Assembly (NCBI GenBank): GCA_001604185.1
Contig: LVAV01000043.1
Span: 124,001-188,000 of the forward strand
Direction: 5' to 3'
DNA from: Clostridiales bacterium Firm_16
Lineage (GTDB): Bacteria > Bacillota > Clostridia > Saccharofermentanales > Saccharofermentanaceae
DNA length: 64,000 nt
Every line of letters starts with the position of its first letter. The stretch's first letter is position 1. Of this stretch, positions 1 through 64,000 are shown in pieces. Below the pieces are notes generated by a model that ran no database searches, was not told where the DNA came from, and was given only the letters and a program-made list of their open reading frames with translations. The position numbers were made by a program, and so were the translations under genes.

Positions 1-269
1 GTGATCCACCGCTTAAAAACAAATCTGCCCGCCGACTCGCTTTCTTTCTTCTTGTTGAAGATCGTAGCAAGCCCGTAGGCAGATATAAATGCGAATATAG
101 GTACGCAGACCCGGGCAAGTACTGCAAGCTCGATCACCAGAGACTGGGGCAGCCAGGTATGCATATTGTAGGTGGAGAAATACTCCGGCCGGTAGCACAT
201 GTGATGAAAGCAGAGAAGGATAATCGCTATTCCTTTTACTCTCGCAGAATCATCCTTACCGAATTGCAT
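1..269 (-). CDS. Acyltransferase 3 family membrane protein, N-terminal part (cut by window edge)
   Basis: About 89 residues are visible, read from ATG at 267-269 down to base 1. A GGAGG sits 8 bases before this ATG. The protein opens with a short polar segment (MQFGKDDSARVKGIAIILL), then CFHHMCYRPEYF, then a second hydrophobic stretch around VCVPIFAFISAYGLA. This pattern, first membrane helix with a conserved His-His followed by a second helix, is typical of the OafA/acyltransferase 3 family, which moves acyl groups onto surface sugars. It is the last visible gene of the operon running from 4,822 and follows the GNAT gene after 50 bases. The family is inferred from the N-terminus only. Confidence 0.72.
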   Translation of the reverse strand, partial: MQFGKDDSARVKGIAIILLCFHHMCYRPEYFSTYNMHTWLPQSLVIELAVLARVCVPIFAFISAYGLATIFNKKKESESAGRFVFKRWI

Positions 270-319
270 TACCGGATCCTCCAGGCTGTTCTTGGTCTTG
301 CATCGGAGCGTTCAGAGGA

Positions 320-985
320 TCAGACCTTCTTCAGGAAAATGTCCGACGGCTCCGAGAACACAGCTCCCAGGGCAGAATAGAGATTCATGACCGGACAGTT
401 CACAGTCGAGATCCATCCGATCAGCTGCTTACCGCCACGGGAAGCATATTCCTTTACCAGGAAGTTATAAAGCGAGATCGCCGCACCGGTCATACGATAC
501 TTCTCATCTACCGCTGCCAGCTTGATCTCGAAGACCTTCTCCTCGATCTCGGTGATACCGGCGAAGCCGATCGGTGCATCCTTATAAAGAACCACGAAAT
601 ACTCCTGGATCTCACCCATTCTGTGACGGATCACAGAAGAGGCCAGGTCATCGTTATATTCTCTGGAAATATGGAAACGACGGTCAACCGGGAAGCTCTT
701 CTTCGCAATGGCGAAGATCTCTTCTTCCTTGTCCGTAACCGATACGACCTGCTGACGGATCTTCTTATCGATATCCGGGTCGATACGCTTAAGGTTAATG
801 GATACTTTCAGCATCCGGTCTGCACGGAAGAAGCCCTTCTTCTCCAGGTCATCCTGGAATTCATACTTAGCCGGCGTCTTCACACGGATGTAGTCACATC
901 CGTCCAGCGGGAAATCCGTAACTTCATCCGTTACGATCTCACGCAATACAAAATTCTCGATTTTCTCTTCTTTACTGGTAAACAT
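320..985 (-). CDS. GNAT family N-acyltransferase
   Basis: This 221-residue protein has a GNAT fold in its C-terminal two thirds: FVVLYKDAPIGFAGI (beta 4), then FEIKLAAVDEKYRMTGAAISLYNFLV, which is the acyl-CoA binding beta 4-alpha 3 region with a degenerate R/Q-x-x-G-x-A signature (YRMTGAA), and a closing VNCPVMNLYSALGAVF like the beta 6/alpha 4 region of sugar N-acetyltransferases such as WecD. The N-terminal 70 residues look like the extra lobe of that group. It lies between the acyl carrier protein gene and the membrane acyltransferase in one minus-strand operon. Acylation of an amino sugar or aminoacyl substrate is inferred; the donor could be CoA or the neighbouring ACP. Confidence 0.75.
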   Translation of the reverse strand: MFTSKEEKIENFVLREIVTDEVTDFPLDGCDYIRVKTPAKYEFQDDLEKKGFFRADRMLKVSINLKRIDPDIDKKIRQQVVSVTDKEEEIFAIAKKSFPVDRRFHISREYNDDLASSVIRHRMGEIQEYFVVLYKDAPIGFAGITEIEEKVFEIKLAAVDEKYRMTGAAISLYNFLVKEYASRGGKQLIGWISTVNCPVMNLYSALGAVFSEPSDIFLKKV

Positions 986-1035
986 ATTTCCCGCCTAATC
1001 CTTTGTTTCTGCCGTTCAAGTCAGTCACGAAAGGA

Positions 1036-1275
1036 TCAGAATTCTACTCCGTACTTCTTGAGGATCTCCATGCCCTGCTCATAGGACTGGAAGCCCATCA
1101 GGTCGTCATCTTCGAGCATGATGTCGAACTCTTCCTCGATAGCAGCCATCAGGTTCATGTGGCCGATAGAGTCCCAGTTCTCAACAGCTTCGCTTGTGAA
1201 ATCAGCGCCGAGGCTGCCCTCGTCAACACCGAATGTATCTACGAAAATAGAATTATACTTCTCCAGATTATTCAT
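1036..1275 (-). CDS. Acyl carrier protein
   Basis: A 79-residue acidic protein with the phosphopantetheine site ENWDSIGHMNLM; Ser36 is the expected attachment residue. The start is taken at 1275 because GGAGG lies 8 bases upstream; an in-frame start 10 codons earlier lacks such a site. It is not near fab genes but sits inside a surface-glycan type operon between a VOC protein and a GNAT, so it is probably a dedicated carrier for a specialised acyl or aminoacyl group rather than the housekeeping fatty-acid ACP. That specialised role is an inference from context. Confidence 0.85.
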   Translation of the reverse strand: MNNLEKYNSIFVDTFGVDEGSLGADFTSEAVENWDSIGHMNLMAAIEEEFDIMLEDDDLMGFQSYEQGMEILKKYGVEF

Positions 1276-1294
1276 CAAATCTTCCTCCAAAAAA

Positions 1295-1729
1295 TTATTT
1301 CTCAATCAGTTCGATCATGCCTGCGGCCTTGTTATATAAGAAAACCACGTTCTTGTGGAACAGTACTTCAGTGGTCGCCTGCTTGTCATTAATAAGAATA
1401 TAATGCATTTTTCTCAAATCTTCAACCGTTTTATCGATGTCCTCGACCTCGTAGCAGATGTGGTAAGGAATGGCGTCGCTGTAGTTTCCGGCGTTGCCCT
1501 TGATGATGAAATCAACCGGGGACGGCTTCTCACTGTCGAGGCGCTCGATCAGCTCTACCATAACGTCATCGATAGCATTATCCATGAACAGGATCTTGAT
1601 GTTACGCTCATAATCCTCCTGGACATTCTGGTTTCCTACCTTCGGAGATACGCGGTACCCCAGTTCCTCGTACTTCTTGCGGCTCTTCTCAATGTTCTTT
1701 ACATAGACTCCAATGTGATGAATCTTCAT
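1295..1729 (-). CDS. VOC superfamily protein (glyoxalase/methylmalonyl-CoA epimerase-like)
   Basis: A 144-residue single VOC module pair. It begins IHHIGVYVKNIEKSRKKYEELGY, the usual first beta-alpha-beta unit with a metal-ligand His, and has a second unit around IPYHICYEVEDIDKTVEDL and a closing VVFLYNKAAGMIELIEK, where a Glu typically completes the metal site. This is the layout of methylmalonyl-CoA epimerase and glyoxalase I. The start overlaps the end of the upstream PglD-like gene by 4 bases, so the two are translationally coupled. AAGGAG precedes the ATG. In this operon it may isomerise or process an acyl group handed to the ACP; the substrate cannot be read from sequence. Confidence 0.8.
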   Translation of the reverse strand: MKIHHIGVYVKNIEKSRKKYEELGYRVSPKVGNQNVQEDYERNIKILFMDNAIDDVMVELIERLDSEKPSPVDFIIKGNAGNYSDAIPYHICYEVEDIDKTVEDLRKMHYILINDKQATTEVLFHKNVVFLYNKAAGMIELIEK

Positions 1730-2412
1730 ACTTCCGTTCTCCTTGAATTAAATATTTCAAAGCTTGTGCTTTTGATCCGTTTTAGAGGTTCTCTTCTCGG
1801 CGGAACATAAACGTCATATTCCTTCGTATCATTCGTGAGGAAAAGTCCTCCGCCGATAAAAGTGAAGTCAGCGACCTTCACCCGGTTGCTGATGGCCGAG
1901 TGGACTCCGCAGAAGCAGTTGTTCCCGATCTGGGAATAACCTGTCGTAGAGAATCCCGGCGCCAGATAATTCGCATCGCCCATGACCACGTCGTGGTTGA
2001 TATAGGCCTTCGGGCAGATCACGTTGCAGTTACCGATCTGGCCACGGTTGGCAATGATGGCGAACTGCAGGATGATGTTTCCGTCTCCCATGGTCGCGGT
2101 CTTGGAGACCGAGGCTAAGGAATGGATGATATTCTCCAGTTCATAGCCCATGGCTTTCAGCTGGTTATACTTCTCCATTCTCTGGGTGTACATCTTCTTA
2201 CCGGTAAAACCGATGACGAAACTGTACTTATCCTTGTCGAAGATCTTCTCTACATCTTCGTAGGCATAGACCGGCTTATCCCGATAGGTCGGCTCGGTCA
2301 TGTATTTGGCATCCACCACATAGGCGGCAATATTTCTATGATTATCATTCTCGATCGTATCCGCGACCAGATCCGAGAAATCACCGGTTCCGACAACAAC
2401 GATATCTTTCAT
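1726..2412 (-). CDS. PglD/NeuD-like sugar O/N-acyltransferase (left-handed beta-helix)
   Basis: 228 residues. The N-terminus MKDIVVVGTGDFSDLVADTI is the Rossmann-like PglN domain found in PglD/NeuD proteins (G-x-G-x-x-x). From about residue 95 the chain becomes hexapeptide-repeat beta-helix (ATMGDGNIILQFAIIANRGQ and onward through NHDVVMGDANYLAPG and GNNCFCGVHSAIS), which builds the acyl-CoA site; the His in INHDVV is the likely catalytic base. PglD family members acetylate UDP-amino sugars. Here the gene follows a PLP aminotransferase by only 4 bases, which matches the aminate-then-acylate order of such pathways. AGGAG precedes the start. Confidence 0.82.
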   Translation of the reverse strand: MKDIVVVGTGDFSDLVADTIENDNHRNIAAYVVDAKYMTEPTYRDKPVYAYEDVEKIFDKDKYSFVIGFTGKKMYTQRMEKYNQLKAMGYELENIIHSLASVSKTATMGDGNIILQFAIIANRGQIGNCNVICPKAYINHDVVMGDANYLAPGFSTTGYSQIGNNCFCGVHSAISNRVKVADFTFIGGGLFLTNDTKEYDVYVPPRREPLKRIKSTSFEIFNSRRTEV

Positions 2413-2416
2413 ACTC

Positions 2417-3403
2417 TCACTCCTGCATCAGTCCGATAATCTTATCGCAAATAAATTCCATATCTTCTACATCATATCTCTGATCCACCGGGAGACAGAG
2501 ACAGTTCGCCGAAAGCTTGTACTCCGGAAGTCCTTCGAACTCCGGCACGATCAGTTCTTTCCATAACGTAGGAACGAAGATCTTCTTTTCGATCAGCGCC
2601 CTTCGATAATCCTTCTTACACAGCAACGGATAGCAATACGCATGAGTCGAGACCGCTTCCGGTTTCAGCTGCTGATACGGCGCCATCTTCTCATGTACGA
2701 ACTCGAAGTTGCGCGCTCTCTTACTCTCGATCCGGGAATAGTCCGCACTCTTAAGGATCGCCGTCGTCAGCGGAGACATGAGCTTTCTTTCCACACTCAA
2801 GGCCTCTTCGTGTTCCACGCTTTCCTTATAGACCGCATTCGTACCCAGTTCCACAGACTTGCAGATATATCCGATCTGGTCACCGGAGTAAGACATCTCC
2901 AGTTCCGGACGGACCTGGTCCTGTCCGATCAGATACCCGCCGTCAGACACGCCGACGAACTTTCTGCAGGAATAAACATTCAGGATCCCCTTCTCCATCA
3001 CCGGCGGGCAGAAGAATGCCTGCGCATTATCGATGATGATGTTCTTCTTCCCCTTCACGTATTCCCGGACCTGCTGATCCAGTATGCCATAGTAATTGAC
3101 CAGGATCACGGAATCGTCCTCTCCCTGAAGAATATCCAGCGGCATCAGGTCCTCACCTACGTGATAAGGTAGAAATTCAAAGCCGGAAAGCCATTCCGAG
3201 TGAAAAGCACTCCACACCGAAGGGCAGTAGAAATAAGGTGCCCAGACCCTCTTCTTTCCCAGCGACAGGATCGCGGCGTAAAGCGCAGTCGTACCGGAGT
3301 TATATCGGGAGATACAACCTTCCTTCTGATCGGAAAAATATTCTGTTCCATTATGGAGTTCCAATGGCAGGAAACCGCCATAAGAATCCTTTTCAATGTA
3401 CAT
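2417..3403 (-). CDS. DegT/DnrJ-like PLP-dependent sugar aminotransferase
   Basis: 328 residues of fold type I PLP enzyme. RYNSGTTALYAAILSL matches the phosphate-binding SGT-A element, IIIDNAQAFF carries the Asp125 that holds the pyridine nitrogen, and VYSCRKFVGVSDGGYL holds the Schiff-base Lys148 in the S-x-R-K-x-x-x-x-x-D-G context typical of the divergent DegT-like branch. It is shorter than classical DegT proteins (about 370). With the flippase upstream and the PglD-like acyltransferase downstream, amination of a nucleotide-linked keto sugar is likely. AAGGAG precedes the ATG. Confidence 0.8.
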   Translation of the reverse strand: MYIEKDSYGGFLPLELHNGTEYFSDQKEGCISRYNSGTTALYAAILSLGKKRVWAPYFYCPSVWSAFHSEWLSGFEFLPYHVGEDLMPLDILQGEDDSVILVNYYGILDQQVREYVKGKKNIIIDNAQAFFCPPVMEKGILNVYSCRKFVGVSDGGYLIGQDQVRPELEMSYSGDQIGYICKSVELGTNAVYKESVEHEEALSVERKLMSPLTTAILKSADYSRIESKRARNFEFVHEKMAPYQQLKPEAVSTHAYCYPLLCKKDYRRALIEKKIFVPTLWKELIVPEFEGLPEYKLSANCLCLPVDQRYDVEDMEFICDKIIGLMQE

Positions 3404-3487
3404 GTTCGTTTCTCCTTTGAACGCTTGCGGTCACACCAGGAACATTATACCAGAGATTGTCAAGAATATCCCTGTTTTCAGGGGAAA

Positions 3488-4822
3488 TCACGCCTTGACC
3501 TGCTCCGTCTCTTCCGACGGAACCGGGTCTTTCTTCTTTGCCTTTACGTGTACACCGATCAGGAAGATCGCAGTAAAGATGATGCTAAGCAGGATCATCA
3601 AGGACAGATACAGTACAGAAGCGCCCATGATCTCGTAACGCTCGACCACCGGATTGGCCAGAAGCAGTGCCATGAGAGCTACAAATCCATAACCGTACAT
3701 GGTGAACTGCTGACAGCGGATGATGGTAATAACCGCCCACAGGAAACCGGTCAGACCGAGGAATCCGCCACCCAGTACCAGGATCACAAGCGGGATCCGG
3801 TACGGTGCCATGTCTGTGTTAAAGAGGATCGACAGCACCGGTGTACCCAGCAGGAATGCACCTGCCACGCAGACGAAGCTGATGCCGGCCAGAATGAATA
3901 CCTGACGGAGCGTTCTCTTCTTGAAACCACGGACATCTCTCTCCTGCCACATCTTCGAAAGCTTGAACATCTGCGGCATAAAGATAAAGTTATTCAGAAG
4001 TCCGACAACAAAAACAGGCATAGCTATGTATCCATAGCATGCCTGTAATTGGGATGTCAGTTTCGCATCGATAGCATATTTCGGCGCGTTACCGATGTAG
4101 AAAGACAGGAAAGAACCTGCGCACAGCGGCAGACAGCGCAACATCAGACTTCTCACCTTGGTGCCGATCAGACGGTCCGGATCCGCGGAATCTGCATCTT
4201 CTGCAGATGTATGGATCTTGGAGATATGAGACGTCCAATATGTAAAGACCATGAAGACCAACAGAGAGAACACCGTGGAAGCAACCAGGGAAACCAGGAA
4301 GTTTCTGGTGACGATCAGGCAGGCACCGAAGCTTATGATAAGCAGGATCATACGGATCGTCAGACAGCGGCCCGCAACATCCAGACGGTTGTTCTGCTGG
4401 TATTGTCCGTGATAGACATTTTCCAGTGCATCGACGGCCTTCTGCAGTACCATCCAGATCATGATCCAGATCTTCTCGGACGCATAACTGTTCGTGTAGG
4501 CGGCATAGGCGATATACGCACCCGCCGTGACCAGCATCAGCACCACCGAGATCAGTCGTGCGTAGTAATACTCCTTGAAGGAATACTTCTTCTTAATGTC
4601 CGATACCTGGTAATTACGTACACCGTAGTTACCCATGCAGAGAAAGAGGCTGGCATTGGCGTAGGCGATGGTAAACACACCTGCCGCGTCCTGTCCGATC
4701 GTTCTCGTGATTATCATCAGCAGAATAACCGACTGGAATGCATTCAGCATGCTTCCTGCCATATTCCACATGTAACTGTTCTTCTCAATATTCTTATCAT
4801 TCAGAAAAAATGACTTGATCAT
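3488..4822 (-). CDS. Polysaccharide flippase (Wzx/MOP superfamily)
   Basis: 444 residues with about 12-14 hydrophobic segments and few charged residues within them, starting after a short cytoplasmic N-terminus (NMAGSMLNAFQSVILLMIITRTIG). GNYGVRNYQVSD in loop 2 resembles the conserved loop of lipid-linked oligosaccharide flippases. The family flips undecaprenyl-linked sugars across the membrane. It is the first gene of the seven-gene minus-strand operon and its own promoter lies just upstream (4869-4897). A charged C-terminal tail (KAKKKDPVPSEETEQ) follows the last helix. Confidence 0.8.
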   Translation of the reverse strand: MIKSFFLNDKNIEKNSYMWNMAGSMLNAFQSVILLMIITRTIGQDAAGVFTIAYANASLFLCMGNYGVRNYQVSDIKKKYSFKEYYYARLISVVLMLVTAGAYIAYAAYTNSYASEKIWIMIWMVLQKAVDALENVYHGQYQQNNRLDVAGRCLTIRMILLIISFGACLIVTRNFLVSLVASTVFSLLVFMVFTYWTSHISKIHTSAEDADSADPDRLIGTKVRSLMLRCLPLCAGSFLSFYIGNAPKYAIDAKLTSQLQACYGYIAMPVFVVGLLNNFIFMPQMFKLSKMWQERDVRGFKKRTLRQVFILAGISFVCVAGAFLLGTPVLSILFNTDMAPYRIPLVILVLGGGFLGLTGFLWAVITIIRCQQFTMYGYGFVALMALLLANPVVERYEIMGASVLYLSLMILLSIIFTAIFLIGVHVKAKKKDPVPSEETEQVKA

Positions 4823-4868
4823 GATCCCCCGCTCGATTTCCTATAAAGTCCGCAAACAGCGTCATTGT

Positions 4869-4897
4869 ATTATCCTACATAATCCCTAGGAAATCAA
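4869..4897 (-). promoter_or_regulatory. Probable sigma-A promoter of the flippase operon
   Basis: Read on the minus strand, TTGATT (4892-4897) and GATAAT (4869-4874) are separated by 17 bases, upstream of the flippase start at 4822. No clear T-tailed hairpin separates it from the end of clpC, so some read-through from clpC is possible. Confidence 0.5.
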
Positions 4898-4907
4898 GCG
4901 TTTCCGC

Positions 4908-7571
4908 TTATTCCTCAACAGCATTTGAGACAAGGACTTTTGCTTCTTTTTTACGGATCACGATTTCATCGTTTTCCACATCCACCACAGCGGTGCAGCC
5001 TGCCTCAACAATGCGGTCCAGCAGGGCTTCGGAGAACTTATCCTCAACCATGGACTGGATGACTCTCTTCAGCGGTCTTGCACCATACTGCGGGTCATAG
5101 CCCTTCTTGGCCAGGAATTCTCTTGCCTCGTCGGTGAGCTCGATATCGATACCCAGCTCCTTGACGCGCTTGGACAGACCGGATGCCAGCAGATCTACGA
5201 TCTTCAGGATCGACTGCTTACCCAGCATTCTGAAGAAGATGATCTCATCTACACGGTTGATGAACTCCGGATTGAAGGCCTTCTTCAGTTCCTCCAGCAC
5301 AAGCTCCTTGGCCTCGCTGTAGGACTTGCCTCCATAGAGCTTCTCGGCATCTGCCTCATCGGCAAACGGATCGTCCTTCTTCTCACTCGGGATCGAGAAT
5401 CCGATATGACGTCCTGCGGAAGTTGTCAGCATTCTGGCACCGATATTGGATGTCATGATGATGATGGTATTCTTGAAGTCCACCACGCGGCCCTGACCAT
5501 CGGTCAGACGACCGTCGTCCAGGATCTGCAGCATGGAGTTGAAGATCTCCGGATGTGCCTTCTCGATCTCATCGAAAAGCACTACCGAATAAGGATGTCT
5601 GCGGACCTTCTCGGTGAGCTGGCCACCCTCGTCGTATCCGACATAACCCGGCGGCGAACCGATGAGCTTGGCCACATCGTGTTTCTCCATAAACTCGGAC
5701 ATATCAACACGGATCAAGGCATTCTCATTACCGAACATGACCTCTGCCAGTGCTTTTGCCAGCTCCGTCTTACCGACACCGGTAGTACCCAGGAAGATAA
5801 AGGAACCGGACGGACGCTTCGGATCTTTCAGGCCAAGACGGCTTCTGCGGATCGCCTTGGCGATGGCGCTGACCGCCTCATCCTGACCGATGACACGCTT
5901 CTTCAGTTCTTCTTCCAGTGTCTTCAGACGCTCGGCATCGCTCTCCGTGATCTTCTTGACCGGGATACCTGTCCAGTTGGCCACGATATCGGCAATGTCG
6001 TCCGGAGTCAGGGACAGTTCCTGCTTCTCCTTGGAGCTTACCACCTGCTGACGCAGTGTGCTGAGTTTCTCTTCCAGAACGGTTTCTTCATCACGAAGTT
6101 TCTGGGCCGTCTCGAAATCCTGGTTCATGACGGCTTCCTGCTTCAGACGCATGATCTCATTGATCCGCTCACCGATCTTCTTGGTCTCGTCCGGCTCGGT
6201 GGATGACTTGATACGCAGACGGGAAGCCGCCTCATCGATCAGGTCAATAGCCTTATCCGGCAGGAAACGATCCGTGATATAACGGCTGCTGAGGATGACC
6301 GCCGCATCGATGGCATCGTCGGAGATCTTGATTCCGTGATGCTCTTCGAACTTACTGCGGATACCCTTGAGGATCAAGATCGCATCCGTCGTGCTGGGTT
6401 CCTTGACCAGTACCTGCTGGAAACGACGCTCCAGTGCGGAGTCCTTCTCAATATGTTTTCTGTACTCATCCAGTGTGGTCGCACCGATAACATGCAGTTC
6501 ACCACGGGCCAGAAGCGGCTTGAGCATATTGGCCGCATCCATAGCACCGTCTGCATTACCGGCACCCATGATGGTGTGAAGTTCATCGATAAAGAGAATC
6601 ACGTCACCGGACTTGGTTGCTTCTTCCAGGCCCTTCTTGAAACGCTCTTCGAATTCACCACGGTACTTGGTACCGGCTACCATCGAAGCCAGATCCAGAG
6701 AGAGTACTCTCTTTCCGGCCAGCAGGTCCGGTACATCGTTATCTACGATCTTCTGGGCCAGACCCTCTGCGATGGCTGTCTTACCGACGCCCGGTTCACC
6801 GATCAGGCACGGGTTATTCTTCGTGCGGCGTACCAGGATCTGCATAACACGAGAGATCTCCTCTTCGCGGCCGATGACCGGATCGATGCGTCCTTCCTTG
6901 GCTTCCGCTGTCAGATCTTTGCAATACTTATCGAGGATCTTGGTCTTTCCGTCCTTGCCGGTTCCGCTCTTCTTGCCGGCAGAGGCACGGTTCTTGCGCT
7001 CTGCATTGAAGAAGCGGGCTACCGGATCTGTCGGCTCATCTTCGTTCTCATCCTCGTTCTCCTCTTCATCGCTGTCTTCATCCGTATCCTCATCGCTGGT
7101 ATAGTTGGCCACCGCTGCACGGTTCTTGATGATCTCCACCAGCTCCGACATGGCAGAAGGTGTATCGAAATGGCAGTAGACCAGGATATTGGCCGCCGTG
7201 CTCTGGCCATCCTTCAGGATCGCCATCAGGACATGCTCCGGCTCCACAACGCCACGGGACGTACGTCTGGCCAGGTATTCTGCCAGATAAAGCAGTCTCT
7301 TGGTACGGTTGGTGCAGTGAGCGAAGATCTCATTCGGATCATCCTCTCTTGCGACAAAAGCACCCGGCTCTCTTCCTGTCAGTTTAATGATCTCTTCCAT
7401 GACTTCTTTCTGGCTGGCACCATACTTCTCCAGCAAAGAATACGAAGGATCCATGGATTCATCGGTCAGTGCCAGAAGCACATGTTCCGTTCCGATAAAG
7501 TTCAGGTTAAAAGATACTGCATACATGTGTGCATGAGACAGCATCATCATCGTTCTCTTGGAAATATTCAT
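4908..7571 (-). CDS. clpC: ATP-dependent Clp protease ATP-binding subunit ClpC
   Basis: An 887-residue HSP100 unfoldase that feeds substrates to ClpP. The N domain (1-150) has two Clp_N repeats, with Glu of GTEH (29) and PEH (112) where phospho-arginine binds in Bacillus ClpC. D1 holds Walker A GEPGVGKT (258-265) and Walker B FIDE; a UVR-type M domain ([11 protein letters not shown]) sits mid-chain, and D2 has GTTGVGKT near 595 and [14 protein letters not shown]. The chain is longer than the usual 810-820 residues, mainly from a very acidic linker at 159-180 and a [13 protein letters not shown] insertion in D2. Fourth gene of the ctsR operon, 15 bases after mcsB, with a GGAGG site. Confidence 0.97.
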
Positions 7572-7586
7572 AGGTCATCCCTCCTC

Positions 7587-8615
7587 TTACTCGCTTATTT
7601 TGTTCAGCAGAGCCTCTCTTACGAACTCTGCACGTTTCAGGTCGATCTCGTGGGCTTCCAGTACTTTCCCACAACGTTTCTGTACCGATGCATCTCCGAT
7701 GGTATTCAGAAGAAGCATCAGTCTTCTCTCATCTACTTCCTTCAGGAAGCCGCAGGCCACACCCAGTCGCAGGTCGCTTAAGCGGTTCATGGCTTCCTTC
7801 TGTTTCAGTACCCTGGCATATGTCAGTTCACCGAAAGAACGGTATACCCGGTCTTCCAGTTTATCTTTATTCTTCTCATAGAACTGGGAACGGAGTTCTC
7901 TCTCCCAGGAAATCACTTCATTGATCGTTCTTGCGAAATTCTGAAGCGTCGTCTCTTCTGAGATTCCCAGAGTAATGGTATTCGAGATCTGGTAGATATT
8001 CCCCGCCGGCTGGCTCTTCTCACCATACACGCCACGAACAGTATATCCTGCCTTAGACAGAGAATCCGTCAAAGCCGGCATCCGTTCCAGCATCGTGATC
8101 GCCGGAAGCTGTACCATTACGGAAGCCCGAAGTCCCGTACCCGTGTTACTCGGATAGGCCGTCAGGAATCCGTATTTTCTGGAGAAAGCCATCGGCAGTT
8201 TCTCTTCCAGATATACCGCCAGCTTCTCCGCCTGCTTATAAGTATTCTCCAGTGCAAATCCCGGTGCCATCACCTGGATCCGCAGATGGTCCTCTTCGTT
8301 GACCATTACGCTTATATTCTCGTCCTGGGAAATAAAGGCACTTTGTCCTTCCATTCCCTGGGCCAGGTCCTCTGAGATCAGATGTTTCTCGATCAGAGCC
8401 CGTCTGTCCGTATCGGGAAGCGGCGCGATATCCATTCGCATCAAGCTGCTTCCCGGATACTTAAGAAGAACATCTGATGTCAGATTCAGGACTTTCTTTC
8501 TCTCTTCATCGTCCATACGATTCGGGAAATGCATTCCCTTCAGATTCCTTGCCAGACGGATTCGGCTGGAAAGTACGATATCGCTGTCCGGTCCGGCTTC
8601 TAAATACCAACTCAT
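7587..8615 (-). CDS. mcsB: Protein arginine kinase McsB (active-site Cys replaced by Tyr)
   Basis: 342 residues of phosphagen-kinase fold. LSSRIRLARNL at the N-terminus binds phosphate, NEEDHLR (106-112) contains the catalytic loop Glu, and GTGLRASVMVQLP plus ISNTITLGISEE complete the ATP site. McsB phosphorylates arginines to mark proteins for ClpCP and inactivates CtsR. The segment LTAYPSNTGTG has Tyr154 where Bacillus subtilis McsB has Cys167 (in S-C-P-T-N), the residue mutated to make kinase-dead protein. Whether this form is active is open. The gene overlaps mcsA by 4 bases and precedes clpC. Confidence 0.93.
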   Translation of the reverse strand: MSWYLEAGPDSDIVLSSRIRLARNLKGMHFPNRMDDEERKKVLNLTSDVLLKYPGSSLMRMDIAPLPDTDRRALIEKHLISEDLAQGMEGQSAFISQDENISVMVNEEDHLRIQVMAPGFALENTYKQAEKLAVYLEEKLPMAFSRKYGFLTAYPSNTGTGLRASVMVQLPAITMLERMPALTDSLSKAGYTVRGVYGEKSQPAGNIYQISNTITLGISEETTLQNFARTINEVISWERELRSQFYEKNKDKLEDRVYRSFGELTYARVLKQKEAMNRLSDLRLGVACGFLKEVDERRLMLLLNTIGDASVQKRCGKVLEAHEIDLKRAEFVREALLNKISE

Positions 8616-9277
8616 TTCTTTCCCTCCTCCTCTTTCTTCAAGGCCTGGATCTCATCTCTGAGCTTTGCCGCCTCCAGGTAGTTCTCTTCCTGTACGGCCT
8701 TCTTAAGAAGTGCTTCTTTTTCCAGGATCGTCTTTCTCTTTTCTTTCTCTTCATCGGAAAGACCGGCCATCGCATCGCTCTCAGTCTCTACCTGATGGAT
8801 CTTGCCATCCTCCATCGGAGAAGTTCCGATCTCTCCTTCTTTCCCCGGGATCCTTCCTACATGCTTCATGCCCATCTGGGTACGCATGAACACCGGATCG
8901 ATCCTCTCGGAGAAAGTCTCATAGCAGTCCGGGCATCCCAGGAAACCGCTCTTGGTAAACTGTCCCAGCGTTGTGCCGCAGGTCGGACATGCCAGGGAAG
9001 CCCCCTGATCCAGCATGCCTTCCAGTCCTAATCCGAATGGTGCTTCAAAAGCACTGGCCAGGAAATCCAGTGGACTGGACACGGAGGACCCCAGCGGGTT
9101 CGGTATCCCGTCTCCCAGCATACTTCCGAATAATCCGCCTGTGAGGCTGCCCGGCATCGTGATGCCCAGCTGACGTGCACATTCATCGCACAGCATCAGC
9201 ATCTGCGGCGCCTTACCGGTGGTCTGCTTCATTATCTTTACATTCGCTTCTCTTTCCTTACAACGTTGACATTTCAT
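8612..9277 (-). CDS. mcsA: McsA, zinc-binding activator of McsB with UVR domain
   Basis: 221 residues. Four CxxC pairs are visible: MKCQRCKERE, CDEC, CPTC and CPDC, which form the zinc sites that activate McsB. The C-terminus (NYLEAAKLRDEIQALKKEE) is a UVR motif, as in UvrB/UvrC and ClpC. Between the first two and last two zinc pairs lies a glycine- and proline-rich stretch of about 55 residues, longer than usual. It follows ctsR by 15 bases and overlaps mcsB. Confidence 0.94.
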   Translation of the reverse strand: MKCQRCKEREANVKIMKQTTGKAPQMLMLCDECARQLGITMPGSLTGGLFGSMLGDGIPNPLGSSVSSPLDFLASAFEAPFGLGLEGMLDQGASLACPTCGTTLGQFTKSGFLGCPDCYETFSERIDPVFMRTQMGMKHVGRIPGKEGEIGTSPMEDGKIHQVETESDAMAGLSDEEKEKRKTILEKEALLKKAVQEENYLEAAKLRDEIQALKKEEEGKK

Positions 9278-9292
9278 GTTCAGTCCCTCCCT

Positions 9293-9754
9293 TTACGTCG
9301 TGATCAGACTGATCAGCATATTCTTGAATATATCCATACGGACCGTGGCTTTCTTATCGGCATCGATACCGGACAAGGCCCGGTCCGAGATGGCGGCCTT
9401 GATCAGCCGCGCCACTTCCGGAGTGATGACTCCGTAATCGATAAAGTTCAGAAGAAAGATCTCCGCCTGCTGCTGAGAGAGTGTGTCTCCCAGAGAGTTG
9501 ATGGTATGCATCAGGTAGCTCGTACCCGGCATACGCTGTACACGGGAGATACGGATCTGACCCCCGCCGCCTCTTCGGCTCTCTACGATATAGCCCTGTC
9601 CGTTCGTGAAACGTGTCGAGATCACGTAGGTGATCTGAGACGGTACACAGTTGACCCGCTCCGCCAGATCACTTCTGTTGATCACGGCGGCACCATTATT
9701 CTCATCCAGCATTTCCTTGATCATCATTTCGATCACATCGACCAACCTTGCCAT
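9293..9754 (-). CDS. ctsR: Heat-shock repressor CtsR
   Basis: 153 residues. The winged helix-turn-helix is seen as INRSDLAERVNCVPSQITYVISTRF, and the wing ESRRGGGGQIRI carries the glycine-rich thermosensor loop. The C-terminal domain (QQQAEIFLLNFIDYGVITPEVARLI) is the dimer/McsB-recognition part. CtsR represses its own operon and other clp genes until it is phosphorylated and removed. Matching tandem operators lie immediately upstream at 9830-9865, so autoregulation is directly supported. Confidence 0.97.
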   Translation of the reverse strand: MARLVDVIEMMIKEMLDENNGAAVINRSDLAERVNCVPSQITYVISTRFTNGQGYIVESRRGGGGQIRISRVQRMPGTSYLMHTINSLGDTLSQQQAEIFLLNFIDYGVITPEVARLIKAAISDRALSGIDADKKATVRMDIFKNMLISLITT

Positions 9755-9829
9755 ATGCCCAACGATCCTTTCTATTGTTTTCTATACAAGATCGAAAGCC
9801 TCTTTGGGGGGAAGCTTTCGAAATCTCTT

Positions 9830-9865
9830 TTTGACTTTTGTCTTTGACTTTGACTTTCTTTGACT
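9830..9865 (-). promoter_or_regulatory. CtsR operator array
   Basis: On the minus strand the canonical tandem AGTCAAA-GAA-AGTCAAA occupies 9849-9865, exactly the CtsR heptad pair with a 3-base spacer. Two further AGTCAAA heptads lie at 9843-9849 and 9830-9836. The array begins at the predicted transcription start and runs into the leader. Confidence 0.92.
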
Positions 9866-9871
9866 ATCTTT

Positions 9872-9899
9872 ATTATACTCTCTCGATTTTTGTTGTCAA
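9872..9899 (-). promoter_or_regulatory. Promoter of the ctsR operon
   Basis: TTGACA (9894-9899) and TATAAT (9872-9877) on the minus strand, 16-base spacer. The start point falls next to the CtsR operators. Confidence 0.85.
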
Positions 9900-9920
9900 C
9901 ACACTTCTCGTATAAACATA

Positions 9921-9975
9921 AAAAATCCTTCTTCACCGAAATGACAGGCATTTCAGAAAAGAAGGATCATTTTTC
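9921..9975 (-). terminator. Terminator after the GlsB/YeaQ-type gene
   Basis: Complementary arms ATCCTTCTT (9925-9933) and AAGAAGGAT (9959-9967) with an inner imperfect stem, flanked by an A-run and a T-run, so it can act in both directions. It separates the small membrane protein gene from the ctsR promoter. Confidence 0.8.
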
Positions 9976-10012
9976 CATATCAGGCCACGCTTGCGGTGCG
10001 GGCAACCGTCGA

Positions 10013-10261
10013 TCATTTCTTCAGGACTTTTCTCCAGATGGCGATCAGTGCGCAGGCGCCGATGACAGCGAAGATGAAGTTCCCGATGATTCCCTTCGTT
10101 CCGATATCCAGAAGTCCGAATACTACACCGGACAGGACACCGCCCAGAATACCGAGAATGATGTTTACGACTACACCATGATCTCCGGAACCCATGATCT
10201 TGCCGGCTACAAAACCTGCCAGACCACCCATGATCAGACCGATAATAAGATCAACTATCAT
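10013..10261 (-). CDS. GlsB/YeaQ/YmgE family small membrane protein
   Basis: 82 residues, three hydrophobic helices with conserved glycines: IIGLIMGGLAGFVAGKIMG, then VVNIILGILGGVLSGVVFGLL, then NFIFAVIGACALIAIWRKV. This is the transglycosylase-associated/GlsB family, often linked to envelope stress, biochemical role unknown. AAAGGGGG precedes the ATG. It lies alone between the NlpC/P60 gene and the ctsR operon, with its own terminator. Confidence 0.85.
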   Translation of the reverse strand: MIVDLIIGLIMGGLAGFVAGKIMGSGDHGVVVNIILGILGGVLSGVVFGLLDIGTKGIIGNFIFAVIGACALIAIWRKVLKK

Positions 10262-10344
10262 ATTACTTTCCCCCTTTTAACTTGTCTCCCGGAAAGGAGA
10301 CCTTGATTTCCCCAATATTATCCTGACTGCTCTTCAGAAGAAGA

Positions 10345-11637
10345 TCAGCCGATAAATCTACGGATCGTCAGGATGGTACCCATATCCAGATTACCCCAGA
10401 CAACCTTGCCCTTACTGGATGAAGCATGGATCACCTGACCGTTACCGGCATAGATTGCCACGTGGTCGGCCGTACCGTCTGCACCCTTAAGGTCATATAC
10501 GATAACGTCTCCCAGACGGATATCGGATCGCTTGACACCGGCGCCGACATAGCGGATCGAGTTGGACTGGTGCGGAACACTGATTCTTACCTGACGGTAA
10601 CAATATACGACGAGACCGGAGCAGTCTACACCACTCTTGGACTCACCACACCATACGTATTTTACGCCCAGCATGGACTTGGCGATATTCACGATACTCT
10701 CACCGTTAACACCGGAGATGATCGGCGGAGGATTGCCGCCGCCACCGCCACCGCCGCTGCCGCCTTTGCCACCTTTACCGCCACCGTTGTTCTTCTTCGG
10801 TGTCGGCTTCGGAGTCGGTGTAGGCGGAGCCTTCTTGGTGGTATAAGAAACATATACATAACCCGCTGTACCATCGTCCAGTGTTACCTTGTACCACTGG
10901 TTGTTGGCCACACCACTACAGTGGAGACGGGTCCATCTCTTCAGGACTTTGACTACGTCACTGTCCGTAGAAGGACGGGAACGGAGTTTGAGGTCACTGG
11001 CATCGACCCATACAGTACGGTCGATAGTATTAAAGACCATATCCTTCGACAGAGACTTACTCAGAAGATAACCCTTCTGTCCGTCCGGAGTCTTGATGTA
11101 AGACCAGGTAGAACCCACCGAAAGACGTGTGACCTTGGTGGAACGGGCAACCTTACCGACCGTCACGGAATCCATGTTCGGCTGCTCCTTGAGGATAGTC
11201 TCGGAAGTCGAGATATATAACTGTTCTTCTACAGGAGTAAATGTAGAGGTATCCAGAAGTTCGATCGGAAGATCGGAACTGTCGTAGGTCTGAACAACTT
11301 CTGCTGTCAGGATCCCGGCGTATTTCTCGTCTTCGTATTCGACAGAATCGAAATAGGAAGCGGTGACCAGTTCGTTCTCACCCAGCATCTCCGGCATATC
11401 GTCACCGAGTTCGTCCGGTTCGTCCGGATTTCCTCCGATGGCCCACTCTTCAATCAGGACTTCTTCCTGATCCGAGTCCGGATATGTATCCGCGTAAGCA
11501 CGACCCACCAGCACTCCCGCAGGTGTACTCTGACGAATGCCCACAGGGATCATCAGGATCGGGAATGTGATCATCGCACATATGGCGATAGCAACGACCG
11601 CCAGTCTTGAATTGTGCTCTTTTCTGCGTTGCCGCAT
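10345..11637 (-). CDS. Secreted cell-wall hydrolase: SH3b domains plus NlpC/P60
   Basis: 430 residues. A basic N-terminus and hydrophobic helix (10-35) form a signal peptide or anchor, followed by an acidic stretch. Two bacterial SH3 domains lie at about 135-200 and 208-262 (SDLKLRSRPSTDSDVVKVL). A PTPKPTPKK and poly-Gly linker leads to NlpC/P60 (about 310-430): Cys near 338 in GVDCSGLV, His in TADHVAIYAG and His in VIHASS form the catalytic set of gamma-D-Glu-diamino acid endopeptidases. It probably trims peptidoglycan stem peptides. GGAGG precedes the ATG. Confidence 0.92.
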   Translation of the reverse strand: MRQRRKEHNSRLAVVAIAICAMITFPILMIPVGIRQSTPAGVLVGRAYADTYPDSDQEEVLIEEWAIGGNPDEPDELGDDMPEMLGENELVTASYFDSVEYEDEKYAGILTAEVVQTYDSSDLPIELLDTSTFTPVEEQLYISTSETILKEQPNMDSVTVGKVARSTKVTRLSVGSTWSYIKTPDGQKGYLLSKSLSKDMVFNTIDRTVWVDASDLKLRSRPSTDSDVVKVLKRWTRLHCSGVANNQWYKVTLDDGTAGYVYVSYTTKKAPPTPTPKPTPKKNNGGGKGGKGGSGGGGGGGNPPPIISGVNGESIVNIAKSMLGVKYVWCGESKSGVDCSGLVVYCYRQVRISVPHQSNSIRYVGAGVKRSDIRLGDVIVYDLKGADGTADHVAIYAGNGQVIHASSSKGKVVWGNLDMGTILTIRRFIG

Positions 11638-11723
11638 TATTTTCCTCCGTGCGCCGGAACTTGTTTATATGGCGCATCGCAATGTATCTTCTTCTGTAAT
11701 TACGGATAGTCCGCGTCTCTATC

Positions 11724-11752
11724 ATTTTACTATGCAAAACCCCATGCGTCAA
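11724..11752 (-). promoter_or_regulatory. Promoter of the NlpC/P60 gene
   Basis: Minus strand TTGACG (11747-11752), 17-base spacer, TAAAAT (11724-11729). The leader is then about 80 bases. The rest of the 11,638-11,855 gap shows nothing else I can name. Confidence 0.65.
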
Positions 11753-11855
11753 AAATCTAGAAGTTTCGCTTTTTTTACAAATCTGTTTCCCCGCGCAGAA
11801 AGCATCTGCACAAAGGTCCCCTTCCCCGCCTGCGGCAAGTTCTTTTCCCCGGAAT

Positions 11856-11890
11856 AAAAAAGGACCGTTTCCCTTGTGAGGAAACGGTCC
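11856..11890 (-). terminator. rpoC terminator
   Basis: A perfect 11-bp stem, GGACCGTTTCC (11862-11872) with GGAAACGGTCC (11880-11890), 7-base loop, followed on the minus strand by TTTTTT. It lies 32 bases after the rpoC stop. Confidence 0.93.
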
Positions 11891-11921
11891 GAATCAACTT
11901 TTTATGCTTGCGTGATCAGGA

Positions 11922-14900
11922 TCACTCTTCGCTGTTCAAGCCGGCTACTGCACTTGTGAGGACTACCGGCTCCTTGCCGAGCAGTTCATTGTTCTCCGGA
12001 AGTACCGGAACTGCAGTAACATTTCTATAGCGTACCATACCGGTACCGGCCGGGATCAGCTTACCGATGATAACGTTCTCCTTGAGACCGTAGAGCGGAT
12101 CGACCTTACCCTTAACAGCAGCGTCTGTAAGAACACGTGTTGTCTCCTGGAAGGAAGCAGCGGAGAGGAAGGAGTCGGTTGCAAGAGAAGCCTTGGTGAT
12201 ACCAAGAAGAACTCTCTTACCGGAAGCAATTGTCTTGCCCTCAGCCTCAGCCTGCTCGTTGGCCTTCTCGTAATCGAACATATCCACTGTGCTACCGGTC
12301 ATGAGGTTCGTCTCACCCGGATCGTCGATACGTACCTTACGCATCATCTGACGTGTGATAACTTCGATATGCTTATCGTTGATACCAACACCACCCTGCT
12401 TATAAACGCGGCTTACTTCGCTGAGGATGTACTTCTGTACACCACGTACGCCCTTGATCTTCATGATCTCCTGAGGGCTTACCGTACCTTCTGTAAGCAG
12501 ATCAGCAGCCTCAACATACTCGCCGTCCTTGACCTTGAGGATCGCAGAGATCGGTACGAAGTAGTGCTTCTCTTCGATAACGATGTCGCTGTCCGGATTC
12601 GGGTTCTCTGTGATGGCCTTTCCGTCCGGAGTAGCCGGTGTCACGATGATCTCGGTCTTGTGCTTCTGTGTATCCTCCTGGATGTGGACGATACCGTCGA
12701 TCTCGGAGATCAAAGCCTGGCCCTTCGGCTTTCTTGCTTCGAAAAGCTCCTCGACACGAGGGAGACCCTGTGTAATATCTTCACCGGAAGCGATACCACC
12801 AGTATGGAAGGTACGCATCGTAAGCTGTGTACCAGGCTCACCGATGGACTGGGCAGCCATGATACCCACAGCCTCACCACCGATTGTCGGCTGGCCTGTT
12901 GCCAGGTTGATACCGTAGCACTTGCTGCAGACACCGTGACGGGAGCGGCAGTCAAATACGGAACGGATCTTTACCTTGGTATATCCGCAAGCCTCGATGG
13001 CCTTAGCGATATTAGCAGTAATAAGTTCGTTTCTGGCAACCAGAAGAGTCTTTTTGTCTTCCAGATCGTAGATATCTTCTGCAGCATAACGTCCTGTGAG
13101 ACGATCGCTGAGAGACTTAACGACATCCTTCTTCTCACCTGCGATATTGGCGATTTCCTTGACCCATGTGAAATCATCTGTTCCGCAGTCCTCTTCAGTA
13201 ACGATAACATCCTGGGCTACGTCAACGAGACGACGTGTGAGGTAACCGGAGTCAGCCGTCTTAAGAGCTGTATCGGAAAGAGCTTTACGGGCACCGTGAG
13301 AGGAGATGAAGAACTCGAGTACGTTCATGCCTTCACGGAGGTTAGACTTGATCGGGATCTCGATGGTCTTACCGGATGTATCCGCCATGTTACCACGCAT
13401 ACCGGCCAGCTGCTTGATCTGCTGGGAGGAACCACGGGCACCGGAGTCGGACATCATCTTGATCGGGTTGTACTCACCGAGAGAATCGATAAGAGCCTTA
13501 GTGATCGCATCTGTCGTAGAAGACCAGATGGTGATTACGGATGTATAACGGGAATCCTCATCGAGGAAACCGGCACGGTAGAACTTGTTGACTTCTTCTA
13601 CCTTAGCCTCAGCTTCGTGTACCATCTTCTCCTTAACATCCGGCACGATCATGTCTTCGATACCGATGGAGATACCACCACGGGTGGAGTACTTGTAACC
13701 GAGAGCCTTAACGTTATCCAGAAGCTTGGCTGTCTCACCGATACCGTGAACACGGATAGAACGGGAGATCACGTCACCGAGCTGCTTCTTACCGACCTTG
13801 AAGTCGCACTCCAGAACCAGTTCGTTGCCTTCTGCATCACGATCTACATAGCCCAGATCCTGCGGGATGATCTCATTGAAGATGAAACGTCCCAGTGTGG
13901 ACTTAACCAGCTTGGTGATCATCTGGCCTCTGAACTCACGGGTCACACGGATGGTGATCGGAGCGTGGAGCTCGAGGTGGTGGTCGCCGTAAGCCATGAT
14001 CGCCTCATCCAGAGAGGAGAATACCATGCCTTCGCCCTTCTCGCCCGGCTTTACGATCGTCAGATAGTAGCAGCCGAGGATCATATCCTGAGTCGGAACG
14101 GTAACCGGGTTACCATCCTGAGGCTTCAGGAGGTTGTTGGTGGACAGCATGAGGAATCTTGCCTCAGCCTGTGCCTCTGCAGAGAGCGGTACGTGTACAG
14201 CCATCTGGTCACCGTCGAAGTCAGCGTTGAACGCGGTACATACGAGCGGATGGAGCTTAATAGCACGACCTTCAACCAGTACAGGCTCGAATGCCTGGAT
14301 ACCAAGTCTGTGGAGCGTAGGAGCACGGTTGAGCATTACCGGGTGATCCTTGATAACATCCTCGAGGATATCCCATACGACGTCTGCCGCACGCTCTACC
14401 ATACGCTTAGCTGTCTTAATATGTGTAGCATGTCCCTCCAGGACCAGACGCTTCATAACGAATGGCTTGAAGAGCTCCAGAGCCATTTCCTTCGGGAGAC
14501 CGCACTGATGCATTCTCAGTTCCGGACCAACAACGATAACAGAACGACCGGAATAGTCAACACGCTTACCGAGGAGGTTCTGACGGAAACGTCCCTGCTT
14601 ACCTTTGAGCATGTCGGACAGAGACTTGAGAGCACGGGAAGAAGCACCGGTAACCGGACGGCCGCGACGACCGTTGTCGATAAGAGCATCGACAGCTTCC
14701 TGAAGCATTCTCTTCTCGTTTCTAACGATGATCTCCGGCGCACCCAGCTGCAGCAGCTTGGAGAGACGGTTGTTTCTGTTGATAACACGACGATACAGAT
14801 CGTTGAGGTCGGATGTAGCGAAACGGCCACCATCCAGCTGAACCATCGGACGGAGTTCCGGCGGAAGTACCGGGAGTACATCCAGGATCATCCACTCCGG

Positions 14901-15569
14901 CTTGTTACCGGACTTCTTGAAGGACTCGAGAACTTCCAGTCTCTTGATGAGTCTTGCCTTCTTTTGACCTGTAGCTGTCTGATAATCTTCGTGGAGCTGC
15001 TCGGTAAGAGCCTCGATGTCCAGTTCCTGGAGCAGGATCTTGACAGCTTCCGCACCCATCATGGCCTTGAAAGCGGACTTACCGTACTTCTCTACGTTAT
15101 CTCTGTATTCCTGTTCGTCAATGATCGCACACTTAGCCAGATCAGTCGTACCCGGATCTACTACGATGTAGGCACCGAAGTACAGAACTCTCTCCAGCTG
15201 CTTCGGAGATACATCCAGAAGCAGGCTCATGCGGCTCGGTGTACCACGGAAGTACCAGATGTGGGATACCGGAGCGGCCAGCTCGATGTGGCCCAGACGC
15301 TCACGACGTACCTTGGAACGGGTAACTTCAACACCGCAACGGTCGCAGATGATGCCCTTATATCGGATCTTCTTGTACTTACCGCAGTGACATTCCCAGT
15401 CCTTCTGAGGTCCGAAGATACGCTCGCAGAAGAGGCCGTCACGTTCCGGCTTAAGAGTACGGTAATTGATCGTTTCCGGTTTCTTGACTTCACCGTGGGA
15501 CCAGCTCTTGATGGTCTCAGGAGATGCCAGGCGAATACCGATCGATTCGAAATGATTCATTTCAAACAT
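11922..15569 (-). CDS. rpoC: DNA-directed RNA polymerase subunit beta'
   Basis: 1215 residues, the usual length for Bacillota. The N-terminal zinc ribbon is [19 protein letters not shown], the catalytic loop NADFDGDQM (near 451) holds the Mg-binding aspartates, and the second zinc site is present as CGTDDFTW then [13 protein letters not shown]. The rim/trigger-loop region [11 protein letters not shown] is intact. Together with RpoB it forms the RNA polymerase active centre. rpoC follows rpoB by 24 bases and ends at a strong terminator. Confidence 0.99.
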
Positions 15570-15593
15570 AATTATTGAAGTCTCCTTCCCGTC

Positions 15594-18500
15594 TTACATA
15601 TCTTCTTCATTTTCCATGGAAGCCAGATCGTCCATACTCGGCTCGATATCATCGCTGCCGTCGTCGATCAGCTCACCGTCTTCTCCGACTTCAGAGAATC
15701 CGGCAGCTCCCATCTCACTCTCGGCCTGCAGGTCGAACTTCATGAGAAGCTCCTTATCCGGCTCTTTGAGATCTTCTTCTTCCTCGGAAGCATCTTTCAG
15801 CTTGTACTCTTCGTCACCGGAGTAGATACGTACATCCAGAGCGAGGGACTGAAGTTCACGAACAAGAACCTTGAAGGATTCCGGAATACCGGCTTCCGGA
15901 ACACTCTGACCCTTGACGATAGCCTCGTAAGTCTTGGTACGGCCGGTGATATCGTCCGACTTGACTGTGAGGATCTCCTGGAGGGTATGTGCTGCACCGT
16001 ATGCCTCGAGGGCCCAAACTTCCATCTCACCGAAACGCTGACCACCGAACTGGGCTTTACCACCGAGAGGCTGCTGTGTAACAAGTGAGTATGGTCCGAT
16101 AGAACGGGCATGGATCTTATCGTCAACGAGGTGGTGGAGCTTGAGGTAATACATGACACCCACCGTGATACGATTCTCGAAAGGCTCACCGGTACGACCA
16201 TCGTAGAGGATCGTCTTACCGTCTTCATCAATGCCTGCAAGCTTGAAGGCCTCAACGATATCGGTCTCGTTTGCACCATCGAATACAGGGGTGGCCACCT
16301 TCCACTTCAGTGCACGGGCCGCACGGCCGAGGTGTACTTCGAGGAGCTGACCGATATTCATACGGGACGGAACGCCGAGAGGATTCAATACGATATCCAG
16401 CGGTGTACCATCCGGCAGGAACGGCATATCTTCTTCAGGCAGGATTCTGGAAACAACACCCTTGTTACCATGACGACCGGCCATCTTATCACCAACGGAG
16501 AGCTTTCTCTTCTGGGCGATATATACACGAACCAGTTTATTGACGCTGCCCTTGAGGACATTCTCGTCTTCCTTGGTGAAGGTCTTAACGTCAACGACGA
16601 TACCGGACTCACCATGCGGAACACGTACGGAAGTATCACGTACCTCACGGATCTTCTCACCGAAGATCGCGCGGTAGAGACGCTCTTCCGGAGTCAGCTC
16701 GGTCTCACCCTTCGGAGTAACCTTACCAACCAGGATATCACCTGCACGGACCTCAGCACCGATGCGGATAACACCGGACTCGTCCAGCTCCTTGAGAGCA
16801 TCATCGCTTACGTTCGGGATCTCACGTGTGATCTCCTCGGCACCCAGCTTGGTGTCACGAGCTTCACACTCATATTCTTCAATGTGGATGGAGGTATAAA
16901 CATCATCACGTACCATACGCTCGTTGATGAGAACGGCGTCCTCGTAGTTGTAACCTTCCCATGTCATGAAGCCGATGAGAACGTTCTTACCGAGAGCCAG
17001 CTCACCGTTTTCAGTGGAAGGACCGTCAGCGATAACGTCACCCTTCTTCACTTCCTCACCCATTCTTACGATCGGGCGCTGGTTGATGCATGTGCTCTGG
17101 TTGGAGCGCTGATACTTGGTCAGACGATACTCATGCTCCTTGCCGTCCGCAGATGTAACTACGATACGGTCAGCAGAAACGAATGTAACCTGTCCGTCTT
17201 CCTTAGCAACCTTGCAGACACCGGAGTCCTTCGCGGCACGATACTCCATACCGGTACCGATGATCGGAGATTCCGGCTTGATGAGCGGTACAGCCTGACG
17301 CTGCATGTTGGAACCCATGAGAGCACGGTTAGCGTCGTCGTTTCCGAGGAACGGGATAAGGGATGTAGCTACCGAAACGAGCTGCTTCGGGGATACGTCC
17401 ATGAAATCTACGTTCTCCGGCGGTACTTCGATGAACTGATCGATGTGACGGCATACGATCTTCTTGTTGAGGAAGTGTCCCTTCTCATCGAGGAGCTCGT
17501 TCGCCTGAGCGATGTTGTAGTTATCCTCTTTGTCAGCGGTCATGTAGATGACTTCATCCGTTACGCACGGCTCGCCGTCCTTGCTTACGCGACGGTAAGG
17601 TGTCTCGATGAAACCATAGTGGTTGACCTTGGCATATGTAGCCAGGGAGTTGATAAGACCGATGTTCGGACCTTCAGGTGTCTCGATCGGGCACATACGG
17701 CCGTAATGAGAGGAGTGAACGTCACGTACTTCGAAGTTAGCACGGTCACGGGAGAGACCACCAGGACCGAGAGCGGAGAGACGACGCTTATGCGTGAGCT
17801 CAGCCAGCGGGTTCGGCTGGTCCATGAACTGAGACAGCTGGGAAGATCCGAAGAACTCCTTGACTGCCGCACTTACCGGACGTGTATTGACGAGCTGGTT
17901 CGGATGAGCCGGCTCTTCGTCGGAAACCGCGTTCATACGCTCGCGGATATTTCTTTCCATACGGGAGAAACCGATACGGATCTGGTTCTGCAGCAGTTCG
18001 CCGACAGAACGGATACGACGGTTACCGAGGTGGTCGATGTTATCGATGTTACCAACACCGTATTCCAGACCCAGCAGGTAGCTGACAGAAGAAAGGATAT
18101 CCTCTGTGATCAGGTGCTTCGGCATCAGCTCGGCAACCTGAGCGCGCAGAGCATTCATGAGAGCCTCGGCATACTCGGTCTTCTTAGCGGAAGCACGTAC
18201 TTCGGAGATGATGTTACGAAGGATCGTAGTACGTACCATCTCGTTGATCGGTGTAGCTGTGATATCGAAGCCCTTGAGCTCCTTGGCTGCGAAGCTGGCA
18301 CGGATGAACTTGTCCGCGTCAACACGGGCATTACCGATGACCTTGAACGGCTTGTCGGAGATCATGACCTCATCACCGATGCGCTTGATCGGATAAACGA
18401 GTACTTCATTGATACCGGCATCCTGGATCTCCCATGCCTTATCGGAAGAGATGATCTCGCCTGCCTTCAGGAGAACTTCACCGTCGTCCGTAACGATATC

Positions 18501-19376
18501 CTGGACATTCTTGTGACCCTTGATACGGGTAGCCAGAGCCAGTTTCTTATTCAACTTATAAATACCGACGCGAGCCAGATCATAACGCTTCGGATCGAAG
18601 AACATGTTGTTCAGGAGTGTTTCGGCACCCTCGATGGATGTCGGCTCACCCGGACGAAGCTTGTGATACAACTCAGCCAGACCCTCTTCACGGTTGTGGG
18701 ACGGGTCCTTGGCGATGGTCTCTGCGATACAACGCTCCTCACCGAACAGCGACTTCAACTCGTCGTCACTGCCTACGCCCAGAGAACGCAGGAATACTGT
18801 CAGCGGGAACTTACGGGCACGGTCTACACGTACGTAGATCACGCCATTTACATCCGTCTCATACTCAAGCCATGCACCACGGTTCGGGATGATCTGGGAA
18901 GAATAGACAGCTGCTTCAGACTTATCACGGGCAGAATCGAAATATGCACCCGGGGAACGAACCAACTGGCTGATGATTACACGCTCAGCACCATTAATAA
19001 TAAAGGTACCATGCTCAGTCATGATCGGGAAATCACCGATAAATACGTCCTGATCTTCTACCTTGCCTGTACGCTTATTCAGAAGACGGACCTTAACCTT
19101 GAGTGGAGCCGCGTAATTACAGTCTTTCTCTTTACACTGCTCAATCGTGTTGGCCGGTTTCTCAATATCGAACTCCTTGCCAACGAAAGACAATTCCATA
19201 TCACCTGTAAAGTCACGGATTGGGGATACCTCTTCAAGAACTTCCATAAGTCCTTCATCTAAGAACCACTTATAGGAATTCTTCTGAACCTCAATGAGAT
19301 CCGGCAATTCAATGACCTCGTTGATATGAGAATAGGACATTCTCTCTGCTCTTCCCTGCTTGATGGGACGCACCAT
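15594..19376 (-). CDS. rpoB: DNA-directed RNA polymerase subunit beta
   Basis: 1260 residues. The rifampicin pocket near residue 505-535 reads [18 protein letters not shown] then [13 protein letters not shown]; Asp516, His526 and Ser531 (E. coli numbers) are all the sensitive-type residues. Downstream conserved blocks such as [35 protein letters not shown] and [17 protein letters not shown] are intact. The C-terminus has an acidic tail of about 70 residues beyond the clamp. The gene is not preceded by rplJ/rplL; it has its own promoter and leader. GAGGTG precedes the start. Confidence 0.99.
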
Positions 19377-19416
19377 TACACATCACCTCACGACTTCGCA
19401 AACATTCCGTTTACGT

Positions 19417-19440
19417 GTACGCGAAAAAAATCTCGCGTAC
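19417..19440. repeat. Inverted repeat in the rpoB leader
   Basis: GTACGCGA (19417-19424) and TCGCGTAC (19433-19440) form a perfect 8-bp stem with an 8-base A/T loop, 40 bases upstream of the rpoB start. It lies inside the predicted transcribed leader, so it may act as an RNA hairpin or as an operator. Confidence 0.55.
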
Positions 19441-19528
19441 CTTCCTATACCTTCATCAGAAGCAGATCTTCAGCGAAAACAGCCTCTGGCGTCAAAAAGG
19501 GTAAAGTTGCCCTACCCATTGTAACGCA

Positions 19529-19557
19529 ATATAAGATGATAGCACGAGTTTTGTCAA
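19529..19557 (-). promoter_or_regulatory. Probable rpoBC promoter
   Basis: Minus strand TTGACA (19552-19557), 17 bases, TTATAT (19529-19534). Predicted leader to rpoB is about 145 bases. Confidence 0.6.
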
Positions 19558-19589
19558 GTGTCAATGCAAACTTTTTTATTCTATTCAGT

Positions 19590-19624
19590 TTTTATTTTTC
19601 CCCCGGAAGAATCCCTCCGGGGGA
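19590..19624 (-). terminator. Terminator of the foldase-like gene
   Basis: CCCCCGGA (19600-19607) pairs with TCCGGGGG (19616-19623); on the minus strand it is followed by a U-rich tract (complement of 19591-19599). It separates the upstream gene from the rpoB promoter. Confidence 0.9.
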
Positions 19625-19637
19625 CGGCTTCCTCTCA

Positions 19638-21218
19638 TTAAGAGAAGAAGTCGATCAAGCCGTGATTTACAACGGTGGAGTAGGATGTATCGGAGATCGT
19701 TCCGTTGTACCATGTGGTGTACTTGTCGGAAACGAGATCCAGACGAACTGTATTCTCCCAGGACGGTTCACAGTCGCAGAAGTAGTACAGACAAACAGAA
19801 GATACGCAGTCAACGATCAGCATATCACCCTGCTTTCTGGAATCGTCATAGAGCCAGTCATAGAGAGCCTGCTTCTCTTCTGTCAGTTCGCCTTCCGGAT
19901 TCTCTTCTGTAACGGAAAGCTTAAAGTCACTCGGCTTCACACCGGACTTGTAACCACCGTCAAGGATCGTATCCATATCCATGGAGTGTTGTCTTACAAG
20001 GTCAACGAAGGAATCCTCAGAAGTAACGGAAGCCTTGTACTGCTCAGCAATAGCGTGCCACTTCTGGTGGTTCGGAGCCTTTACTTCGAGAGTATTGGAG
20101 ATATCCTGGAGGACATCATCTGTGAGCATGAGCACACGATATGCGCCGACCTTCTCGTCTTCCAGGTAGGTCTTCTCGAACAGACATGCATAAGCACCTG
20201 TCTTCTCAGTATCGAAGAATGCCATCGGCGTATTCTCCTTGGTCTCCGGGTTGAAGCACAGTTCAGCGAACTCTTCAGACATGCTCTTCATCTGAGCCTT
20301 GTTATAGCCCTTCAGAGTCGTCGGGTCTTCACCGTCGGTGAAACGCTTCAGATACTCTTCATCGCAGATCAGTTTAACCTTGGTCTGGAAAGCAACGGCG
20401 TTAACGCAGCCCTCAGTGATGGACTGAGCTTTCTTCATAGCCTCGTCCAGAGCCTTCTGCTTCTCATCATCGGTAGCGCCGTCCTTGAAGTCGGCAGCTA
20501 CGAAGTAAGCCTGGAACTGGCAGTAGGTATAATCTTCCTTCTTCTCGTCGAACTTAGCCTTGATATCTGCCTCGCTCGGGTTGAAAGCGGTCTGCTGCAT
20601 ATAAGCCTGATATTCGGAAACATAGGATTCGCGCTGGATAATGTCACGATAGGTACGTACTGTCATACCCGGACCATACATATTCTGCAGATACTGGTCA
20701 GCTGTCATATTGTTGCTGTAGATCTGGTTGTAGTAAGTAACAGTCGTACGGAGAGATTCGATCTGAGAATCTGCAAAGGTCTCGGAAGCATCCTTTCTCA
20801 ATCCGGACTTGGAAGCAGCTTCATAAAGGATGTACTGGGTCTGCGCATCGTTAGCAGCGGTCTCCCAGAGCATCTCACGATAGGTCTGGCCTGTGGTCGG
20901 ATTGTATACATCATCCAGTGTAGAGCCTTCCTGGATCAGACCATAAGTCTGATACTGGCTATATGTCTTCTGGAAATAATAGTTCATCTCCGTGATGCTT
21001 ACACGCTCCACCGTCTTCTCCTTACCGTCGACGTTATGGAGTACCTTGGCACCCGTGAACCATCTGGCGAACTGGCCCGTGGTATAGGCAAAATAACCGA
21101 ATACCATCAGAAGAAGGATTGTTACCACAACGGTGATAATGACCTTATTCTTGGTCTTGGTCTTCATATGTTTCTTCGTCTTTGCTTTTCCTGACTTATC
21201 CGTCTTAGACATATTCAT
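19638..21218 (-). CDS. SurA/PrsA-like extracytoplasmic foldase
   Basis: 526 residues. A lysine-rich N-terminus (1-25) precedes one membrane helix (VIITVVVTILLLMVFGYFAY), so it is membrane-anchored and faces outward. From about 60 on the chain has the SurA-N-like helical chaperone layout (TQYILYEAASKSGLRKDASE then RTTVTYYNQIYSNNM), and the middle and end resemble a divergent parvulin region (KWHAIAEQYKASVTSEDSFVDLVRQHS, DGGYKSG). Catalytic parvulin residues are not convincing, so chaperone activity without isomerase activity is possible. AAGGAAGG precedes the ATG. Confidence 0.75.
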   Translation of the reverse strand: MNMSKTDKSGKAKTKKHMKTKTKNKVIITVVVTILLLMVFGYFAYTTGQFARWFTGAKVLHNVDGKEKTVERVSITEMNYYFQKTYSQYQTYGLIQEGSTLDDVYNPTTGQTYREMLWETAANDAQTQYILYEAASKSGLRKDASETFADSQIESLRTTVTYYNQIYSNNMTADQYLQNMYGPGMTVRTYRDIIQRESYVSEYQAYMQQTAFNPSEADIKAKFDEKKEDYTYCQFQAYFVAADFKDGATDDEKQKALDEAMKKAQSITEGCVNAVAFQTKVKLICDEEYLKRFTDGEDPTTLKGYNKAQMKSMSEEFAELCFNPETKENTPMAFFDTEKTGAYACLFEKTYLEDEKVGAYRVLMLTDDVLQDISNTLEVKAPNHQKWHAIAEQYKASVTSEDSFVDLVRQHSMDMDTILDGGYKSGVKPSDFKLSVTEENPEGELTEEKQALYDWLYDDSRKQGDMLIVDCVSSVCLYYFCDCEPSWENTVRLDLVSDKYTTWYNGTISDTSYSTVVNHGLIDFFS

Positions 21219-21259
21219 GCCCTTCCTTTTCTAAACTCTAAAAAATTTCAGCACGCCTC

Positions 21260-21288
21260 ATTATAATTCCCAAGTGCCGATATTGCAA
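21260..21288 (-). promoter_or_regulatory. Promoter of the foldase-like gene
   Basis: Minus strand TTGCAA (21283-21288), 17-base spacer, TATAAT (21260-21265). Confidence 0.7.
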
Positions 21289-21300
21289 GGAATGAAGTAA

Positions 21301-21345
21301 AAAACGTTTTGACAGGAGCGAAATTTCTCTCGCGCCTGTCAAAAA
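21301..21345 (-). terminator. Terminator of the M1 peptidase gene
   Basis: TTTTGACAGGAGCGA (21307-21321) pairs with TCGCGCCTGTCAAAA (21330-21344) apart from one mismatch; T-runs on the minus strand follow shortly after. A-runs on the other side make it potentially bidirectional. Confidence 0.82.
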
Positions 21346-21378
21346 ACAGTTTCTTTCATTTTCTATATATACATACGC

Positions 21379-23124
21379 TTATGCTGTAGGAGGATCTCTG
21401 TGAAAGATATCCTTGATCAGCGAATTCATCTCTTCATTATCCGTGCCCACACACTCGTAAAGCACTTCAAAGAAGCGGTCTTCGGTGGAGTTGGTGAAGG
21501 CATTACGGTGTACATACTCACGGATGACACCGTAGAGTTCGTCCATTCCGATGGTCTCACCGATCTGGTACAGAGCATACTGACCGATGGAATAGACCGC
21601 ATCCAGATAATAATCACTGGTGACGAAGTCATAATAGGATCGGTTGATCGGAACGATCCCCGTCAGACGTCCTTTCTGCACAAGCTCCTTCAGATCGCAG
21701 GTGGCCTTGGAAGGCAGATGCATCTTCTTATCTTGGTCGGAGAAATATGCCATAACGAACACACACTCCGTGAAGGAAGCGAAAGATTCATCCAACCATG
21801 GCTCCATTCCGGAATTACTTCCGACAATACCCATGAACCACTGGTGTCCGATCTCGTGAGAAACGACGAAATTGGCCATGTATGCAGCATAGGAATCGTA
21901 ATGCTCGGCATCGATACCATAGGGCTCATTGCACTCAATGATCACCAGGTTCGGATATTCCATGCCACCGGCATCGATCGGCGCCAGGACAACGTCCAGG
22001 GTCTTGTACGGATATTTACCGAATGCGTCACCGAAGGCATCCAGCGACTGTTTCGAGGCCGTCATGGATTTTTCGGCCAGAAGTATCTCATAGTTGTTCT
22101 TCTCTGCGCCATTATATGCCACACGGATGTGTACGCCGTCGTAGTCTTCTTCCGCTACAACGAAATCCTTACAGGCACAGAAAACGAAATCTCTTACACA
22201 TGGAGCTTCGATGGTGATGACCTTACGGCCATTCCCACTCGCGTGTTTCTCATCTGTCGGAAAGCCTGTGCTCAGTACCGTCATCTCCTCCGGAACCGAG
22301 AGGTTCACGTCGAAGTCCGCGATCTCGGAGAAGAAACATTCTCCCAGGTTATAGAAGGCTTCGTGGGACCAGCCGTCCTCGGTATATACAGCCAGGATCG
22401 GGTAGAAATTCGTAACGTTAAAAACACCGTCCTGTACGCCATAACGATCCGCCACAGTAGGGATCGTAGCGACAAAATCATAAGAAAGCGTCATCTCTTC
22501 CTTCGGCGCCAGCTTGGTATCCAGCGGGATCCATACTACGGAAACGTCCTCCTTGTCACGGGACAGATCCATGGTCTTGCCGGATCTTTCATCCATGATG
22601 TTCTTGATGTCAGTCGTTGCACCATGGGTCTCAATGGCTCTGTCATAACCGGCAGTCTCCGCATCGATGAAAAGGCTGGAATAATCGCGAAGACAGAGCT
22701 TATCCCATTCGTCATCGGAATTATTAAAGAAAGTGACCTTCACATGTCCCCCGATGAGGCGCGCCTGGGTATCCAGAGAAAGATCCATGACATAGTGATA
22801 CCGCTTGTCCGTCGGGAACTCGATGGGGCAGCCCTTTTCCGGTACATCGATCTTCAGGTTCAGTTTCTGCGGATCACTCTTGGAAGTCTCAGATGTGCTG
22901 TCAGCCGAACTCTCGGAAGATGGCTCCGTGGTCGTATCTTCCGTGGTCGTTGTTTGCTTGGAAGACGTAGTAGTATTTTCTTCAGAAGTCTCCTTCGTCG
23001 TGGATTCATTCGAAGAATCTCTGGTTGTTCTGGTGGAAGACTGTGTGGTTTTCTTGCAGGAAGCCACGGACAGCGCCGTTGAGGCCGCCAGGAGCAGGCT
23101 CATCAACTTGATTGATTTCTTCAT
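21379..23124 (-). CDS. M1 family zinc metallopeptidase, lipoprotein
   Basis: 581 residues. Lys-rich signal peptide ending in the lipobox SVAS-C (Cys23). A Ser/Thr/Glu-rich tether follows to about residue 75. The body is M1 aminopeptidase-like: an N-terminal beta domain, GGMEYPN in place of the GxMEN substrate motif, and HEIGH at about 421-425 with Glu 18 residues later in WLDESFASFTE, which together bind zinc. It should trim N-terminal residues from extracellular peptides. The tether shares a 37-bp near-identical segment with the lipoprotein gene at 49,463. Last gene after hlyIII; whether both share a transcript is unclear. Confidence 0.9.
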   Translation of the reverse strand: MKKSIKLMSLLLAASTALSVASCKKTTQSSTRTTRDSSNESTTKETSEENTTTSSKQTTTTEDTTTEPSSESSADSTSETSKSDPQKLNLKIDVPEKGCPIEFPTDKRYHYVMDLSLDTQARLIGGHVKVTFFNNSDDEWDKLCLRDYSSLFIDAETAGYDRAIETHGATTDIKNIMDERSGKTMDLSRDKEDVSVVWIPLDTKLAPKEEMTLSYDFVATIPTVADRYGVQDGVFNVTNFYPILAVYTEDGWSHEAFYNLGECFFSEIADFDVNLSVPEEMTVLSTGFPTDEKHASGNGRKVITIEAPCVRDFVFCACKDFVVAEEDYDGVHIRVAYNGAEKNNYEILLAEKSMTASKQSLDAFGDAFGKYPYKTLDVVLAPIDAGGMEYPNLVIIECNEPYGIDAEHYDSYAAYMANFVVSHEIGHQWFMGIVGSNSGMEPWLDESFASFTECVFVMAYFSDQDKKMHLPSKATCDLKELVQKGRLTGIVPINRSYYDFVTSDYYLDAVYSIGQYALYQIGETIGMDELYGVIREYVHRNAFTNSTEDRFFEVLYECVGTDNEEMNSLIKDIFHRDPPTA

Positions 23125-23236
23125 TTATCTCTATTCCTCTCTTTTATGCCTAAACCGGGATGTTTTCTTACCATCCTCAGTGTATACGAAATTCTGCCTC
23201 TACGAGTGAAAGATTCGTCACACGATCGACAAAGGA

Positions 23237-24031
23237 TCAGGAGAAGAAACACAGTGCGATCACGTGGCAGATCGCGCCGAAGACGACCAGCAGGTGGAAG
23301 ATCATGTGCGCGAACTTAAATCGCATGAAGAACAGGATCACGCTGGAGGTGTAGCAGATACCGCCGGCTAGGATCAGCCAGAATGTAACCGCAGAAGCCT
23401 GGGCATACAGGATCGGGAAACAAAGCACGATCATCCAGCCCATCAGCAGGTAGAACAGCGCGGAGAAAATGTAAGAAAGCATGGACTTGGAGAAGGCGAT
23501 GGCCTTCATCAGGGTACCGGCAATAACCAGGATCCACTGGGCAATGCACAGGCCGACGCCCCATCTGCCGCCGATGATGGTCAGGCATACCGGAGTATAG
23601 GTACCGGCGATGGCGTAGAAGATCATGATGTGGTCCAGACGGTTCATGACTGCTTTCTGCTTGGTGCCGTGCTTCATGGTATGGTCGATGGTCGATGTCA
23701 GGAACATCAGGAAGACGCCGATGCAGAAGATAGAGATCGCAACCACATTCAGGATCGGATGTCCGTTGGTCGTATTCAGGTAGGCGTGAACAGCCGCATA
23801 GGGGATGATGCCCAGCATGAAGGCCGCCATGACACCATGGGTGGTCGCATTACCGATTTCTTCTCCGAAGCTCTCCTCGGTCTTCAGTTTGCGGGCCGGC
23901 ACATTGCCGTCTGCTTTGGCCAGTTCGGAAAGACCTTCCTCCAGAAGATCGACCTCCTGATTAGAACCTGTATCTTTATGAGTGCTCAGGCCTCCCAGCC
24001 ATGTGCGCCAAAATGCTTTATTCGTAGACAT
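23237..24031 (-). CDS. Hemolysin III/PAQR family membrane protein
   Basis: 264 residues. After a hydrophilic N-terminus of about 55 residues come seven hydrophobic helices. Family signatures: EEIGNATTHGVMAAFMLG in helix 1, LTSTIDHTMKHG with the Ser/Asp/His set, LDHIMIFYAIAGTYTPVCL, and FHLLVVFGAICHVIAL with paired His in the last helix, which form the metal site of PAQR proteins. The N-terminal extension is longer than in most bacterial members. AAAGGAG precedes the start. Hemolysis is not implied; the cellular role of bacterial members is uncertain. Confidence 0.88.
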   Translation of the reverse strand: MSTNKAFWRTWLGGLSTHKDTGSNQEVDLLEEGLSELAKADGNVPARKLKTEESFGEEIGNATTHGVMAAFMLGIIPYAAVHAYLNTTNGHPILNVVAISIFCIGVFLMFLTSTIDHTMKHGTKQKAVMNRLDHIMIFYAIAGTYTPVCLTIIGGRWGVGLCIAQWILVIAGTLMKAIAFSKSMLSYIFSALFYLLMGWMIVLCFPILYAQASAVTFWLILAGGICYTSSVILFFMRFKFAHMIFHLLVVFGAICHVIALCFFS

Positions 24032-24077
24032 TTCGTTCTCCTTTTACTTCCCTGTTCGTTTCTGTTCTTCTATTGTA

Positions 24078-25298
24078 TCAGTCCAGATCGTCATCACCAA
24101 AGACATCGATCTTCTCGGCTTCACCCCGGACATCCGGGAAATCCAGTACGTCCTCCGGGGGTGTTGTCGGTGTTTCCGCCTTCGGCGTCTCCGCCGGGGC
24201 CGGTTCTGTCATATCCTTCGATGTCGGTGCGTGCGCCGCCAGAATGATGGGCTTCGTGGCATCATCATCAGCCGGGACGCTGGTGGGAGCATGGGCCGGA
24301 AGTTCAATGGCCTTGGTATCCCCGTCTTCTACCGGAGCACTGGTGGGCGCATGAGCCGGCAGCTCGATGGCTTTTGTATCTCCGTCCTCTGCCTGGGCAC
24401 TGGTAGGTGCGCGTGCAGGAAGTTCGATTGCTTTCGTATCTCCGTCGTCTTCTCTGACAGAAGTGGATGCACGGGCCGGAAGTTCAACGGCTTTCGTGTC
24501 CCCGTCTCCGAGGCGGATAGTATCCGACGGTGCCGGGATCGGCGGGACTTTCATGGTATCGGCCGATACTCTCCGGATCGTACCCGGATCGTTGAGATTG
24601 GCCACCGCCGTCTTATCGTCTACAGCGGAAGGGGCCACCTCTCTTCCCGGGAATGTCGCCTCCGCGACTTCCGCCTTCTCATTGAGAACGACGGTTCCCA
24701 GCGGGAGCGGTGCACTCGGCTGCTCGGCTGCCGCAGCGGCTGCAGCGGCCGTTGCCATACGGGCTTCCGTATTCTTACGGAAATGTGCCCAGTCATGCAT
24801 CTGCTTCTTCTCGGTTATATAGGCATTGCGGTAATACCGGATGATCTGTACCAGGATATATGCGATGACGATCGCCGGGAAAAGTACTTCCGGCAGCTTC
24901 TTCGCCGTATCTTCTCCCAGGAGGCCCACGGTGCCGACGAAAGGCGCGTGGATCAGTTCATAGATACGGTTGAGGAGCATGGACAGGAAGGAATCTACCA
25001 TACTGGAGCCTTCCTTAAGGATCTTCTCGTCGACCATCGGCAGGAACCATTTCGGAAGATAAGCCAGAAGTCCGAAGGAAGCAGCGCCGACAACGACCCA
25101 TACCTTCTTCTTCCAGCAGGCCCAGACAGCTACCAGGATCCAGGCCATGAGATAGCATACGCCCATGAGCCGTTCATTCAATTCGATCGGTCTTGCAACA
25201 ACGCCATTCCACTCGAAATATACCGGGAAGGAGAAAATAAAAAGAAGAGAAAGCAGGACTCCGCCCAGAAAAATATCGCCGATGATGTCTCGTTTCAT
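24078..25298 (-). CDS. Membrane protein with Thr/Asp tandem-repeat tail
   Basis: 406 residues, family not recognised. Residues 1-150 contain about four to five hydrophobic helices (IIGDIFLGGVLLSLLFIFSF first, VLFPAIVIAYILVQIIRYY last). The rest is a soluble, low-complexity tail. Its core is a run of 20-residue repeats of the form D-G-D-T-K-A-I-E-L-P-A-x-A-P-T-S plus four acidic or variable residues, encoded by a 60-bp tandem repeat. Before the repeats come related D-T motifs (SDTIRLGD, SADTMKVP). The tail ends in acidic VFGDDDLD. It lies between manA and the hemolysin III-like gene, with AAAGGAG before the ATG. Confidence 0.7.
   Translation of the reverse strand: MKRDIIGDIFLGGVLLSLLFIFSFPVYFEWNGVVARPIELNERLMGVCYLMAWILVAVWACWKKKVWVVVGAASFGLLAYLPKWFLPMVDEKILKEGSSMVDSFLSMLLNRIYELIHAPFVGTVGLLGEDTAKKLPEVLFPAIVIAYILVQIIRYYRNAYITEKKQMHDWAHFRKNTEARMATAAAAAAAAEQPSAPLPLGTVVLNEKAEVAEATFPGREVAPSAVDDKTAVANLNDPGTIRRVSADTMKVPPIPAPSDTIRLGDGDTKAVELPARASTSVREDDGDTKAIELPARAPTSAQAEDGDTKAIELPAHAPTSAPVEDGDTKAIELPAHAPTSVPADDDATKPIILAAHAPTSKDMTEPAPAETPKAETPTTPPEDVLDFPDVRGEAEKIDVFGDDDLD
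24236..24500. repeat. 60-bp tandem coding repeat, about 4.4 copies
   Basis: The period is exactly 60 bases: units beginning at about 24241, 24301, 24361, 24421 and a partial one from 24481 align without gaps. Each encodes one 20-residue unit of the tail of the protein at 24,078-25,298. Central copies are the most alike and the outermost copy (24241) is the most diverged. Confidence 0.92.
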
Positions 25299-25346
25299 TT
25301 TCCGCGGTCTCCTTTCTCTTCCGATTTTTCTATCTTTTCCTCGTGA

Positions 25347-26282
25347 TCAATCCACCAGGATCAATTGTGCTTCTCCGTTGATCTCGTATTCGTCTTCGTT
25401 TCTGGGGAGAAGGTAGAACTCACCTTTTCTCGCAGTAAACGTATCGCCGTCATTTGTGTTGCGGATCGTGACCTGACCGTCTGTGATCAGGAGCCCTCTC
25501 CACTTCTTCGAGGTGCCGCTGAGAGAGGCCTTCTTTTTTACCTCGTAGACATAAGCCGTGAAATAGGGGCAGGAGACCATGGTGTAGATCTCATATCCGT
25601 CTCCTGATTCCAGAAGCTTCGGTCTTCTATGGCCCTGGAAGGTGTCCAGCGACATGCAGGCCAGCGCTTCTTCGATATGCAGTTCACGGGGATTTCCGTC
25701 CTTATCCACACGCTTAAAATCGTATACGCGGAAGGTCCAGGGAGAATTCTGCTGGATCTCGGCGATGAGAACACCCGGTCCGATAGCATGAAGCGTGCCG
25801 CTCTCGATATAGAAAACGTCATTCTTCTTCACTTCGATCTTATTCAGGACATCGATCAGGGTACCGTCGTCGATCCTTCTTCTGACTTCTTCTCTGTCTA
25901 CCGGACGGGAGAAACCATGGTAAAGATAGGCACCCGGCTGGGCGTCAAGTACGAACCAGCACTCCGTCTTGCCGCAGGTACCGTAGTTCTCCTGAGCGAA
26001 TTCATCGCTGGGATGGACCTGAACGGAAAGCGGCTTGGCTGCATCGATGAATTTCACCATCAGCGGAAATACCGAGGAAATGTCTTCTCCGTCTTCGAGC
26101 AGGGCGGTTATGGGTTCACCTTTATGTTCACCGGACGCAATGACGGATGTGTCATTCGTAGGAGAAAGCATCCATGCTTCTGCAACCGGGTCAAGATCTG
26201 TTTCTATGTTATATTCCGTCTTCAGACGGGTTCCTCCCCAGATATAGTCTCTGGCGAGGGGTACCAACTTAATGGGACGCAT
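25347..26282 (-). CDS. manA: Class I mannose-6-phosphate isomerase
   Basis: 311 residues, the short Bacillus-type class I enzyme that interconverts fructose 6-phosphate and mannose 6-phosphate. The zinc ligands are in SVQVHPSD, KTECWFVL and SGTLHAIG; the catalytic Arg region is NSPWTFRVYDFKR. Product mannose 6-phosphate would serve nucleotide-sugar and glycan synthesis. GGAGG lies 12 bases before the ATG. It is first in a minus-strand series with the repeat membrane protein and hemolysin III gene. Confidence 0.93.
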   Translation of the reverse strand: MRPIKLVPLARDYIWGGTRLKTEYNIETDLDPVAEAWMLSPTNDTSVIASGEHKGEPITALLEDGEDISSVFPLMVKFIDAAKPLSVQVHPSDEFAQENYGTCGKTECWFVLDAQPGAYLYHGFSRPVDREEVRRRIDDGTLIDVLNKIEVKKNDVFYIESGTLHAIGPGVLIAEIQQNSPWTFRVYDFKRVDKDGNPRELHIEEALACMSLDTFQGHRRPKLLESGDGYEIYTMVSCPYFTAYVYEVKKKASLSGTSKKWRGLLITDGQVTIRNTNDGDTFTARKGEFYLLPRNEDEYEINGEAQLILVD

Positions 26283-26367
26283 GTAAATGTAAATCCTCCG
26301 CTTCGTGCTCTAAAATGTCCACTGCATAACAAAACAGACGTACCGCAGGGCACGATTAGTATATGGT

Positions 26368-26397
26368 ATTATAACCCTTAAAGCCGAGAAAATACAA
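26368..26397 (-). promoter_or_regulatory. Promoter of manA
   Basis: Minus strand TTGTAT (26392-26397), 18-base spacer, TATAAT (26368-26373). Confidence 0.6.
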
Positions 26398-26427
26398 TAA
26401 GAGAATCCTTAGGCATTCCCACAGTTC

Positions 26428-27012
26428 TTATTCCAGACAGTAATCCTTGATATTGATGCACTCCAGTCCGTCGAAATCGAAGCGTACGATCCAGGGACGC
26501 AGTTCGCGGATGCGGGTGAATTCTTCGTATCCGAAATCCTTCAGATAGTAATGGAGGACCGTTCCCATGGCATGCTCATGGCTGCCTACCACCAGGCGCT
26601 GTCCTCTGTGCTTGATCAGGAGCATATTGGTAGCGGCGATGTTTCTGTCCTGGACTGTCTGCAGACATTCACCGGTTTTCTCATGGAACAGATAGTCGGC
26701 CCACTGATGCTCCACAAAACCTTCGTAATCCTCGATCCAGCTGTCGGAAACCTTGCGCTCGCGGAAGTCCTTCTCCAGGCCGATCTTCTTCCCGATACGG
26801 TCTGCCAGAGGTTTGACCGTCTCTACTGCCCGGCGGAAAGGACTGGAATAAACATGATTCACTTCACAATCGTAGAAGAACTCACTGAGGCGCGAACTGT
26901 CCGCGCGGCCTTTCGCTGTGAGCGGTCGGTAGATTTCTTCTAATGTCGTATAATCAGTTGATGTCGTATGATCAGTTTCCGCATGACGGACGAAGTAGAT
27001 AGTCGTTGTCAT
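26428..27012 (-). CDS. Histidine phosphatase (phosphoglycerate mutase-like)
   Basis: 194 residues. The catalytic motif is FVRHAETDH near the N-terminus, YSSPFRRAVETVKPLADRIG carries the conserved Arg, and GSHEHAMGTVLHYY the second His. It lacks features that separate true cofactor-dependent mutase from broad phosphatases, so the substrate is unknown. The start at 27012 is chosen because GGAGG stands 8 bases upstream; a start 29 codons earlier lacks one and adds residues without homology. Divergent from nadA. Confidence 0.88.
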   Translation of the reverse strand: MTTTIYFVRHAETDHTTSTDYTTLEEIYRPLTAKGRADSSRLSEFFYDCEVNHVYSSPFRRAVETVKPLADRIGKKIGLEKDFRERKVSDSWIEDYEGFVEHQWADYLFHEKTGECLQTVQDRNIAATNMLLIKHRGQRLVVGSHEHAMGTVLHYYLKDFGYEEFTRIRELRPWIVRFDFDGLECINIKDYCLE

Positions 27013-27040
27013 ATGTGCGTCCTCCTGTTCTTCTACCGAT

Positions 27041-27057
27041 TGTGAACAAATGTGAAC
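27041..27057. promoter_or_regulatory. Direct heptamer repeat in the phosphatase leader
   Basis: TGTGAAC-AAA-TGTGAAC: two identical heptamers with a 3-base spacer, 10 bases apart, lying between the promoter and start of the histidine phosphatase gene. A further TGTGAA occurs at 27082-27087. The layout resembles a tandem operator but no regulator can be named. Confidence 0.4.
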
Positions 27058-27069
27058 TTTTTGTGTCTT

Positions 27070-27098
27070 CATACTATCAACTTGTGAAGAAATTTGCA
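27070..27098 (-). promoter_or_regulatory. Promoter of the histidine phosphatase gene
   Basis: Minus strand TTGCAA (27093-27098), 17-base spacer, TAGTAT (27070-27075). Confidence 0.5.
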
Positions 27099-27209
27099 AT
27101 AGGTTTTTTCGAAGTTTTCTGATTTTTTGAAAAAAACTTTCTCAGGTCCAACGGGCGGGTCCGGAAGACACCTTGTTTCTGCCCTTTTTAATCACCTATT
27201 ATATTTGCC

Positions 27210-27238
27210 TTGTCACGTAAACAGGCGCGTGATAAAAT
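27210..27238 (+). promoter_or_regulatory. Probable promoter of nadA-nadB-nadC with overlapping inverted repeat
   Basis: TTGTCA (27210-27215), 17-base spacer, TAAAAT (27233-27238). Within it TCACG (27213-27217) and CGTGA (27228-27232) form an inverted repeat with a 10-base gap, placed where a repressor would block polymerase. Niacin-responsive regulation is a guess. Confidence 0.55.
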
Positions 27239-27315
27239 GCATTCTGAGTATGAATGTTTGCTGTGCCGAGACCGAGCCTTTTTGCCGTAGTTTCTGCACT
27301 TTCGAGGGAGTAAAT

Positions 27316-28224
27316 ATGTCTTGCATCGTAGATGAGATCAGAAGAGAAAAAGAGAAACAGAATGCAGTCATCCTCGCCCATCTCTATGTGGACGGTGAGG
27401 TCCAGGAGATCGCGGACTACTGCGGTGATTCCTACTATCTCAGCCAGATGGCCCAGAAGACCGATGCCGACGTGATCGTTTTCTGTGGCGTCGAATTCAT
27501 GGCGGAGAGTGCCAAGATCCTCAACCCGGAGAAGACGGTCCTGATGCCGGCCCGGGACGCGGATTGTCCGATGGCCCACATGGCTACTATAGAGCAGATC
27601 AAGAAATTCCGCGAGGAATATGACGATCTGGCTGTTGTCTGCTATATCAATTCCACTACCGAGATCAAGGCTTACAGTGATGTAGCCGTTACCTCTTCCA
27701 ATGCGAAGAAAGTGGTCTCCAATATTCCGAATAAACATATACTCTTTATCCCGGACCAGAACCTCGGCGGCCACCTGGCGCCTATGTTCCCGGATAAGGA
27801 GTTTCATTTTGTAGACGGATACTGTCACGTCCATAATTTCATCGACCCGAAGCAGGTCGAGGCTCTGAAAGCCGAACACCCGATGGCCAAGGTGGCCGCT
27901 CATCCGGAATGTGCTCCGGAAGTCCGGGCCATGGCTGACTATATCGGCAGCACCACCGGCATCCTGAAGTATGCCCAGGAGACGGACGCTGAGGAATTCA
28001 TCATCCTCACGGAAGTCGGTGTCGCCCACAGACTGCATCTGGACAACGAAGGCAAGAGGTTCTTCTTCCCCGAGACCCGTCCGGTATGCCCGAACATGAA
28101 GAAAGTCACTCTGGAGAAAGTACTCCGGGTACTCAAAGAACACAACGATCCTATCGAAGTCGCTCCGGATATCGCCGAGCGCGCGAAGGAATGCTTAGTT
28201 AGAATGCATCAATGGGGAGGCTGA
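27316..28224 (+). CDS. nadA: Quinolinate synthase A
   Basis: 302 residues. NadA condenses iminoaspartate with dihydroxyacetone phosphate to quinolinate using a 4Fe-4S cluster. The three cluster cysteines are seen as Cys84 (DADCPMA), Cys170 (DGYCHVH) and Cys258 (PVCPNMKK). ILAHLYVDGEVQEIADYCGDS and STTEIKAYSDVAVTSSNA match substrate-binding blocks. The start at 27316 is set by GAGGGAG five bases upstream; the frame is open further upstream without a site. First gene of nadA-nadB-nadC. Confidence 0.95.
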   Translation: MSCIVDEIRREKEKQNAVILAHLYVDGEVQEIADYCGDSYYLSQMAQKTDADVIVFCGVEFMAESAKILNPEKTVLMPARDADCPMAHMATIEQIKKFREEYDDLAVVCYINSTTEIKAYSDVAVTSSNAKKVVSNIPNKHILFIPDQNLGGHLAPMFPDKEFHFVDGYCHVHNFIDPKQVEALKAEHPMAKVAAHPECAPEVRAMADYIGSTTGILKYAQETDAEEFIILTEVGVAHRLHLDNEGKRFFFPETRPVCPNMKKVTLEKVLRVLKEHNDPIEVAPDIAERAKECLVRMHQWGG

Positions 28225-28228
28225 TACT

Positions 28229-29536
28229 ATGGCTTATAATGTAACCTCTGCAGATGTGGTCATCGTAGGAACCGGCGCTGCCGGACTTTTCTGCGCACTG
28301 CATCTTCCGGAAAACCTGAAGATCCACATGATCACCAAGGACACGCTGGAGAACAGTGCGTCTTATCTGGCCCAGGGCGGCATCGCCGCACTGAAGGATT
28401 CCGAGGACTACGAAGATTACTTCGAGGATACCCTGCGTGCCGGCCACTACGAGAATTCCCGTAAGGCCGTCGACACCATGATCCGTCAGTCTCCGGTGAT
28501 CATCCGCGAACTTCTGGACTATCACGTGAACTTCGATAAGAAGGGCGACGATCTGGATCTGACCAAGGAAGGCGGTCACTCCGCTTCCCGTATCCTCCAC
28601 CACGAGGATATCACCGGTCAGGAGATCACCAGTAAGCTCCTCCAGAACGTCCGCGAGAAGAAGAATATCTGCCTGCGTGAGCACACCACCATGGTGGATC
28701 TGATCTGTGAGAAAAATGTCTGCAAAGGCATCGTGACGGTTACCGAGAACGGTGACTTTGAAGCCGTCTTCGGTAAGGCTGTCGTTCTGGCTACCGGCGG
28801 TATCGGCGGTCTCTTCAAGCACTCCACGGCTTTCCGTCACATCACCGGTGACGCACTGGCCATTGCCCTGAAGCACAACGTCCTTCTCAAGGACATCAAC
28901 TATATCCAGATCCATCCGACTTCCCTCTATTCCGAGAAGCCGGGCAGAAGCTTCCTGATCTCGGAGGCAGTACGTGGCGAAGGCGGCGTGCTCCTGAACA
29001 AGAACATGGAGCGCTTCACCGATGAGCTGCAGCCCCGTGACGTGGTATCCGCCGCCATCAAGAAGCAGATGGAGATCGATGGCAGAGGTTTCGTATGGCT
29101 GTCTGTGACCCATCTGGATCCGGAACTGATAAAGAGTCATTTCCCGAATATTCTCGAGCACTGCAAGGAAGAAGGCTACGATATCCTCAAGGAGCCTTTC
29201 CCGGTCACACCGGCCCAGCACTATTTCATGGGCGGTATCGAGGTCGACCTCAAGGGCAGAACGTCCATGGACAACCTCTATGCCATCGGTGAGACATCCT
29301 GCACCGGCGTGCACGGCAAGAACCGTCTCGGCAGTAATTCCCTGCTGGAGAGCCTGGTATTTGCCAAGCGCTCCGCACAGAATATCGAGGAAACGATTCC
29401 ATATGAACCGACGCAGACAGAAGATGTAGATTTCACGCAGTACGAAGGCAGAGATTTTGCCAAGGAATATCGTGAGATCGTGCTTGCTGAGATCAAGAGA
29501 AGGGACAAAGATTTCTATGAACAATGGTGTACTTAA
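28229..29536 (+). CDS. nadB: L-aspartate oxidase
   Basis: 435 residues. FAD-binding Rossmann motif VVIVGTGAAGLFCALHL at the N-terminus; NSASYLAQGGIAAL and GGHSASRILHHEDITG are the succinate dehydrogenase/NadB active-site blocks, with GEGGVLLNKNMERF and HYFMGGIEVD further on. It oxidises aspartate to iminoaspartate for NadA. The chain is shorter than the E. coli protein (540) because the C-terminal helical domain is cut down, as in other Clostridia. GGGGAGG before the ATG lies inside the end of nadA. Confidence 0.95.
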   Translation: MAYNVTSADVVIVGTGAAGLFCALHLPENLKIHMITKDTLENSASYLAQGGIAALKDSEDYEDYFEDTLRAGHYENSRKAVDTMIRQSPVIIRELLDYHVNFDKKGDDLDLTKEGGHSASRILHHEDITGQEITSKLLQNVREKKNICLREHTTMVDLICEKNVCKGIVTVTENGDFEAVFGKAVVLATGGIGGLFKHSTAFRHITGDALAIALKHNVLLKDINYIQIHPTSLYSEKPGRSFLISEAVRGEGGVLLNKNMERFTDELQPRDVVSAAIKKQMEIDGRGFVWLSVTHLDPELIKSHFPNILEHCKEEGYDILKEPFPVTPAQHYFMGGIEVDLKGRTSMDNLYAIGETSCTGVHGKNRLGSNSLLESLVFAKRSAQNIEETIPYEPTQTEDVDFTQYEGRDFAKEYREIVLAEIKRRDKDFYEQWCT

Positions 29537-30374
29537 TACGATCCTCTGGGATGACTATATCATGCGGGCTCTGCGGGAGGACATCACCTCGGACGATGTT
29601 ACCACCCAGGCCATTATGCCGGAACCTTTCATGGTGACGGTGGACCTGATCTGCAAGCAGGACGGCGTCCTCTGCGGACTGGATGTTTTCGTACGGGTCT
29701 TCGAGATGCTCTGCGACAACTCTTCTTTCCGTGCCAACTTCAAGGACGGCGACGAGATCCATAAGGGTGATCTCATCGGCGTGCTGGTGGGCGACGGACG
29801 TGCCGTGCTCAGCGGCGAGAGAACGGCGCTGAATTTCCTGCAGCGCATGAGTGGTATCGCTACCCTCACCCGTTCCATGACGAAGGAACTGGAAGGCTTC
29901 GACACCAAGCTTCTGGATACACGTAAGACCACCCCGAACATGCGTCCTTTCGAGAAGTACGCAGTACGTATCGGCGGTGGCACGAACCACAGATACAATC
30001 TTTCTGACGGTGTCCTCATCAAGGACAATCACATCGGTGCTGCCGGCTCCATCGCTAAAGCTGTGGAGATGGCTCGTGCCTATGCACCTTTCGTAAGAAA
30101 GATCGAAGTAGAAGTCGAGAACCTGGAGATGCTTCAGGAAGCGCTGGATGCCAAGGCAGACATCATCATGCTGGATAACATGACCGATGAGATGACGGCC
30201 CAGGCAGTGGCCATGGCCAAGGGAAAGGCGGAACTGGAAGCCTCCGGTAACATGAATAAGGAGCGTCTGAGAAAGCTGGCGGAGATCGGTGTAGACTACA
30301 TCTCCTGCGGTGCGCTCACCCACTCGGCTCCGATCCTGGATTTCTCCATGAAGAACTTAAAGCCTATCGAGTGA
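29517..30374 (+). CDS. nadC: Nicotinate-nucleotide pyrophosphorylase (quinolinate phosphoribosyltransferase)
   Basis: 285 residues. Converts quinolinate and PRPP to nicotinate mononucleotide. LREDITSDDVTTQAI opens the N-terminal domain; LDTRKTTPNMRPFEKYAV, GGGTNHRYNL and IKDNHI bind substrate and PRPP; EVEVENLEML and IMLDNM complete the barrel. The ATG at 29517 lies 20 bases inside nadB in another frame, so translation is probably coupled. AAGGGA precedes it. Confidence 0.95.
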   Translation: MNNGVLNTILWDDYIMRALREDITSDDVTTQAIMPEPFMVTVDLICKQDGVLCGLDVFVRVFEMLCDNSSFRANFKDGDEIHKGDLIGVLVGDGRAVLSGERTALNFLQRMSGIATLTRSMTKELEGFDTKLLDTRKTTPNMRPFEKYAVRIGGGTNHRYNLSDGVLIKDNHIGAAGSIAKAVEMARAYAPFVRKIEVEVENLEMLQEALDAKADIIMLDNMTDEMTAQAVAMAKGKAELEASGNMNKERLRKLAEIGVDYISCGALTHSAPILDFSMKNLKPIE

Positions 30375-30381
30375 GGATTCT

Positions 30382-31059
30382 ATGTCCAGACTGATATTAG
30401 CCAGTAAATCTCCCCGTCGTTTCGAGCTGCTCTCGATGACGGGGCTTTCTTTCGAAGTGCAGGATGCCCATGTGGATGAAGATGCCATCGTGGAGGGTAT
30501 TCTGCGCGAGCACGCCGATGCAGGTCAGGCGGCCGCAGACGGTGCGTGTGCAAGCGCAGGCAAGGCCGGTGCTTCTTCCCTGCCACCGATGTATGTGACG
30601 GCGGAGAAGATCTGCTGTGCTCTGGCCTCGGCAAAAGCCGCCGCAGTACTGCAGACCTCTGACTCGGAGGACCTTCTGGTACTTGGATCGGATACCGTGG
30701 TAGTCACGGAAGACGAGATCCTGGGAAAACCGAGGGACGAAGAAGATGCCCGTCGTATGCTTACGAAACTTTCGGGTAAGACCCACCGGGTCTATACCGG
30801 AGTGTCCATACAAAGTAAGAAAGATGATCACGTGTTCAGTGCTTTTGCCGACGTACAATTCCACAAGTACGACGCGATCCAGAAATCGCTCATCGAGACG
30901 TATATTGCCTCCGGCTCCCCCATGGATAAAGCCGGCGCCTATGGAATACAGGACACCGGCTCTATGCTGATCGATTCGATTATCGGCGACTACTACGCCG
31001 TGGTAGGACTCCCGGTCGCCCGGGTCTACCGGGAACTTCGGAAAATCATGGGAGAGTAA
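30382..31059 (+). CDS. maf: Maf nucleoside triphosphate pyrophosphatase, with inserted Ala/Gly loop
   Basis: 225 residues, against about 190 for Bacillus Maf. LILASKSPRRFELL, LVLGSDTVVVTEDEILGKP and MDKAGAYGIQDTGSMLI are the three conserved Maf blocks. The extra length is one Ala/Gly/Asp-rich insertion (about residues 42-72) between the first and second blocks. Maf proteins hydrolyse non-canonical or canonical NTPs; a dTTP/UTP preference is known for the Bacillus-like group. Seven bases after nadC, with GAGGA, so probably in the nad operon. Its end overlaps the convergent lipoprotein gene by 14 bases. Confidence 0.92.
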   Translation: MSRLILASKSPRRFELLSMTGLSFEVQDAHVDEDAIVEGILREHADAGQAAADGACASAGKAGASSLPPMYVTAEKICCALASAKAAAVLQTSDSEDLLVLGSDTVVVTEDEILGKPRDEEDARRMLTKLSGKTHRVYTGVSIQSKKDDHVFSAFADVQFHKYDAIQKSLIETYIASGSPMDKAGAYGIQDTGSMLIDSIIGDYYAVVGLPVARVYRELRKIMGE

Positions 31060-32506
31060 ACTCGATCGTACAGGCTGGATTCTTCAGATCGGCCTTCTGG
31101 TATACGATGACTTTATATTTCCCGCTACTATACATCGCACTCGTATTGGTTTTGTGAATACCGGTACAGCTGGATCCCCAGCCTGCATCTATGTGCTGAT
31201 CCGCTTCGAAGAATGTCTTGCCGTTACACTGATATACGAAATGCAGTTCCAGGTCTTCCTTCAGGTGTTCCTGATAGTGATAGCAGAAGGCAATGCTGCC
31301 CGTCTTGACGGGCACTCCCGGACACCACCGATGCGAATCGTATACGTAAGTAGAAAAGTAACCGATCTTGGTAATAATCGAGCCGGAAGGAATCGACACC
31401 TTATAATCTACAAACTCGCCTTTATACAAGGACACATACCAGTCGTAGTATTCCTGGTGTTTCACGATTCCGGCCTTAAGGATATCTTCAGCGATAGGGA
31501 GCGCGATATTCTCCGGGATCTTGCCATCACCGCCATACTTGAAACTCGGCTTGAAGCCCATGGTCAGTGCGCCGATATTTCCGTCCAGCAGATACTGCTT
31601 ATCTTTCTTCTTACACTTGGTCTTAACGTCCACGGTCTTCTTGGTGACAGATGACATGAAAGGTTCCATCTCGTCGGCAAGGATCTTTATATTGACCGGC
31701 TTTGCTATTCCGTCGTTAATGGTGCCCTCCACGAAATCCCAGAATACCGGCTTCATCTTGTCCGTCTGGGCCATAGCCTTCTCATAGGCTTCTCCCATCT
31801 CGGGATAGGTGAAATGGATCACGATATCGCAAGATGTAGCCGTGGCATTGGAAATACTTACCGTGTATGTGCAGTACTTATAGAACAGCGTCAGGAAATC
31901 CTTCTGGTTTCCATAGTCTTTCATGACCTCGCAGCCGGCGCGCTTATTGACGGCTTCGTATTTATTCGCGGCCATATCCTTCACCAATGCATTGATCAGG
32001 TTCTGCATCATGGTCTGGGTAATCTTCGCCGGAGCCGGAGTCGCAGTGGGCTTCTTGGTAGGCGCTTTGGTGGGGGTGGCTTTCTTAGTAGGGGTTGCCT
32101 TCTTCGTCGGGGTAGTTTTCTTAGTGGGCGCTTTCGTCGGAGTAGCCTTCTTACCCGGGGTCGTCTTCTTGGTAGGCGTATCCTTCTTCGTAGTCTCGGA
32201 AGGTTCCTTCTCCGTCTCTTTCGTCTCTTTCGTCTCCGTTGGAAGAAGCGGCGGTCTCGTGGTCTCCTCCGGTGTTTCCTCGGTCTCGTCTTCGGAATCC
32301 GCTACTTCCGACTCGTCTTCATCCGGAGTCGTCTTCTCGGATTCTTCTGTTTCGTCTTTCTCGGTCTCCGATTCCTCGGTCTGCTCTCGGGTGGAACGGG
32401 AGGTCCGCTCTTCCGAAGATTCGGATCCTTCGGAACAACCCATAAGCGTAAAGAGCATCACGATCGAGAGTATAAGACACAGCCTGGACTTGGTAGATTT
32501 CTTCAT
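31046..32506 (-). CDS. Lipoprotein with PTKK-repeat tether
   Basis: 486 residues. Signal peptide with lipobox TLMG-C (Cys24). Then about 80 residues of Ser/Thr/Glu, followed by a run of short ATPTKK / APTKK units (about 110-160), a cationic, flexible wall-spanning tether. The globular C-terminal 320 residues begin at ITQTMMQNLINALVKDMA; I do not recognise a family. It carries four to five cysteines and beta-rich segments near the end (FHFVYQCNGKTFFEADQH type), suggesting a secreted binding domain. GAGGGGG precedes the ATG. Confidence 0.72.
   Translation of the reverse strand: MKKSTKSRLCLILSIVMLFTLMGCSEGSESSEERTSRSTREQTEESETEKDETEESEKTTPDEDESEVADSEDETEETPEETTRPPLLPTETKETKETEKEPSETTKKDTPTKKTTPGKKATPTKAPTKKTTPTKKATPTKKATPTKAPTKKPTATPAPAKITQTMMQNLINALVKDMAANKYEAVNKRAGCEVMKDYGNQKDFLTLFYKYCTYTVSISNATATSCDIVIHFTYPEMGEAYEKAMAQTDKMKPVFWDFVEGTINDGIAKPVNIKILADEMEPFMSSVTKKTVDVKTKCKKKDKQYLLDGNIGALTMGFKPSFKYGGDGKIPENIALPIAEDILKAGIVKHQEYYDWYVSLYKGEFVDYKVSIPSGSIITKIGYFSTYVYDSHRWCPGVPVKTGSIAFCYHYQEHLKEDLELHFVYQCNGKTFFEADQHIDAGWGSSCTGIHKTNTSAMYSSGKYKVIVYQKADLKNPACTIEFTLP
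32030..32180. repeat. Degenerate short coding repeats (PTKK units)
   Basis: Repeated 12-18 base units encoding T-P-T-K-K-A and A-P-T-K-K inside the lipoprotein gene at 31,046-32,506. Such runs vary easily by slippage. Confidence 0.7.
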
Positions 32507-32605
32507 AAAAACGACCCCCTCTTCCCTAGTATAATCTCAGTATACGCGGGAAGCGGGCGCCAAAGCATCACACATTCCTATCCAAAGCATGAATTTTCCG
32601 TAAAC

Positions 32606-32640
32606 AGAAGCGCTCCTCCGGAATGGCCGGAAGAGCGCCT
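32606..32640 (-). terminator. Possible cysK terminator
   Basis: GCGCTCCTCCGG (32610 on) pairs with CCGGAAGAGCGC (to 32638) around an AATGG loop with one mismatch. The T-tract that follows on the minus strand is short (TTCTGTTT), so the call is moderate. Confidence 0.55.
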
Positions 32641-32686
32641 GGATCGTTCTCTTGTTGTGTCCGCTGAAAGGTATGCGGAGCGTTCC

Positions 32687-33616
32687 TTACTCGAAGAGCG
32701 GGGTGGAGAAATATCTCTCGGCTGTATCCGGAAGGACAGTCACAACTGTCTTTCCTTTACCGAGTTTCTTCGCCATGGCAATGGCAGCCGCTACATTGGA
32801 GCCCGACGAAATACCGCACATCAGGCCCTCCTTCCGCGCAAGATCTTTTGCCGTACCGATGGCGTCATCATCGGATACTACGTATACATCTTCGAAGATC
32901 TCTGTGTTCAGGTTCTCCGGGATCAGACCGTCGCCAATGCCCATCTGCAGATGGGATCCGATATTACCACCGGCCAGGATCGCAGCGTTCTCCGGCTCAA
33001 CTGCCCAGATCAGGATGTTGGGGTTCTGGGCCTTCAGTACTTCGCCGATTCCGGAAAGCGTTCCGCCGGTACCGATGCCGGCGCAGAAACCGTCGATCGG
33101 TCCTGCTACCTGCTCCAGGATCTCTACGCCTGTGTGGTGGCGATGCACCATCGGGTTAGCGGGGTTCGTAAACTGCTGGGGAACGAAGACATTCGGGTCT
33201 TCTGCTGCCATCTTCTCGGCAAGTTTCAGGCACTCGTCGATGGCTTTGCCGATGTCGCCGTCATCATGGATAAGCTTCACTTCTGCACCGTAGTGCTCCA
33301 CCAGATAGCGGCGCTCGCAGGACACGGAGTCCGGCATGATGATGATCGTTCTGTATCCGCGGACGGCACCGACCAGTGCCAGACCGATTCCCTGATTTCC
33401 GGATGTAGGCTCCACGATGATCGTGTCCTTCGTGATCTTTCCATCTTTCTCCGCCTGCTCGATCATGTTCAGAGCCGTTCGGGTCTTGATGGAACCGCCT
33501 ACATTCAGTCCTTCGTATTTCACTAATACCTGCGCCGAATCTTCACCGACCATTCTCTGGGATAAACGGATCATCGGTGTATGTCCGACTGCTTCCAGTA
33601 CATTGTTATAAACCAT
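32687..33616 (-). CDS. cysK: Cysteine synthase (O-acetylserine sulfhydrylase)
   Basis: 309 residues, fold type II PLP enzyme. Lys44 in NVGGSIKTR forms the Schiff base; EPTSGNQGIGLA binds the substrate carboxylate (Gln where E. coli CysK has Thr, a variant common in Clostridia and archaea); GIGTGGTLSGIG binds the PLP phosphate; GISSGSNVAAA closes the site. It makes cysteine from O-acetylserine and sulfide. It is transcribed away from the speD leader. GAGGA precedes the ATG. Confidence 0.94.
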   Translation of the reverse strand: MVYNNVLEAVGHTPMIRLSQRMVGEDSAQVLVKYEGLNVGGSIKTRTALNMIEQAEKDGKITKDTIIVEPTSGNQGIGLALVGAVRGYRTIIIMPDSVSCERRYLVEHYGAEVKLIHDDGDIGKAIDECLKLAEKMAAEDPNVFVPQQFTNPANPMVHRHHTGVEILEQVAGPIDGFCAGIGTGGTLSGIGEVLKAQNPNILIWAVEPENAAILAGGNIGSHLQMGIGDGLIPENLNTEIFEDVYVVSDDDAIGTAKDLARKEGLMCGISSGSNVAAAIAMAKKLGKGKTVVTVLPDTAERYFSTPLFE

Positions 33617-33651
33617 TTTCTTTTGTCCTCTTTCAATCTCACTAAGTTAGT

Positions 33652-33680
33652 ATTTTATTACCTGACAGCCTCATACGCAA
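33652..33680 (-). promoter_or_regulatory. Probable cysK promoter
   Basis: Minus strand TTGCGT (33675-33680), 17-base spacer, TAAAAT (33652-33657), about 30 bases before the cysK start. Confidence 0.5.
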
Positions 33681-33744
33681 GCAGGTATCTGTCCTGCACA
33701 AATTTTTCCCTGAAAATTCGGCATCCGAAATCTTCCTCTATCTA

Positions 33745-33773
33745 TTGCAAAAGCGCTGTATCCGTGGTATCTT
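33745..33773 (+). promoter_or_regulatory. Probable promoter of the speD leader
   Basis: TTGCAA (33745-33750), 17-base spacer, TATCTT (33768-33773). Transcription would start near 33780, at the first stem of the leader. Confidence 0.5.
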
Positions 33774-33778
33774 TTTGT

Positions 33779-34067
33779 CATTGCGGACGCGCACCATGAC
33801 GGTGCACTGCAATGTTTGACCGCCACGAGTTTCGTGGTTAGTAGGCCATACGGACAGCCGGGTCAAATGCCGAAGCGGCAGTGATTTACTGCCTTATTGA
33901 GTGGGAAGTTCGAATTCCCTTAATGTTTATAAGTTGGTTACTTTACTTGTGAATAATCAATAAGAGTGCGATGAGCTTTGGCGCAGGACCTCTTCTCCGT
34001 AGCGTATGGTACGTTTCCCGGATGATTCTATCTCAAGTGAAGGCCCACCTTGGAAAGGATGGATCAA
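33779..34067 (+). ncRNA. Long structured 5' leader of speD (candidate cis-regulatory RNA, class unassigned)
   Basis: Stems visible in order: CATTGC/GCAATG (33779-33784, 33809-33814) enclosing GCACC/GGTGC; TTTGACC/GGTCAAA (33815-33821, 33861-33867) closing a three-way junction with CCACGA/TCGTGG and GGC/GCC arms; then two mutually exclusive hairpins, TGCCG/CGGCA (33868-33880) and GGCAGT/ACTGCC (33877-33893); then GGGAA/TTCCC (33903-33919). A further 150 bases run to speD. No known riboswitch consensus (SAM, FMN, purine, lysine, T-box) is recognisable by eye. Confidence 0.55.
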
Positions 34068-34859
34068 ATGGCGCATGAGAAGCTTCGTCTATACGGCTTT
34101 AACAATCTGACCAAATCCCTGAGTTTCAATATCTACGATGTGTGCTATGCCAAGACCGCACGTGAGCAGAAGGACTATATTGCCTATATCGACGAGCAGT
34201 ATAACTCGGAACGTCTTACCAAGATCCTGACGAACCTGACAGAGATGATCGGTGCCAAGGTACTGAGTATCTCCAAGCAGGACTATGAACCACAGGGTGC
34301 GTCCGTTACCCTCCTCATTGCCGAGGAGTCCATGATCCCGCGTATCGAGACCGAGACCGTCGTGGCCCATCTGGATAAGAGCCACGTTACCGTACATACC
34401 TATCCGGAATTCCATCCGGACACCGCTATCGCTACCTTCCGTGTAGATATCGATGTAGCGACCTGTGGTGAGATCACCCCGCTTTCTACTCTGGATTATC
34501 TGATCGGAAGTTTCGATTCCGATATCATCACCATGGACTACCGTGTCCGTGGCTTTACCCGTGATATTTCCGGCAAGAAGATCTTCCGTGACAAGAACAT
34601 CGTATCGATCCAGGACTTCATCGATAAGAAGACCCTGCAGCGTTACGACGCTATCGACATCAACGTATACCAGGCCAATATGTACCACACCAAGATGCTG
34701 ATCAAGGAAGTGGATCTGCAGAACTACCTGTTCAAGACCGATGTCTATGAGATCGCGCCGAAGACGCGTCTGGAGATCACGAATAATCTCAGAAAAGAAA
34801 TGATCGAGATCTTCTCGGGAGCCAATGTTTTTGAGTCCCCGGACGAGGATAACGATTGA
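34068..34859 (+). CDS. speD: S-adenosylmethionine decarboxylase proenzyme
   Basis: 263 residues, the long gammaproteobacterial-type SpeD seen also in some Clostridia. The chain self-cleaves before Ser105 in [15 protein letters not shown] to make the pyruvoyl cofactor; the [13 protein letters not shown] Cys and [10 protein letters not shown] are conserved. Decarboxylated SAM is the aminopropyl donor for spermidine. The start at 34068 is preferred because AAAGGA lies 8 bases upstream; ATG at 34059 is too close to that site. The next gene, a basic amino-acid decarboxylase, overlaps its stop. Confidence 0.95.
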
Positions 34860-36343
34860 TCCTTAGAAATGGAAGCGAAACACGCGTGAGCAGAGAGTAT
34901 CAGAGAAATCAGGATCGGGCGCCGATCGCCGAAGCACTGGAGGCCTACTCTTCCGAGCGGGTCGTTCCTTTCGACGTGCCGGGTCATAAGCATGGCCGCG
35001 GTAATCCCGAGCTGACTGCTTTCTTAGGGGAGCGCACCATGGTGCTGGATGTGAATTCCATGAAGCCCCTGGACAATCTCTGCCATCCTGTTTCCGTGAT
35101 TAAAGAAGCCGAAGAACTGGCGGCCGATGCTTTCGGCGCCAAGGCGGCATTCTTCATGGTGGGCGGCACCACTTCTTCTGTACAGGCCATGGTCTTCTCT
35201 GTCGTTAAGCGTGGGGAGAAACTCATCGTTCCTCGTAATGTACATCGCAGTGTGATCAACGCCATGGTCCTCTGTGGAGCCATTCCGGTCTATGTGGACC
35301 CGGGTGCCCATGAGACCTACGGCATCGCGCTGGGCATGAAGCTTTCCGATATCGAGGATGCCATCCGTGAGAACCCGGATGCGAAAGCCGTCTTCGTGAA
35401 TAACCCCAGTTACTATGGTATCTGTTCCGATCTCAGCGGCATCGTGAAGGTAGCCCATGCCCATGGCATGAAGGTCATCGTGGATGAAGCCCACGGTACG
35501 CACCTTTCTTTCTCAGACCGTCTCCCCGTTTCCGCTATGGCGGCGGGAGCCGACATGGCCGCGGTGTCCATGCACAAGTCCGGCGGATCACTGACCCAGA
35601 GTTCTTTTCTCATGATCGGAGAAGGCCTCTCTGCAGAATATGTCCGCCAGATCATTAACCTGACCCAGACCACTTCCGGATCTTACCTGTTCCTGTCCAG
35701 TCTGGACCTCTCGAGAAAACGTCTCGCGCTCCATGGGCGGGAACTTTTCGATAAGGTGATCGACATGGCGGAATATGCCCGTGCGGAGATCAACTCCATC
35801 GGCGGCTACTATGCTTTCGGTTCGGAACTGGTGGACGGAAATGCCGTCTATGATTTCGACAAGACCAAGCTGGTCATCCATACTCTCCCCGTAGGTCTTG
35901 CGGGTATTGAGGTCTATGACCTGCTGCGTGATGAATACGATATCCAGATGGAGTTCGGTGATTTCGGCAACTGTCTGGCTTATCTCTCCGTTGGCGACCG
36001 CATCCGCGATCTGGAGCGTCTGGTTGGCGCCCTGGGTGAGATCCGTCGTCTCTTCGGTAAAGACCCCATCACGTCTCTTCCCAGTAACTATATCGCGCCT
36101 ATCGTGGCGCTCTCACCTCAGGAGGCATTCTATGCTGACAGTGAGCATGTTCCCTTCGCCTCTGCCGAGGGACGTGTCGCGGCGGAGAGCATCATGTGCT
36201 ATCCTCCGGGCATACCTGTACTGGCCCCGGGTGAGAAGATCACTTCTGAGGTTCTGGAATATCTCGTTTATGCTCAGGAGAAGGGCTGTCAGATCACAGG
36301 TGCAGAGGACAGTACTCTTCAGACTTTACGCGTCGTGAAATAA
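34856..36343 (+). CDS. Orn/Lys/Arg decarboxylase (SpeA-like arginine or lysine decarboxylase)
   Basis: 495 residues, the short Bacillus YaaO/SpeA type fold I PLP enzyme. [13 protein letters not shown] opens the PLP domain, [13 protein letters not shown] binds the phosphate, [12 protein letters not shown] carries the PLP-ring Asp, and [13 protein letters not shown] the Schiff-base Lys. It should decarboxylate arginine to agmatine or lysine to cadaverine; exact substrate unclear. The best start is TTG at 34856, overlapping the speD stop and preceded by GAGGA; a GTG 10 codons later is an alternative. No speB or speE is in the window. Confidence 0.92.
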
Positions 36344-36346
36344 AGA

Positions 36347-37597
36347 TCACTCTTCTACTTTCGGCAGCGTGGATCCGCCATAAGGCATGACCACGATCTT
36401 GGCGTCGGGTCCTTTTGCCTCGATGGCCGCGTCGATTGCTGTCTGGATATCCGAATAAGGCTCGAGGAAGACACGCTTTACGAAGTCCGGCTCCAGGTCG
36501 GATACGAAGAAAATGCGGGCGCGCTCCAGTACCATAGCGATGGCGGCAGCCTTGTGTCCACCCAGTACGAAGTCGGTCTTGATGTGGGTGATCATGTCGG
36601 AACTCTTCTCATGACCCGTGAGCCACTGCTCGAAGTGGTGCTCGCCCAGACCTTCCTTACAGGATGCGATCCATACGATGATACCACCGTCCTTAACGGC
36701 ATGCTTCGCGTTGTCCAGCGCTTTCTGCGCCTGGTACATATTGATGTCTTTCGGGAAACCGCCGGCGCTGACGATAACGATGTCAGCCTGCTCCGGGATG
36801 CCTACTTTGTAGAAAGAATCCAGGAATTTACAGCCTTCGCGGTGAGCCAGGACCGGGTGACCGGCGAAGCTTCTGATGATCTCTTTCTTCGCGTCCAGTA
36901 CCACGTTCACGATATAGTCGATGCCCAGGATGCGGCCGGATTCTTCGATGTCTTCACGGACCGGATTGCCTTCCAGGCGGCCGGCGCAGGCAGTCGGTTC
37001 AACCATGGCACTGTGATTGTGCTGGATGGCGTCCCAGGTGGAAACACCCGGCATGATGGCCTTGGCGCCTCCGCTGTATCCGGCGAAATAGTGATACTCG
37101 ATATTGCCCATGCAGATACGACGGTCCGCTTCTACTACCGGGCGGAAGATATCGACCGGTGTGCCACGAGATGTAGTACCTACATGTACGGCGTCGTTGA
37201 CGTTGGAATCCATGCAGCGGATGCGGTCATAAACAGCATCGCCGACCATGTAGCGCATGCGTTCTTCGGTGTGTCCGCCATGGCTGCCCAGTGCGAAAAC
37301 GATGATGATGTCTTCGTCGGGAATGCCGGCGGCGCCCAGCTCATCCAGTACGGCCGGAAGGACCTTGTAACTGGGGATCGGGCGGGTGATATCCGATGTA
37401 ATGATGGCGATCTTCTCACCCTTCTTCACGACTTCGCGAAGTGGCGGAAGACCGATAGGTTCTCTCATGGAACGGTAGACTTCGTCACTTCCGGTGAGGC
37501 CGATCTCTGCCTCATTCGGTGTCAGGACTTTCATGACCTGCTGGTCCGGAACATTGACGTGGATCTTCTCTTTACCAAAACCTAATGCGATATCCAT
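36347..37597 (-). CDS. LarA family protein (nickel-dependent 2-hydroxyacid racemase/epimerase)
   Basis: 416 residues. LarA enzymes carry a Ni-pincer nucleotide on a lysine. Here Lys179 in AGYSGGAKAIMPGV is that lysine; His106 and His109 (LGSHGGHT), His169 (NIEYHYFAG) and His193/His195 (IQHNHS) match the catalytic and metal His positions. larB, larC and larE, which make the cofactor, are not nearby, so this may be a paralogue acting on another hydroxy acid and relying on cofactor genes elsewhere. AGGAGG precedes the ATG. It converges on speA with 3 bases between stops. Confidence 0.85.
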   Translation of the reverse strand: MDIALGFGKEKIHVNVPDQQVMKVLTPNEAEIGLTGSDEVYRSMREPIGLPPLREVVKKGEKIAIITSDITRPIPSYKVLPAVLDELGAAGIPDEDIIIVFALGSHGGHTEERMRYMVGDAVYDRIRCMDSNVNDAVHVGTTSRGTPVDIFRPVVEADRRICMGNIEYHYFAGYSGGAKAIMPGVSTWDAIQHNHSAMVEPTACAGRLEGNPVREDIEESGRILGIDYIVNVVLDAKKEIIRSFAGHPVLAHREGCKFLDSFYKVGIPEQADIVIVSAGGFPKDINMYQAQKALDNAKHAVKDGGIIVWIASCKEGLGEHHFEQWLTGHEKSSDMITHIKTDFVLGGHKAAAIAMVLERARIFFVSDLEPDFVKRVFLEPYSDIQTAIDAAIEAKGPDAKIVVMPYGGSTLPKVEE

Positions 37598-37636
37598 GGA
37601 AAACCTCCTGCGGGTGCTTGAACTTGCTATCTTCTA

Positions 37637-37665
37637 AGTTTAGCCGTGTTCCGGCTTATCGTCAA
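37637..37665 (-). promoter_or_regulatory. Promoter of the larA-like gene with operator-like palindrome
   Basis: Minus strand TTGACG (37660-37665), 17-base spacer, TAAACT (37637-37642). Inside the spacer AGCCG-GAACA-CGGCT is an inverted repeat, a plausible regulator site between the two hexamers. Confidence 0.6.
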
Positions 37666-37678
37666 CGCGAGGGTGTCG

Positions 37679-38935
37679 CTACGAACGTTTATCGGGCTCC
37701 GGTGGGAGATGGAGTCCCGGATTCCTGCTGGAAACAGGCTGGGTATTTTTGCTACGGGTAAGCCATTTCTTGACGGTAACGTCCATGAGGATCGCGCCCA
37801 GAGGAGCGGTGATCAGGATGGAAAGTACGGCGGTGGTCAGGACCATCATGCCGCAGGCCAGGCCCTGTGCCAGCGGGATGGCACCGACGGCCGCCTGAAC
37901 GGTGGCCTTCGGGAAGTAAGCCACGTCACAGTACAGGATCTCCTTGAAGGTAAGGCCGGAACCCAGAAGGCTGACTACTACACCGATGGAACGGAAAAGC
38001 AGCGCGCCCAGGATCAGCAGGACGGAACCGAGACCTGCGGAAAGCAGAGCCTTGATGTCTACGGCAGAGCCAAGCATGATGAACAGCAGGAGTTCTGCGC
38101 CGACCCAGATCTTCGCGATCTTGCCGGAGATACGGTTGGCGATGGTGGCACGGCGGTTCAGGATCGTTCCGCCGAGAGCCATGACGGCCAGAAGTCCGGA
38201 GAAAGGTACATATTTCGAGATGAAGCTTTCGCATCCTACGAAGAGGAAAGAAAGACCGAAAAGCAGCAGGATCTTGATGGTATCGCGGAAGTGGATCATC
38301 TTGAAGATCTGGGACATGATGATTCCGAACACGATGCCGACACCCAGGCCGGTAACGATGGAGATCGGGATGGAGATGATAGTCCAGGCGGAGATGCCTT
38401 CGCCCTTGCTCATGCCGATGAAGGCGGTGAACATAACGATGGCGTAGATGTCGTCGGCAGACGCACCGGCCATGATGAGCTGCGGGATATGCTTATCGGT
38501 ACCGTAGCCTTCTTCCATGAGCCACAGCATCTTCGGTACGATGATGGCCGGGGATGCCGCTGCCAGCATTGCGCCGACGATGGCGGAATCTACACGGGAA
38601 AGTCCTAGGCACATCGGGCCCAGTACGACGGCGCCAATGATCTCGAAGGTAGCCGGAACGAAGCACAGGAAGATAGCCGGACGGCCGATCTTCTTCATGT
38701 CGCTGAGGTCCAGATTCAATCCTGCACGGAACAGGATAACGATCAGGGCGATCTCACGAAGCTCGGAAGAAATAGACAGGATCTTCGGGTCCAGAAGGTT
38801 GGTGACCTGGGGTCCGAGGATAATACCTGTGATGATCAGTCCCAGAAGAGACGGAATGTGCAGTTTCTTGAAAATTCCGCTGATGCAGAAGCCGATCAGG
38901 AACATCAGCGCCAAACTCATAAGCATGTTATTCAT
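37679..38935 (-). CDS. Cation/proton antiporter (CPA family)
   Basis: 418 residues with about 12 hydrophobic helices, starting MLMSLALMFLIGFCISGIF. LLGLIITGIILGPQV and ELREIALIVILFRAGLNLDLSDMK are the hallmark N-terminal helices of Na+/H+ or K+/H+ antiporters; GASADDIYAIVMFTAF holds the Asp-Asp ion-binding pair typical of electrogenic transporters. There is no C-terminal TrkA-like domain. The start at 38935 has GAGGG 7 bases upstream; open frame further upstream is non-coding leader. Which cation moves cannot be told. Confidence 0.88.
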   Translation of the reverse strand: MNNMLMSLALMFLIGFCISGIFKKLHIPSLLGLIITGIILGPQVTNLLDPKILSISSELREIALIVILFRAGLNLDLSDMKKIGRPAIFLCFVPATFEIIGAVVLGPMCLGLSRVDSAIVGAMLAAASPAIIVPKMLWLMEEGYGTDKHIPQLIMAGASADDIYAIVMFTAFIGMSKGEGISAWTIISIPISIVTGLGVGIVFGIIMSQIFKMIHFRDTIKILLLFGLSFLFVGCESFISKYVPFSGLLAVMALGGTILNRRATIANRISGKIAKIWVGAELLLFIMLGSAVDIKALLSAGLGSVLLILGALLFRSIGVVVSLLGSGLTFKEILYCDVAYFPKATVQAAVGAIPLAQGLACGMMVLTTAVLSILITAPLGAILMDVTVKKWLTRSKNTQPVSSRNPGLHLPPEPDKRS

Positions 38936-39103
38936 ACTAAATCCCTCGTTTTGAAACTTGCGTTTCGTGTTGTGTTTTGCTCGTTTGTTACTCGTTATAT
39001 TTTTCATGCGGGGCAGCCTAAGTACCAATAGCCGGACCCGACATGTTATAGCTCTTCGCACACAGCTTCGCATTATAGCACGCGCGATATAACTCGGCGC
39101 AGT

Positions 39104-39137
39104 AAAAAGCACTGGAAAATCAACGATTTTCCAGTGC
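39104..39137 (-). terminator. Terminator of the lipoprotein gene at 39,232
   Basis: Perfect 12-bp stem GCACTGGAAAAT (39109-39120) with ATTTTCCAGTGC (39126-39137), 5-base loop, followed on the minus strand by TTTTT. The remainder of 38,936-39,103 shows nothing further I can name beyond the antiporter leader. Confidence 0.92.
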
Positions 39138-39231
39138 CTTACACCATACTTTGTTGTGAACTTTTCAACTGCTCATCGGACGCCCCGTTCCGGTGCACCC
39201 TGACGATCTTTCCACATGTGGTCCGAACCCG

Positions 39232-39816
39232 TCAGAAAGGCTTGGCATCGTCCGCATTCTTCAGGATGTCCAGCTTGGTGATACCGATGACTTCTCCGTC
39301 TTCTACGAAGATGAAGTCATACTTGCTTGTCTCGATACCTTCCGGAATATCCACGGTGAATTCTGCCTCGGTATCAGCGGCCTTGATATCCACAGTCTGG
39401 GATGCCAGAGCCTCCGAGATCTTCCAGCGGTAATTATCCGATGCCGGCATAATGTACATCGTAAGTTTCGAGTCGCTCTTAGCGGTCAGGGAAATACGGA
39501 TCGTCGTCTTCTTTCCTGCGAGGATCTGGTCGTTGATCGCCTTGAGTCCGTCATCCTTCTTCAGCAGTTCCTGGATGATAATGTTCTTCGGCTTCAGCGC
39601 CTTGATGATGCTGAATTCGCCGGCAGATGCATCATGGACATCCACGTCGAACTTACCGGTGAGAATGTCACTTGCGTCCTCTGTCTCAGTCGGCTCTTCC
39701 GTCGTGGTCTCGGTGGCTGTTGTAGTTGTCTTCTCTGTGGTGGTTTCCTTCGATTTCGAACAACCGGCAGACAGGATCATCATGCCCGCCAGCAAGATTG
39801 CTATACACTTCTTCAT
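39232..39816 (-). CDS. Small lipoprotein, unknown function
   Basis: 194 residues. Signal peptide with lipobox ILSAG-C (Cys19), a tether of about 30 Thr/Glu residues, and a globular domain of about 140 residues with alternating beta segments (TTIRISLTAKSDSKLTMYIM, AEFTVDIPEGIETSKYDFIFV). The pattern (a substance-stress strand set ending in a short terminal helix) resembles the middle domain of the neighbouring lipoprotein at 39,988, where a similar EFSFDIPDLEEGRYSIVLLEG occurs. The two may be distant duplicates. AAGGAG precedes the ATG. Confidence 0.72.
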   Translation of the reverse strand: MKKCIAILLAGMMILSAGCSKSKETTTEKTTTTATETTTEEPTETEDASDILTGKFDVDVHDASAGEFSIIKALKPKNIIIQELLKKDDGLKAINDQILAGKKTTIRISLTAKSDSKLTMYIMPASDNYRWKISEALASQTVDIKAADTEAEFTVDIPEGIETSKYDFIFVEDGEVIGITKLDILKNADDAKPF

Positions 39817-39919
39817 AGTCGTTTCTCCTTATTCTTTTCCGCATTCACGCGCTTTCTCTGCGCGGTGTCGCAGGCCTTCTTGAAATTCCGCATGAACGGC
39901 CTGCGTTCCTTCCGCAATG

Positions 39920-39948
39920 ATTGTACTATTTCTTAGGCCGCTTTACAA
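39920..39948 (-). promoter_or_regulatory. Promoter of the small lipoprotein gene
   Basis: Minus strand TTGTAA (39943-39948), 17-base spacer, TACAAT (39920-39925). The leader contains a 7-bp inverted repeat, GCAGGCC (39870-39876) and GGCCTGC (39898-39904). Confidence 0.6.
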
Positions 39949-39987
39949 ATCACACGCCCGGCGAGTCCTTCTGGCCGGCGGGGGTCC

Positions 39988-41118
39988 TCACACGATCTCG
40001 CATCCGCCCCATTCCACTACGGTAAATCCGTTTCTCTCGAAAGGCTCCGGCTCCGTAATGGCGCTGTCCACCGGCTCATCCAGTTCCTGGAACACCATGA
40101 AGATCCGCAGTTCACTGTCCGGCTTCGGGTAGATATTCATTTTCGCTGCCGATTCGTATGCGGCAGTCGGGAAAGCGATCAGGTTATATTCGTGGCTCTC
40201 CATCTGCGGCAGCCAGAAAGAAATGAAGTCATCGATCTCACGATCATTCAGACCCGCCGCGCTCAAGTATTTTTCCAGGAAAACGGCGGTATCCTTGCCG
40301 GCCACACATGCCGCGTTGCTGAAATCCCGAAGATCCGCATCCAGGTTGCCTTCCCAGAAAAGGTACTCGTAGTTCCTGCCGTCGGCGAGGTTGGTCATGG
40401 TGCCGTCCGGACGGGCGATGACGTTCCAGCCTGTGTTGTAGGCCGGGTATGTGCAGCCCAGTCTGCCCTGCAAATCCAGCGTGACGCGAACCTCGGTCTC
40501 CTGCTCCGGATACAGGTAGATCACCGGCTTCTTGGCCAGCGTCTCGTTATATTCGTAATGCTGCTTGAGGTTGACGTGCATGCAGCCCTCGACGCGGTCG
40601 CCTTCCAGCAAAACAATACTGTACCGGCCTTCCTCCAGGTCGGGGATGTCGAAGGAGAACTCTCCCCAGGCTAATTCTGCGGTTTTCTTCACAGCGCAGG
40701 CCTTGACCACCAGGGCATCGTCCGCCTTCCACTGCATCTCATCGTTGTACTTGAAAAGCGCAATCGTCAGGGTAGTGGCTTCCTTGGCGTTGTACTTGAG
40801 TGTCAGGGTGAATTCCGAATCCACGACGTAGGGGTTCCAGGACAGGCCCTCGGCATCGCAGCAGATCTTCGTCAGTTTCTGAATGTCAAGATTGCCGCTT
40901 TCTGTGCTGTTGTACAGAACGTTGTTCCGCTCGGCGTCCTCTACGCCCTTCAGCACGGCCTTGATACTCTCCGGCAAAGTGCCCGGCTTCGTGGGTTCGA
41001 TGAATTCATGGGTGATTATAGGGATCACGCGGTTCGTCGGCTCAGTCTTTCGGCTGCAGGCGCTGAACAGGCAGGACGCGCAGAGTAAAGTTGTGATCAG
41101 TATTTTCTTCTTTTTCAT
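39988..41118 (-). CDS. Lipoprotein with C-terminal YLYP-type domain
   Basis: 376 residues. Signal peptide with lipobox LFSA-C (Cys21). Residues about 85-190 form a beta domain like that of the adjacent small lipoprotein. From about 200, KKPVIYLYPEQETEVRVTL and GWNVIARPDGTMTNL, GRNYEYLFWEG are the hallmark of a widespread uncharacterised domain in secreted proteins of Clostridia and eukaryotes, often beginning with the P-V-I-Y-L-Y-P motif. Biochemical function is unknown. AAGGAG precedes the start. Confidence 0.75.
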   Translation of the reverse strand: MKKKKILITTLLCASCLFSACSRKTEPTNRVIPIITHEFIEPTKPGTLPESIKAVLKGVEDAERNNVLYNSTESGNLDIQKLTKICCDAEGLSWNPYVVDSEFTLTLKYNAKEATTLTIALFKYNDEMQWKADDALVVKACAVKKTAELAWGEFSFDIPDLEEGRYSIVLLEGDRVEGCMHVNLKQHYEYNETLAKKPVIYLYPEQETEVRVTLDLQGRLGCTYPAYNTGWNVIARPDGTMTNLADGRNYEYLFWEGNLDADLRDFSNAACVAGKDTAVFLEKYLSAAGLNDREIDDFISFWLPQMESHEYNLIAFPTAAYESAAKMNIYPKPDSELRIFMVFQELDEPVDSAITEPEPFERNGFTVVEWGGCEIV

Positions 41119-41260
41119 GTTTATTTCTCCTTAGCCACGACGTCTTATTATCAGCCCTCGCGAAAAGCTCTTGTACCGTCGTCATCTATAAGACGATCGG
41201 GATGGATGTTTCGTTGCAGGTCCTTCCGAAAAAAGTGGAAAGAATTGTGCAGAATGATTA

Positions 41261-41289
41261 TTGACTTACAGTCGGGCGAGTTCTATAAT
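41261..41289 (+). promoter_or_regulatory. Promoter of the FMN riboswitch-ribU unit
   Basis: TTGACT (41261-41266), 17-base spacer, TATAAT (41284-41289). Transcription starts just before the riboswitch. Confidence 0.85.
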
Positions 41290-41298
41290 CCTACCGTA

Positions 41299-41436
41299 AC
41301 TTCGGGGCGGGGCGTAATTCCCCACCGGCGGTGATGCATCCGATATGACCTCAATATAAGGCAGGATGCGAGCCCGCGAGCATTAGCAGAACCGGTGTGA
41401 ATCCGGTGCCGACGGTTAAAGTCCGGATGGAAGAAG
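41299..41436 (+). ncRNA. FMN riboswitch (RFN element)
   Basis: The conserved core is easy to read: GGGGCGGGGCGTAATTCCCC, then ACCGGCGGTGATG, a variable arm, GAGCCCGCGAGCA, then AACCGGTGTGAATCCGGTGCC, GACGGTTAAAGTCCGGATGG. These are the six-stem junction sequences of the FMN aptamer. It is followed by an intrinsic terminator and then ribU, so FMN binding should stop transcription. Confidence 0.98.
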
Positions 41437-41496
41437 AATCGATAGCTGTCTAGATTCCTGAATCGAGGATTTAGCGGCAACTGATGACTTTTCTAG

Positions 41497-41530
41497 GCGA
41501 TCGTTCCGAAGCGGAACGGTCGCTTTTTGT
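41497..41530 (+). terminator. Riboswitch-controlled terminator
   Basis: Stem GCGATCGTTCCG (41497-41508) with CGGAACGGTCGC (41512-41523), AAG loop, then TTTTT. It lies 60 bases after the FMN aptamer and 47 bases before ribU, the place of the expression platform. Confidence 0.93.
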
Positions 41531-41577
41531 ATGCTTTCGGAGAATCGGATCCTGTCAGGAGTTTGGAGGTAAAGAAA

Positions 41578-42213
41578 ATGACAGAAACGAATGATCTCAA
41601 GAACCAGAACAAGAAGAGAAAAAGCCTGATCTACAAGATCGCGCTTACGGGTGTCATGACGGCCCTGGCCGAAGTGCTCATGATGCTCGAGATCCCGCTG
41701 CCGCTGATGCCGGGCTTCCTGAAATACGATTTCAGTGATATCCCTGCTCTCTTTGCAGGTTTCGCCTGCGGACCGGTTGCCGGAATCATCGTGGAGTTCC
41801 TCAAGAATCTGATCCACATGCCTTTCACCGGCACCCAGTATATCGGTGAGGCGGCCAACTTCATTTCCGGAAGCATCTTCGTCTTCGTCGGCGCTTTTAC
41901 CTATGCCAAGATGCGCAACAAGAAGGGTGTGGCTCTTTCCCTGGTGCTGGGCACCGTCGCGTTGACCATCGCAACCAGCTTCGTCAACTACTTCTTCAGT
42001 CTGCCGCTTTACGAGTCCGTCATGGGCTTCCCGATGCCGGCCATCATCGACATGTGCGACAAGGCCAACACCTTCTGCCACATCTCATCCAAGCTGGACG
42101 TGATCCTGATGACCTTCGTTCCTTTCAACATCTTCAAGGGCATCACTATCTCCATCGTCGCGTTCCTCTGCTACCTCCCGCTCCACGGGATCCTGAGCAA
42201 GAAGGTGGACTGA
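41578..42213 (+). CDS. ribU: Riboflavin ECF transporter S component
   Basis: 211 residues with about six hydrophobic helices. IALTGVMTALAEVLMMLEIPLP matches helix 1 with the A-x-x-x-A pattern that packs on EcfT; KYDFSDIPALFAGFACGP and GEAANFISGSIFVFVGA are RibU blocks. It binds riboflavin and works with the shared EcfA-EcfA'-EcfT module, not present here. The FMN riboswitch upstream supports the substrate. GGAGG lies 8 bases before the ATG. Confidence 0.95.
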   Translation: MTETNDLKNQNKKRKSLIYKIALTGVMTALAEVLMMLEIPLPLMPGFLKYDFSDIPALFAGFACGPVAGIIVEFLKNLIHMPFTGTQYIGEAANFISGSIFVFVGAFTYAKMRNKKGVALSLVLGTVALTIATSFVNYFFSLPLYESVMGFPMPAIIDMCDKANTFCHISSKLDVILMTFVPFNIFKGITISIVAFLCYLPLHGILSKKVD

Positions 42214-42288
42214 GGATCGTCCCCACCCCTGAAACCAAAGTGAAATAGAAAACCGCCCGCTCTTGCGCTATACTGTACGTGTTAACTT

Positions 42289-42300
42289 CGTCTTCGGACG
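42289..42300 (+). promoter_or_regulatory. UUCG tetraloop hairpin in the VanY-like leader
   Basis: CGTC-TTCG-GACG, a very stable small RNA hairpin 20 bases before the start of the carboxypeptidase gene. A TATACT at 42269-42274 could be its -10 element, but no good -35 is visible. Confidence 0.4.
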
Positions 42301-42320
42301 ATTGGGGAAAGGAAAAAGAA

Positions 42321-43232
42321 ATGCATTTTCACCGAGGTAAGAAGGTTCTCTCTTGTATACTGTCCATCGCGCTTTGCGTGACGATGGCCACCGCATGTTC
42401 GAAGTCGTCCGGAGCCGCAGGCTCGAGTACATCAGCTGCATCCCAGTCCACGGCCCCTTCTACCGCTGCCCCGACCGCCACGCCGGTCCCGACAGACACA
42501 CCGACTCCCACTCCGACAGAGACACCTACCCCCACAGCCTCCCCGACCCCCACCGGCACACCGACACCGACGCCGGAATACATCGAACCCATCATCACAG
42601 GCGGCGCCGTATGGTACAACGGATATGTGGACCCACGCTCGGTCCGCGCCGAAGTCGTCTCCAACCCGGATGACGTCGCCGTCCTCGTGAACAAATACTA
42701 TGCCCAGCCCGAGTCCTACGTACCGGAGCTGGTCTACGCCAAGTACTCCGCCAGCCAGCAGCTCCGTCCGGACTGCGCGAAAGCCTGGGAACAGATACAC
42801 GACGCCTGCTTGGGCGAGATCGGTCAGGACCTGTACCTGATCTCCGGCTACCGCTCCTGGGCCACGCAGACCTACAGTTTCAAGAATGCCATTACCCGCC
42901 GAGGCCTGGAAAAAACTTGCTGCAAGAATGCGTATCAGGGCCGGTCTGAGCACCCACTGGGCTTAGCGCTGGACATCAATATCCGCAGCGACCCAGAGAT
43001 CCGCGACAACTTCGTTAACACCACCGCCGGCAAATGGGTCCTGGAAAACGGCTACAAATACGGCTTCATCTGGCGCTATCCGGAAGGCTGCGGCTACATC
43101 ACCGGTTACGGCGTAGAAGGCTGGCACTTCCGCTATGTCGGCGTAGAAGTCGCCACCGAAATGCATGAAAAAGGAATCAAAACACTGGAAGAATACTACG
43201 GCAAGCCCCAGGTGCTTCCGTACAACGAGTAA
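42321..43232 (+). CDS. VanY-like D-alanyl-D-alanine carboxypeptidase, lipoprotein
   Basis: 303 residues. Signal peptide with lipobox ATA-C, then a tether of Pro-Thr repeats (TPTPTPTETP type). The M15B catalytic domain has SGYRSWATQ, the zinc motif SEHPLGLALDI (S-x-H-x-x-G-x-A-x-D) and EGWHFRYVG with the third zinc His and catalytic Glu. It removes terminal D-Ala from peptidoglycan stems. Vancomycin resistance is not implied, since no vanHAX genes are present. AAAGGA precedes the ATG. Confidence 0.92.
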   Translation: MHFHRGKKVLSCILSIALCVTMATACSKSSGAAGSSTSAASQSTAPSTAAPTATPVPTDTPTPTPTETPTPTASPTPTGTPTPTPEYIEPIITGGAVWYNGYVDPRSVRAEVVSNPDDVAVLVNKYYAQPESYVPELVYAKYSASQQLRPDCAKAWEQIHDACLGEIGQDLYLISGYRSWATQTYSFKNAITRRGLEKTCCKNAYQGRSEHPLGLALDINIRSDPEIRDNFVNTTAGKWVLENGYKYGFIWRYPEGCGYITGYGVEGWHFRYVGVEVATEMHEKGIKTLEEYYGKPQVLPYNE

Positions 43233-43244
43233 AGGATCACCAAC

Positions 43245-43994
43245 ATGAACATTACCCGCAATGAAGAGTATCAGTTTTTCTCCGTAGGCACCAAGGTCTA
43301 CAATTGCTACGTTGTCACCTACAAGGACAAGGCCGTCATGATCGACGTCGGACCACTGTCCGAGCGCGCCACCATCGAAGCCAATCTCCAGAAGGACTTC
43401 ATCTTCGATCTGGACGCGATCTTCATCACCCACTCCCACGGCGACAGCGCCGGCAACGCAGAGTATTTCTCCATGCTCTTCAACTGCCCGGTATACTGCA
43501 TCAAGACCGCTGTGGACCTGGTGAGCCGCGGCCGCGTCGTGATCCCGCCGAAGACCCACCCCTACATGCAGAAAGTCGGCAACGCCGCCCGCCTCATGCT
43601 GAAGCTCCCCTCCTTCATTCCCTACGAAGCCTGCCAGAACGTCAAGCCCCTGACCAGCGCCGTCGTAGAAGAATTACTTGGCAAAAAGGCTCAGCTTCTG
43701 ATGACTCCGGGACACACGGATGACTCCATTTCCATCGCCATCAACGACGTAGCATTTATCGGCGACTGCGCCCAGTTCAAGAAGCGCGTCCTCGCCCCGA
43801 TCTTTGTTAACAATGAGCAAGAACTTGCCTCTTCCTGGGAAAGTCTCCTGCGGCTGGGCTCCAAATACTACCTCTGCGGTCACGGCCGTCCCTTCAGCGC
43901 CGACGAATGGCTGCACCAGAAAGTCGACACCGCCGACGCAATGGATCTGGTAAACGATTCCGACAGCGCCGAGACCCCGGACGCCGACGACTGA
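43245..43994 (+). CDS. Metallo-beta-lactamase fold hydrolase
   Basis: 249 residues. Metal ligands: THSHGDSAGN (the H-x-H-x-D motif with Ser in place of the usual second His), TPGHTDDS, FIGDCA and CGHGRP. Loss of the His after Asp weakens the second metal site, though other ligands may replace it. The TPGHTDDSISI and GD motifs resemble glyoxalase II-like proteins; substrate unknown. It follows the carboxypeptidase by 12 bases and shares its transcript. Confidence 0.88.
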   Translation: MNITRNEEYQFFSVGTKVYNCYVVTYKDKAVMIDVGPLSERATIEANLQKDFIFDLDAIFITHSHGDSAGNAEYFSMLFNCPVYCIKTAVDLVSRGRVVIPPKTHPYMQKVGNAARLMLKLPSFIPYEACQNVKPLTSAVVEELLGKKAQLLMTPGHTDDSISIAINDVAFIGDCAQFKKRVLAPIFVNNEQELASSWESLLRLGSKYYLCGHGRPFSADEWLHQKVDTADAMDLVNDSDSAETPDADD

Positions 43995-44030
43995 CGCCCC
44001 GCGCGCCGGTAGCCACGCATAGATACACGC

Positions 44031-44061
44031 AAAAAGCGCGCCCTCGACGGCGCGCTTTTTA
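44031..44061 (+). terminator. Bidirectional terminator
   Basis: AAAAA-GCGCGCC-CTCGAC-GGCGCGC-TTTTT. The 7-bp GC stem flanked by A- and T-runs serves the metallo-hydrolase on the plus strand and the permease gene at 44,119 on the minus strand. Confidence 0.92.
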
Positions 44062-44118
44062 TTTGATTATTCACACTCGAACCGCCCCGCGCGCAACACG
44101 CGCGCCGCCGCGCGGCCC

Positions 44119-46776
44119 TTAGTAATACTCTTTTCTCAATCCCTCGATCACGTCATTTCTCATGACCCGCACGAGGCTGAAAGCTGTGGTAAGCATGATC
44201 AGCACCAGATGCAGAAGCACCGTGATTCCAAAGAATACCAGGTCAAATTTCGGAACCGCGATATAGTTGAAATACATCATCAGGAACAACGGCACACATA
44301 CGATGACGCCCAGCATAAAGAGGCTCTCCACGAAGTACACCACACTCTCCGAAATGACCATACGGTACAAGGTTTTCTTCGACATACCCACGGAAGTAAG
44401 AAGGATATATTCCTTCCTTCGGAACAGGATATTCGTAATGACCGTCATGACCACGTTCAACATACACATCAGGCTCAGCAGCAGCACATACCCGTAAAGG
44501 ATGATCTGCGTCATATCCGTCAACGCCTTCTCCATCCGATAAGTTGCTCCCTCATCCGCCAGACGGGTGCTCGGGAAGAAATTTCTCTGCAGGATCGTCC
44601 TCATCTCGGTCAATGCCTTATCCGGATCCTTGGCCTGGAACTCGAACAACTCATAGGCCACGATAACATCCTGCTGATAGTACTCCAGACGGCTCAAAGG
44701 CATGTAGATGATCATGTCAGTATTGTTGTAAGGCAGCGGGACCAGGTCATCCACAACTTTCGCAAGTTTGATCGGGAATCCCTGAAATGACGTATCCCGC
44801 TCCGAAGAACGATAAAAATACATCTTCAACGACATTGGGAAGGTCTCGTCCTTGAAGACATTGATCTTCCGTGTTCCATTTATTCCGTCAGCCGGAAGCA
44901 CGTCGATATTATTCGTCAGACTCAGCTGCGAACCATAAGACAGATACTCATCCGGATTCACACCCACCTGGTTACAAAGCTTGCGGTAATTACTGTCATC
45001 GATAAAGACCGTCGTCACATCCACGCCCCGCAGCTCATGCTCATGGATCTTCTGCTCCTCCGGATCGTCGTAGGAAGTATAATCCTCCCGGAACGGATCC
45101 GTGGTATCGTACAGGTCGCAAAGCATATAACAGTTGGTCTGCACGATCATCCGGCTGTCATAAACAGAGTCTACCCGGCTCATGCCATAAAAGATGTTCT
45201 CGTCTGTTTTGCCAAAAGAACTGAATCCACAGTAGTTGGTATATGTTATGCGATCGGCATCCACATCTGACACGTAAGACCAGTTCCCCTTCATGTCGAC
45301 GATCACGGTGTTGGTGAACGCGATCAGAAGGATACTCATCATCACCGACAGCACCGTGGCGCGGTATCTTTTCCTGTAGCGGAAAAAGTTCTTCAGCGAG
45401 AGTGCGCCGGTGAAACCGAGCAGGCGCACCGCAATACCGCGGGAAGACTTACGAAGCGGCTTGGCCGTGTTCACGTTATTGACACGCACCGCTTCGATCG
45501 GTGCAATTCTCGAGACACGGTAGACCGGTACAAAGATCGCAACCAGGATCGTGACCAGTGCCAGCACCACCGGTCCCAGCGTATTCTCGATACTCAGCCG
45601 GTAATGCAGGTCGATGCTCTGAGACAGCATGTAGTTTCCGGCCTGGGCCGCCATAGCCGACAGTTTCGAGAACAGAACAGAGCTTCCAAGATTACCGCAC
45701 AGCACACCCAAGGGAATGCCGATCACGATGTAGTAAAAAGCCTCGCACATCATCAGCTGCCGGATCTGGCGCCGGGTTGCGCCCACTGACTTCATAAGGC
45801 CGATGGCCCGGATCCTCTCCATAGATGATGTAGAGAAAGAATTGTAGATCAGCATGATGGCCAGCAGCACGATGATCGCAAGAGACGTCACCTCTACCGC
45901 ATTGATCCGGAAGATGGTCTTGGTATCGTCGGCAGAATCCACCATACGGATGTATTCCTTGTTGTAAAGATAGGAATAATCGTGCTCGAAATGCTCCTCC
46001 GAGAAGGCGATATACTGCGTCGGATCTTTCAACTTGAAATACGCATTCACCGCATTACCGGGTATCGTATCCTGGGCATATGTCAGCAGAGTATAGTATC
46101 CCACGTCTTCCCATGTTGCATATTCCGGCATCGAATACACACCCACGATGGTATACTTCTTCTCGCCGATCTCATATAGGGATTCCTTGCTGTCGGAAGT
46201 ATACGCATCTCTGTGGATCGCCGTCAGATCGTTGACCTTGCGTCCTTCCGAATACCGCGCATAGATCATCACGCTGAAGCTGTTTCCCACTTCATAGGAA
46301 TAGCGGTCGCTGGCATACATCTCCAGCGGAACGATCAGTTCATCCTCCGCCTTCGGAAGCGATCCTTTCAACATCTTCAGATTACCCATCTCAGTGAAGT
46401 TCGGACTCATACCGGCAATGAAAAAATTGTAAACATTGTAGTCCAGAGAATAGCCTCTTTGGGATTCCTTGTTTCCATCATTATCCAGATCATCGTTATA
46501 GCCGATCTCCTGAACATAGGCCGAGCTCTCGATACGCTCATCCTTGAGAAGCTGATGGTAATCCTTCGATGTCATGGAATAGGCCTGCACATGCCAGGTA
46601 CCGTAATCGTCGTCCGCCATGCTGCTCAGGATATCCATCGCACTCATACGCGCCGACATGACTACCGTAAACATAGCCGTAGCCACGATGATTCCGACCA
46701 GGGTCAGGAATGTACGGCCCCGGTTATGAAAAACCGTTCGTTTCGCGTATTTGCTGATGATATACGGCTGCCTCAT
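44119..46776 (-). CDS. ABC transporter permease with two FtsX domains
   Basis: 885 residues. One N-terminal membrane helix (TFLTLVGIIVATAMFTVVMS), a large extracellular region to about 290, then a three-helix FtsX domain (VTSLAIIVLLAIMLIYNSF onward), a second anchor near 470 (ATVLSVMMSILLIAFTN), another extracellular region, and a C-terminal FtsX domain (VLLLSLMCMLNVVMTVITNIL to the end). This doubled MacB/LolC-like layout is common in Gram-positive exporters of peptides. It follows the ATPase by 19 bases. Substrate unknown; the neighbouring sensor suggests response to envelope-active peptides. Confidence 0.88.
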   Translation of the reverse strand: MRQPYIISKYAKRTVFHNRGRTFLTLVGIIVATAMFTVVMSARMSAMDILSSMADDDYGTWHVQAYSMTSKDYHQLLKDERIESSAYVQEIGYNDDLDNDGNKESQRGYSLDYNVYNFFIAGMSPNFTEMGNLKMLKGSLPKAEDELIVPLEMYASDRYSYEVGNSFSVMIYARYSEGRKVNDLTAIHRDAYTSDSKESLYEIGEKKYTIVGVYSMPEYATWEDVGYYTLLTYAQDTIPGNAVNAYFKLKDPTQYIAFSEEHFEHDYSYLYNKEYIRMVDSADDTKTIFRINAVEVTSLAIIVLLAIMLIYNSFSTSSMERIRAIGLMKSVGATRRQIRQLMMCEAFYYIVIGIPLGVLCGNLGSSVLFSKLSAMAAQAGNYMLSQSIDLHYRLSIENTLGPVVLALVTILVAIFVPVYRVSRIAPIEAVRVNNVNTAKPLRKSSRGIAVRLLGFTGALSLKNFFRYRKRYRATVLSVMMSILLIAFTNTVIVDMKGNWSYVSDVDADRITYTNYCGFSSFGKTDENIFYGMSRVDSVYDSRMIVQTNCYMLCDLYDTTDPFREDYTSYDDPEEQKIHEHELRGVDVTTVFIDDSNYRKLCNQVGVNPDEYLSYGSQLSLTNNIDVLPADGINGTRKINVFKDETFPMSLKMYFYRSSERDTSFQGFPIKLAKVVDDLVPLPYNNTDMIIYMPLSRLEYYQQDVIVAYELFEFQAKDPDKALTEMRTILQRNFFPSTRLADEGATYRMEKALTDMTQIILYGYVLLLSLMCMLNVVMTVITNILFRRKEYILLTSVGMSKKTLYRMVISESVVYFVESLFMLGVIVCVPLFLMMYFNYIAVPKFDLVFFGITVLLHLVLIMLTTAFSLVRVMRNDVIEGLRKEYY

Positions 46777-46795
46777 CTACCCATCTCCTGAAAGA

Positions 46796-47479
46796 TCATT
46801 TGCGGATCACTTCGTCGTTCCGGATCTTACCGTCCTGGATCGTGATGATGCGCTTCGCCTGTAGCGCCACGTTCTCGTCGTGGGTAATGAGGATCGTCGT
46901 CTGATTATATTTCGCATTCGAATACTTCAGCAGCTCCACCACTTCCTGGCTGTTCTTCGAGTCCAGGTTACCCGTCGGCTCGTCCGCCAGAAGGATCGTA
47001 GGCGCGTTGATCAAGGCGCGTCCGATCGCGACGCGCTGCTGCTGTCCGCCGGAAAGCTGGTTCGGGAAGAAAGACTTTCTCTCCGAAAGTTTCAGCAGAT
47101 CCAGCAGTTCCTCCAGTCGCTCCTGATTGACCTTTCTGTGGTCAAGAAGCACCGGCATAGTGATGTTCTCCACCACCGTCAGCACCGGGATCAGATTGAA
47201 GAACTGATACACCAGGCCAATCTCTCTTCTTCGGAAGATCGACAGCTGTTCATCCGTCTGCTTGAAGATATCTTTTCCATCGATAAAAACATGGCCGGAA
47301 GTCGGACGGTCCACGCCGCCCAGAAGATGCAGAAGCGTCGATTTGCCGGATCCGGATGCACCGATGATCGCCACAAATTCACCCTTCTCGATGCTCAGGG
47401 AGACGTCGTCCAGCGCCGCCACCACGTTCTCATCTTTACCATATGTTTTGCTAAGGTGCTCTGCCCTCAGTATCTCCAT
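46796..47479 (-). CDS. ABC transporter ATP-binding protein (MacB/BceA-like)
   Basis: 227 residues. Walker [11 protein letters not shown]-loop VYQFFNLIP, signature [15 protein letters not shown], Walker [14 protein letters not shown] and H-loop ITHDE are all intact. The sequence is of the LolD/MacB/BceA group that pairs with FtsX permeases. The start at 47479 has AGGTGAGAAG before it; an upstream in-frame start lies in the sensor kinase gene and is not preferred. It follows the kinase gene with a 4-base gap. Confidence 0.93.
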
Positions 47480-47483
47480 CTTC

Positions 47484-48497
47484 TCACCTCTCCGATTTAT
47501 ATAGACGCACCGTGAAGACCGCGCCATGCTCCGGTTCCGGACGGTTGGACGCCCGGATGGTGCCGCTCTGTCTCTCTATGATCATCTTGCTCAACGCAAG
47601 ACCGATTCCGATGCTGGTATTGAGGGCCACTTTGCCTCGGTAAAAACGCTCGAACACGTGTGGGATGTCCTCCGGATCGATGCCGGACCCCGTGTCCTGG
47701 ATCACGATCTCCGTGAAGATCGGTGTGTCCTTGACATTGATCTCGATTCTGCCGCCCTCCGGCGTATGCTCCATACAGTTCTTCAAGATGTTGCCGATAG
47801 ACTCGCAGGTCCACATCATGTCGCCCTTCAGCTCAGCGTCCTCTGGTACATCCATAGTCAACGTGACTCCGTTGATATCCAGCGGCACCGCCAGGCTGGC
47901 CGCTGCACGGGAAAGCATATCCTTGACCTTATAGGCCTTGCCCTCGAAGAAGACTTTGTCCGCGTCGATCTTACTCATCTTCAGCAACGTGTTGATGAGC
48001 CACTCGATACGGTTCAGTCCGGTCATCATCTCGGAAAGCAGATCGAAACGCTTGTCATCGGAGAGTTCTTCTTCCGAAAACATATCTACCACGATATTCA
48101 TGGAAGTCAGCGGGGTTCTCAGCTGATGGGCGATATCCGCGATAGAATCCGAAAGGAAACGCTTGTCCGCCAGAAGCTGGGAAGCCTGTTCACGAAGGCG
48201 GATCACCATCTTGTTGATCTCACTGCTGAGGATCGCCACTTCTCCTTCTTTATACTCTTCGAAAGCCACATCTTCCGCGCCATGCAGGATGCGGTCGATG
48301 TTATCCGACAAAGCGGCGAAACGCTTATATCTCTTCCGGTCCGCGATGTAACGGATCAACAGAAGAAGCAGGGCCGCCAGTATAACTACCGCCCCTGCAC
48401 GATGATCGATAAAGAGAAAACTCGGGACCGCCACTGCCACAGCCGCCAGGATACAGATGATGTATTCTTTACGCAGCTCCGGATTGTTCTGGATCAT
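47484..48497 (-). CDS. Intramembrane-sensing histidine kinase
   Basis: 337 residues. Two helices (12-30 and 35-50) joined by a loop of only about four residues, so there is no extracellular sensor: the intramembrane type, typified by BceS and VanS-like kinases that sense via an ABC transporter. HAMP-like region 55-105, phospho-acceptor His124 in DIAHQLRTPL, N box GNILKNCMEH, G boxes DTGSGIDPE and GIGLALSKM. Its partner transporter genes lie directly downstream, matching a Bce-like detoxification module. Confidence 0.92.
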   Translation of the reverse strand: MIQNNPELRKEYIICILAAVAVAVPSFLFIDHRAGAVVILAALLLLLIRYIADRKRYKRFAALSDNIDRILHGAEDVAFEEYKEGEVAILSSEINKMVIRLREQASQLLADKRFLSDSIADIAHQLRTPLTSMNIVVDMFSEEELSDDKRFDLLSEMMTGLNRIEWLINTLLKMSKIDADKVFFEGKAYKVKDMLSRAAASLAVPLDINGVTLTMDVPEDAELKGDMMWTCESIGNILKNCMEHTPEGGRIEINVKDTPIFTEIVIQDTGSGIDPEDIPHVFERFYRGKVALNTSIGIGLALSKMIIERQSGTIRASNRPEPEHGAVFTVRLYKSER

Positions 48498-48528
48498 GTA
48501 TCTTCACCTAAGTCCTTGAAATATTTAT

Positions 48529-48556
48529 GGTCCACAGGTTCTCCGCCTCGTGGACC
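48529..48556 (-). other. Hairpin between response regulator and kinase genes
   Basis: GGTCCAC (48529-48535) and GTGGACC (48550-48556) form a perfect 7-bp inverted repeat with a 14-base loop in the 128-base gap between the two genes. No T-run follows, so it is more likely an mRNA stability or processing element than a terminator. Confidence 0.5.
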
Positions 48557-48625
48557 GGATGTGCGTCTTGTTCTTGCCGGATACAGGCCCGTTCAAGCCT
48601 GCACCATGCGTTCTGATAAAGCGTA

Positions 48626-49300
48626 TTACTCGCCCGCTTTGTAACCGAATCCACGGATGGTGCGGATCAGCACCGGATTCGCCGGATCGTCCTCGATCTT
48701 CTCACGAAGACGCTTGATATATACAGTCAGAGTATTGTCGTTAACATACTCGCCGCCCACATCCCACAGATCCTGCAGGAGCTTGGCACGGGTCAGTACG
48801 ACACCCTGGTTATTGGCGAAAAGCAGGAGCAGTCTGTACTCCAATGCGGAAAGGATGATTTCTTCACCGTTCTTGCTGACATTGGCGCGGGCCGTGTCGA
48901 TGCGGATGTTTCCGAACTCCACAACATCCGAAGATTTGTGAGTTCTTCTCATGACGCTCTTGATACGGGACAGCATCTCTCTCGGACGGAAAGGCTTGCT
49001 GATGTAATCATCGGCACCCATGTCCAATCCGGTAACTACGCTGTATTCGTCGCCCGATGCCGTTACGAAAATTACCGGCAGGTCGGCTTTCTGCGCCTTA
49101 ATGGCTGCGCACACCGCGTATCCGTTTCCATCTGTAAGTGAGATATCGATCAAGGCCAGATCGAAAGATTCATTCTCGATCTTCGTCATTGCCGTTGTCT
49201 GTCCCGGCGCCCAGATCACTTCATAACCTTCTGATTTCAAAAATGCCGACAACGTCGTTACAATACTGGAGTCATCCTCCACCAGAAGCACACGTCCCAT
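48626..49300 (-). CDS. OmpR/PhoB family response regulator
   Basis: 224 residues. Receiver domain: acidic pair Glu8-Asp9-Asp10, phospho-acceptor Asp52 in ALIDISL, Thr in FVTASG, Lys in ISKPF. The DNA-binding domain is the C-terminal winged helix (GVVLTRAKLLQDLWDVGGEYVNDNTLTVYIKRLREKI). It should answer to the kinase downstream and control the transporter genes. The start at 49300 has GAGGA 7 bases upstream. Confidence 0.94.
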   Translation of the reverse strand: MGRVLLVEDDSSIVTTLSAFLKSEGYEVIWAPGQTTAMTKIENESFDLALIDISLTDGNGYAVCAAIKAQKADLPVIFVTASGDEYSVVTGLDMGADDYISKPFRPREMLSRIKSVMRRTHKSSDVVEFGNIRIDTARANVSKNGEEIILSALEYRLLLLFANNQGVVLTRAKLLQDLWDVGGEYVNDNTLTVYIKRLREKIEDDPANPVLIRTIRGFGYKAGE

Positions 49301-49378
49301 AATTCTTCCTCTAATCACTTTCGTCTACTTAATACACCCTGCGCAGATCACGCCGCAAAAGGCATACCTGCACTATTT

Positions 49379-49408
49379 AGTATACGTAAATTGTACCGTT
49401 TTTTTCAA
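49379..49408 (-). promoter_or_regulatory. Probable promoter of the two-component/ABC operon
   Basis: Minus strand TTGAAA (49403-49408), 18-base spacer, TATACT (49379-49384). Upstream, GTGT and ACAC flank a 10-base gap, a weak operator-like site. Confidence 0.5.
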
Positions 49409-49462
49409 GAAATTGTGTGACTATTCTTACACTTAGGTTCATCAATCTGGTGAAAGGCGGGC

Positions 49463-51046
49463 TCAGCTCTTTTTATCGCTTGGTTTCTGGGCTGGCTTTG
49501 GTGTGAGGTCGCTGAGATCTTTGGCGTTGAGGATCTGTCTGCCGTTTTTGGAATACACGATGATGTTGCCTGTCGTGGGGTCTTCGTGAATGTCGTTTGC
49601 ATCGATGAATTCTGCTTTTTTGTTGGTTTCCAGGTTCATGATGGTGACCTTGTTGTCGCCGCTATTATACGCGAAACAGGGAGTGACGTAGGACAGGGTA
49701 TTGAGGTAACTATTCTCACCCAGATTCAAGCGCCCAAGTTCTTTTAACGCGGAATCATAGACGACCTGATATCCGTCCTTATAGAGGATCAGATATCCCG
49801 ATGAAGCAACGAAGCCGACGCTTGACGCATCTTCATCAATGTCCGTCTTCGCGGTGATCTTGCCGGTTGCATCCATCACCATAAGCTGTTTTCCTGAAGT
49901 GATCAGGTACAACTCATCCTGCTTGAAACTGTGGATCATGGTGTCCCTGGTTTCGCCCTTGTAAAGAATGTGGCCGGAGTAGTCGTAAACGGTGAGGGAT
50001 TCTGCGCCTTCAAGATAACTCGGACGGGTATAAAGGAGACTGCCCACGCAGCCGAAAACGTTCGCGCCGTCTTCACCTGTCACAGCCTGTCCTGTAGTGC
50101 CGTCCCACAGGTTAGCCATGCCCACTGCGCTGTGTCCGAGATAGCGGTCACCTTTCAGAACGAAAAGTATTTCTTCGTATTCGTCTTCTCCATCGGAGCG
50201 ATCTTCCAGATTGCTCTCCGCCCAATAGGGAGAAGAAACTTTCAGGTCGAAAGTTTTTGCCAACTGACCGGTCTTCTCGTCATAATCCGCCACCGTCACA
50301 CCGGTATTGGTCTTAGTGATGAAGCGGGCACTATGGTTGTCCGGAGAGTAATAGTAGTACTGATATTGCATGTCGTAGACAAGGCCGGAATACACCGATC
50401 CGTCCATCGAAACGAATGCATACTTCTTATCTTTTGTTAGCGCATAGCCGTTCGGCAGTTCCTGGCAATTATCGTAAATGGGATCACAGAGGCGCTTTCC
50501 TTCTCCGTCTGCCAGGCCATAACGTGTGTGCTCTTCGCCGTCGTCGGTCTTGACCGAGTCTTTGTACGGCTGGACCTTCACCAGGTTTGTGGTTGCCTGG
50601 AACTCACCGGATGGAGATGTGGCCTGCGTGCCGCCGGCCGGGTCAGTGGGATCAGATGTCGGGTCAGTCGGCGGCGGATTTTTAGGGCCTAAACCAGATG
50701 GGGCAGTTCTTTCCCCACTTTCGTCTTCCATTCCCGGAAAGTCATCGTCCTTCGAAGAGTCTGCATCGGACGGATCGGTCTTGGATTCGGGATCAATATC
50801 GGAAGGCAGTTCCTTGGAAGCATCAGTATTTTCTTCCGAAGTTTCCTTCGTTGTGGATTCAGTTGTATTCTCCGATGTGGCCTCCGTTGTTTCCTTCGTA
50901 TCTTCTGCGCCGGATTGCGGGATCGTACCGGAAGTGATCTGGCTCGCGCTCGTCGGCGATGTAGCGGATGTCGGAGAATCGCTTCCACATCCCACCATAG
51001 AAAGGACTACGGATAAAGACAATAGGGTAACAATGATCTTTTTCAT
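49463..51046 (-). CDS. Lipoprotein with beta-propeller-like body, unknown function
   Basis: 527 residues. Signal peptide with lipobox SMVG-C (Cys20), then about 130 residues of Ser/Thr/Asp/Pro tether. The body has repeated short strands with D-G or D-K turns (YDNCQELPNGYALTKDKKY, VYDYSGHILYKG, VMDATGKITAK), the look of a WD/WG-type propeller. The function is unknown. The tether holds a 37-bp segment nearly identical to one in the M1 peptidase lipoprotein gene. The start has GTGAGG upstream. Confidence 0.7.
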   Translation of the reverse strand: MKKIIVTLLSLSVVLSMVGCGSDSPTSATSPTSASQITSGTIPQSGAEDTKETTEATSENTTESTTKETSEENTDASKELPSDIDPESKTDPSDADSSKDDDFPGMEDESGERTAPSGLGPKNPPPTDPTSDPTDPAGGTQATSPSGEFQATTNLVKVQPYKDSVKTDDGEEHTRYGLADGEGKRLCDPIYDNCQELPNGYALTKDKKYAFVSMDGSVYSGLVYDMQYQYYYYSPDNHSARFITKTNTGVTVADYDEKTGQLAKTFDLKVSSPYWAESNLEDRSDGEDEYEEILFVLKGDRYLGHSAVGMANLWDGTTGQAVTGEDGANVFGCVGSLLYTRPSYLEGAESLTVYDYSGHILYKGETRDTMIHSFKQDELYLITSGKQLMVMDATGKITAKTDIDEDASSVGFVASSGYLILYKDGYQVVYDSALKELGRLNLGENSYLNTLSYVTPCFAYNSGDNKVTIMNLETNKKAEFIDANDIHEDPTTGNIIVYSKNGRQILNAKDLSDLTPKPAQKPSDKKS

Positions 51047-51192
51047 AGCATTACCTCACAATTCAAAACTAAAAAGATTTTTCTTTCTGTTTTCAATATA
51101 CGTCAGATTCTGCTTTGAAAAGTGGCTGCATCGTCACATAGGTCGGACATGGGGTGACAGATTTGTAATAGTGACTTCGGGTTCAGTCGAAA

Positions 51193-52062
51193 TCACTTCT
51201 CGATCCCCAGCACATTCTTCTCCATGCTCTCCAGCAGATCGTGGCTGTCGTCCTCGATGTGGCTTAGGTAAGTCACCATGATCCCTTCCTTCGGCAGGAT
51301 ATAGCACTTCTGCTTCCATTTACCGTTGATGCTGAAGCCGTCGCGGTACTTCCAGATGAAGAATCCATATCCGCCTTCGCGGTTCATCTGCTGGATCGAG
51401 GTGGCCATCTCGACATATTCTTCCGAGAGGATGCGCTTCCCCTCGAAGACGCCTTTGTTATACAGCAAAAGCCCTAACCGGCTTAATCCTTGTACGGTCA
51501 GCTTCATGCGGGACGCCCCGTAGAAGAATCCCTCCGGACAACGTCCGTACTCATATTGCGTGATCCCCAGCGGCGCCAGGATGCGCTCCTCGATGAACTT
51601 TCCGACATCCCTGCCGATGGCCCCTGTCAGCGCCACACCCACCAGGTAAGCGCTGATGTTACTGTAATTGAAAGACTTCTCCTCCACATTCGGAAGCGCA
51701 CAGGCCAGAGAATAATCCAGCCAGCTCTCCCCCTCTGCCACGAAAGGCAGATCCTGGACCGACATGGTCAGAAGTCTGCGGATGGTGATCTTCGAGAAAG
51801 CCTCCTTCTGCACGCCCGTCATCTTCCCCACCTTCTCCTTCGGAAGATAGTCCAGCACACAGCTCTCCAGATCCAGAAGTCCCTCATCGTACGCGATTCC
51901 CACCGCCATCGATAACACGGTTTTCGTACAGGAATAAAGATCGTAGATCCCCTCGCAGGTGTCCCCGAAGCTATGGGTCAGGCGTCCGTTCTCGTACACC
52001 TCCACGCCGAACACATTCCAGCGGTTGTCCGTAATATCCTTCGCAAAAGCATCGAAATTCAT
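51193..52062 (-). CDS. Serine hydrolase (class C beta-lactamase-like)
   Basis: 289 residues. SCTK (the S-x-x-K nucleophile motif) follows YDLY, and FNYSNISAYL supplies the Y-x-N motif; the third motif may be ING near the C-terminus. No signal peptide is visible, so the protein is probably cytoplasmic or anchored through partners. The family includes D-peptidases and esterases; true beta-lactamase activity is not implied. Its ATG overlaps the stop of the ABC/CPBP gene by 4 bases, so it belongs to the exporter operon. Confidence 0.85.
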   Translation of the reverse strand: MNFDAFAKDITDNRWNVFGVEVYENGRLTHSFGDTCEGIYDLYSCTKTVLSMAVGIAYDEGLLDLESCVLDYLPKEKVGKMTGVQKEAFSKITIRRLLTMSVQDLPFVAEGESWLDYSLACALPNVEEKSFNYSNISAYLVGVALTGAIGRDVGKFIEERILAPLGITQYEYGRCPEGFFYGASRMKLTVQGLSRLGLLLYNKGVFEGKRILSEEYVEMATSIQQMNREGGYGFFIWKYRDGFSINGKWKQKCYILPKEGIMVTYLSHIEDDSHDLLESMEKNVLGIEK

Positions 52063-54365
52063 GTCGTTTCCTCTTTTCCGGAAGCCGCCTCAATACGTGC
52101 AACACCCTTCTTTCTCCGGGCCCACAGTCCCACGATCACGAAAGCGATCGCAATCGCTATTGTAACACATAATCCGCCTTCCGGTCCGAAGTCTCCGCCG
52201 GTGAATAATGCCCGGGAAGAAGAAGTATAGGAAGAAGAAAGGATCGATGACGAGCCGGAGTTACCGCTGACCTGCAGTCCGAAGAGATTTCCCTGGCAGA
52301 AATTCCACACCGTGTGCATGGCACACACCATGTAGATGTGCCCACTCTTGTATGCAATGATCGCGAAGAGTACGGCGATCAGAGCCAGATTAAACAGCGC
52401 CAGCCAGGAGAATCCGGCATTACCTGCATGCATCAGGCTGAAGCACATCGAAGAGAAGAAGATCGCGAAAGGCAGTCCGAAACGGGAAGCCACACGCGGC
52501 ATCATGTAGCCACGCATCATGATCTCTTCCGTAGCACCTTGTGGGATCCACATCAGAATGTAAGCCAGGAATAAGACGAGCGAGTCTTTTTGCAGAGAAA
52601 AACCGCGACACTCTACCTGACCCAGAAGCATCATCAGACCATATACCGAAGAGATCATGATCAGGCCGAAAAACAGTCCCTTCAGGTATTCCTTCCAAGG
52701 GCGCTTACCCTGCTTGGCGTAAAGGGAAGCCGAAGACGGGAAACCCAGGGTGGACAGCGGGTTCTTCTCTTTCTTCTTCACAATAAGAATGTAGATTCCG
52801 ATGATGAGCCAGTATCCCACGCCCATGAAGAAGATAAAGAAGTGATCCTGCATGAAGCGGGAGAATAATTCTGTCGCCGACTGGGCAACGGCGGAGATGT
52901 CCTGCAGATTGTTGATGTTCTTGAACATCCGGATGAATTCCGCCGACTCAGGGCGCTGCATGAAGTTCGTGATGGCCGGGATCATGGCCAGCGGCTGGAA
53001 CAGGGACAACAGCGCCATCGGAAGCATAACATGACCCAGAAGGAAACTCAGCACAGACTTTCTCTTCTGTGCGCGATAACCGAAGATCTCCGCACGGGAG
53101 ACGGACACGTAGTCCTTCTTCTGCTTCGCCGCCACCTTCGCAGCACGACGGATTTCTTTGTCCGACTTCGTCTCCACCGCCACGGTGAAGCGCTCTGTGC
53201 GAAGAAGCCGCTCGGATACGAAGATACAGACCAGTGTCAGTACCAGAGAAGTAAGTGTACATACCAGCACCGCCGCCCAGGAATAATCGCCCGTCAGGCA
53301 GTCGCCGATACCATAGAAATGTCCATAGATCGGAAGGAAGGGATTCACCGGATTTCGGGTCGTCTCCTGCATACAGGTGACACAGATCACCAGAAGGATC
53401 AGAAAGATCGGCAGGAACGTGGTCTGGGCCGATACGATGGAGTGGTTCATGCAGGAGATCAGGATCGTGATACCCGTGATCAGAAGCGCCAGGGATAACA
53501 CCAGAAGCAGCGCCGCGATGGCTGCATGCCACTCCATGAAGACCGCTGCCAGCAGGAGCAGTATTCCTCCGGGAATCAGGGCATGGAGCAGGACTCCGAT
53601 GAAGTTGCCCAACACGATCTGCATACGCGAGACCGGTGTCATGAGAAGCGATGCGAAGGTGCCTCTCTCCTTCTCGCCGGCGATGGCATTCATGCCGCAA
53701 AGCATACACACATACATTATGGCAATGAAGAACAGCAGTGGCACCACCATGTGACTGAAGCGCTCTTTGATCTGCTTCTGCCAGCGCATAGGCCGGCCCA
53801 GGGCCTGGCTCCGCATACGAAGCACACCGTCATCCTCCGTCGGCACCTGAGCGAGGGATTGCAGGTGATCCAGATACTCATCCTTCAGCACCGTATCCAC
53901 ATAGCCCTTCGCCGCAGTCGCATATTCCGGATGATCCGAAGAATAGTACGTCAGGATCTCAGGATGCTCTCCGGGAATCTCCTGCAGCGCCAGTTCGTCA
54001 AAATCTTTCGGGAAAACCACTACCAGGTACGCATCGTATTTTTCCATCCAGGAAGTAAAGGTGAATACGTCGTAGCAGGCATCCCAGTCCTTATAGATTA
54101 TATGCTCACCGGGGTCTTTCTTCGACATAATGGTCTGAAACTTATAGTAGCTCCGGAAGGACTCCGGTGCGTTGACCGCGATGATGTTCTCGTCATACTC
54201 GATCTTCCGCTCGCGATGGTAGAAATACGCGATCAGGCTCGTCATGAAGACCATCACCACGACGACGAAAACAGCACAAGTCACCAGCGTGAGGACAGAC
54301 GCTTCTGTCTTCATGCTGTGGTTCTTGCCGAATGTCTTACGGATGAGAGCCTTGATGGCACGCAT
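52059..54365 (-). CDS. ABC-2 permease fused to a CPBP intramembrane protease
   Basis: 768 residues. The first half is an ABC-2/NatB-like permease: N-terminal helix, extracellular domain to about 200, then helices such as VPLLFFIAIMYVCMLCGMNAIAGEKERGT, the last motif being typical of NatB. From about 480 it becomes a CPBP (Abi) protease: GATEEIMMRGYMMPR with the Glu-Glu and Arg near 611, and CFSLMHAGN with the metal His. CPBP proteins cleave prenylated or peptide substrates in the membrane, and some give bacteriocin self-immunity. The fusion suggests linked processing and export. Confidence 0.88.
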   Translation of the reverse strand: MRAIKALIRKTFGKNHSMKTEASVLTLVTCAVFVVVVMVFMTSLIAYFYHRERKIEYDENIIAVNAPESFRSYYKFQTIMSKKDPGEHIIYKDWDACYDVFTFTSWMEKYDAYLVVVFPKDFDELALQEIPGEHPEILTYYSSDHPEYATAAKGYVDTVLKDEYLDHLQSLAQVPTEDDGVLRMRSQALGRPMRWQKQIKERFSHMVVPLLFFIAIMYVCMLCGMNAIAGEKERGTFASLLMTPVSRMQIVLGNFIGVLLHALIPGGILLLLAAVFMEWHAAIAALLLVLSLALLITGITILISCMNHSIVSAQTTFLPIFLILLVICVTCMQETTRNPVNPFLPIYGHFYGIGDCLTGDYSWAAVLVCTLTSLVLTLVCIFVSERLLRTERFTVAVETKSDKEIRRAAKVAAKQKKDYVSVSRAEIFGYRAQKRKSVLSFLLGHVMLPMALLSLFQPLAMIPAITNFMQRPESAEFIRMFKNINNLQDISAVAQSATELFSRFMQDHFFIFFMGVGYWLIIGIYILIVKKKEKNPLSTLGFPSSASLYAKQGKRPWKEYLKGLFFGLIMISSVYGLMMLLGQVECRGFSLQKDSLVLFLAYILMWIPQGATEEIMMRGYMMPRVASRFGLPFAIFFSSMCFSLMHAGNAGFSWLALFNLALIAVLFAIIAYKSGHIYMVCAMHTVWNFCQGNLFGLQVSGNSGSSSILSSSYTSSSRALFTGGDFGPEGGLCVTIAIAIAFVIVGLWARRKKGVARIEAASGKEETT

Positions 54366-54367
54366 GT

Positions 54368-55102
54368 TTATCCCTCCTTATGGTATTGAGAATAGAGTTT
54401 GAAGAATGCCTCTTCAAAACTTCCCGCCCCGGTCTTCTGTTGCAATTCTTCCGCAGACCCCTGTTCCACGATCCGGCCGTCCACGAGGATGGCGATCTCA
54501 TCACAGAGCTGTTCCGCGACGGAGAAAATATGTGTAGACAGCAGCACCGCCCGTCCCATGCTCTTCAGGGACAGAAGATAGTCCATGACCTGACGGGACG
54601 TCAGGATATCCAGTCCGTTGGTAGGCTCATCGAAGATGATCACCTTCGGATCATGGATCAGCGAGATCACGATGGAGATCTTCTGCTTCATGCCGGTGGA
54701 CAGCTCCACGATGCGCTTATCTGCGAAAGGCGTGATACCGAACTGCTCGAAACTTGCTTTCTTCTTCTCCGGGATCTGTTCCTTCGGAATGTCATAGAGT
54801 TCTCCGAAGAAATCGAAAAGCTGATTCGGTGTGGACAGCGGGTCCAGTTTGATCTCCGTCGTGAGAAAACCGATCTCTCTTCGGATGCCCTGAGCGGATT
54901 TCTTCGTATCCATTCCGCAGATCGTGATGCTTCCTTCCGTCGGTGTCAGAAGCGTACTGATCATCTGCATCAGCGTGGTCTTGCCGGCGCCGTTCGGTCC
55001 CAGAAGACCGAAGATCTGGCCTTCCTTCACCTCGAAGCTCACATCCTGCACCACCATGGTGCTGCGGTTATATCTCTTACTTACGTGGGTTACCTGTATC
55101 AT
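54368..55102 (-). CDS. ABC transporter ATP-binding protein (NatA-like)
   Basis: 244 residues. Walker A GPNGAGKTT, signature LSTGMKQK, Walker B VIIFDEPTNGLD, H-loop LSTHIFS. The LSTGMKQ variant is typical of the NatA/DrrA exporters. It lies between two ABC-2 permease genes and probably energises both. The start has GGAGG five bases upstream, and overlaps the end of the upstream permease by 26 bases. Confidence 0.92.
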   Translation of the reverse strand: MIQVTHVSKRYNRSTMVVQDVSFEVKEGQIFGLLGPNGAGKTTLMQMISTLLTPTEGSITICGMDTKKSAQGIRREIGFLTTEIKLDPLSTPNQLFDFFGELYDIPKEQIPEKKKASFEQFGITPFADKRIVELSTGMKQKISIVISLIHDPKVIIFDEPTNGLDILTSRQVMDYLLSLKSMGRAVLLSTHIFSVAEQLCDEIAILVDGRIVEQGSAEELQQKTGAGSFEEAFFKLYSQYHKEG

Positions 55103-56399
55103 CAGTACCTCCTTGCGAAATATGGATCATACCGTCTGTATTCTTGATGCATAGGGCGACAAGTACCACCGTCAACATACCGTTGATCAGAAGTGTTATC
55201 GCAAGATTTTTCATCTGGAAATGTCCCAGGAAAATATCCCGGATCAACATGATGGCATTATGCACCGGGAGCATAAACTCCAACGGCAGGCTCTGGGACG
55301 GACGGAACATCATGCCGAAGAATTCGAAGACCAGCAGCACCAGCGGGATCTGCAGATTCATCAGTACATCTTCCATTCTCCGGATCTTAAACACGATCCC
55401 GAAGCACAGCGCGCACATCAGGAAAGATGTCACCAGCAAAGTCAGGAAGCAATACAGCAGCTGCGTCGGCGTCAGGAACAAGCCGAAAGGGAGAAGGCTG
55501 AAAGCACTGTTACTGTGATTGATCCAGGAGGACAGGAACAGCAGGAAATACGTCAGCATACTGCTTATGGTACTCACCACCACTACCGTCAGCATCTTAC
55601 CAGACAGAAGCGAGATCTCCGGGATCGGTGTGAGATAGACCTTAGTCAGAAAGCCGCTCTCTCTGGATGCCGCCATGATCTCTCCGGACAGCGAATATAC
55701 ACAGTAGTACATCAGCAGGATCAGAATGCCCGGGATCGTCCTGGCCGCGCCGGTATTGGCATTGGCCCGGTTCTTCATGATAAATGTGTAGGGATTGAAA
55801 GCATCAATATCGAAGCGTCTTCCACCACCCGTTTCTTTATATACTTCACCCAGCTTCTCGAACAGAAAATCCGAGTAGCTCTCTTTGATATTCAGTATGA
55901 AGGTTTCGGCCTGTGTGTAATTGGTAAAAGAGCCGGCATCGTAGTAGACGTCCACCTCGGCATACAGATCATCCGGAGCCAGATCGTACGCAACTTCAAT
56001 GTAATACTCCGACACCGCAGCATCGAAATCCATTCGGAACCCATCCGCATCCTGTGCCGTAAAAGCAAGCACCAGCGGCCATTTTCTCGAGAGATCTCCA
56101 TGATATCCTCCGTATTCCTTCTCGAGTAGTCTCCACTCCGAAGAAGAAACGAAAGAAAAATCGTAAAGCTCACTTTTGCTGCTGGTGCGTGCAAATTCTT
56201 GGAAGGATTCAGGTGCGTTTACCACCAGGACCGGCCGGCTCTGCAGGTGTCCCGTAGACAGGTAATTGATCAGAAGCGGGAAAACATTCAGCGCCACTAA
56301 CATGATCACGGCCGGCATCAGGAAGATCACCAGCGTTCGCCGCCAGTTGTTCATGATCTTCTTGATCTCCCATCGGAATATTGTGAAAGTGTGACGCAT
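55077..56399 (-). CDS. ABC-2 type permease (NatB-like)
   Basis: 440 residues. One N-terminal helix (TLVIFLMPAVIMLVALNVFPLLI), an extracellular domain of about 190 residues, then five to six helices (TIPGILILLMYYCVYSLSGEI onward). SRESGFLTKVYLTPI is the conserved cytoplasmic loop that touches the ATPase. The start at 56399 is preferred over an ATG four codons upstream because GAGG lies six bases before it. First gene of the exporter operon. Confidence 0.87.
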   Translation of the reverse strand: MRHTFTIFRWEIKKIMNNWRRTLVIFLMPAVIMLVALNVFPLLINYLSTGHLQSRPVLVVNAPESFQEFARTSSKSELYDFSFVSSSEWRLLEKEYGGYHGDLSRKWPLVLAFTAQDADGFRMDFDAAVSEYYIEVAYDLAPDDLYAEVDVYYDAGSFTNYTQAETFILNIKESYSDFLFEKLGEVYKETGGGRRFDIDAFNPYTFIMKNRANANTGAARTIPGILILLMYYCVYSLSGEIMAASRESGFLTKVYLTPIPEISLLSGKMLTVVVVSTISSMLTYFLLFLSSWINHSNSAFSLLPFGLFLTPTQLLYCFLTLLVTSFLMCALCFGIVFKIRRMEDVLMNLQIPLVLLVFEFFGMMFRPSQSLPLEFMLPVHNAIMLIRDIFLGHFQMKNLAITLLINGMLTVVLVALCIKNTDGMIHISQGGTDDTGNPRK

Positions 56400-56446
56400 A
56401 GTGGACCTCATTAATATTTGTCTTCTGTCGTTCCGTTCATGTTAAC

Positions 56447-56452
56447 ATTATA
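56447..56452 (-). promoter_or_regulatory. Possible -10 element of the exporter operon
   Basis: TATAAT on the minus strand, 48 bases before the permease start. No convincing -35 hexamer is placed 16-18 bases upstream. Confidence 0.4.
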
Positions 56453-56555
56453 TCGGTCCATCGCCAAAGATGTAGTAAAGTATCGATAAAGAAAACCTTT
56501 GGTTTCTATGAACATTCTGAAAACGCCCCGCCGTCTTGCACTGCCCCTGCAGCAT

Positions 56556-56588
56556 AAGAAAACCCGGCCGGCTCCGCGCCGCCCCGGG
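56556..56588 (-). terminator. GC-rich terminator-like hairpin
   Basis: CCCGG (56563-56567) and CCGGG (56584-56588) with an inner GGC/GCC pair, followed on the minus strand by TTTTCTT. It may be a back-up to the stronger hairpin at 56,614. Confidence 0.55.
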
Positions 56589-56613
56589 CTTACCAAATCT
56601 TTTCCTTAGAAAG

Positions 56614-56760
56614 GAAAAAGCTGCTCCTTCAGAAATAGAACAGCTCCTACACTTATTATGATCTAACTATGCATACAGAACGGTCAGCTAAAAACCTCAA
56701 ACAAACTCAATATCAGGTCCCCCGATTAGCTTACCAAGTGAAGCATTTTTCTTGCTTCTG
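56614..56760 (-). ncRNA. Candidate structured RNA with its own terminator
   Basis: Minus strand. A TATAAT (56766-56771) is followed by GAAGCA/TGCTTC, then a long-range helix GGTAAGCTAA (56735-56726) with TTAGCTGACC (56691-56682), nine pairs and one mismatch, and ends at hairpin AGCTGTTC/GAGCAGCT followed by TTTTT (56614-56645). The predicted RNA is about 145 bases. It could be a free sRNA or a leader with attenuator for the exporter operon, or simply the end of the proB transcript. No known family is recognised. The remainder of 56,780-56,904 holds only proB's trailer with a small TGAAG/CTTCA hairpin. Confidence 0.4.
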
Positions 56761-56904
56761 AGGTTATTATACCTATCTTGCCTGAGAAAGAAATAATCAA
56801 TCTGTTAACGCTTATCTAAATTTGGTGAAGTCCGCTTCATATTTGAACACAATTTTGTCACAATTGCGTGAAATCGCGTAAAATCGGGCTGTTTTTGATG
56901 GAAA

Positions 56905-57741
56905 TTACGCTTTTTTTGCCGTATTTGGCACGAAAAGTGTACCAATATCTTCGCCGTCAAGTATGTCTTCGAGAATTTGTGACTGGGATCCTTCTGCAAT
57001 TACACCTGCGATACCATGATCCATTAACATACTCATGGCCAGGATCTTCGTCTGCATACCACCGGTACCCAGAGCCGAGCCCGCACCACCGGCGCGTCCG
57101 ATGAGATCGTCGGTGACAGAAGTTACGACTGAGATACGTTTTGCATCCGGATTCTCACGAGGATTAGAATCATAAACACCGTCCACATCCGACAGGATGA
57201 TCAGCAGATCCGCATTCACGACACGGGCAACCAGCGCAGACAATGTGTCATTGTCTCCGAAAGTTCCTGCGTGCGGCATCTCTGCGGTAGAAACGGTATC
57301 GTTCTCATTTACGATCGGAAGGATCCCCTTCTCCAGGAGTGCTTCCATAGTATTACTGATGTTGTTACGGGTAACCGGATCGTCAATACCATCCTTCGTC
57401 AGAAGGATCTGGGCAACCACGCGGGTATACTCCGCGAAGCAACGGCTGTACACATTCATCAGCTCGCACTGACCAACAGCGGCCACGGCCTGCTTGTCAC
57501 GCATCTCACTCGGTCGTTCCGGAAGATCCAGACAACCCACACCCACACCGATAGCACCCGATGTGACCAGAACGACTTCACGTCCGGAATTCATCAGGTC
57601 CGCGATGGCACGGGCAAGACGGTCCATATTACGCATATTCATGCGTCCGTTGGGGTAGGTGATGGTGGATGTACCCACCTTGATCACGACACGTTTTGCT
57701 TCCGAAATCAGATTACGGCCCAGTTTCTCTTCTTCACTCAT
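56905..57741 (-). CDS. proB: Glutamate 5-kinase (without PUA domain)
   Basis: 278 residues, amino-acid kinase fold. VVIKVGTSTIT, LVTSGAIGVGVGCL and PIVNENDTVST are ATP/glutamate-binding blocks, and AGTFGDNDTLSALVA, ILSDVDGVYDSNPRENPDA and GTGGMQTKILAMSM complete the site. It makes glutamyl-5-phosphate, first step of proline synthesis. The C-terminal PUA domain of E. coli ProB is absent. proA does not follow; the next gene on this strand is an exporter after 500 bases. Divergent from potA. Confidence 0.94.
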   Translation of the reverse strand: MSEEEKLGRNLISEAKRVVIKVGTSTITYPNGRMNMRNMDRLARAIADLMNSGREVVLVTSGAIGVGVGCLDLPERPSEMRDKQAVAAVGQCELMNVYSRCFAEYTRVVAQILLTKDGIDDPVTRNNISNTMEALLEKGILPIVNENDTVSTAEMPHAGTFGDNDTLSALVARVVNADLLIILSDVDGVYDSNPRENPDAKRISVVTSVTDDLIGRAGGAGSALGTGGMQTKILAMSMLMDHGIAGVIAEGSQSQILEDILDGEDIGTLFVPNTAKKA

Positions 57742-57759
57742 GCTCCAAGCAACCTTTCA

Positions 57760-57771
57760 CTTGATATCAAG
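57760..57771. repeat. Perfect 12-base palindrome in the proB leader
   Basis: CTTGATATCAAG lies between the proB promoter and its start codon, 19 bases before the ATG. It may be an operator or part of the ribosome-site context. Confidence 0.5.
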
Positions 57772-57776
57772 ATGTC

Positions 57777-57847
57777 CAATTACAGCACTCATAAGGATAA
57801 TCCCATCTTTGCAAAATTGCAAGGAAATAAACTTATTGCTGTAATTG
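57777..57847. promoter_or_regulatory. 11-bp inverted repeat pair between divergent proB and potA
   Basis: CAATTACAGCA (57777-57787) and its exact reverse complement TGCTGTAATTG (57837-57847), centre to centre 60 bases. The right copy touches the potA -35 and the left copy sits at the proB start point. Two sites of one regulator acting on both promoters is the simplest reading. Confidence 0.6.
57794..57822 (-). promoter_or_regulatory. Probable proB promoter
   Basis: Minus strand TTGCAA (57817-57822), 17-base spacer, TATCCT (57794-57799). Confidence 0.55.
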
Positions 57848-57873
57848 ACACTATATATATATCAACATATAAT
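57845..57873 (+). promoter_or_regulatory. potABC promoter
   Basis: TTGACA (57845-57850), a 17-base AT-rich spacer, TATAAT (57868-57873): consensus. The start point near 57880 leaves a leader of only about 20 bases. Confidence 0.9.
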
Positions 57874-57899
57874 GACACCGAAATATGATTGGTGGCGGT

Positions 57900-59090
57900 A
57901 TGAGGGGTATGGAAGAGAAAACAGAAAACAGACAGTACACTTCCAAGCTGGAAGATAAGACAGGCAGTTCTCACATCATCGAGATCATGCATATCAACAA
58001 GCACTTCGGGGACAACCACGTTCTCAAGGACATCACTTTCTACATCCGGAACAACGAATTCGTTACGCTCCTGGGACCTTCGGGTTGCGGTAAATCCACG
58101 ACCCTTCGTATCCTGGCAGGCTTCGAGACAGCCGATTCCGGTGAAGTCGAGTTCGAAGGCAAGGATCTTCTTTCCGTACCGGCCCACAAGCGTCATATCA
58201 ACACCGTATTCCAGCGCTATGCGCTTTTCCCGCATCTGAACGTATTCGATAACGTAGCCTTCGGCCTGAAGCTGAAGAAACGTCCGAAGGACGAGATCAA
58301 GAAACGCGTCCAGGAAGCTCTGAAGACCGTAGGTCTCTCCGGTTACGAAGACCGCTGGGTCGACCAGATCTCCGGCGGTCAGATGCAGCGTGTCGCCATC
58401 GCAAGAGCCATCATCAACCAGCCCCGTGTTCTCCTTCTGGACGAGCCGCTGGGTGCACTGGACCTGAAGATGCGCAAAGAGATGCAGATCGAGCTTAAGG
58501 AGATGCAGCGTGAGCTGGGCATCACCTTCGTCTACGTTACCCACGATCAGGAAGAAGCCCTGACCATGTCGGATACCATCATCGTCATGAAGGACGGTGT
58601 CATCCAGCAGATCGGCACCCCGACAGATATCTATAACGAACCGAAGAACGCCTATGTCGCCGACTTTATCGGTGAATCCAATATCATCCCCGGCACCATG
58701 AGCCACAACGAGGAAGTCACCATCCTCGGCAAGACCTTCACATGTGTAGACCCGCTTTTCCCGGAGTTCACCGAAGGTCAGGACAACCCTGTCGATGTGG
58801 TCATCCGTCCTGAGGATATCTACGTGAAGGAAGAGGGCCCAGACTACGTCAACGGCACCGTCACCTCCATCGTGTTCAAAGGTGTGCACTACGAGATCCT
58901 GGTGGAAGATGACCAGGGCAACGAGTGGATGATCCACGACGTCGATCCGGTCAAGGAAGGTCAGCGTATCGGTATGACCGTCGATCCCGACGATATCCAC
59001 ATCATGCGGAAATCCGAGTTCTCCCCGGACGCCCCCAAGCGTTCCGGCAGCACAGACGAGAAATCGGAATCCGATGCGAAGTCTGAATAA
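57900..59090 (+). CDS. potA: Spermidine/putrescine ABC transporter ATP-binding protein
   Basis: 396 residues. Walker A GPSGCGKS (59-66), Q-loop [11 protein letters not shown], signature [15 protein letters not shown], Walker [14 protein letters not shown]-loop THDQEEAL, and a C-terminal TOBE domain ([13 protein letters not shown] and on). This is the PotA/CysA-type importer ATPase. The start at 57900 follows GGTGG; ATG at 57885 is almost leaderless and at 57909 too close to GAGGGG, so the start is uncertain by a few codons. First gene of potABC. Confidence 0.92.
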
Positions 59091-59108
59091 AGGAGGATCG
59101 ACGTTTCC

Positions 59109-60602
59109 GTGGCAAAAGCTCTCAACACTTCATCCTCGTCTGACACTTCTTCCTGGAGCCCCGATCCCGAACTGGATCTGGATCTCTCCGCCAAGAACCG
59201 TCGCCCCGTCTCGTCCTGGGTCACGAGCCTGATGTTTCTCATCAGCAGCATCCTGGTCTTCGTGCCTTCCCTGATCCTGACAGTACAGTATGCCGAACAC
59301 GGCACCTATTCTTATCTGACATTACTTACAGACAGCACCTTTAACCTGAAGACCCGTTCCCATCACGTGGCACTGGACTTCAGCCACTCCTCTGTTTTCC
59401 TGATCCTGGCTATCGCACTTCCGATCCTGGGTCTGGTATTCAGCCTGCTGTCCCCGCTTCTTAAGAAGCGCATGGGCAAGAAACTTCCGGCCCTGATCAC
59501 GGGGATCCTGGCGATCCTGTCTCTGGTGGCCTGCGTCGTGGCGCAGTCCGGACTCATCACTTCGGCCGACAGAGCCGCTGCGGACATGAATTCCCAGAGT
59601 CTGTTCTTCTCCCAGAACCTCTTCGGTAACCTGCTGTTCATCGCACTCATGATCGCCATCGCCTCTTCTCTCATCGAGATGCTGGGCATCCGTGCCCACC
59701 TGAAGGCTCTGGCTTATCCTTACTTTATCTGGCTTCTGATCTTTACCATCCTGCCTCTGGGCCTGATCTTCTTCCGTGCTTTCTTCAGCAAAGCCGGCGG
59801 ATCTTACCATTTCACGCTGGACGGTTTCAAAGTCCTTACCGTGAACCGTACCGTATCGGCCCGTTTCTACGGTCATATGCTCCACCTGCAGGAATACTTC
59901 TCCGTATTCCTCCGAAGCGTGGACTACGCAGCCTGGACCACCATCGGGTGTCTCCTCATCGGCTATCCTCTGGCCTTCATCCTGGCCAGAAGAACGAAGC
60001 GGAAACATCTGAATTCTTCCATGCTGCTTTTCTTTTTCGTACTTCCCATGTGGATCAACACCATGCTCCGCACCTACGCATGGCGCGCCTTTTTCAGTCA
60101 GAACGGTGTTCTCAACAGTTTCCTTCTGAAGATCGGTGCCATCTCCGATCCGATCCTCTTCCTTAAGAGCGAATGGCTGTCGGACATCATTGTCAAAGTC
60201 GTCCTGATCAACGACTTCCTGCCCTTCATGCTGCTGCCGATCTACTCGGTACTGGTGAAGCTGGACGATAACGTAGAACAAGCGGCTCGCGACCTCGGAG
60301 CTAACGGCTTCCAGGCCTTCTGGAAAGTTCTTTTCCCGCTGTCGATGCCCGGCGTCATCTCCGGAATCCAGATGGTCTTCATGCCATCCCTGACTTTCTA
60401 CATGATCCCGGATATCATCAGCGAAGGCAGTGTCACCACCATCGGTAACACCGTGCAGTCCTTCATACTCAACGAGAGCCCCGCATACCAGCAGGCCGGC
60501 AACGTGCTGTCGCTTCTGCTTCTGGTATTCGTGCTGTTTACCATGGGGGTACTGCGTAATCAAGACAAAGACTTTGGCGGAAGTGGAGGTATGGTACTAT
60601 GA
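59109..60602 (+). CDS. potB: Polyamine ABC transporter permease PotB with extra N-terminal domain
   Basis: 497 residues, against about 280 for usual PotB. The canonical permease begins near 200 (YPYFIWLLIFTILPLGLIFFRAFF); the contact motif is EQAARDLGANGFQAFWKVLFPLSMPG at about 395-420. The extra N-terminal part has a Ser/Asp-rich leader and four further helices (about 37-58, 95-116, 126-146, 170-190). Start is GTG with AGGAGG 12 bases upstream. The role of the extra helices is unknown. Confidence 0.9.
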   Translation: MAKALNTSSSSDTSSWSPDPELDLDLSAKNRRPVSSWVTSLMFLISSILVFVPSLILTVQYAEHGTYSYLTLLTDSTFNLKTRSHHVALDFSHSSVFLILAIALPILGLVFSLLSPLLKKRMGKKLPALITGILAILSLVACVVAQSGLITSADRAAADMNSQSLFFSQNLFGNLLFIALMIAIASSLIEMLGIRAHLKALAYPYFIWLLIFTILPLGLIFFRAFFSKAGGSYHFTLDGFKVLTVNRTVSARFYGHMLHLQEYFSVFLRSVDYAAWTTIGCLLIGYPLAFILARRTKRKHLNSSMLLFFFVLPMWINTMLRTYAWRAFFSQNGVLNSFLLKIGAISDPILFLKSEWLSDIIVKVVLINDFLPFMLLPIYSVLVKLDDNVEQAARDLGANGFQAFWKVLFPLSMPGVISGIQMVFMPSLTFYMIPDIISEGSVTTIGNTVQSFILNESPAYQQAGNVLSLLLLVFVLFTMGVLRNQDKDFGGSGGMVL

Positions 60603-61417
60603 ACCGACGTTCTTTCGGACGCAAACTGCGTTCCATATTCCCGAATATCTACATCGGTCTGGTGTTCTTCTTCCTGTACCTGCCGATCATTGTCCTCATC
60701 GTCTTCTCCTTCAACAAGGTTCCGAAGTCCTTCGTATGGGGCGGTTTCTCTCTGAACAGTTACACATCCCTCTTCTCGGGAACGGACGGCGGCGAGCTTC
60801 TGTCATCGCTTCTGACCACCCTGAAGATCGCCGCCATCGCGGCCGTGGCTTCCACCCTCATCGCGGTGCTGGCCTGCCTGGGACTGAGTTATTTCAGTAA
60901 GAAGATCCAGTCTCTGACCATGAACATCACCTACATTCCGAACGTCATGCCGGAACTGGTCACCGGTATCTCCTTCATGCTGCTTTTCGCATTCCTGGGG
61001 ATCCAGAAGAGCCAGTTCACTTTGCTCCTGGCCCATATCGCTTTCTGCGTGCCCTTCGCCGTGCTGTCCATCTCGCCGAAACTCAAACAGCTGGACCGCA
61101 ATATCGCCGAAGCCGCCCAGGACCTTGGCGCCACGCAATTCCAGACCATCACGCTGGTCATCATCCCGGAGCTTCTGCCCGGTATCCTGTCCTCGCTTCT
61201 TCTGACCTTCACGCTCTCCATCGACGACTATCTGGTCAGTAACTTCAACGTGGACAGCACCATCCAGACCCTCCCCATGAAGATCTACTCCATGGCCAAA
61301 TTCGGCGTCAACCCGAAGATGAATGCACTGACCACCATCATGTTCCTGACCATCTTCATTCTCCTGCTGCTGGCCAACATCAAGCAGCTCCGCGGTTCCA
61401 AAAAGCTGAAGAAATGA
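60599..61417 (+). CDS. potC: Polyamine ABC transporter permease PotC
   Basis: 272 residues, six helices. The first is GLVFFFLYLPIIVLIVFSFN, and the ATPase-contact EAA loop is EAAQDLGATQFQTITLVIIPELLPG. The ATG overlaps the potB stop by 4 bases. The gene for the substrate-binding PotD, usually next, is absent; instead a repeat-rich non-coding stretch follows. Confidence 0.93.
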   Translation: MNRRSFGRKLRSIFPNIYIGLVFFFLYLPIIVLIVFSFNKVPKSFVWGGFSLNSYTSLFSGTDGGELLSSLLTTLKIAAIAAVASTLIAVLACLGLSYFSKKIQSLTMNITYIPNVMPELVTGISFMLLFAFLGIQKSQFTLLLAHIAFCVPFAVLSISPKLKQLDRNIAEAAQDLGATQFQTITLVIIPELLPGILSSLLLTFTLSIDDYLVSNFNVDSTIQTLPMKIYSMAKFGVNPKMNALTTIMFLTIFILLLLANIKQLRGSKKLKK

Positions 61418-61418
61418 G

Positions 61419-61956
61419 GCTCTTCACGGAATCCTTGGCATGATAGCCTTGGTTCCTTCTTGTCATACACGCTCCGCTCCTCGTATGACCATGTTGAAAA
61501 AACCGGCATATGTTTTATGACTTGTCTATAGTTTATGGCTCATAGTAGGACAGAAATCCTGATATCTGCAAATCAGTCCTACGCTTTTAGCGATTATATC
61601 AGACTGTTTCTATGCTTGAGTAAAATCAGTCCTATGCTTTAGATAATATTTTCAGACTGTTTCCATGTTTGAGTAAAATCAGTCCTACGCTTTAGACAAT
61701 ATTATCAGACTGTTTCCATGCCTGAGTAAAATCAGTCCTATGCGCAAGCTGAAATCATACGACGGATCTTCTGAAAAACCTTAAACTGTCCTACATTTTA
61801 TGGAAAATCGTACGACAAAATACGCTTGTACGGCAATTTCGTCCTATGTCCAGCCGGAGTGCCCCAGAATAGATTCTTCCTTGTACACTATTCAGTATGA
61901 ATCCATCAGCAGAAAGTTAACAGTTTACAAAACATGTCCAAGGTTTCCGTGAAGAG
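61419..61956. repeat. 24-bp imperfect inverted repeat bounding a 490-base non-coding segment
   Basis: CTCTTCACGGAATCCTTGG-CATG (61420-61442) matches the reverse complement of 61933-61956, CTCTTCACGGAAACCTTGGACATG, with one substitution and one single-base gap. The segment between contains the 53-bp tandem array and a GTCATAC/GTATGAC hairpin (about 61470-61495), but no gene. Size and layout fit a miniature non-autonomous element or a remnant. Confidence 0.6.
61572..61744. repeat. 53-bp tandem repeat, about 3.3 copies, non-coding
   Basis: Units beginning ATCAGTCCTA at 61572, 61625, 61678 and 61731, exactly 53 bases apart; the fourth is partial. Each holds CAGACTGTTT and TGAGTAAA. Copies differ at roughly 10-15 percent of positions. 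No open frame covers them. The rest of 61,745-61,932 shows only faint traces of the same GTCCTA motif. Confidence 0.92.
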
Positions 61957-61994
61957 TCAGGAATGAGCGCGCCGGCCCGCGGCTTTCTAGTCCA

Positions 61995-63140
61995 TTACAG
62001 GAGTTTTCTCACGATCGGGATCCTTCTTAAGATCCACGTTACCAGAAGCGCCGCCACGAAGGCGCCGACCGCGACCGGCAACAATGTCCACATGCATGTG
62101 CTGTAAGGGTTGAAGACCTTCTTCATGACCAGGATCTTCAGCGGGATCATGTGCAGCAGATAGACGCCGAAAGAATTCTGATCGATAAAAGTCAGCACTT
62201 TGTTTGTCCCCTTGAAAGACCGGATCAGCAGGAACACACCGATGGCGCCCACCACCGTCAGGGGGAAAGAATAGTCGTTCACCAGGGCTTTCAGCTCCGG
62301 CATGTCATTACGTGTATAGAGGATCGTCAGGATCACCATTCCTATGGCAAAAACACTTGTCCCGAGTATGCCCCAGGCGCGTCCGTGGGTCAGGGCTTCG
62401 TCCGCCTGGGCCACCCGCGCCACGGCCTTATCTTCGCCCGTCAGAGGCGTGCTCTGCGCCGTCGTATCTGCCTGGGCCGTTCCCGCGTTGCTTGGGGCCG
62501 CGGACTCTCCTTCTGTCGCCACTTTCACATTACATCCCAGCACACCGCCCAGCAGCAGGAACAGCGGATAGATGGTGTGAAGCGGAAGATAGAAACTAAA
62601 AGAGATTTCCAGAAGACCGGACAGCATGGGCATAAGAGACAGGAACAGAAAAAGCACCACCGAAGCCGCCACGGCAGTTTTTTTGCCAAGGCGTAAAAGC
62701 GGATTGAGAAGCGGGATCAGAAGATAAAGGGCGATCATGGTGTACAGATACCACATATGGCTCCACTGGCCCTGCCCCGTGATCAGGGACTTCAGCATGT
62801 CCCGCACCGTTCCCGTGTTCAGGGGTTTGAACCCGCAGCCCACATCAATGGCGAAGAAGATGCCCGAGAAGAGCACCAGCGCCACGATCATGCGAGGTAT
62901 GTAGCGGGTAAAAACTTTGCCGTATCCGACGCGTTTGTCGGGGTTGAGAAGCAGCGCGCCCGTCACCATAATGAAGCAGGGCACCGCCCAGAACATGAGA
63001 TTGCGCACCACGAATGTGGCCGTGTAATTCCAGCTTCCCGGCTCCGCCATGGAGGCGAAAGCGAAGAAGGTGTGCAGTACGACCACCGCCATGCAGGCGA
63101 TAGCCCGGATATTGGAAAGTCTGTGGTCGCGTTCTTTCAT
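61995..63140 (-). CDS. Acyltransferase 3 family membrane protein
   Basis: 380 residues. RLSNIRAIACMAVVVLHTFFAF opens the first helix with its conserved Arg and His; about ten helices follow, with WYLYTMIALYLLIPLLNPLL and a last GVYLLHMIPLKIL typical of OafA/acyltransferase 3 proteins. A 60-residue low-complexity Ala/Thr/Glu insertion (about 222-280) lies in a cytoplasmic loop. The start at 63140 is chosen because the family domain begins immediately after; an AGGAG lies rather far upstream, and a GTG 22 codons earlier is an alternative. It probably acylates a surface glycan. Confidence 0.85.
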   Translation of the reverse strand: MKERDHRLSNIRAIACMAVVVLHTFFAFASMAEPGSWNYTATFVVRNLMFWAVPCFIMVTGALLLNPDKRVGYGKVFTRYIPRMIVALVLFSGIFFAIDVGCGFKPLNTGTVRDMLKSLITGQGQWSHMWYLYTMIALYLLIPLLNPLLRLGKKTAVAASVVLFLFLSLMPMLSGLLEISFSFYLPLHTIYPLFLLLGGVLGCNVKVATEGESAAPSNAGTAQADTTAQSTPLTGEDKAVARVAQADEALTHGRAWGILGTSVFAIGMVILTILYTRNDMPELKALVNDYSFPLTVVGAIGVFLLIRSFKGTNKVLTFIDQNSFGVYLLHMIPLKILVMKKVFNPYSTCMWTLLPVAVGAFVAALLVTWILRRIPIVRKLL

Positions 63141-63229
63141 ATCAGTTCCGTCGGGACTCCTTTCCTTCGCCGGCCGGCGTCCTCTTCCCTTCATAGTATT
63201 TGGCACCGGTCATCGGCCGGCGCCAGGCA

Positions 63230-64000
63230 TCAGTTCAGTCTATAATACTCGGCGTACATCCAGGTCTCGGACTTGCCGTAATGGAACTTCCAGCCGTTTC
63301 TGCCCGGCTTGGTCTGTTCGAATTCGGGGTCAAAAACATAGGTCGTGCCTTCCATGTCGATCTCTACCCAGGAGTGGGGAGACAGGCCGCCGTAGCGGTT
63401 CTTCACGTAGCCCACCATATGGTGCGCATCGTAGCCCAGGGCTTTGGCCTGTTCATAGAAGGTCGCCGCGTATACGTAGCAGTTGCCTTTGCGGGTGGTG
63501 AAACCGAGGTGCGCCAGATATCTTGTCCCGTAGTCCTGGTTCAGGCTGCTGCGGACATAGGTGATGCCCACGGACCAGTCATATGCGCTGCGCAGGTCCC
63601 AGCCCACCTGGTCCAGGATGCCGCAGGCTTCGGGATACAGGTATCTCGGATCCTTCGTGGAGCCCATGATCCCTGCATTCTCGCAGATGCCGCGGAACTC
63701 GTCGGATCGGGCAAATTCTACCAGCACTTCGTTGCGGGTCATCTCGGCGGAGGAAAGTTTCTGCATCCAGAATTCCAGGCCTTCTTTCTCCGGCTCTCGG
63801 TCCATGAACACCCGGTATGCCGTCGTCACGAAGTTCTCGTCGGTGGATTCCTTGGCCAGGAATTCCTCGCTGTTGAAGAATTCTTTGGCCACCTCCAGGC
63901 CGCCGTTGTCCTGGTTCAGCAGGGTCTTGACCCAGTAGTTCAAGCCCTCCTGCTCGTATCTTCTGTCCAGGCACAGGGAATACATTCTTGCTACAAAAGC
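63230..64000 (-). CDS. DUF4214 repeat plus transglutaminase-like protein, C-terminal part (cut by window edge)
   Basis: The frame is open to the edge and continues beyond it; about 256 residues are visible. Two DUF4214 units are seen (FVARMYSLCLDRRYEQEGLNYW, then FVTTAYRVFMDREPEKEGLEFW), a helical repeat of secreted proteins thought to bind surface polysaccharide. The C-terminal half is transglutaminase-like: KGNCYVYAATF (Cys), LSPHSWVEI (His) and VFDPEF (Asp) supply the triad, as in clostridial SpoIID-independent cell-wall proteins with crosslinking or protease roles. It lies 23 bases upstream of the acyltransferase, so they share a transcript. Confidence 0.85.
   Translation of the reverse strand, partial: AFVARMYSLCLDRRYEQEGLNYWVKTLLNQDNGGLEVAKEFFNSEEFLAKESTDENFVTTAYRVFMDREPEKEGLEFWMQKLSSAEMTRNEVLVEFARSDEFRGICENAGIMGSTKDPRYLYPEACGILDQVGWDLRSAYDWSVGITYVRSSLNQDYGTRYLAHLGFTTRKGNCYVYAATFYEQAKALGYDAHHMVGYVKNRYGGLSPHSWVEIDMEGTTYVFDPEFEQTKPGRNGWKFHYGKSETWMYAEYYRLN

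Follow-up and report, generated by a model that had tools for sequence, protein, structure and literature searches.

A conserved leader RNA of polyamine genes in Bacillota as a candidate polyamine riboswitch

The locus and its leader

The window analysed here is a 64,000-nucleotide stretch of contig LVAV01000043.1 of Clostridiales bacterium Firm_16 (positions 124,001 to 188,000). On its forward strand, speD and a decarboxylase gene follow a long structured leader (Table 1). The decarboxylase can be placed in the speA/ldc type; among the matches listed, no NCBIfam model scores above its cut-off. The genes speE and speB are clustered with a carboxynorspermidine synthase homologue on another contig of the same genome (G000:C113:136101-139069). 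Elsewhere in the window, an FMN riboswitch (96.5 bits) is present at 41294-41442 (+), and the ORF behind it (41527-42213) resembles by eye a riboflavin-type transporter.

Table 1. Features of the speD leader and its operon in the window
Feature	Position	Strand	Remarks
Promoter-like pair	33745..33773	+	TTGCAA 33745-33750, 17-nt spacer, TATCTT 33768-33773; sequence only
Genus-specific 5' hairpin CATTGC...GCAATG	33779..33814	+	folds in 15/15 genus copies, interior variable
P2	33815-33821/33861-33867	+	encloses hairpin P3 and the invariant core
RF02440 SpF59_sRNA (ldcC RNA) match	33817..33873	+	57.8 bits against a gathering score of 37.2; model 1-54 of 54
P3 hairpin	within 33822-33840	+	inside P2; in the minimum-energy fold
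Invariant core AGGCCATACGGACAGCCGGGTC	33843-33864	+	enclosed by P2
P5 hairpin GGCAGT/ACTGCC	33877..33893	+	covariation; in the minimum-energy fold
P6	33895-33900/33957-33962	+	encloses P7 and P8; in the minimum-energy fold
P7	33901-33923	+	inside P6; in the minimum-energy fold
P8	33926-33934/33945-33953	+	in the minimum-energy fold; 3' strand proposed to switch partners
P9 AAGAG/CUCUU	33962-33966/33990-33994	+	placed by eye; outside the minimum-energy fold
Alternative P8 partner (predicted)	34030..34049	+	pairs with 33933-33953; overlaps strands hiding the ribosome-binding site
Fold hiding Shine-Dalgarno AAGGA	34023..34066	+	Shine-Dalgarno at 34055-34059
speD, S-adenosylmethionine decarboxylase (E. 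coli type)	34068..34859	+	TIGR03331, 397.8 bits (cut-off 255.8)
speA/ldc-type Orn/Lys/Arg decarboxylase	34856..36343	+	PF01276 (228.3 bits), PF03711

An earlier note on this DNA, made from the letters alone, had pointed to many perfect stems before speD-speA, and these are borne out. The region 33779-33940 contains 8 perfect stems of at least 5 bp, against a mean of 5.2 (sd 2.3) in mononucleotide shuffles, and 4 of at least 6 bp against a mean of 1.1. The four longer stems are 33779-33784/33809-33814, 33815-33821/33861-33867, 33823-33828/33832-33837, and 33877-33882/33888-33893. The fold energy of the leader (33779-34067) is -97.4 kcal/mol, with a z of -2.84. Its minimum-energy fold includes P3, P5, P6, P7, and P8, and lacks P2, P4, and P9. 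A genus-specific long-range pairing, 33868-33876/33975-33983, takes the place of P9 in this fold; 14 of the 15 genus copies have its core GCCGAAGC/GCTTTGGC in full, and the lack of variation leaves nothing for a covariation check.

The promoter-like pair that the note had also seen exists, though it has only 8 of 12 consensus bases, under the scan threshold of 9/12. Among genus copies that extend far enough upstream, 14 in all, a regex finds the exact pair in 13, and it is visible by eye in the 14th, L011. Its position suggests that the RNA probably starts near 33780, upstream of all the stems.

Known family and distribution

The note had found no known riboswitch in the leader. Covariance search corrects this in part: cmscan of 33600-34100 returns RF02440, and no other family at E<=1. 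RF02440 is a 54-nt Rfam model typed as an sRNA, and it covers the P2/P3/core part only, whereas sequence conservation spans about 200 nt. The note's suggestion of an undescribed RNA is therefore supported only in part, since 54 nt of the element were already on file.

RF02440 is matched in all 7 homologous loci scanned at gathering, in 19 of 59 relatives, and in 18 of the 398 genomes sampled from the phylum to which the window belongs (Bacillota). A 21-base core pattern occurs in at least 118 stretches of genome contigs, among them, in the matches listed, contigs of Paenibacillus, Blautia, and Faecalibacterium. One match, L125, was dropped by eye as a GC-rich chance match of the pattern. A covariance model, R2, built on the 59-pair structure described below, finds 25 of the 398 genomes, the window's included (86.2 bits, one RNA copy in the genome), and all 25 loci carry polyamine genes. 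The exact core pattern has no copy in viral contigs; in plasmid records it has one, on a 2.7-Mb Paenibacillus replicon. A contig labelled as a Spirochaetes MAG carries the core (L091; 54 bits, RF02440) with divergent P6-P9 before a speD-like gene, and its presence there may come from transfer or misbinning.

By its name, RF02440 traces back to pneumococcal F59; SP0916 of the same organism is presumably a polyamine decarboxylase gene. In the accessible text of a 2012 study, F59 (82 nt) is an sRNA candidate between SP0915 and SP0916 (PMC3395615). The accessible text of a 2025 study, from which known cis-regulators were excluded, equates F59 with the sRNA candidate M7 at 869478-869804 (PMC12323649).

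Genes behind the leader

The genes behind the element were compared in 130 distinct loci. Their selection relied on a DNA pattern, the Rfam model, or similarity at the DNA level, and never on the genes; exact duplicates and loci with less than 700 nt downstream were left out. Eight reference proteins for scoring came from the window and from homologous loci. The SpeD, SpeE, SpeB, NspC, and PotA representatives exceed curated NCBIfam cut-offs. The representatives of PotB, PotC, PotD, and carboxynorspermidine synthase (CANSDH; 407 bits against a cut-off of 800) are below theirs, and are therefore family-level calls.

The first reference gene is polyamine-related in 130 of 130 loci and begins 174-652 nt from the core. 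It is speD in 44 loci, speA/ldc-type in 36, potA in 26, and CANSDH in 24. The commonest gene orders are SpeD-SpeA (23) and PotA-PotBCD (23), followed by CANSDH-NspC (14) and SpeA-SpeE-SpeB-CANSDH-NspC (13). Comparison therefore shows a cis association with polyamine genes. A small RNA that acts in trans, as the Rfam type and the pneumococcal catalogue entries F59 and M7 imply (PMC3395615 and PMC12323649, as far as their accessible text goes), would stand before such genes by chance. This is highly improbable: all 130 copies lie on the same strand directly before polyamine genes, the element is coupled to a terminator or a ribosome-binding site, and premature termination in a leader would also yield short 5' transcripts.

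Spermidine is made via the SpeD/SpeE route or via a carboxyspermidine route, and putrescine is common to both. The carboxynorspermidine synthase route requires no SAM, and Pot genes import polyamines. The operons thus represent two spermidine routes and Pot-type uptake, all of which an excess of spermidine would be expected to repress, and this makes spermidine the likely signal. Of the polyamine, SAM, or arginine sensing proposed in the note, polyamine fits best; SAM and arginine do not fit CANSDH-NspC and Pot operons.

A riboswitch for SAM, decarboxylated SAM, arginine, agmatine, or putrescine would be in line with speD as the most frequent first gene, and putrescine would also be linked to Pot-type uptake as well as to both routes. 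Such a ligand is nevertheless unlikely. The CANSDH-first loci follow the SAM-free route, the potA-first loci serve uptake, and a putrescine OFF switch would silence putrescine's own consumers. SAM-family matches are absent at E<=1 in 33600-34100, and at gathering in the 7 homologous loci.

Conserved structure

The non-redundant structure set holds 92 of 115 loci; it omits 29 loci without a P6/P9-type end, 13 of them entries from the window's genus. Alignment A1 comprises the window and 63 of the 92, picked by length and identity (64 sequences). P9 of the window is shifted by one base in A1, so that its coordinates are given by eye. Alignment A2 comprises 21 hand-picked sequences.

The 59-pair structure is 91.3% paired in the 64 sequences of A1, against at most 45.1% when it is slid. 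Double changes affect 26 of the 59 pairs, against 15.0 in shuffles, and doubly changed cells number 228 against 72.5. Homologous leaders thus covary as a structured RNA would, and comparison shows covarying stems. P3 has double changes at 5 of 5 pairs, P5 at 6 of 6, and P7 at 3 of 5. The P2 pair that adjoins the invariant GACC/GGUC is doubly changed in 32 of 64 sequences, and the next pair outward is unpaired in 35. P8 is 93.3% paired, and the small hairpin within it only 50.7%.

P6 and P9 are nearly invariant in A1. The pairing of P6 (99.2%), like that of P9, is inflated because loci were selected by the 3' strands of these stems. With divergent members added, 2 of the 21 sequences of A2 show a change from A-U to G-C in P6, and 2 show one from U-A to C-G in P9. 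The covariation test does not reach P4 and the core GGCCATACGGACAGCCGGGTC, neither of which varies. Other loci can form an outer stem, P1, between the 5' flank and the sequence after P9, and in 52 of the 84 compared this duplex reaches p<=0.05. For the window's genus P1 was rejected, the duplex being significant in 1 of 15 copies, the window's own, at p 0.04.

Two mutually exclusive hairpins that share GGCA had been put forward in the note as the switch. Both exist (33868-33872/33876-33880 and 33877-33882/33888-33893, overlapping at GGCA 33877-33880), and the second, P5, covaries. As a conserved switch the pair fails, since the full GCCG/CGGC hairpin occurs in only 7 of 64 homologues (its 3-bp GCC/GGC form in 42). 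The mutually exclusive pairing with most support is found downstream of these hairpins.

Some members lack part of the element. The interior of P9, near-invariant otherwise, has disappeared in the window's genus as well as in a few further rows, and loci L177 and L179 have lost the 5' domain and keep only the 3' half behind promoter-like sequence (near position 1540-1700 of these loci). In these two the start of the RNA seems to lie shortly upstream of P8-3' and P9, and a stem seen by eye reads ACCAA/UUGGU in one and ACCG/CGGU in the other. A pattern for the 3' half alone, with up to 2 mismatches, is matched in 29 of 398 genomes. Among 20 matches taken up as loci (L181-L200), those with 0-1 mismatch adjoin polyamine genes in 11 of 11 cases; those with 2 mismatches look like chance, 7 of 9 being without a polyamine gene in the stretch examined. 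Copies linked to potA, such as L061, L101, and L119, have, as judged by eye, an altered P9 interior and one more hairpin, placed between TGCCGA and P5.

The two halves may be separate modules, or else one of them is dispensable. No binding site was located, because the P9 interior and the 5' domain are each lost in some members. For the copy in the window, the ligand or the affinity might be different.

The very high primary-sequence conservation would suit a protein site, at which an RNA-binding protein, polyamine-responsive or not, stabilises one of two folds. Invariant segments framed by covarying stems are, in contrast, typical of riboswitch aptamers, and a protein-binding leader is quite unlikely.

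Expression platforms

Of 84 loci, 68 have a transcription terminator behind P9 and 16 have none; dinucleotide shuffles give one in 1-3 of 84. These 84 loci are part of the 92 non-redundant loci. The 5' arm of the terminator is complementary to the P8-3' strand and its inner hairpin. The mean pairing energy is -13.4 kcal/mol, against -6.8 for shuffled arms, and 55 of 68 arms beat 95% of their shuffles while 13 do not. In the control, the terminator 3' arm beats 95% of shuffles against P8-3' in 8 of 68 loci. P8-3' is the best aptamer site for the 5' arm in 46 of 68 loci, and the best site is elsewhere in 22. Arms swapped between loci also pair well with P8-3' (mean -10.5) because the P8 strand is conserved. 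In 55 of 68 loci the native arm pairs better than the median of the swapped ones, and in only 19 does it rank within the best tenth.

The window's genus differs in platform, with a terminator in 0 of 14 copies. Here at least 4 of 5 bases of the speD Shine-Dalgarno are paired in all 14 genus copies folded. In the window it would be hidden by the minimum-energy pairing 34023-34033/34057-34066 (which includes 34028-34033/34057-34062) or by a weaker local hairpin, 34045-34051/34055-34062, with an energy of -6.0 kcal/mol in the window and between -2.3 and -10.2 in the genus copies. For the segment 34030-34049, which overlaps both, and its partner in P8, 33933-33953, the predicted pairing energy is -15.6 kcal/mol, where shuffles average -6.8. 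All 14 distinct genus copies that were scored give p<=0.014 for this alternative pairing; L015 was skipped by the regex and identical copies were merged.

Comparison thus shows conserved complementarity between competing strands. Platform and aptamer stem appear mutually exclusive by complementarity alone, in 55 of 68 arms and 14 of 14 genus copies, and a single P8 strand seems to serve terminator and ribosome-binding-site platforms alike.

A tiny ORF at 33923 (MFISWLLYL in the window) could point to attenuation by a leader peptide. The ATG and a short ORF are present in 14 of 14 genus copies (4 MFISWLLYL, 9 MLISWL, 1 MLISWLLNL). Leader-peptide control is nonetheless barely credible: the ORF has two lengths inside the genus, its ATG is absent at this place in the other A1 rows by eye, a Shine-Dalgarno at suitable distance is not seen, and P8 pairing accounts for the letters.

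Proposed mechanism

The element is a conserved, covarying, structured RNA that leads functionally linked genes. It probably represents a widespread cis-acting RNA class, for which the likeliest role is that of a riboswitch with a polyamine ligand, probably spermidine, that shuts the genes off. The ligand, its direct binding, and the OFF sign are what we infer. On the best reading, control is transcriptional in most taxa and translational in the window's genus.

The RNA would fold as P2/P3 around the invariant core, followed by P5, by P6 holding P7 and P8, and by P9. When the aptamer fold is stabilised, P8 would remain closed. Nothing would then keep the terminator from forming in most taxa, while the window's genus would have its speD Shine-Dalgarno hidden; the genes would be off in either case. 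When the aptamer is empty, P8-3' would act as antiterminator or antisequestor: it would pair with the terminator 5' arm, or in the window with 34030-34049, and expression would follow. The lack of P2, P4, and P9 in the predicted minimum-energy fold of the window counts against this reading, as does the Shine-Dalgarno being covered there by a pairing other than the local hairpin.

A further-reaching version is possible and is offered tentatively. The RNA would be a second class of spermidine riboswitch, much more widely distributed than the first, with two sensing modules, a 5' one (P2-P4) and a 3' one (P6-P9), which can be lost independently, and with one P8 strand driving either a terminator or a ribosome-binding-site fold.

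Relation to known systems

RF02440 is the same RNA as the P2/P3/core part of the leader. The two differ in extent and assignment. The Rfam entry is 54 nt long and filed as an sRNA; the leader element runs to about 200 nt, adds P5-P9, an expression platform, and in many loci an outer P1, and precedes polyamine genes in cis.

The spermidine riboswitch already validated (Salvail et al. 2023, PMC10853860, in its accessible text) has the four-stem fold of SAM-I, of which it is a variant, and counts 13 examples. The leader is like it in probable ligand, in the overlapping speB/speD/speE/ldcC gene set, and in the proposed transcriptional OFF logic, but is a different RNA. In the same accessible text, the authors are sure that more polyamine classes await discovery. 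The speF, odc1, and potE motifs are RNA elements near polyamine genes in alphaproteobacteria and Veillonella; they share the gene neighbourhood of the leader and differ from it in taxa and architecture, according to the accessible text of PMC8632094 and PMC11477304.

In the open-access literature, as far as its accessible text goes, the present RNA is not described as a polyamine switch; a description in subscription papers or supplements is possible. The open-access literature also has no paper under RF02440 or 'ldcC motif', and the accessible parts of PMC11109978 and PMC6429828 have no match to polyamine terms. The leader is accordingly judged to be a new class of RNA, though of a kind already known, and part of it is on file under a misleading name.

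Significance

Polyamine riboswitches have long been sought, and only one validated class, a rare one, was found in print. The leader RNA is a concrete candidate for such a riboswitch. If the reading is true, a pneumococcal 'sRNA' of the catalogues would become a leader, and a single aptamer would have both transcriptional and translational outputs. It would also explain how polyamine synthesis and uptake are controlled in many Bacillota.
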